A stretch of 22,032 bases of DNA. Origin: a virus. Below, piece after piece: positions 1-22,032 of the stretch. The notes under the pieces are model-generated. The model worked only from the letters and a program-made list of their open reading frames with translations, had not been told where the DNA came from and did no database searches. The stretch lies in the IMG/VR virus record IMGVR_UViG_3300048021_000107, positions 1 through 22,032 of that record; one strand, written 5' to 3'. Each line of letters opens with the position of its first letter. Position 1 is the stretch's first letter. The position numbers were made by a program, and so were the translations under genes.

Positions 1-78
1 CTGCTGACAGTGCTGATGGGTATGCTGGGTCTAGGCGGCCTAAGAAGCTTTGAGAAGGTCAAAGGACTAACCAAGTGA
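1..78 (+). CDS. Holin of the 3TM type, C-terminal end only
   Basis: An open frame runs in from the left edge and ends at TGA 76-78. The visible 25 residues are a hydrophobic Leu/Met/Gly stretch (LLTVLMGMLGLGGL) followed by a short basic tail (RSFEKVKGLTK). A last membrane helix with an RSFEK-type tail is how phage and gene-transfer-agent holins of the three-transmembrane family usually end. Such holins permeabilise the inner membrane at lysis. The next gene starts inside its stop codon (GTGA overlap), so the two are translationally coupled. The family call rests on a short tail and on my recollection of the family, so another small membrane protein is possible. Confidence 0.6.
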   Translation: MLTVLMGMLGLGGLRSFEKVKGLTK

Positions 79-245
79 TAGAAGACCACCAGAACGAACG
101 CGGTCACTGTCCACGCTGCGGTAACAGGCTTAGAACGGTATATGTTCACGGACATACACAGTGCTTTGAGTGCGACCAGGTGATTGATGATTGCTGTCAG
201 GGGGAGATGTGTGATGCAGACGAAATCACGCAGACAAAAACGTAA
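75..245 (+). CDS. Small zinc-ribbon protein (56 aa, GTG start)
   Basis: This short frame starts at GTG 75, which overlaps the holin stop, and ends at TAA 243-245. An AAAGGA sequence lies 8 bases before the GTG. The protein has a CPRCG knuckle near residue 12 and a CFEC knuckle near residue 30, followed by CCQGEMC, so a four-cysteine zinc ribbon with extra cysteines is likely. Comparable small zinc ribbons follow the holin gene in marine phages as I recall. Function is unknown; zinc ribbons of this size may bind nucleic acid or host proteins. The gene is too short for many ORF callers, but its start context and cysteine spacing make it convincing. Confidence 0.75.
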   Translation: MIEDHQNERGHCPRCGNRLRTVYVHGHTQCFECDQVIDDCCQGEMCDADEITQTKT

Positions 246-444
246 GCCAAACAATAGACCAGAAGATAGCGGCGATAATTACTCTGCCTATAGCAATGCG
301 TTCTGGACACCGCAAAAGTTCGGTGCAGCGTCTGAGGTACGGTCTATCAGCGTGGAAGATTACCTCAAAGAAAAACCCCAGAGGCAAGGGAAAAACCTCT
401 GGGGTGGAGTTAGGGAGGAAACCAAGAGCTATGGCTTCAAGTAG
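214..444 (+). CDS. Hypothetical basic protein (76 aa)
   Basis: I chose ATG 214 because GGGGGAG lies just upstream at 200-206; the frame is open further upstream but has no ribosome site there. The first 32 bases overlap the zinc-ribbon gene, which fits the compact plus-strand unit. The N-terminus is strongly basic (MQTKSRRQKRKPNN) and the middle has an acidic/aromatic segment with the phrase SISVEDYLKEK. No domain is recognised. Its 3' part contains the opposing terminator at 366-404, and its last 16 bases overlap the minus-strand gene ending at 429. That double use of the DNA is a reason for some doubt about the annotation. Confidence 0.55.
   Translation: MQTKSRRQKRKPNNRPEDSGDNYSAYSNAFWTPQKFGAASEVRSISVEDYLKEKPQRQGKNLWGGVREETKSYGFK
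366..404 (-). terminator. Rho-independent terminator of the late operon
   Basis: A perfect 9-bp inverted repeat (CCCCAGAGG 376-384, CCTCTGGGG 396-404) with an 11-base loop is followed on the minus strand by TTTTTCTTTG (375 down to 366). It lies 25 bases beyond the last minus-strand stop codon (429-431), the expected place for the end of the operon. The plus-strand side has no T-run, so it should act mainly on leftward transcripts. Confidence 0.8.
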
Positions 445-596
445 CTCTCTTCTCTCCTTTCTACAAAACTTAGTGCCGCACCGCAAGTATTAAAGAACGA
501 CACCTGTATTAATTTTGCACCTTCATATATCTTGACGATGTAATCATTCTCTGATGGTCTATGCTCTATATCGTGTCTATAATTTGGCAACCACAT
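429..596 (-). CDS. Hypothetical protein (55 aa), last gene of the late operon
   Basis: ATG at 596 is preceded by AGGAGA with a 7-base gap, one of the best ribosome sites in the window, and the frame runs to TAG at 429. The product starts MWLPNYRHDIEH and contains a segment that could form a small beta-sheet (DYIVKIYEGAKLIQVSFF). No family is recognised. It lies 11 bases after the preceding operon gene and 25 bases before the terminator. The strong Shine-Dalgarno and position support a real gene even though it is below common length cut-offs. Confidence 0.65.
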   Translation of the reverse strand: MWLPNYRHDIEHRPSENDYIVKIYEGAKLIQVSFFNTCGAALSFVERREESYLKP

Positions 597-606
597 ATCT
601 AGTCTC

Positions 607-1083
607 CTAGCTGTTTGTTCCTAACCATATAAAGCCTATAAGAATTGCAGCCGCTGTCAAGCATAATGCGCCGATAACAATGCCTTCTAATATTTGCTGG
701 CGAAGCTCCTGCTGCTTGTAAATAGCTTCTTGGCGTTCTTTGCGGATACGGCCTTCTAGCTGTATCAGGTCAGCCCAAGCTTGCGGCCCATAGCTCATAT
801 TAAGGAATTGCTTTAGCTCGGCTCGTTGCGCTTCTAGTTTTTTCTTGGCAGCGTAAACTTGCAACGCTTCTTGCTGGACGCTATCGAAACCTTTTAGCTT
901 TTGAAACACAGACGGATTCTTGACACGCTTCTCTGCCTGGTCAACGTCAGACGCCATCTTCATCCAGCGCGATACGTCACCGATGCAGGACTCTAAGTCT
1001 CGCCCAGCAGCTATCATCTGCTTTATGCCGTTAAAGGCCGCTGTAGCCCCGCTGACGGCTGCTGTGATGGTAATAGGGTCTAT
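607..1083 (-). CDS. Coiled-coil protein with C-terminal membrane anchor (158 aa), probable ATA start
   Basis: The first ATG in frame is at 1017, but protein-like sequence extends 22 residues further (DPITITAAVSGATAAFNGIKQ). No ATG, GTG or TTG lies in that extension. An ATA codon at 1083, 9 bases after AAGGAAAGG and overlapping the TAG stop of the upstream gene, is the best start. Homologues in marine phages, as I remember them, begin Met-Asp-Pro at this point. The body is a charged helical coil (EAQRAELKQFL to KERQEAIYKQQELRQQ), followed by one C-terminal membrane helix (IVIGALCLTAAAILIGFIWLG). The function is unknown. Its place next to other small membrane proteins hints at a role in lysis or at the membrane during entry, but nothing shows which. 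Confidence 0.75.
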   Translation of the reverse strand: MDPITITAAVSGATAAFNGIKQMIAAGRDLESCIGDVSRWMKMASDVDQAEKRVKNPSVFQKLKGFDSVQQEALQVYAAKKKLEAQRAELKQFLNMSYGPQAWADLIQLEGRIRKERQEAIYKQQELRQQILEGIVIGALCLTAAAILIGFIWLGTNS

Positions 1084-1283
1084 GACAGCATACCTTTCCT
1101 TAGAGCTTTACACTTCCAGCTAATAGGCATCAGGCCGTGAGCCATCTCACCGATGTCACGCCCCATAGCCATAGCACGTTCTTCGCACTTAGCTTGACTA
1201 GCGTATGGGCCGCGAGTGTCGTGAAATTCAATACAATCAGTTGGGTTTGCTATCGCACAGGCCAGTACGATTGCCTTAAACAT
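1080..1283 (-). CDS. Small four-cysteine protein, possibly secreted (67 aa)
   Basis: The ATG overlaps the stop of the preceding gene by one base (TGATG). The N-terminus MFKAIVLACAIA is hydrophobic and could be a short signal or membrane segment. Four cysteines (9, 17, 33, 58) could form two disulphides in the periplasm. The core phrase DCIEFHDTRGPY looks conserved among marine phage proteins I recall, but I know no assigned function. It ends at TAG 1080-1082, where the next gene appears to start with an overlapping ATA. Confidence in the gene is high; its role is open. Confidence 0.8.
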   Translation of the reverse strand: MFKAIVLACAIANPTDCIEFHDTRGPYASQAKCEERAMAMGRDIGEMAHGLMPISWKCKALRKGMLS

Positions 1284-1510
1284 CAGCCGTTTCGGCTGAG
1301 TACCTTATCGAGCTTATCCTCGACTCGGTGCAAAGCGTCCATTACGTTACGCATATCGGAGCGCACATCTTCCTTTGTGGCGTACTCTTCCCGCGTCTTG
1401 TTCAGCAAGATGTTGATGCGCTTTTGCTCTTTGTTAGTCTCGCTCATCCACCACGCTCCAGCCGCAGCGATGAGGCCAAGCAACATATCTATCAAGCTGG
1501 TCATTTGCAT
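1283..1510 (-). CDS. Small membrane protein with coiled coil (75 aa)
   Basis: ATG 1510 follows GGAG with a 6-base gap. An N-terminal membrane helix (IDMLLGLIAAAGAWWM, residues about 6-22) is followed by a charged coil (TREEYATKEDVRSDMRNVMD then LHRVEDKLDKVL). This layout of one helix plus coil occurs in holin-accessory and XhlA-like haemolysin-associated phage proteins, and also in unrelated small virion proteins. The start lies 3 bases after the previous stop, and its own stop overlaps the next ATG. I would not assign a lysis role from topology alone. Confidence 0.8.
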   Translation of the reverse strand: MQMTSLIDMLLGLIAAAGAWWMSETNKEQKRINILLNKTREEYATKEDVRSDMRNVMDALHRVEDKLDKVLSRNG

Positions 1511-1513
1511 TAT

Positions 1514-1729
1514 TTACTCCGTGTCGTCTTCTTTATTGACAGACGCAATAAGCGCATTGGTCATAGCATTTAACGCTGCCTGTATTTGGTCAGCGTCAAA
1601 CTTTAGCTTGGCTTGTTTTGTTTGTAAGTCACGGATTTGCGCGATGAAGTATTTGCTGTCGTCAGCTAGTGCCGCCTCGTCATATTCCTTGCCTTCGATG
1701 GTGACTACGTTTGATGCTGCTTCACTCAT
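1514..1729 (-). CDS. Small coiled-coil protein resembling the DUF6447 type (71 aa)
   Basis: ATG 1729 lies in an ATGA overlap with the preceding stop. After a short N-terminal strand region with VVTIEGKEYDEAAL, the rest is a helical coil (YFIAQIRDLQTKQAKLKFDA then QAALNAMTNALIA). The pattern of a V-T-I-x-G-K-E-Y strand followed by a query of lysine/glutamine-rich helix matches what I remember of DUF6447 proteins, common in marine phages and of unknown function. It contains no cysteine and no membrane segment. Confidence 0.8.
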   Translation of the reverse strand: MSEAASNVVTIEGKEYDEAALADDSKYFIAQIRDLQTKQAKLKFDADQIQAALNAMTNALIASVNKEDDTE

Positions 1730-1968
1730 GCTGTGTATGCCTTCCCTGCGGTAATCGCCGCATTAGCCGCAGTCATATCTTCACCAGTCCAAAAGTCTTT
1801 GGCAACCATAATCTCAAGATGCTCAACATTCCTGTTTACACAGTCCTGCTTATCTGCGGCATCATTGTCTGCCATAGCTGTTCCAGCAATAATAGCATTG
1901 ATGAGGTCAACGCTGTGACCCATCGCTGTATAATGCTGTGCGATTTGTTCTGCTGTTAGTTCGTCCAT
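1726..1968 (-). CDS. Hypothetical protein downstream of the tail fibres (80 aa)
   Basis: ATG 1968 directly follows the fibre stop codon, and its ribosome site (GGAGG, 6-base gap) is supplied by the last codons of the fibre gene. The product is acidic and probably helical, with the phrases LINAIIAGTAMADNDAADK, EHLEIMVAKDFWT and ITAAGKAY-like ending ITAGKAYTA. I recall similar small proteins next to fibre genes in marine phages but no tested function. Tight coupling to the fibre suggests a fibre-related job such as assembly, which is inference only. Confidence 0.8.
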   Translation of the reverse strand: MDELTAEQIAQHYTAMGHSVDLINAIIAGTAMADNDAADKQDCVNRNVEHLEIMVAKDFWTGEDMTAANAAITAGKAYTA

Positions 1969-3981
1969 TTAAGCCTCCAGTGCTTCTATTCTTGCTGTTA
2001 ATGCTGTGATTGTTGCTTGCTGTTCTTGTATGGCTGCCACGAGTAGCGGCACCAGTTTTGCTTGGTCAATTCCTTGATATTTAGGATTGCCATCGTCATC
2101 AACTTCGTTATGACTGCCAGTTACTGCTTCTGGCACAACAGTCTGCGCTTCATGTGCAAGGAAGCCGTCTAGCGTCACACTTGGATTTGCGATGAAGTTA
2201 AAGCGTTTAGGGTTGAGTTGTTTTAATCGGGCTGTGGCTCCGGTCAAATCAACCACATTCTCTTTTAGCCTGTGGTCACTAGAGGTGTTATAAGATATTG
2301 AGGTGCCACCAGAGGCAAAAATCGAACCGATTTGGGTGCCAGCTTCAGAAAAGTTAACTCTAGTTGAGTTGCCGGTGCCAGACGGTGCATTGTTGTCAGC
2401 GTAATAGCTAGAGTTTGCAAAGGCCCAATAATTCTGGTCAGAAGCCCTTTTAGGACCATTGACAACCGTATAGCTACCATCATTGACAATTCTAGGAGCA
2501 CCAACCCCATCTGCTATCACGATGTTGTTGTTGCCTGTGCGGATGTCTAGGCCATTTTGATTGCCGTTGAACCGACCAAGAATGGTGTTGTAGTTGCCGG
2601 TTGTCATTAGACTTCCTGAACTAACGCCTATGGCTGTGTTGTAGGATGCGATGGTGTTGTTTGCAAGTGCATTTTGACCAATCGCAACATTGGCACCCCC
2701 TGTTGTGTTGTAATAAAGCGCATCCTTACCAACTGCCGTGTTGCTGCCTGCGGTTGTATTAAACCTTAAAGCTGAATAACCTATAGCTACGTTATCTACG
2801 CCGCTTGTATTTGCATACCCCGCTGTGTAACCCATAGCAACATTTCTAGCTCCTGTGTTGCTGTAAAGGGCGTAGTTTCCAACAGCAGTGTTGTCGCTTT
2901 GAGTAGTAACTGAATAAAGTGATTGAAAACCAAGGGCTACGTTGTGGGTTCCGGTGGTGTTGTTTTCTAGGGAAGACTCTCCTACAGCAACATTATAATT
3001 ACCGGAGGTATTGTCATATAAAGCAGAGTTGCCAAGTGCGGTATTGCTTGAGCCGGAAGAATTAAATGCTAGAGTATAACCACCTATAGCAGTATTACCC
3101 CCGCCGGTTGTGTTAGTGGTCAATGCAATGTAGCCCACTGCTGTGTTGTTGGATGCGGTGGTGTTTGCCCTCAATGCACTAGAGCCGTAAGCAGTATTGC
3201 TGCTGCCTGTTGTATTGGCTTGCATTGCTTCATTACCAGTAGATGTATTATTATCTCCATCAGTATTATAAAACAAAGAGTTAACGCCAATAGCGATATT
3301 GTAATTACCAGTAGTGTTTGACCTTAAAGATTTACGCCCTAGTGCTACTAATTGAGTGCCGGTAGTATTAGTATAAGCCGCCTCATAACCCACAGCCGTG
3401 TTGTTGTTTGCGGTGGTGTTGTTGTCTAAAGAGCCTAGACCTACAGCTACATTAAAACTTCCAGTAGTGTTTGCTGGTAAGGACTGGTCGCCAATGGCCG
3501 TGTTAGATGCGCCTGTAGTGTTTGCGCCAAGTGCATAATATCCTACGCCGGTATTGTTGCTTGCTGTGTTTGCATACAAACTGTAAGCACCAATAGATGT
3601 GTTTTGAGAACCTGTACTATTAGTTACTGCGTTAAACAAACCAACAGAAGTATTGTTACCACCTGTGGTATTACCCTTACCAGCCTGTCCTCCAATAGAA
3701 GTGTTACCAGCACCTGTGGTGTTTGCAGTCAAAGCCTCAGAACCAACAGCTACATTAAAATTTCCAGACAAGCTACCATCATCAAGCGCATCACCACCCA
3801 ACGCCACATTGCCTGTGCCAGCAAGATATGCGCCGGTTACAAAGTCCTTCTGATGGCTCATCAACTCGCGGATAGCGTTGTTCACGCCGCTAGGAAGCAT
3901 ACCCTCGGCAACGGAAATACCGCCAACGTCAAGGTTGTTGGCAGCGGTGCTGTCGTATTGGTACAGATTGTCTTTAGCCAT
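1969..3981 (-). CDS. Tail fibre with YadA-head-like repeats and S74 chaperone domain (670 aa)
   Basis: A receptor-binding fibre candidate with three parts. Residues 1-57 contain the phrase SGVNNAIRELMSHQKD, shared with the upstream fibre and probably the virion attachment end. Residues about 58-485 hold some 25 repeats of about 17 residues (consensus N-T-A-V-G-x-x-A-L-x-x-N-T-T-G), like the beta-roll head of trimeric YadA-type adhesins. The C-terminus is a Peptidase_S74 (endosialidase-type) intramolecular chaperone with SSDHRLKENV; Ser568 and Lys573 fit the Ser-Lys pair used for self-cleavage, which would release about 103 residues after trimerisation. It ends in a coil (IEALEA). The start overlaps the previous stop by one base and has GGAGG 7 bases upstream. 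Confidence 0.92.
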   Translation of the reverse strand: MAKDNLYQYDSTAANNLDVGGISVAEGMLPSGVNNAIRELMSHQKDFVTGAYLAGTGNVALGGDALDDGSLSGNFNVAVGSEALTANTTGAGNTSIGGQAGKGNTTGGNNTSVGLFNAVTNSTGSQNTSIGAYSLYANTASNNTGVGYYALGANTTGASNTAIGDQSLPANTTGSFNVAVGLGSLDNNTTANNNTAVGYEAAYTNTTGTQLVALGRKSLRSNTTGNYNIAIGVNSLFYNTDGDNNTSTGNEAMQANTTGSSNTAYGSSALRANTTASNNTAVGYIALTTNTTGGGNTAIGGYTLAFNSSGSSNTALGNSALYDNTSGNYNVAVGESSLENNTTGTHNVALGFQSLYSVTTQSDNTAVGNYALYSNTGARNVAMGYTAGYANTSGVDNVAIGYSALRFNTTAGSNTAVGKDALYYNTTGGANVAIGQNALANNTIASYNTAIGVSSGSLMTTGNYNTILGRFNGNQNGLDIRTGNNNIVIADGVGAPRIVNDGSYTVVNGPKRASDQNYWAFANSSYYADNNAPSGTGNSTRVNFSEAGTQIGSIFASGGTSISYNTSSDHRLKENVVDLTGATARLKQLNPKRFNFIANPSVTLDGFLAHEAQTVVPEAVTGSHNEVDDDGNPKYQGIDQAKLVPLLVAAIQEQQATITALTARIEALEA
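2527..3810 (-). repeat. About 25 tandem 17-residue (51-bp) repeats in the fibre gene
   Basis: Within fibre residues about 58-485, units such as NTAVGYIALTTNTTGGG and NVAIGYSALRFNTTAGS follow each other with almost constant 17-residue spacing; two units have 16. DNA-level identity between units is moderate, so these are diverged protein repeats, not recent perfect DNA duplications. The pattern matches the left-handed parallel beta-roll of YadA-type adhesin heads. Confidence 0.9.
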
Positions 3982-5498
3982 TAGTTAGCCTCCAGTGCGG
4001 TAATACGCGCCTCTAGTTCTTGTATAGTCTTAACGAGCAACGGCACCAGCTTAGACTGGTCGATGCCTTGGAAATCCGGCACAGACCGTGTACCCATAAC
4101 CGCTGGAATTGCCTCTGTAAGCACGTTACCTTCGTCATCATAGGTAGCTTCGACTGCTGGTGTGACCTCGTATTCCTCGTCCATCATTGCGTCTTTAGTG
4201 CCGCTGATAGCCTCTGGAACAATGTCCTGAACTTCGTGTGCTAGGAAACCATCGACTGTGGTATCTGCGTCAGCAATAAAGTTAAAGCGTACAGGGTTGA
4301 GTTGCTTAAGACGTGTAGTTGCATCCCAAGTTGCTGTTACGTTTTCTTTGAGGCGGTAGTCAGATGTCGTATTGTAGGATGTTGATGAACCGTTTGTTGT
4401 GATTGACCCTCTTAGTCCTTGACTTGTGCTGTCAGCAAACCACATTTGATAACGAGTGCCACTATCTCCTCTATTCCAACACGCTATAACTTCAGAAGAT
4501 GCACCACTTGAGAAAACAGCAAGTCCTTTGATGCCATCTATTTGAGCAGCCATAGAACCACTCCATTCGTGTGCAGTAGAACCTACCAATAAACTACCGC
4601 CGCTGGTGATACGCATACGTTCTGTGTCTGATGTTCCAGTGTGAAACTGAAGTGCGTCACTTGAACTTGCACAAATGATTGAGGCTCTTTTATTGTTGCT
4701 TCCGTCCTCCCAGCCAATCCTTGCTGAGTCACCGTTGCCTTGAGCCATCGTCAGGCCAAACTGTGGGGTTGTGTGTCCAATGCCCAAATTCCCTGCCGGA
4801 GTCAGTAGCATTTTGTTTTGACCAGACAGTGATGGATAGCCGTCTGATTTATACGCAAAACTTAATGAATTTTCAGTAACTCCACCGCCATCATCATAGC
4901 CAACAGCCCAGTTTCCTGCGGTTTGGCCTTGACTAAATACCATCTTGCTGTCGCCTGCGGAATGAGTTTCCAGAGTTAATTGAGCGTCGTCTGAAGCACC
5001 TTGGTCAATGTGGACTATGCTTTGCGGCGAACTCGTCCCAATGCCCACGTTGCCGCTAATAAATTCAAATTGAGAAGAAGCAAACTGCATTGGTATGTTT
5101 GCTGAACGTGCATCATTTAGTGCAGACAAACGCAAAGTGCTACTAGCGTTTTCAACTTCAAAGTTTAAATTTGTACCAGCTTTAACGTGAAGTTTAGTGT
5201 TTGCCGCAACTGTACCTGTACCAATGCCCACGTTGCCGCTGCTGTCCAGCGTCATCGCAGTGCTTGTAGCGTTATCGTCAATGCCTTGTGAGGTAAATGC
5301 ACCTGTAACAGTCAAGCTATCAGCGGAAGGACTTTCCAGCGCAACCGCGCCGGTAGACACGTCCTTTAGGTCGGCCATAACCTCGCGGATGGCGTTGTTA
5401 ATGCCAGCCGGTGAACAGCCCTCGGAGATGTCGATGGACTGGATATCGGTGTTGCTGCTGTTCGTAGCCGAATAATCGCGGATACTGTTCTTTGCCAT
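3981..5498 (-). CDS. Tail fibre with S74 intramolecular chaperone domain (505 aa)
   Basis: ATG 5498 has a strong ribosome site (CAGGAGA, 5-6-base gap). The N-terminus contains SPAGINNAIREVMADLKD, matching the downstream fibre. The middle has beta-rich units with the phrase SGNVGIGT (at least twice) that occur widely in phage fibres and S74 proteins. The C-terminal chaperone has TTSDYRLKENV (Ser379, Lys384 as probable self-cleavage pair), followed by RFNFIA, DGFLAHEVQDIVPEA, QGIDQSKLVPLLV and a terminal coil. Compared with its neighbour it carries an extra acidic insert (about 30 residues around EEYEVTPAVEATYDDEG) in the chaperone. It is the first of a tandem fibre pair and probably part of the host-recognition apparatus. 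Confidence 0.92.
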   Translation of the reverse strand: MAKNSIRDYSATNSSNTDIQSIDISEGCSPAGINNAIREVMADLKDVSTGAVALESPSADSLTVTGAFTSQGIDDNATSTAMTLDSSGNVGIGTGTVAANTKLHVKAGTNLNFEVENASSTLRLSALNDARSANIPMQFASSQFEFISGNVGIGTSSPQSIVHIDQGASDDAQLTLETHSAGDSKMVFSQGQTAGNWAVGYDDGGGVTENSLSFAYKSDGYPSLSGQNKMLLTPAGNLGIGHTTPQFGLTMAQGNGDSARIGWEDGSNNKRASIICASSSDALQFHTGTSDTERMRITSGGSLLVGSTAHEWSGSMAAQIDGIKGLAVFSSGASSEVIACWNRGDSGTRYQMWFADSTSQGLRGSITTNGSSTSYNTTSDYRLKENVTATWDATTRLKQLNPVRFNFIADADTTVDGFLAHEVQDIVPEAISGTKDAMMDEEYEVTPAVEATYDDEGNVLTEAIPAVMGTRSVPDFQGIDQSKLVPLLVKTIQELEARITALEAN

Positions 5499-5540
5499 TA
5501 TTTTCTCCTGAAGGCGTATGCCTTATTTATACCATGTATA

Positions 5541-7283
5541 CTATTCGCCTGCTAGTAGACCGCCTGTTATGCCAGTAATCGCTGGTGCTGACGCTAACGC
5601 CCTAGACAAATAACCAGGCGTGGCAAGTATCTCTCTTGCTGTGGCGGCACCAGGGGTGCCTGTTCTGTATATAGAAGCCAAACCAGCTAAAGCAGGAACG
5701 GACTGTGTACCAGCGGCAACCAAACCGCCACCAGTGAGAAGTTTAGGCATAGTCAATAGACCTGCTGTTCCTTCTTGTGGTGGAACTGAGCCTATAAGAC
5801 GCTGACCAGCAGTTTGTGCGCCGGTATACATAGGCGAACTCATATAACCTGGCATCTTTGATTCCAACGCAGAAATAGCCTGCTCTGGAGTAAATGCGCC
5901 TCTAGCACGACCCTTTTTAGCTGCGGCCTTCATAGCAAACATATTTCTGTAGGCTTTTCTTGCATTAATTAGGTCTTTATTTCCACGATTTTGTGTGACC
6001 AATATATCTTCTAGCTGCTCCTTAACTCTGCGAAGAACCTGCTTCACCTCGTTAGAATACTCAGCCTTCTTATATGATTTTCCTAACTCGCGTAACGCTG
6101 CTTGAGCTTTTTGCCCTGTCATAGTGCCGTCTGAAATACGCTCAATTACCTCTTCATTTAACACCTTGCGAAGAGCCTTTATATCTCTTGGCAACAGTTC
6201 AACACTTCCTAGAGATACTGGATTTAGAGCCTGTTGCATCAAATCTTCTACAGGCTTCGTGTTAGGAAGGTTAGCCTTTGCGACAGCCTCTCCGAATGTC
6301 TGAGATATTTTATCTTCAGCAAACTTAGCAGATTCAGCAACGTCAAGTTTTTTAGGTATTTTTACACCGATGGGGTTAACTGCTTCCTGTATAAAATTCT
6401 TGCTAAATCCTTCAAACGCCTTTCTTTGCGCTCTAGGAATGCCAGCAATATCTCCAATCAATGTCTTGCCTAAAAGGTTTTCTGTGTAAGCTACAGTCCC
6501 ACCAAGCTGCTGACCAACAGTCAATGGTACGCCTTCATCAATCAAATCAAGAGCCTCTTTAGTATTTGACGATGGCATTAAACGGCCAGTCGGCAAGAAT
6601 TGACCGGCTGTGCCTAAACCAAGACCCAAAACGCCACTAACTGTAGCTGCTTGGCCTCGTTCTTTTAATCCACCTTCTGCGCCCATACCGCCAGCAATAG
6701 CACTCTCAGTTCCGGCCAAAAGTGCTTGTGACAAGCGAGGAGCAGCTTGACCGGCTTTTGTCGCGGCAAGTTTTAACCCAGAGGCAATGCCTGTAGGTAG
6801 TGAACCAGCAATCTCTGATGCAATCGCTGTCTTTGGGTACTCCTTCTTAAACTGCTCTCTCTGTCCTCTGAACTTTGCCATAGTATCCTGTGCTGCTGGC
6901 ATAAAATCACCACCAGTAAGGACTGACTGAACACCACTTAAACCACCAAGTAATTCATCAGCACTGCCTAATGTAAGGCCGGACACAAACTCACGAGCAA
7001 TACCAGGCGCGACTTTTTGTGCAGCGGCGGTCTGCTTTGCTGGTACGGCAAGGCCAAGTGCAGCCATACGCTCACGAGCCATAGACGCAGGTGTAGGGGC
7101 ATCAGTTTCAGCATCAGCCGCAACGTAATCTATCTCTGCTTTTACAGGCTTTTTATTTTTAGCGGCAGATAAAGATTGTCTACGCTTTATCTCTTTTGCA
7201 AGAGTTGTAGCAGCCTCAACATCCCCAGCTTTATGAGCATTCATAAAAGCGGATTTAAGTCTTTCCATTGATGCTTCTGTCAT
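5541..7283 (-). CDS. Large internal virion / DNA-ejection protein candidate (580 aa)
   Basis: The start lies in an ATGA overlap with the preceding gene. The protein has a charged N-terminal helix, then Ala/Gly-rich segments with GSADELLGGLSG and EYPKTAIASEIAGSLPTG, which I associate with phage DNA-transfer (p32-like) and ejection proteins. A helical mid-region includes KALRKVLNEEVIERISDG and long Lys/Arg-rich helices (about 350-450). The C-terminal 80 residues are hydrophobic and glycine-rich (TGGGLVAAGTQSVPALAG; ending ITGITGGLLAGE), a property of proteins that enter the membrane. Its place last of three such genes before the fibres fits an ejectosome set. No lytic transglycosylase motif was found. 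The role is inferred from order and composition. Confidence 0.65.
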   Translation of the reverse strand: MTEASMERLKSAFMNAHKAGDVEAATTLAKEIKRRQSLSAAKNKKPVKAEIDYVAADAETDAPTPASMARERMAALGLAVPAKQTAAAQKVAPGIAREFVSGLTLGSADELLGGLSGVQSVLTGGDFMPAAQDTMAKFRGQREQFKKEYPKTAIASEIAGSLPTGIASGLKLAATKAGQAAPRLSQALLAGTESAIAGGMGAEGGLKERGQAATVSGVLGLGLGTAGQFLPTGRLMPSSNTKEALDLIDEGVPLTVGQQLGGTVAYTENLLGKTLIGDIAGIPRAQRKAFEGFSKNFIQEAVNPIGVKIPKKLDVAESAKFAEDKISQTFGEAVAKANLPNTKPVEDLMQQALNPVSLGSVELLPRDIKALRKVLNEEVIERISDGTMTGQKAQAALRELGKSYKKAEYSNEVKQVLRRVKEQLEDILVTQNRGNKDLINARKAYRNMFAMKAAAKKGRARGAFTPEQAISALESKMPGYMSSPMYTGAQTAGQRLIGSVPPQEGTAGLLTMPKLLTGGGLVAAGTQSVPALAGLASIYRTGTPGAATAREILATPGYLSRALASAPAITGITGGLLAGE

Positions 7284-8761
7284 TGATATTGACCTACTGC
7301 ATATCTGTCTATTAGGGCGTCCACATCGCCGCTAGGAGCATCTGGACCATCCAAGACCTCAGATGCTGGGTCTCTCACCTCTGGAATCTCTACAGTTTTG
7401 AAGTTCGGTAGTTTTGATGCGCTTGTACTTAAAGCTCTTTGCCGTTGGTAGAAAGGCAAATCAGTATTGTAGTCGTTAGACTTGTCTCTCAAAACCTTAC
7501 CTATGGCTGCCTTTACAGTGTCTGGGTCTGTTGTGAGATTTCTTAAATCACCACCCAAATATGTAATAAGACGTTCAGCATCTTGCTCCGTCATTACGCC
7601 AGGGCCAAGAACATCAACGCGAACCTGACCAAGAATGCCTTGCTGCATACCAATAGCAAGTTGTCTTGCCATTTCTTTTGGAGACAAGTCTTTCCCAAAA
7701 AGTGTTTTTGCTTTTGCAGATAATGATGTTCCAAGACCCGCAAAACCGCCCTCTACCGCGTCCAAGTCACGATATAGCTTGCCAAGAGTTTTTACACCCC
7801 TGCTTTGCGTTCTTGTTTCATCTGCAAGTTTTTTAACATCGCCTAGCTTTAATCTTTCACCGTCTAAATTATCAGAAGAAATAAACTCTTCTGATTCTGG
7901 GTTTATAGGGCGAAAGCCACCTTTCGCATCTGGGTCCTCTACTACTGTAACAGTGCTGCCTTCAGCAGTTGTTTTTCTGTATATGCGTTTTTTAGACAAC
8001 TCATTATTTTCTAAGAAAACACCCTCTATAGGCTCAACTCCGACACCCTTTTTTGTTTCGGAAATAAAGCTACCTTTACGCACAACACGACCTGTAGTTG
8101 GGTCTCCACCTAAAGCAGCAATAAGGGGGCTGTTTATTGGTAGAAAAGCAACATCAGCCTTACCAAGCTCACCTGTTTCTGGGTCTTTTACTGTTTGTTG
8201 TTTCCAAGGTATAGCCTTTGCTGTGGACGTGCTTGGCTTATTTCTCGCCTCTATCTGAGACTCAATGTTGCGGCGGCTCAACTCATCAAGCTCTGCCTGC
8301 CGTTCAGCAGCAGCTTTCTTCTCAGCAATAGCAGATTCTCTCTCTTGAGCCGTACCATACGCCTCACGAGCCTTGCCCAGAGACGCACCAAGGATTTGCC
8401 CAAAGGTCATAGGCTTATCCTGCCAGCCACCTAGCTGTGACATAGTTTGCCCGAAAGCACCTAATGCAGCAGAGCCAGGTGTACCGCGTCCAGGCAGCAT
8501 AGAACCAAGCCCAGAAGACGCTGTGGTCGGCGTTATCAGCCTTGCTTGCGGTATGCCCATACTTGGCTTTTGTGACGCTCCTAGAGCCATTAAGGCACGT
8601 TGACGAGCATTCTCCACTACAGAGCCAGGTGTTTGCTGTACTGTCTGCTGTGGGGCTGGGCCAGTTCTGGCATCTGCGTCCAAAAAAGCAGAAATTGCTG
8701 GTTTACGAGTAGCACCAGAAAGAACCATTCGTCTTAGGTTTAGCAGGTCTCTAGTGTCCAT
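7280..8761 (-). CDS. Internal virion protein candidate (493 aa)
   Basis: I chose ATG 8761, which has AGGAG 6 bases upstream; an in-frame TTG one codon earlier is too close to that site. The N-terminal 130 residues are Gly/Pro/Ala-rich (LGSMLPGRGTPGSAALG), followed by a helical coil (REAYGTAQERESAIAEKKAA through QAELDELSRRNIESQIEARN), then a beta-rich middle and a helical C-terminal third with LSPKEMARQLAIGMQQG. No enzyme motif is visible. It sits between two other candidates for ejection proteins and overlaps the next by four bases, so co-production is likely. It could instead be a structural tail protein. Confidence 0.6.
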   Translation of the reverse strand: MDTRDLLNLRRMVLSGATRKPAISAFLDADARTGPAPQQTVQQTPGSVVENARQRALMALGASQKPSMGIPQARLITPTTASSGLGSMLPGRGTPGSAALGAFGQTMSQLGGWQDKPMTFGQILGASLGKAREAYGTAQERESAIAEKKAAAERQAELDELSRRNIESQIEARNKPSTSTAKAIPWKQQTVKDPETGELGKADVAFLPINSPLIAALGGDPTTGRVVRKGSFISETKKGVGVEPIEGVFLENNELSKKRIYRKTTAEGSTVTVVEDPDAKGGFRPINPESEEFISSDNLDGERLKLGDVKKLADETRTQSRGVKTLGKLYRDLDAVEGGFAGLGTSLSAKAKTLFGKDLSPKEMARQLAIGMQQGILGQVRVDVLGPGVMTEQDAERLITYLGGDLRNLTTDPDTVKAAIGKVLRDKSNDYNTDLPFYQRQRALSTSASKLPNFKTVEIPEVRDPASEVLDGPDAPSGDVDALIDRYAVGQYQ

Positions 8762-8770
8762 CAAGCTCTC

Positions 8771-9478
8771 CTATGCGCCAAGTAGGCCAAGCTGACTAGC
8801 AAGACCAACGCCCTGTGTAGCCATGCCTAAGAAATCTGCTGTTGGGTTTCTGAACTGCGGCGTAATCTGTTCGCTGCCTACAGTACCACCAGCAACAGTA
8901 GCCATATAATCACGCAGCTTCTGCTGTGGACGGTTTTGCTCAAACTGGAAGCGTTCAATATCTGCTGCAAGCTCTGCCTGCTGCTGCGCTTCTCTTGCGC
9001 CTCCAACCTGTGCCAAGCTCATAAGGTCAGCCATACCAAACTCACGAGCTTGCGGAGCCTGTGCAATCGCTCGTTGCTGCGCCTCATAAGCCATTGGTGC
9101 CAATGCCTGTCCCAACGCAGCCTGCTGGTATCCAGAGCCGTATCTACCGGCCTTGGCGGCCTGTGCTTGCACTTGCTCAACAACTGGACGGAATGCAGCG
9201 GCCTGTAGCGGGTTAGTACCCATCAGGTTCTGCATCACAACATCTTGTACGCCCCTTATGAAGGGGCTACCAGTTATAGCTTGCTGTCGAATACCGGACA
9301 AGGCCATTTCAGACTCTGGTGAAAATCCAACAGTGGTTTGACCAGGGTAATACTGAGGCTGGGCAGAGCCATACAAATCCTTTGCTTGTGAAAGTCCGTA
9401 CTCAAGGAATGGCTTTGCATACTCTGGTGGGTTCACCATCGTATTGATTGTTCTTGTGCTACCGCCGCCTTTGCTCAT
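8771..9478 (-). CDS. Small internal virion / ejection protein candidate (235 aa)
   Basis: ATG 9478 follows AAAGGAAA by about 8 bases. The protein starts MSKGGGS, has a YYPGQTTVGFSPESEMAL segment, and then is Ala/Gln-rich and helical (QAQAAKAGRYGSGYQQAALG, AYEAQQRAIAQAPQAREFG, and a coil to residue 195), ending in a hydrophobic glycine-rich segment (GVGLASQLGLLGA). I recall similar sequences among marine phages in this position. Length and composition fit the smallest member of an ejection trio (compare gp14 of T7 or gp7 of P22), though no sequence similarity to those can be shown here. Confidence 0.6.
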   Translation of the reverse strand: MSKGGGSTRTINTMVNPPEYAKPFLEYGLSQAKDLYGSAQPQYYPGQTTVGFSPESEMALSGIRQQAITGSPFIRGVQDVVMQNLMGTNPLQAAAFRPVVEQVQAQAAKAGRYGSGYQQAALGQALAPMAYEAQQRAIAQAPQAREFGMADLMSLAQVGGAREAQQQAELAADIERFQFEQNRPQQKLRDYMATVAGGTVGSEQITPQFRNPTADFLGMATQGVGLASQLGLLGA

Positions 9479-9479
9479 C

Positions 9480-9854
9480 TTATATTTCCTTTATCAATAC
9501 AGTTGACGCTGGCTTATAGTCCTTTAGCTGGCGTTCCCAGCCTTTGCGTCCGATAATTTCCATTCCATCGCATCCGTGGCTTCTAGCCCATTCAACAATG
9601 CTTTTCTCAGCCTCTATAAGCTCATCCATCTCACCGCCTGCCAACCAAATCCTGCATACGGCTCTTTTCGGGTAGTCAACTATCTCAGTCACTATAACAG
9701 AATTTTCAAGTGGAAAAAACTGTGCGCTACCGTCCTTTATAGCATCTACAACATGCAGAAGGCTATGCGTATCACCAGAGTACGCAAGTGCGGCTTCAAT
9801 GTGGTGAGCTAGACGTTCTAGTTCATCCAATGATGAGGTAGGCGAAATCTGCAT
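9480..9854 (-). CDS. GNAT-fold-like phage protein (124 aa)
   Basis: ATG 9854 overlaps the preceding gene by 32 bases and has only a weak upstream site (CAGGG). The second half, with CRIWLAGGEMDELIEAEKSI and EWARSHGCDGMEIIGRKGWE followed by RQLKDYKPAS, matches a pattern I know from many phage proteins encoded near tail and internal protein genes. It looks like the latter half of a GNAT acetyltransferase fold (helix, strand, then an RxGW-type loop). The usual acetyl-CoA loop is not evident, so catalysis is uncertain; it may be a degenerate or structural relative. Confidence 0.7.
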   Translation of the reverse strand: MQISPTSSLDELERLAHHIEAALAYSGDTHSLLHVVDAIKDGSAQFFPLENSVIVTEIVDYPKRAVCRIWLAGGEMDELIEAEKSIVEWARSHGCDGMEIIGRKGWERQLKDYKPASTVLIKEI

Positions 9855-10146
9855 CGTGTCCCTGATTGTCGTGGTTAATAATCATAGTGCCGTTAGTGCT
9901 TGTGCCATCAATATAAGGGTTATGATGCCACGGATTGTGGTCTACCCCGCAAAAGAAAACCAAGCTAGATGTGGAGTATCGCGGCTCCTGCACAGTGGTC
10001 TGCGTTGTGTTTGCTGGCAATGTCACATAGCCAACGCTGTTCAGGCCGCCGTTAATCGTGCGGTTTAGAACCTCAGCAATCTCGCGTGTCGTAGCCGTAA
10101 TAGGGTTTAAGATACGAAAGTTAGTGGTGCGCTGCTCAATAGTCAT
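9823..10146 (-). CDS. Hypothetical tail-associated protein (107 aa)
   Basis: The start is in an ATGA overlap with the preceding gene, so translation is coupled. The N-terminal half is helical and polar (TTREIAEVLNRTINGGLNS) and leads into a beta-rich part with YVTLPANTTQTTV and SSLVFFCGVDHNPWHHNPYI, rich in His and aromatic residues, ending ADFAYLIIG. The fold may be a small tail or head-tail component, similar in style to short fibre-attachment proteins. No family is recognised. The gene is well supported by both overlaps. Confidence 0.7.
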   Translation of the reverse strand: MTIEQRTTNFRILNPITATTREIAEVLNRTINGGLNSVGYVTLPANTTQTTVQEPRYSTSSLVFFCGVDHNPWHHNPYIDGTSTNGTMIINHDNQGHDADFAYLIIG

Positions 10147-11597
10147 CGCCTACCTACCTGCCTTGCCTCGATGTCCATACCCTGTGCATATGACCACTGA
10201 CCTGACAGAACCATCTTAGCCCTGTGATAGCGGTCTTGCGCTCTGAACGGCACAAACCCAGCTTCATTAACGCTACCAGCCGCTGTATAGGATACTAGGT
10301 CTGTGTGTGCGCCTCTAAGGCCTATAGCCACTGTAACAGTGCCGTCCTCGTGATAAGGATACGCTCTGGTAACAATCGTGTGATTTCCTGTGGCAATACC
10401 TGTTTCACCTGTAATAATGGTGCCTTCTAGCGGGTCTCCAGAAAATGCGTGAATCTTGTCACCTAAAGCACCACCAAATAGATACTGACCGCCTTTATAA
10501 AGCGCACTGTCTAATGATGCTGGCAAGGCATCTACCGATGTAGAAATCTGGTCTAGGCTTTCTAATGTATAAGCAGCAGTAAAAAATGGTGCTACTAAGT
10601 CAGCGCGAACTGTGGCGTATGACCACCTGTTCAAAGCATAGTTGTATATAAGCAAGCGGTCTGGTGTGGTGTCGATGGCACTATTGCTAACATATGACCA
10701 GATAGCTAACTGGTTTTGCGGGTCAACCACAGACGTCATCTTGTCTTTGTAGCCAAAGTTAAAATCATCAAAAAACCAACGATTAACTTTTTCTGCGCCA
10801 ATTGGCTGTGATTTAGAGCCGTCAAATGCGTAGAAACCATCATCAGATAGATAAAACACCATGTGACCAATATTGCAGACTGAGCCAGCAACCTGACACC
10901 CACGAGCAGTTTCAACCTTATCGAACTGCCAAATTAGCGGCGGGCCAGTATATGTGGCGCGAACAATGGCTCGCTCCATAAGGATGGTCGCATATTCACC
11001 CCCTACCAAGCCTGTAATCGCACCAGCATCAGGTATGTCCTGGAAATCAGATTGCTCTGTGCCAGCCGTCCAAGCTGTCGTGTCGTTAAAACCAGACCAA
11101 TAGCAGCGATACGGTACACGACCAGACCCTTCATCAATATTAGCAGTCCACACAAAATCACGCACTGCCGCAATAAAGTCAGCTTTTGGTGCGTCTGTAG
11201 ACAAAACGCTAAATGCGCTATCAGTAGATACATTGAACTTTTGCAGGCTTTCGCCAATACCACCAGCGGCAATGACCTCTTCGCCAAACTTTACGAAACG
11301 CCAACGCTCTGAAGAAAGCAAAGAATAACCACCTGTATCGCTGACATCATCAAGCGCAGAACCTGTTTGATTAAATAAGTATAATTTTCCGCTATCACCA
11401 GCAAATAGCTTTACGTTTCCAGAGCTATCCTTGGCCGAAAACACCCCTAAAATAGTGCTATCTGCGCTGTCAGAATATTCTACAAACTCACCAAGACTGC
11501 GGTAGCCATTGTAGGCAGGCACTACGTTATGCGCATCAATAACCCCAGCATTTAAGTAATCAGGCTGGTCAGGCAGCCATTCTCCGAACTGTATCAT
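10143..11597 (-). CDS. Tail hub/nozzle-type structural protein, beta-propeller-like (484 aa)
   Basis: I start at ATG 11597, which overlaps the preceding stop (ATGA); the TTG four codons earlier lacks a usable site. The sequence is beta-rich with many short aromatic strands (KLYLFNQTGSALDD, MVFYLSDDGFYAFDGSKSQP, RLLIYNYALNRWSYATV), suggesting a propeller or similar repeated sheet. In short-tailed phages, proteins of this kind and position form the tail hub or nozzle (compare gp10 of P22 or gp12 of T7). Residues 380-400 include the motif SVDALPASLDSALY, also present in the preceding gene. The function is inferred from fold style and gene order. Confidence 0.65.
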   Translation of the reverse strand: MIQFGEWLPDQPDYLNAGVIDAHNVVPAYNGYRSLGEFVEYSDSADSTILGVFSAKDSSGNVKLFAGDSGKLYLFNQTGSALDDVSDTGGYSLLSSERWRFVKFGEEVIAAGGIGESLQKFNVSTDSAFSVLSTDAPKADFIAAVRDFVWTANIDEGSGRVPYRCYWSGFNDTTAWTAGTEQSDFQDIPDAGAITGLVGGEYATILMERAIVRATYTGPPLIWQFDKVETARGCQVAGSVCNIGHMVFYLSDDGFYAFDGSKSQPIGAEKVNRWFFDDFNFGYKDKMTSVVDPQNQLAIWSYVSNSAIDTTPDRLLIYNYALNRWSYATVRADLVAPFFTAAYTLESLDQISTSVDALPASLDSALYKGGQYLFGGALGDKIHAFSGDPLEGTIITGETGIATGNHTIVTRAYPYHEDGTVTVAIGLRGAHTDLVSYTAAGSVNEAGFVPFRAQDRYHRAKMVLSGQWSYAQGMDIEARQVGRR

Positions 11598-12322
11598 TGT
11601 GTCGCCCAAACCTCACTGCCTACTGTCACAGTACCCCAAATTTCACTTCCAATGGTGACATCGCTCCAGACTTCTGTGCCTAAAGCTACATCATCCCAAT
11701 CCTCGCCAAGACGCTTTGCATCGCATAAAACGCTTATAGCAGTTTCTGGTGTACCTGCCATGGCAAATATACCATTAGGCGCACCTGTTGTCGTTACAAC
11801 CAAATTAGGAGTCGCATAAACAGAGTAAACTACTCTTGCAATACAGGACACGTTGACAAAAGACGAAACACTTGATGCAATCGGCCTAATTCTTTTTATA
11901 TCAGCCGTATCAGTAACAGCAACGCTTACAGATGCGTTCATTGTTCTAATAGGTGTTATAACGGCATCGAAGTCAGCAGCACCTGTTACGGAGCCTGCCA
12001 TCTCACGGATGCGTGTATTATCTGCCGTAGCGGATGCGGAGATAGACACCGCTGCTGACATTTCAATAGCAAACTGTACCTCTGCTGCAACAGTAATTGC
12101 TGCTGTAGCAGTGCCTTGAAAATGCTTAACCTCAAGCTGGTCTAGCGTATCAAGAGTGAGGCCGTAATTATCTAAATCTTCCAGCGTACCCCAAGCGTCT
12201 AACTGCTCAAGAGTGGGGTTAGACCAATCAACCTTAGTAAGCAGTAATGCGCTGTCCAGAGAGTATGGAAGCGCATCAATACTGCCAGTAAAGTTATCTA
12301 GGTGCGGAGTGCCGGTGGCCAT
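11594..12322 (-). CDS. Repeat-built tail structural protein (242 aa)
   Basis: The product is made of short repeats: three Leu/Asp-rich units near residues 38-64 (TLEQLDAWG, TLEDLDNYG, TLDTLDQLE), four 20-residue beta units at 85-164 marked by I-R-x-M/I at 105, 125 and 145, and three and a half 10-residue units at 209-242. The N-terminus also has SIDALPYSLDSALL, echoed in the next protein. Placed between the fibre-like Gp80-type gene and the hub-like gene, it is probably a virion tail component. Beta-rich Ala/Ser/Val repeats of this kind are typical of marine phage tail proteins, but no named family is recognised. It lies 9 bases after the preceding stop. Confidence 0.65.
   Translation of the reverse strand: MATGTPHLDNFTGSIDALPYSLDSALLLTKVDWSNPTLEQLDAWGTLEDLDNYGLTLDTLDQLEVKHFQGTATAAITVAAEVQFAIEMSAAVSISASATADNTRIREMAGSVTGAADFDAVITPIRTMNASVSVAVTDTADIKRIRPIASSVSSFVNVSCIARVVYSVYATPNLVVTTTGAPNGIFAMAGTPETAISVLCDAKRLGEDWDDVALGTEVWSDVTIGSEIWGTVTVGSEVWATQ
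11597..11698 (-). repeat. 10-residue C-terminal repeats of the tail protein
   Basis: Residues 209-242 read WDDVALGTEV, WSDVTIGSEI, WGTVTVGSEV, then WATQ. The consensus is W-x-x-V-x-[LIV]-G-[ST]-E-[VI], with tryptophans exactly ten residues apart. Confidence 0.85.
11831..12070 (-). repeat. Four 20-residue beta repeats in the tail protein
   Basis: Residues 85-164 divide into units of exactly 20 residues that begin AIEM, IREM, IRTM and IRPI, each followed by an Ala/Ser/Val strand and a polar turn. Hydrophobic positions alternate as in beta-strands. Confidence 0.7.
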
Positions 12323-12331
12323 CAGCTACAC

Positions 12332-12718
12332 CTACGCTGCTGTAACGTCTAGGTCGCCAGCAGAAATCTTTAAGATGTCACCTGTGTCAATTAGCTTTGC
12401 AGTGGTAAACGCACCATGGATAAGCAGGTTTCCGCTTGATGATGCGTCAAACAACCCAAAGTGGCTTACTGTACCCCAGCTTGCTGTTGCTGCTGAAAAC
12501 TCAATAGCTGCGCTGTTGTCAGCCGTGCCAGAAGCCGCTGCGTTAAACGTAGCTGCTACACGAGCATAACCATTGCCGGTAAGCTCTGTGCCGCTGTTAT
12601 CGTCAGCAAAAGAACCTGTAGACAGACCAACATACACAGCCGATGGCATAGTGTATGAGCCAGTTCCTAAAATGTGGTCGAGAATTTCATTCTCAAGGTA
12701 ATCACTCATTGCAGACAT
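12332..12718 (-). CDS. Tail fibre-like protein of the Gp80 type (128 aa)
   Basis: ATG 12718 follows GGAG by 9 bases. The protein opens with a short helix (YLENEILDHILGTGSY), then a beta-rich domain with AVYVGLSTGSFADDNSGTEL, GNGYARVAATFNAAASGTAD, and SWGTVSHFGLFDASSSGNLL. This order (YVGL, GYAR, WGTV-HFGLFD, GNLL-HG) is the signature I know from the small phage tail-fibre family Gp80, found in many siphoviruses and podoviruses. Its exact place in the virion is not known to me. The neighbouring adaptor and tail genes agree with a head-tail or tail role. Confidence 0.78.
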   Translation of the reverse strand: MSAMSDYLENEILDHILGTGSYTMPSAVYVGLSTGSFADDNSGTELTGNGYARVAATFNAAASGTADNSAAIEFSAATASWGTVSHFGLFDASSSGNLLIHGAFTTAKLIDTGDILKISAGDLDVTAA

Positions 12719-12721
12719 AGT

Positions 12722-13363
12722 TTATTTCTCCGCTACTGTATTCTGCCGCAAATAGACAGACTTGGTTTGTAATGGCCCTGTGCCGTAATGTGAACGCTCT
12801 TCGTCCATTCGCACCTCGTTTATAGCACGAGTAAACTTTTCATCATACTGTGCTGCTCTTGTCTCATCTAGAAGATATATGTACGCCTCAGTTAAAGCAC
12901 CATAAAGATAAACATCAGGAGACCTAAGAAACAAAGTAGGTGTGCTAACGGCAGATAATGTATCCACACTGCCAATATATAAAATCTCTGCTGTATAAGC
13001 AGAATCCGGCACTGGCCTAAGTTTCATCTCTTTGCCAACAATACTGTAGCCCAACGGCTTGCCGCTGCCATTGCTAGAATACTGAGTGTCAAGTCCAGTT
13101 GGAGATGCGTATTGCAGTACAGTCAAAGGGCTTGTAAGCAGCTTAACTTCACGAACCTCACGCAAATCTGTAGGCAATGCAATATACTCGTCACCAGCCG
13201 TTAAGGTGGCTTGCGACCGTTTTTCTTGCTCACGAGTTTCTAACTCACGATTAATACGAGCCTCTGCAAGCTGAATAAAGTCAGGAATCTGCGCTGTTAA
13301 ATCGCTGCGAGCCAAAAAATTGGCAATTGATGTCTGCAAATCAGCGTAAGATGTTATAGCCAT
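12722..13363 (-). CDS. Head-tail adaptor / head completion protein (213 aa)
   Basis: The ATG overlaps the preceding stop (TAATG). The N-terminus MAITSYADLQTSIANFLARS, followed by IPDFIQLAEARINRELETRE and a loop with YIALPTDLREVREVKL, is the pattern of the helical adaptor (gp6-type, SU10-like) that docks under the portal in short-tailed phages. The C-terminal half has a helix pair (YLYGALTEAYIYLLDE) and a basic tail. The position two genes after the major capsid is as expected. Confidence is good for the family, moderate for the exact ring it forms. Confidence 0.82.
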   Translation of the reverse strand: MAITSYADLQTSIANFLARSDLTAQIPDFIQLAEARINRELETREQEKRSQATLTAGDEYIALPTDLREVREVKLLTSPLTVLQYASPTGLDTQYSSNGSGKPLGYSIVGKEMKLRPVPDSAYTAEILYIGSVDTLSAVSTPTLFLRSPDVYLYGALTEAYIYLLDETRAAQYDEKFTRAINEVRMDEERSHYGTGPLQTKSVYLRQNTVAEK

Positions 13364-13683
13364 TAAATATTACCGCCGCCTGTTCTAAAGTCTCGGTTCT
13401 CGCTGTTGTTCAACCACGCCTTCCAAGCCTTCGGGTTTTCGCTAGGCTTACCCAGCGTCTTCAGTAGGTGATGATACACTACATTAGGTATTTCTGCTAC
13501 ATGCTGGACATGCTTCTGGGTTCCTATCATTTGACCCTTTTGCCAGTCATCAGACATATGTTTGTTAAGCTTCATAAGCGTGTCAAAGTTCTGCGTGTTC
13601 TCAATAAAAGTAGAACCATCAGATTCTTGACGCATATAAGTCTGCTTGCCAGCAGCTTTATCGGATGTAAGTAATCTTTTCAT
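13363..13683 (-). CDS. Hypothetical protein between capsid and adaptor (106 aa)
   Basis: ATG 13683 has AGGGG about 6 bases upstream and is the first start after the capsid hairpin. The product is polar and basic, rich in His and Lys, with QNFDTLMKLNKHMSDDWQKG and HVAEIPNVVYHHLLKTLGKP followed by KAWKAWLNNSEN, and ends FRTGGGNI. It reads like a small helical virion or assembly protein; I recall similar ones in the same place in podovirus-like marine phages but no function. Its stop overlaps the adaptor start, so the two are coupled. Confidence 0.8.
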   Translation of the reverse strand: MKRLLTSDKAAGKQTYMRQESDGSTFIENTQNFDTLMKLNKHMSDDWQKGQMIGTQKHVQHVAEIPNVVYHHLLKTLGKPSENPKAWKAWLNNSENRDFRTGGGNI

Positions 13684-13695
13684 AATATCCCCTAA

Positions 13696-13728
13696 TGGAA
13701 AGAGAGGGCGGTAAACCCGCCCCCTCTA
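13696..13728 (-). terminator. Hairpin (probable partial terminator) after the capsid gene
   Basis: A 6-bp GC stem (GGGCGG 13706-13711 with CCGCCC 13717-13722, 5-base loop) extends by 4 more pairs beyond one A-C mismatch (13701-13704 with 13724-13727). On the minus strand it is followed by a short T-rich stretch (TTTCC). It lies in the 51-base gap after the capsid stop. The T-tract is modest, so partial termination or mRNA 3'-end protection is more likely than a full stop. Confidence 0.65.
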
Positions 13729-13734
13729 TTTTGC

Positions 13735-14685
13735 TTAGGAACCTGACAGGTCGAAGATGCCAGCGTGTGCCTTTGGAGCTTGTACTTTCAAAGCCCACTC
13801 AGTCACAATCTGGAACTTCTCTGCGTCACCTGTTGCCGCAATTTCGTTCTCTACAAAGTTGCGACCATTGATGGTGCAAAGAGAAGCGAAGTCTGGGTCA
13901 ATCAAGAACGCACGGTCATTGCCCATGAAGCGTGATGGAGCGACCTCGATGGTGCCAAAGTCAGTCAGGAAGACTGATGTTGAACCAACGTAGGTTACTT
14001 CTTTCGCCTGAGTCATGTTCACTTGGTTGTTTACCAAGTTTGAAGATGCTGTCAGGTTTGAGAAGTTCGCACGGTTTGTTGCTGAACAAACCATCATCTT
14101 CGGGTTACCACCGTCTGTCCAAGCATCTTGCATCGCATCTTCGATGAGAGCAAGTGTCAGAGCGCGGTCATCACCGTCTGTAATGGTGTCTGTGCCGTCT
14201 CCTGTGCCAAATGCACCGGCTGTTGCACCGACTGAACCATTTGTAATCCAGCAAGACAGTGATGCTGATTTACGAGGGTCTGAACCAGAACGAGCAACGT
14301 CTGTGTCACCGATTGATTTTTCGATGTCACGGCGAAGTTCCAATGATTTCAGTACCTTCTGGTATGCCAGTTCACGGTCACGGCCAGCTTTTTCGACTGC
14401 ATCAAGTGTCTTTGATACAGCGACTGCTGCTACTGAAATCTGGTGGTAGTTGCCCAGACGAGTAGTAGCTGTTGGTGTGCCGATGCTGGCGTCTGCGCCT
14501 TCATTGACGTAGTTGGTGGCTGATGCGGCAGCCAATTCTTGAACCTGCCACTCAGTAAAGATACCGTTTGAGGTCTCTTTCTTGAGCGCGGAAAAGATTG
14601 GTGTCTCATCGGGGTCGATGCGATAAATCACATCGGCTAGTTGTTCTTTCTCGCCTACTGCGAGACTGGTTGTGAATGTGGCCAT
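13735..14685 (-). CDS. Major capsid protein, SU10-type HK97 fold (316 aa)
   Basis: AAGGAG lies 9-10 bases before ATG 14685, the strongest ribosome site in the head module, as expected for the most abundant protein. The N-terminus has EKEQLADVIYRIDPDETPIF then WQVQELAAASATNYVNEG, and the middle TTRLGNYHQISVAAVAVSKT; these are the marks of the DUF5309/SU10 major capsid family, which has the HK97 fold and forms the icosahedral shell. The C-terminus (FASLCTINGRNFVENEIA, and TEWALKVQAPKAHAGIFDL) also fits. Length of about 316 is normal for the family. The scaffold-like gene precedes it and a hairpin follows. Confidence 0.93.
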   Translation of the reverse strand: MATFTTSLAVGEKEQLADVIYRIDPDETPIFSALKKETSNGIFTEWQVQELAAASATNYVNEGADASIGTPTATTRLGNYHQISVAAVAVSKTLDAVEKAGRDRELAYQKVLKSLELRRDIEKSIGDTDVARSGSDPRKSASLSCWITNGSVGATAGAFGTGDGTDTITDGDDRALTLALIEDAMQDAWTDGGNPKMMVCSATNRANFSNLTASSNLVNNQVNMTQAKEVTYVGSTSVFLTDFGTIEVAPSRFMGNDRAFLIDPDFASLCTINGRNFVENEIAATGDAEKFQIVTEWALKVQAPKAHAGIFDLSGS

Positions 14686-14699
14686 TTTGAAAACTCCTT

Positions 14700-15716
14700 C
14701 TAAGTTTTATTGCCCATCAAGTATGATACGGCGGCATCTACTGAACGCTCTTTATTGAGCCTTCCCATAGCTTGCTGCCGCGAACGACTAGCAGCTTGTT
14801 TCTTAGACCGTGGCTGACCAGCTTTAGCCATTTTAGGAGCTTGCTTTGTGCGTTTTTTAGCATTGGGTTTCTTCTTCTGAAGATTGTCCCACTGCATCGC
14901 TTTGTAAAGAATCTCAATAGCTCTTGCGTCAGACGCATTCGCTACCTCTGATTCGCTAAAACCCACATTACGAGCATAGTTGATTACATCAATACGCTCC
15001 GTGCTTCTGCGGTCTTCATCCCTCCACTGAGGGATGCGTTCTAGCATTTCAGACCGTTGTGCTGATAGGTGTTTCTTCAACTCCTGTTCGCGTTCAGCGG
15101 CCTGTTGTTGAGCAACATACTGTCGCTCCTGCTCCACTTTTGCAAGGTTAGTCATACGGCTGTCGTACTCTGCTCTAATTGCGTTGTACTCTTCCGCTGT
15201 AACCTCTTTTGCTAATGAGACCCAGTCAGGTTCCTGTGGAATTGTCTGACTAATCTGCTGTGCCACAACCTCAAGTTGCTGTGCGTAGTAATCACGAGCC
15301 TGCTTTGCTTCTGCTGCTTCTTTTTCAGCAGCTTTACGCATTTCAGCAGCCTCTTGGCTACGCTTGGTAAAAGCCTTTTGCCTCTGATAACCTTGTAGGG
15401 CTTCGTCCAGGCTGACCTCTAACTCTTCGCCGTCTACTCTGACTTTGTAGAGTTCTTGTTGAGGTTCCTCTTCGTCATCCTCGTAGTCATCGTCTTCATC
15501 AGACTCATCGACATCATCAACATCATCCTCGTCATCTTCGTAGGATTCAGCCTCTGGCTGAGTATCCTCTTCCGTGATTTCGGCCTCTGTCTCCATCGGC
15601 TCGGAAGCTTCCGCTTCCTGTCGCTCTTCTTCAACCTTGTCCGGCTCGGGGGTCGTTAGAAGGCTAATTGCATCATTTACTGAAAAATTGCCGGTTCCTT
15701 GCGGATTGTCGGACAT
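14700..15716 (-). CDS. Scaffolding-type protein (338 aa)
   Basis: Placed directly before the capsid gene, as scaffolds usually are, with AAGGAAG upstream of ATG 15716. Residues 24-87 are extremely acidic (Asp/Glu-rich), a short beta patch with LYKVRVDGEELEVSLDEALQ follows (90-109), then a long helical coil (about 110-215, QEAAEMRKAAEKEAAEAKQA), and the C-terminal 60 residues are strongly basic (KKPNAKKRTKQAPKMAKAG). Acidic, coiled and basic parts in this order are typical of scaffolds that bind capsid subunits through a charged C-terminus. I infer assembly of the prohead; no protease domain is seen. Confidence 0.82.
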   Translation of the reverse strand: MSDNPQGTGNFSVNDAISLLTTPEPDKVEEERQEAEASEPMETEAEITEEDTQPEAESYEDDEDDVDDVDESDEDDDYEDDEEEPQQELYKVRVDGEELEVSLDEALQGYQRQKAFTKRSQEAAEMRKAAEKEAAEAKQARDYYAQQLEVVAQQISQTIPQEPDWVSLAKEVTAEEYNAIRAEYDSRMTNLAKVEQERQYVAQQQAAEREQELKKHLSAQRSEMLERIPQWRDEDRRSTERIDVINYARNVGFSESEVANASDARAIEILYKAMQWDNLQKKKPNAKKRTKQAPKMAKAGQPRSKKQAASRSRQQAMGRLNKERSVDAAVSYLMGNKT

Positions 15717-15718
15717 AA

Positions 15719-16006
15719 TTACTTCCTTTTCTCAAATTGTTGACGATTATGCAACTCTTGTAGAGTTGCCTTTGCCATTTTCCCATCCTCGACTACTTTG
15801 TGTATGTAGCCTTTTAGTGCCTCTAGGTTCTGGCAAAGCATATACAGACGCTCTCGTGCGTCCGTGTCTTTCAATGCGCTTTGCTTCCACGCTTTCGTAA
15901 ATTCATCCTCTAAATACTCAAAGCTCTCGATGAATATTTCGTTCCTAAGTACAGCTTCAGCTTTGTCAGCCCTAGCCATATCTTGTCTAGCTTTTCCTTC
16001 TTTCAT
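15719..16006 (-). CDS. Small helical phage protein (95 aa)
   Basis: ATG 16006 follows GAAAGAAGAG. The whole product appears helical: EAVLRNEIFIESFEYLEDEF, then TKAWKQSALKDTDARERLYM, ending with a charged coil (HNRQQFEKRK). Proteins with the same shape (a helix, then W-K-x-S-x-x-x-D-x-x-x-R-E-x-L, then a final helix) are common between portal and capsid genes of phages, where their role is unclear. It overlaps no other gene and lies three bases before the scaffold start. Confidence 0.82.
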   Translation of the reverse strand: MKEGKARQDMARADKAEAVLRNEIFIESFEYLEDEFTKAWKQSALKDTDARERLYMLCQNLEALKGYIHKVVEDGKMAKATLQELHNRQQFEKRK

Positions 16007-16021
16007 ACTCTTCTTTCAAAA

Positions 16022-16735
16022 TTACATTAATAATCCAGTGAAACCACCTGAAAAATCTTTAACAGAACGTAAGGGCGTGTAATCAGAAACTGGATTTTTG
16101 TTTGGGTTTATAGGAGTAATCTGATTGTCAAAAACAGGACGATTCAAATTTTGTAAACCAACAAAATCAGGATTAGCAGATGAAAGAGATGTATAGCTAG
16201 TAGGATTTTGAGGCAATCCCATATACTCCTCAAGAGAAACACCAACTGCACCAGGAGGTATGGCTACGCGAGTGCGTCTATCATATGCCCATCTTGTTCC
16301 GTTTGGCAGCTTAAAATAATCAGTAAAGCCACTAGGGTCGGCGGCTAATTTTGGTGAAGTAGGAGACGTGTAACCATCTATACCAAAACCACCACCATAC
16401 ATATCACTAGTGTTTATATTAGGCCCAGGTAAAGGCTCAGGAGATAAGTCATAATATTGAGACGGACTCTGCGCTCCTTCAAAGGTTTTTTTATTTTCCG
16501 ATATTGGCTGACCAGTCATGGAAACTTGATTCAAGTTGTTTTTAGGTAAACTATAATCAAGAAGATTGTAGTAAGGTGAGATTTTAGGGTAGCTAGATTG
16601 ATTGCTAGGCAAAAATCCCATTGGTGAAGAAAAACCGCCCAAGCTACTGTAGCCCCCACTTTCATTGTAGGACATATTCCCTAAATTGTTAAATAAAGGG
16701 CTTAACTGTATAGGATTTCTTATGTTCTGAAACAT
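16022..16735 (-). CDS. Low-complexity Asn/Ser/Pro/Tyr-rich protein (237 aa)
   Basis: ATG 16735 has AGGT about 7 bases upstream. The product is rich in Asn, Ser, Gly, Pro and Tyr with little helix and no membrane segment; typical stretches are GGYSSLGGFSSPMGF, PKISPYYNLLDYSLPKNN and PSPSQYYDLSP-like SQYYDLSPEPLPGPN. One ordered patch (YFKLPNGTRWAYDRRTRVAI, residues 139-158) stands out. No family is recognised. The gene is more AT-rich than the portal gene (a 60-base sample at 16561-16620 has 23 G/C), so it may be a recent or fast-evolving addition. Its place in the head operon suggests a virion or assembly protein, not proven. Confidence 0.65.
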   Translation of the reverse strand: MFQNIRNPIQLSPLFNNLGNMSYNESGGYSSLGGFSSPMGFLPSNQSSYPKISPYYNLLDYSLPKNNLNQVSMTGQPISENKKTFEGAQSPSQYYDLSPEPLPGPNINTSDMYGGGFGIDGYTSPTSPKLAADPSGFTDYFKLPNGTRWAYDRRTRVAIPPGAVGVSLEEYMGLPQNPTSYTSLSSANPDFVGLQNLNRPVFDNQITPINPNKNPVSDYTPLRSVKDFSGGFTGLLM

Positions 16736-16743
16736 TAAACTAC

Positions 16744-17871
16744 CTAACTTAAAAGTGTAAACCCTTCTTTCTGATATGGGTCTTTATATATGTCAAACTG
16801 TGTACCAGCACCTCGGCGGTATGCCAAGTTAGCCGCGCCAAAGTCCTGCGGCCCTAGTCCGTACCTTGTAGCAAAGTCAGACATGCCAGTTGGGGCTACA
16901 TCAAGCAAGCCTAAACGTGCATATGTACCAGGGGCGGCAGGCGGTGTTGGTGGTGCTATTGGTAAAAGCCCCGCATCGCCTCTTGTATCTAATCGGCAAG
17001 CCTGCAAGTCCTCATCGAACATATATCCTTCATCACATTGGCCAGTGACAGGGCTAACTGGCTTTATCTCTGGACTTGGGCCATTGTCACGACCACCGTC
17101 TGGCTGACTACCCTCACCAAAACCTGTGTAGACTGAGCGCAGAGCTAAATCCTCTTCAGTCATAGGTGGGCCAAGTAACATATCAGTAAGACCTACAATC
17201 CCCTTACCAAATAGGTTAAGGCTAGGAAAAGGCGAGCCTCCTGGTGGCCCATAAAAACCTGTCACTTGACCTTTTGGGCTAACCTCAAAATTATATGCTC
17301 CAGTCTTGTCATATATGTTTTGCATATAACCAGGCATTGCACCGTATTGCTCTCTTGTTAACCCTGCTAGGTTACCACCTCCAATTGGCATACCAGTCAC
17401 AGGGTCATAGCCGACATTCTCAGGTGCTGAATAGGGGCTTATACCCAAGCCCTTTTGAGCAGCGTTTATTGCTGCGACTTGAGCAGCGGTTATGCCGCCT
17501 GTTGATTTAGGCTCCTGCGTTACAGCAGCAGCAATATTGTTAAGAGCAGCATTGACAGCCGCCGCATCTACACCCCTATCACTAGCTACATTACCTAATC
17601 CCGCCATCGCCTGCGCTTCGGCAGCAGCTTGCTCTTCTGCCGCTAAACCTGAGTAAACCCCAGCAGCAACATCACTAATAAAGTTATCAGAGTCACCGCC
17701 ATAAACATCGTCCACAAAACTTTGTTCTCGCGCTCTCATTTCATTTGGATTAGAGCGGTCAGGCTGGCCTCCACCTGCGCCGCCGCCGTCATCGTCAGAG
17801 CCAAAGCAGAACATCTGGCGTTGCATATACTCGCCGTAGTCAAAACCATCAATTAAATCGCGTGAACGCAT
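16744..17871 (-). CDS. Gly/Ala/Pro-rich protein with two-cysteine motif (375 aa)
   Basis: ATG 17871 has AAGGAAGG 7 bases upstream and overlaps the acyltransferase gene by 23 bases. The N-terminus includes a Gly/Asp-rich run (GSDDDGGGAGGG), followed by Ala-rich helices (AAAEAQAMAGLGNVASDRGV) and a long Gly/Pro-rich middle. Near residue 280 is a compact motif, CDEGYMFDEDLQACRLD, probably a disulphide or metal loop as in other marine phage proteins I recall. No enzyme domain is visible. It is placed directly after the acyltransferase and could be a minor virion protein; that it is the acylated partner is only a hypothesis. Confidence 0.7.
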   Translation of the reverse strand: MRSRDLIDGFDYGEYMQRQMFCFGSDDDGGGAGGGQPDRSNPNEMRAREQSFVDDVYGGDSDNFISDVAAGVYSGLAAEEQAAAEAQAMAGLGNVASDRGVDAAAVNAALNNIAAAVTQEPKSTGGITAAQVAAINAAQKGLGISPYSAPENVGYDPVTGMPIGGGNLAGLTREQYGAMPGYMQNIYDKTGAYNFEVSPKGQVTGFYGPPGGSPFPSLNLFGKGIVGLTDMLLGPPMTEEDLALRSVYTGFGEGSQPDGGRDNGPSPEIKPVSPVTGQCDEGYMFDEDLQACRLDTRGDAGLLPIAPPTPPAAPGTYARLGLLDVAPTGMSDFATRYGLGPQDFGAANLAYRRGAGTQFDIYKDPYQKEGFTLLS

Positions 17872-18265
17872 AACCAGACCTTCCTTTCAATGACCTACGC
17901 CATTGTCCTTTTATGTTGTCGCCGTATTTTCTACCAAGCTCATCTCTTATTCTTTTAATCCAACTAGCCTTTAAACCAAATGGAGAAATAATATCTGGTA
18001 TAAACAAGTTGTCTCCACTGTTCCATTCATCAGTCTTAATAGAGCGTTCTCCGCTAGTAAGCTCCTTAATGGCACTGTCATTTACAAAAGCGTATGACAA
18101 AAACATAACCGGCATATCATTGTTTTTAAACAAAAAATACTGTTCTTTAATAATTGGTAACAGCAAAAACTTTTTAAAAGCAACCATACGCCAGTTGTCA
18201 TAATACTTGAAATGACTAGCTAAATACATAGCATCACTAAATATCCGTGGTGCTAGTGAACCCAT
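17849..18265 (-). CDS. HlyC-like toxin-activating lysine acyltransferase family protein (138 aa)
   Basis: Members of this family (HlyC, ApxC, CyaC) move a fatty acyl chain from acyl carrier protein to lysines of RTX toxins. The match is seen in DNWRMVAFKKFLLLPIIKEQ with HlyC R-N-W plus V-L-P-A-I, in MPVMFLSYAFVNDSAIKEL, and above all in EWNSGDNLFIPDIISPFG, which aligns without gaps to the HlyC segment W-T-S-G-D through A-P-F-G. Asp91 here falls on the catalytic Asp92 of HlyC. The catalytic His23 of HlyC aligns with Tyr22; a His is at 18, four residues earlier. The length of 138 is somewhat shorter than HlyC (170). ATG 18265 immediately follows the portal stop and has GAGG upstream. DNA at 18061-18240 is 31% G+C against 52% in a portal sample, a sign of transfer. 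Confidence 0.82.
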   Translation of the reverse strand: MGSLAPRIFSDAMYLASHFKYYDNWRMVAFKKFLLLPIIKEQYFLFKNNDMPVMFLSYAFVNDSAIKELTSGERSIKTDEWNSGDNLFIPDIISPFGLKASWIKRIRDELGRKYGDNIKGQWRRSLKGRSGYAFTRFN

Positions 18266-20332
18266 TTACACCCTCGGCAAGTTAGTAGAAATCTGTGAAT
18301 CTGTTACAGCCTTAGCCACGCGAAGCTCTGCCTCTGCTTGTAACTCTTGACGGCGTAGCTCCATTTCCATCTGCATCTTTTCGCGGTCTAGCATAAGCTG
18401 CTGTTCCATCTTCTCACGTTGCAAAGCGATATTCGCCTCAGCCTTTTGCTGCTCAAGAGCCTGCTGTGCCTGTGCTTTTTGCTGCTCAAGCTGCATAAGC
18501 TGTTGCATCTGCATTTGCTCTGGAGACATCTGTGGAGGCTGTTGTGCCTGCTGTTGCTGCATCATCGCTATCTGCTGTGGTGCATTAAAGAACTGGTCTG
18601 CATCCTTAAAGCCGCCAATCTCAGCAATGCTGCGAAGTGTATTAACGTACTGAGACATTGTAACAACAGGATTGTTTGGCCCTAACTGCTGCAAGATTTG
18701 CTCTTGCTTTGTAGCAATCTGCGTCAGGAACGCAATCTTCTGCTCATCATCAGCCGTTCCAAGCCCAACCTGCACAACAACGTCAAACTCGCTAGTCCAT
18801 TCACGCGGGTCAATCGGCACAAAGTTGTTACGCAGACGCACAATACGCGGTTTGTTATCGTACTTGGTAACCAGATGCAGAATACCACGGAACAAATCCT
18901 TGACGCCTGTCTCAGCCATTGTACGAGCATAGCTCTCTAGCTTGACCTGTGCGCCTCTGACAGTCGCGCTAATAGCACTAGCTGTTGTAGACTGTAGTGC
19001 ATTTGCATCCAAACCCTGTGACGCCTTGCTCATGCCTGTACGCTGTTCTTTGACGTTGTCCAGATAATCCATCAAAGGCCGGATTTCACCGCCTACAGCG
19101 GTGCCTTGAATGGCTTGCACCATACCAGGCTGACGAGCGCGAATAATACCGCCAGCAGTACCCTCAAGCAAATCATCCAGATTCACCTGACCCTCAACAG
19201 CAACCATTCGTGGCAGTGTGCTTGTATATACGCTGTCCAGATACTGGCGCATCAGAGTAGACTTGATGACCTGCAAGTCCTCAGTCATATCATAAATGCT
19301 GCGGCCAATCATACGATGCGGCATAAGGATTGGGCTAACAACGGCAAATGGAACGTGGTCAAACGGCTCGTTATGCAGGATGTGTGCTGCACCGTCACCA
19401 ATTGCACAGATACGGCGGCGTTCTGCAATGCCGTCACCGTCAAAGTCTACGTTCATAATGCACTCGTAGTACACGACCTCACGCAATGTGGGGTCTGCTG
19501 CATCGGTGCCTGTATTTGCTTCTAGGTCTTGAAAGCGATTGGTACGCTCTTGGTCTACATCTAGGTCTGCTGTACCAGCGTGTGCCTCAACCTCATCTCT
19601 GTCATAGCCCATTGCTACGAGGTCAGAAACTGTCATTGTTGTGCGGTGTGCTACAAAATACGCTTCTTCCAGGCTAGTAGCGCGGCGATTTACCAGAAAC
19701 TCCTCTGGCGGTACGTTTATGACTTTAATCTTGCCCTTGCGCTCTGTAACACGGACTGACAAGTCATAATTACTTTCAAGAGGAACCACCGTTCCATCTT
19801 CTTCCATATACGAATTAACAACGGTTTCTTGCTGCTCAACCACATCAATGTCTGGGTTAGACAAGAGCGCAGCCAGTTCATTCTCATCAAGTCCATTATA
19901 TTCTTCTTCAGTGACATTCTCTTCTTCCTCATAGAAATACTTTACAACGCCAAGACGGAACAACAAGGCATCTTTAAACCAGTTATACAGGATTTTGTAG
20001 CCTTCATTATCGTGGTTGATAATGTAGTTTACATAGTCACTAACCTGTTCAGCACGTTCTACATCTTCTGCTGTGCGAGGGCTAAAGCGCACATACTTGT
20101 CGTTTGCCGTAAACACACGCATCAGGTTTGGCATAATAGCCTCGACCGTATCTGCTACCTCTGTGCTAACAACTGATGACCGGCCTTGAACCTCGTTGCC
20201 AAATGGCTCACCAAGGTAAAAATCCATTGCACGAATGCGGTCTTGAGAAAATTCACTGTCGAAATGATTAAGGGCATCTGTTACTTCCGAAGAAACAATG
20301 CTGTTAAGCTGATACTCATCCATTTTTGGCAT
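18266..20332 (-). CDS. Portal protein, SU10-type (688 aa)
   Basis: Forms the dodecameric ring at the head vertex through which DNA is packaged and ejected. I start at ATG 20332 because AAGGA lies 8 bases before it; an ATG ten codons upstream has no such site. Features are the N-terminal RIRAMDFYLGEPFGNEVQGR-like region with DRIRAMDFYLGEP, SSVVSTEVADTVEAIMPNLM, the central RMVAVEGQVNLDDLLEGTAG, TGMSKASQGLDANALQSTTA, and EFDVVVQVGLGTADDEQKIA, all typical of this portal family. The last 110 residues are a Gln/Met-rich coiled coil, probably the barrel or crown. It overlaps the preceding small gene by 17 bases and directly precedes the acyltransferase. Confidence 0.93.
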   Translation of the reverse strand: MPKMDEYQLNSIVSSEVTDALNHFDSEFSQDRIRAMDFYLGEPFGNEVQGRSSVVSTEVADTVEAIMPNLMRVFTANDKYVRFSPRTAEDVERAEQVSDYVNYIINHDNEGYKILYNWFKDALLFRLGVVKYFYEEEENVTEEEYNGLDENELAALLSNPDIDVVEQQETVVNSYMEEDGTVVPLESNYDLSVRVTERKGKIKVINVPPEEFLVNRRATSLEEAYFVAHRTTMTVSDLVAMGYDRDEVEAHAGTADLDVDQERTNRFQDLEANTGTDAADPTLREVVYYECIMNVDFDGDGIAERRRICAIGDGAAHILHNEPFDHVPFAVVSPILMPHRMIGRSIYDMTEDLQVIKSTLMRQYLDSVYTSTLPRMVAVEGQVNLDDLLEGTAGGIIRARQPGMVQAIQGTAVGGEIRPLMDYLDNVKEQRTGMSKASQGLDANALQSTTASAISATVRGAQVKLESYARTMAETGVKDLFRGILHLVTKYDNKPRIVRLRNNFVPIDPREWTSEFDVVVQVGLGTADDEQKIAFLTQIATKQEQILQQLGPNNPVVTMSQYVNTLRSIAEIGGFKDADQFFNAPQQIAMMQQQQAQQPPQMSPEQMQMQQLMQLEQQKAQAQQALEQQKAEANIALQREKMEQQLMLDREKMQMEMELRRQELQAEAELRVAKAVTDSQISTNLPRV

Positions 20333-20549
20333 TTGATTTTTCCTTCGGCTTGGTTTGCCCATACATACAGCAGCCAGAGCTTTTGCACATCTTCTTTGCT
20401 ACGCAGCCCTTGCAAGTCTCAAAACTTGGCAACGCTTCTACTTTCGCAGATGCAGAAACGGAAGCCTTAGCTATTGCTTGAGCTTCCTTACTTAGTTCTA
20501 CTGGCCTGGGGCGTTGCACAGGCGGCCTTCTCATAACTCTGGTAAACAT
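20316..20549 (-). CDS. Small basic Cys-motif protein (77 aa)
   Basis: ATG 20549 overlaps the preceding stop (TAATG). A basic Arg/Pro N-terminus (MRRPPVQRPRPVEL) and an Ala/Ser helix lead to a cysteine cluster, CKGCVAKKMCKSSGCCM, with Cys at 46, 49, 55, 60 and 61. The spacing C-x2-C-x5-C-x5-C equals that in the protein encoded at 20692-20880, so a metal or iron-sulphur site is likely. The end overlaps the portal start. Function unknown. Confidence 0.75.
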   Translation of the reverse strand: MFTRVMRRPPVQRPRPVELSKEAQAIAKASVSASAKVEALPSFETCKGCVAKKMCKSSGCCMYGQTKPKEKSNAKNG

Positions 20550-20695
20550 TACTTATCGCTTGCGTAGTTTCCTGTCATTACCATCTTACCGTTTTTAACG
20601 GTATATGGAGACTTTGATGCAGCTTCGCGCCTGTCACCAATCTTAGGCTTTGGCATTGGAATGGGTGTGCCTTTAGGTGTCTTGCCGTAGTTCAT
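20549..20695 (-). CDS. Hypothetical small basic protein (48 aa)
   Basis: A short frame from ATG 20695 to TAA 20549-20551, filling the gap between two small genes exactly: its ATG overlaps the upstream stop (ATGA) and its stop overlaps the next ATG (TAATG). The product is Lys/Pro-rich at the start (MNYGKTPKGTPIPMPKPKIG) and ends with YTVKNGKMVMTGNYASDK. I know no family. The double overlap in a chain of coupled genes is the main support; the ribosome site is weak. Confidence 0.65.
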   Translation of the reverse strand: MNYGKTPKGTPIPMPKPKIGDRREAASKSPYTVKNGKMVMTGNYASDK

Positions 20696-20880
20696 TTCTT
20701 TGCCGCTTTCTTTTTGGATGTCTTTTTAAGGATTCCTGTCATACCAATTCCTGTGCTTGTCATAACCGGCACAGACTCTGGTTCCTGCATAATAACAGGC
20801 TTTGCATCCTTTTTATAGGCTATACAACGTGCCTGTGCTTTACACCGGCTAGGATACGGACATTTATCACAGATACTCAT
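20692..20880 (-). CDS. Small Cys-motif protein (62 aa)
   Basis: I chose ATG 20880 (AAGGA, 6-7-base gap) over an in-frame GTG seven codons upstream. The N-terminus MSICDKCPYPSRCKAQARCI has cysteines at 4, 7, 13 and 19 (C-x2-C-x5-C-x5-C), and the C-terminus is a lysine-rich tail (KKTSKKKAAKK). The motif suggests a zinc or iron-sulphur knuckle, with the tail perhaps binding nucleic acid. It starts just after the preceding stop at 20882. No named family. Confidence 0.75.
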   Translation of the reverse strand: MSICDKCPYPSRCKAQARCIAYKKDAKPVIMQEPESVPVMTSTGIGMTGILKKTSKKKAAKK

Positions 20881-20881
20881 A

Positions 20882-21100
20882 CTAATTCCTTTTCTTGCCA
20901 CTAGCCGTCACCGACCAGTTTACACGTTTCGGGCCTGTCTTCTTCTTGGCCTCTTGCTTGCTAATACGGCCTGCAACCTTTGCTGGCCTACAAGCAGGGT
21001 AAGCACGTTTCTCGCCTTTCTGGCGTCCACACGGCTTTCCTGTGTTTACGTCAACCCACTTGTCTTTGAACCATTTACCTAGTCCGGCTTGTGCTGGCAT
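20882..21100 (-). CDS. Conserved small basic phage protein (72 aa)
   Basis: ATG 21100 overlaps the preceding stop (TAATG) and has GGGGAAA upstream; the frame is open further up, but no better start exists. The product has GLGKWFKDKWVDVNTGKPCG, RQKGEKRAYPACRPAKVAGR, and a Lys-rich remainder. The phrase K-W-F-K-x-K-W-V-D with later C-G-R and Y-P-x-C is, as I recall, conserved in many marine viral and some bacterial small proteins of the DUF5872 kind. The two Cys (24, 37) may bind metal. Function is unknown. Confidence 0.8.
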   Translation of the reverse strand: MPAQAGLGKWFKDKWVDVNTGKPCGRQKGEKRAYPACRPAKVAGRISKQEAKKKTGPKRVNWSVTASGKKRN

Positions 21101-21270
21101 TACGCTTTCCCCACACGATTGTCTGAGCCGCCCCACTTGCCACCCTTCTCCTTGTACCACTTAGCAGCGTAGGCGTTAGCGTAAGCAGAAGGATAAACCT
21201 TGTACTTACGCTTCGCCGCTGCTTTGGCTCGTGACCAAAGCGCAGGGTCTTTGGGCTTACTTGCCGCCAC
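21100..21270 (-). CDS. Conserved small basic phage protein (56 aa, GTG start)
   Basis: From GTG 21270 to TAA 21100-21102. No ATG is available, and the ribosome site is weak (GGTAAG). The product has the phrases DPALWSRAKAAAKRKYKV, YPSAYANAYAAKWYKEKGG and a Trp/Gly-rich end. The core K-V-Y-P-S-A-Y-A-N-A-Y-A is very common in small phage proteins and often follows the type of protein encoded next door. Function unknown. The strong pattern makes the gene secure despite its size. Confidence 0.78.
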   Translation of the reverse strand: MAASKPKDPALWSRAKAAAKRKYKVYPSAYANAYAAKWYKEKGGKWGGSDNRVGKA

Positions 21271-21316
21271 AATACTTACCAGTTTTTGTGTTTGATGTTT
21301 TCTTCATTTTACCCAT
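21257..21316 (-). CDS. Possible micro-gene (19 aa)
   Basis: ATG 21316 overlaps the preceding stop (TAATG), and the frame ends at TAA 21257-21259, 14 bases into the next gene. The peptide is MGKMKKTSNTKTGKYCGGK, basic with one Cys. It might be a real micro-peptide, a leader that feeds ribosomes to the GTG-started gene after it, or chance. The only support is the overlap chain. Confidence 0.35.
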   Translation of the reverse strand: MGKMKKTSNTKTGKYCGGK

Positions 21317-21597
21317 TACCATTTCACCTTATTTGCCCAATATGCTGCTGAACATCTGCCCTTTGCAATATTCTTGGCGTGTCTTGCCTTGAATGATTTA
21401 CGCCGCGCTTTTTCTGATGCTGTACTTGGGCTTTTACCAGCACCAGAAACTCCTTGCTGCCCAAAACGAATAGTTTTTACACTGCCATCCTCACATTTGG
21501 CCACAACAACGTGGCTTTTAGTCGGGTGGTTGGGTGTGCGCTTGGGCTTATTATAGCCGGATACGCCAATTCTTTCTAGTCGGGGGTCTTTAGGCAT
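21316..21597 (-). CDS. Conserved small basic phage protein (93 aa)
   Basis: I start at ATG 21597 (MPKDPRLERIG) rather than the TTG three codons upstream. It includes NKPKRTPNHPTKSHVVVAKC, EDGSVKTIRFGQQGVSGAGK, and RRKSFKARHAKNIAKGRCSA followed by AYWANKVKW. This set of phrases is strongly conserved in a family of short proteins that I recall from marine phages and some bacteria, near terminase genes. No function is established to my knowledge; the basic, beta-then-helix layout would suit nucleic-acid contact. It overlaps the preceding gene by 8 bases. Confidence 0.85.
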   Translation of the reverse strand: MPKDPRLERIGVSGYNKPKRTPNHPTKSHVVVAKCEDGSVKTIRFGQQGVSGAGKSPSTASEKARRKSFKARHAKNIAKGRCSAAYWANKVKW

Positions 21598-21871
21598 CGT
21601 ACTCAACCTCGTGAACTTTTGATGTCCTCATCATATCCTGTATTTCTTCTGCGGATATACCAGCGCGAAGACCAGCACTAACAGCCATACTCATACAAGC
21701 ATCCATAACGTGCTGCCATTTTGCTTCCGATGTAACAAGCAAACCCGCAATGTGCATCTCTAACATCGTGTTGATGGCCTCGACCATCTCCATATACTCT
21801 TCTTCAGTCTCATCAAGCTCTAGCTCAATGTCTAGCTCTTTGCTCGGGAACTTCACGATGTTGTCAGTCAT
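21590..21871 (-). CDS. Small acidic helical protein after terminase (93 aa)
   Basis: ATG 21871 overlaps the terminase stop (ATGA) and has AGGA 8 bases upstream; an ATG three codons earlier is too close to that site. The product is acidic with an N-terminal strand (MTDNIVKFPSKELD), a Glu-rich segment, then helices (EAINTMLEMHIAGLLVTSEA and DACMSMAVSAGLRAGIS), ending EVEYDA. The family is not recognised. The place after terL suggests a head or packaging accessory role, which remains a guess. Confidence 0.75.
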   Translation of the reverse strand: MTDNIVKFPSKELDIELELDETEEEYMEMVEAINTMLEMHIAGLLVTSEAKWQHVMDACMSMAVSAGLRAGISAEEIQDMMRTSKVHEVEYDA

Positions 21872-22032
21872 ACCACCCATCCTGTGTTTGGCTTCAAGCT
21901 GCGCTTGCTACTATAACCTCTTGAGTAGCCGCCAGCAATGGCACCGTTTTCAGCAAAACTCAAGACAAAAGCATCTGCTACGTCTGGACTTCTCTGTCCT
22001 CTGCGCTTCATCTCGTCCTTGCTCTCGACCTT
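21868..22032 (-). CDS. terL: Terminase large subunit, C-terminal end only
   Basis: The frame enters from the right edge and ends at TGA 21868-21870. The visible 54 residues include VESKDEMKRRGQRSPDVADA followed by FVLSFAENGA. The S-P-D-x-A-D-A-x phrase is the last active-site region of the RNase H-like nuclease domain of phage large terminases; the Asp residues bind the catalytic metal that cuts concatemeric DNA for packaging. The N-terminal ATPase lies outside the window. It heads the operon as seen here, upstream of portal and capsid genes. Confidence 0.9.
   Translation of the reverse strand, partial: KVESKDEMKRRGQRSPDVADAFVLSFAENGAIAGGYSRGYSSKRSLKPNTGWVV

Follow-up and report, generated by a model that had tools for sequence, protein, structure and literature searches.

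Three groups among the closest described systems are introduced first. The first comprises the S74 auto-processing fibres, among them phage T5 pb1, the K1F endosialidase, the Bdellovibrio MAT fibres and MyRF. Cleavage of T5 pb1 has been placed at Thr1263-Ser1264 (PMC4690869), and in the Bdellovibrio fibres the motif has been named SDxxxK and the substitution S782A blocks cleavage (PMC10769870). S587 and K592 of MyRF have been equated with S911 and K916 of endoNF (PMC8326128). A stalk arginine 14 residues before the serine is described as taking part in endoNF (R897) and in T5 (R1250) (PMC8326128, PMC4690869); in MyRF none of the stalk residues extends as far as the reaction centre (PMC8326128).

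The second group is the heads of trimeric autotransporters such as YadA and BpaC (PF05658). An account of these describes layers of 14 residues, mostly 15 in UspA1, and a 14-residue YadA layer in which T is common at position 5, A is conserved at position 6, position 7 is usually hydrophobic and position 8 is G; it also speculates that layers are added to or removed from BpaC (PMC9543794). The third is represented by a tail fibre of pelagiphage type for which Mizuno et al. (2014) described a YadA-like domain at the C-terminus, and a figure key in that paper lists S74 and a YadA-like match (3S6L_A); the YadA-like region recruits poorly in a metavirome and was read there as variable (PMC3909814).

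The fibre gene compared with these systems here lies in a window of 22,032 nucleotides, positions 1 to 22,032 of the IMG/VR record IMGVR_UViG_3300048021_000107 (Table 1). Its 670-residue product is nothing unusual within a widespread kind, the S74 phage fibre with an array of 17-residue coils, and the points of use are a firm 17-residue period and, among relatives, the in-register turnover of units. We regard it as quite probable that a single explanation covers the whole, namely a homotrimeric fibre with a rod built of one coil per unit, a self-cleaving S74 domain and units that turn over in register.

Table 1. Positions of the fibre gene, its parts and two other genes in the window
Feature	Position	Strand	Remark
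Tail fibre gene, 670 aa, 68.1 kDa	1969..3981	minus	
N-terminal module, residues 1-57	3811..3981	minus	putative virion-attachment end
25 units of 17-aa repeat, residues 58-481	2539..3810	minus	
Array end-cap and distal tip, residues 482-567	2281..2538	minus	low AF2 confidence
Peptidase_S74 / intramolecular chaperone, residues 568-670	1972..2280	minus	
Ser568 codon	2278..2280	minus	predicted scissile and catalytic serine
Lys573 codon	2263..2265	minus	
Second fibre, 505 aa	3981..5498	minus	
Portal of phage SU10 family	18266..20362	minus	PF23899, 5.5e-207

The fibre gene, its neighbours and its S74 domain

The original prediction of a phage fibre with an S74 domain at Ser568 is borne out on both counts. 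The gene sits among virion genes, the interval between portal and fibre being occupied by head (major head), scaffold and virion-protein genes, and 12 PHROG families match the fibre at E≤0.01, most of them concerned with tail or virion structure and tail-fibre families among them. The window yielded no tRNA, nor any Rfam match at gathering scores. The Peptidase_S74 match (Pfam PF13884, 35.4 bits against a cut-off of 22) covers residues 568-621, with Ser568, which opens the motif SDHRLK, as its position 1.

The 505-aa fibre lies directly upstream, its last base being the first base of the 670-aa gene. It has a related N-terminal module and an S74 domain around a different middle in which the unit counter found 1 unit, and its start is 31% identical to residues 1-147 of the 670-aa protein. 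Relatives of residues 1-57 occur in 51 IMG/VR loci, the contig of the nearest known genome (L005) included. A text pattern recognised this anchor in 29 of the 51, which hold 21 complete fibres, 8 with the array (the L005 contig among them) and 13 with other distal parts. At L086 and L087 the neighbour proteins are 94% and 92% identical to those of the window (best segment), but other proteins lie beside them; the adjoining protein of L086 has an anchor-like start, and neither locus has an array of at least 4 units in the stretch examined. We infer that the fibre locus is an exchangeable host-recognition cassette.

We used an alignment of 32 proteins, this one and 31 relatives chosen from the other 59 array-bearing frames (60 in all), mostly frames with an S74 motif. 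Pfam matches S74 in all 32 at E≤1, and Ser568, Arg571 and Lys573 are invariant throughout. The alignment profile matches the ICA domain of MyRF (3e-10) and two solved phage fibres (6.7e-9 and 4.1e-6), and Foldseek likewise matches the MyRF ICA with a probability of 1.00 (E 7.7e-4). Further, a long C-terminal helix is predicted at residues 640-669. The protein shares with the S74 auto-processing fibres a C-terminal S74 domain above cut-off, the SDxxxK motif with invariant serine and lysine, a predicted C-terminal helix, and both a profile and a fold match to the MyRF ICA. It differs from them in its 17-residue shaft and in having no arginine 14 residues before the serine, where residue 554 is an isoleucine. 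Because stalk residues of MyRF miss the reaction centre, this arginine is not strictly defining of S74 domains. By motif, Ser568, Arg571 and Lys573 would correspond to MyRF S587, R590 and K592, and the Ser-Lys dyad stands at the domain start as S568-D-H-R-L-K573. Since the motif matches those of MyRF, endoNF, the Bdellovibrio fibres and T5 pb1, self-cleavage is expected between residues 567 and 568, giving fragments of 57.0 and 11.1 kDa, of which the C-terminal 11.1-kDa fragment would be released.

Taken together, the protein may be pictured as a homotrimeric phage tail fibre attached to the virion by residues 1-57. In residues 58-481 each 17-residue unit would make one beta coil, and the 25 coils would stack into a rod of some 12 nm if each rises by the 4.8 Å reported for YadA-type rolls (PMC9543794). 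Residues 482-567, in which LDIRT...NIV..DG.G is conserved in relatives, would form a capped distal tip. By homology, the S74 domain would trimerise via its helix, fold the tip, then cut before Ser568 with the Ser568/Lys573 dyad, and depart.

The 17-residue repeat and its spread

The protein was compared with itself, and identity peaks at a lag of 17 (0.36 over residues 56-505). In 1000 shuffles of the protein no lag between 8 and 39 gave more than 0.166. A profile chain counts 25 units with starts at residues 58-465 and an array reaching residue 481, in which the spacing is 17 in 21 of 24 cases, 16 in two and 18 in one; shuffled proteins yield at most 5 units (200 shuffles). The profile was built from the protein's own units, so that the count holds partly by construction, which is not true of the lag test. 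The count agrees with the "about 25 repeats" predicted earlier. The earlier consensus had the motif right and lacked two variable positions, the unit being 17 residues long and not 15: N-[TV]-A-[VI]-G-x-x-[AS]-L-x-x-N-T-T-G-x-x. Within this array positions N1, A3, G5, A/S8, T13 and T14 are constant and positions 6, 7, 10, 11, 16 and 17 vary. Across 4724 distinct units, columns 1, 5 and 13 show almost no variation (N 0.90, G 0.98 and T 0.87) and columns 6, 7, 10, 11, 16 and 17 are free (3.1-3.8 bits).

At the DNA level the units of this gene are diverged, with a mean nucleotide identity of 48% and a best pair of 73%, and a tandem repeat finder reported no array in the fibre gene. Given that the units share only 48% of their bases on average, we consider slippage on near-identical repeats an unlikely source of copy change in this gene.

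The same repeat is present in proteins of Pelagibacter phage HTVC112P, Roseobacter phage CRP-7, Methylophilales phage Venkman and Prochlorococcus phage P-SSM2, which match at 34-40% identity over 79-89% of the fibre (tblastn) and are annotated variously as putative tail fiber, tail structural protein, FhaB-like adhesion protein and proximal tail fiber. These matches start at query residue 50 or 122, which points to another N-terminal end. Overall, tblastn matched 163 records in a set of 50,697 from phages, a figure that includes records matching at the S74 end alone, and 3 of them cover at least 80% of the protein. The fibre of Mizuno et al. is likewise a marine phage fibre, but it is described with a T7-like N-terminus, unlike the one studied here (PMC3909814). 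Among bacterial and archaeal genomes we found 22 loci, 17 of them Bacteroidota by title, and a text pattern detected an S74-like motif in 14 of the 28 array-bearing frames of these cellular loci. An FhaB-like adhesion protein of Bodo saltans virus (BFVD A0A2H4UUJ5), which we take to be a virus of a protist, is the best predicted-structure match, with 43% identity over 384 columns, an rmsd of 3.3 and a TM of 0.48 by query; the model is a 1210-residue piece of a longer protein, and the virus lies outside the phages. Among the matches listed in our search of the fibre and repeat literature, titles and abstract openings did not describe a 17-residue repeat.

The boundaries between units also follow a pattern. 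At 1103 of 5245 unit boundaries, which we call connectors, column 15 is A instead of G, and NTAVGY opens the next unit in 438 of these 1103, compared with 116 of the 4142 other boundaries. Relative to a geometric chance model, connectors spaced 2-5 units apart are commoner and adjacent connectors are rare (70 vs 191). In the present fibre, connectors of the form TTA-x-x-NTAVGY follow units 8, 13, 21 and 23, and another lies in the 16-residue unit 5.

Connectors were also considered as nodes of DNA recombination, an idea suggested by the 30-mers that cross the TTA connectors, 6.3% of which are shared between array clusters, vs 1.4-1.5% elsewhere. This was ruled out, as the DNA likeness of 10-residue peptides shared between clusters is no higher at connectors (0.812, n = 366) than at TTG boundaries (0.809, n = 1384) or elsewhere (0.835, n = 3717). 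Conservation of protein, not of DNA, thus accounts for the sharing of connectors between clusters.

Fold of the array

AF2 modelled the full protein with a mean pLDDT of 75 and one short-strand coil per unit. Per ten residues, pLDDT is 79-93 for residues 71-390 and 51-66 for residues 401-450, where short helices appear instead of strands. A 12-unit fragment (49 sequences) gave the same coil at a pLDDT of 86, the five models ranging from 86 to 61. On these models the array is likely a stack of coils, one per unit. Of the beta-roll shaft proposed earlier, a coil per unit is predicted, but the solved structures nearest to the model are right-handed beta-helices.

In VIA-align, where a middling Z for repeats may mean just a common arrangement, the full model matched Vag8 best (7akv; Z 19.4, rmsd 2.9, 287 aligned), the Sf6 tailspike was matched with Z 15.3 (rmsd 2.8, 237 aligned), and the fragment matched AlgE4 (Z 14.6, rmsd 2.6, 197 aligned). 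We take these chains to be right-handed beta-helices. These rows favour a right-handed parallel beta-helix in each chain, as in tailspikes and autotransporter passengers, with three such helices side by side, and we give this reading a real, if somewhat less than even, chance. Seventeen residues is a short turn for that fold, which counts against it. Against the PDB, Foldseek also gives the array weak matches (best E 0.013, TM 0.09-0.12; best E 0.029 for the fragment), and besides the VIA-align caution for repeats there is the reported tendency of AF2 to over-predict confident beta-solenoids for repeats (PMC11795689).

Alternatively, the array may be an interwound triple beta-helix of three chains, like the stalks beside other S74 domains, in which case the monomer model would be wrong. 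S74 proteins are described as carrying intertwined trimeric beta-helices (PMC10769870, PMC4690869), and interwinding is invisible to monomer prediction. However, the same constant positions recur at a strict spacing of 17, AF2 gives a confident single-chain coil, and the model of the BFVD homologue aligns with an rmsd of 3.3 over 384 columns, although it shares the AF2 bias; we therefore think this arrangement unlikely.

The original prediction was of repeats in the form of bacterial trimeric adhesin heads, grafted between a phage attachment end and an S74 domain; neither a YadA-type head nor a graft from bacterial adhesins is supported by our results. The period is 17 rather than 14-15, and YadA_head (PF05658) is absent from this protein (E≤10), from five long relatives (E≤10) and from all 32 aligned proteins (0/32, E≤1). 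No YadA-like PDB chain was matched at E≤10 by the protein, the fibre profile or a profile of the 12-unit stretch, and no PDB chain of any kind was matched by sequence at E≤10 with this protein alone. Pfam at E≤10 finds only S74 and a sub-threshold LbH match, with no YadA-type outer-membrane anchor. Foldseek and VIA-align also had no YadA-like chain among the matches listed, an absence that is not evidence against the fold. As regards grafting, none of six cellular proteins scanned has a YadA anchor and four of the six have S74; three of the six end at the contig end, where an anchor could be missing.

An ORF in the alphaproteobacterial MAG L156 served as a control. Its 14-residue array matches YadA_head at 4.9e-11, and the 14-mer stretch alone matches BpaC, 1p9h (named Invasin) and six more chains at E≤0.01. 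We take 1p9h to be the YadA head. Aligned by hhalign with a small five-fragment alignment of the L156 14-mers, the 17-mer profile reached a probability of only 2.7% (E 0.017). The L156 ORF (1245-11744) encodes a very long protein whose end lies beyond the stretch and which has separate 17-residue blocks as well as true 14-residue YadA_head blocks.

A true left-handed parallel beta-roll head of the YadA type, in a trimer and with longer layers of 17 residues, is in our view distinctly unlikely, the period, the missing PF05658 and YadA-like PDB sequence matches (both of which a true 14-mer array gives) and the hhalign result all speaking against it. Some observations do lean its way. The T/V-A-V/I-G of the unit fits positions 5-8 of the 14-residue layer, and weak left-handed beta-helix matches were obtained, none at a curated cut-off or safe E-value: LbH_GLGC at 0.0043 (L038), LbH_EIF2B at best 0.04 in 3 of the 32 aligned proteins, and, by sequence at 0.032 and 0.13, the left-handed beta-helix chain 7ar9_z "CA3". 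The last is presumably a gamma carbonic anhydrase with that fold. One marine phage fibre also has a reported YadA-like match (PMC3909814). As far as sequence goes, the name "YadA head" would fit the array only as a partial likeness of motif: T/V-A-V/I-G is common to the array and the trimeric autotransporter heads, but theirs are layers of 14-15 residues and this fibre has neither a PF05658 match nor a YadA anchor. We would warn against naming such 17-residue repeats "YadA heads".

Unit number among relatives

Relatives differ in unit number, and the variability foreseen in the original prediction is thus found, the number not being fixed. The viral loci fetched contain 265 frames with at least 4 units, which represent 217 distinct arrays; 158 of these are complete, that is, in frames bounded by stops inside the contig, some of which may be broken genes (L029 has two such frames). 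The survey did not extend to the 22 cellular loci or to frames in L001-L004, L085 or L093. The complete arrays carry 4-109 units, a range that describes the loci fetched, three of the similarity searches having supplied the best 80 of 174, 364 and 595 matches. Two arrays of 4 units are within counter noise and may be chance, and all others have at least 6. Within the 158 arrays the spacing is exactly 17 in 3553 of 4237 cases. Fibres with the same anchor as the present one have 11, 15, 22, 24 and 25 units, the 11-unit array of L096 standing at the same place between four flanking pieces that are 88-91% identical to this locus.

Differences also occur between nearly identical sequences. L006 and L007 have 27 and 28 units between flanks of 99.8% and 99.9% identical DNA; they differ at one spot within the array, where 46 unaligned bases of L006 face 97 of L007, the net difference of 51 being one unit, and each has private units. 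L044 and L084 have 22 and 17 units and are 99.6% identical over 4624 nt downstream and 96% identical over 454 nt upstream, the L044 gene being truncated on its 5' side, ahead of the array, where the contig ends. Both again have private units, and the 17-unit array is also present in L225, whose contig name refers to a different metagenome. As we read the alignments, both pairs differ by in-register replacement inside the array. L343 and L344, the loosest near-identical pair (DNA pieces 91-98%), have 9 and 10 units. L111 and L113 (24 and 22 units; DNA pieces 97%, 96% and 88%), whose tips differ, failed the pair filter, which required identity above 90% in the stretches flanking the array, at most 40 aa ahead of it and at most 120 aa behind it. 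Unit counts are equal in 6 of the 9 near-identical pairs; since identical arrays were merged before pairing (265 frames to 217 distinct arrays), 3 differing pairs in 9 should not be taken as a rate. L005, the nearest known genome, is 99.74% identical over 10,392 aligned bases, and its fibre gene has 25 units with 0 of 2013 bases changed.

We think it very unlikely that mis-assembly produced these differences and that unit number is really constant within a lineage. In favour of this reading, repeat arrays are hard to assemble and metagenome contigs can be mis-assembled at repeats, this gene and L005 agree exactly, 6 of 9 near-identical pairs have equal counts, and each L006/L007 allele was seen in one contig only. 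Against it, the private units in each member of both pairs mean that neither array can have arisen by simple collapse of its partner, the array of L084 is found again in L225, and same-anchor fibres range from 11 to 25 units.

Under the reading we prefer, a homotrimeric fibre whose units turn over in register, whole units could be lost, gained or exchanged without breaking the fold, because the coil would be the unit of construction. As units would be exchangeable in this way, fibre length and side surface may change between otherwise identical phages, presumably to the benefit of the phage. The idea of gain and loss of layers is shared with the trimeric autotransporter heads, for which it was speculated in the case of BpaC (PMC9543794). 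A change of receptor specificity, as foreseen in the original prediction, would be a further conceivable effect of unit number. The cells within reach of a phage depend in part on the length and surface of its fibre, and natural alleles one to five units apart in a nearly identical gene are material with which to ask whether unit number alone alters adsorption.

More broadly, we tentatively suggest, as a possibility that we would not call probable, that the 17-residue arrays make up a beta-solenoid shaft family of their own, separate from YadA heads and shared by phages, by some large DNA viruses and by S74 proteins of bacteria. In this view whole coils would be swapped in register at such a pace that phages otherwise nearly identical come to differ in the length and side surface of their fibres, and TTA-x-x-NTAVGY connectors every 2-5 units may set a higher-order register of the rod.

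The arrays can also be very long: L216 and L217, which have near-identical flanks, carry 102 units each, and the longest complete array has 109 units.
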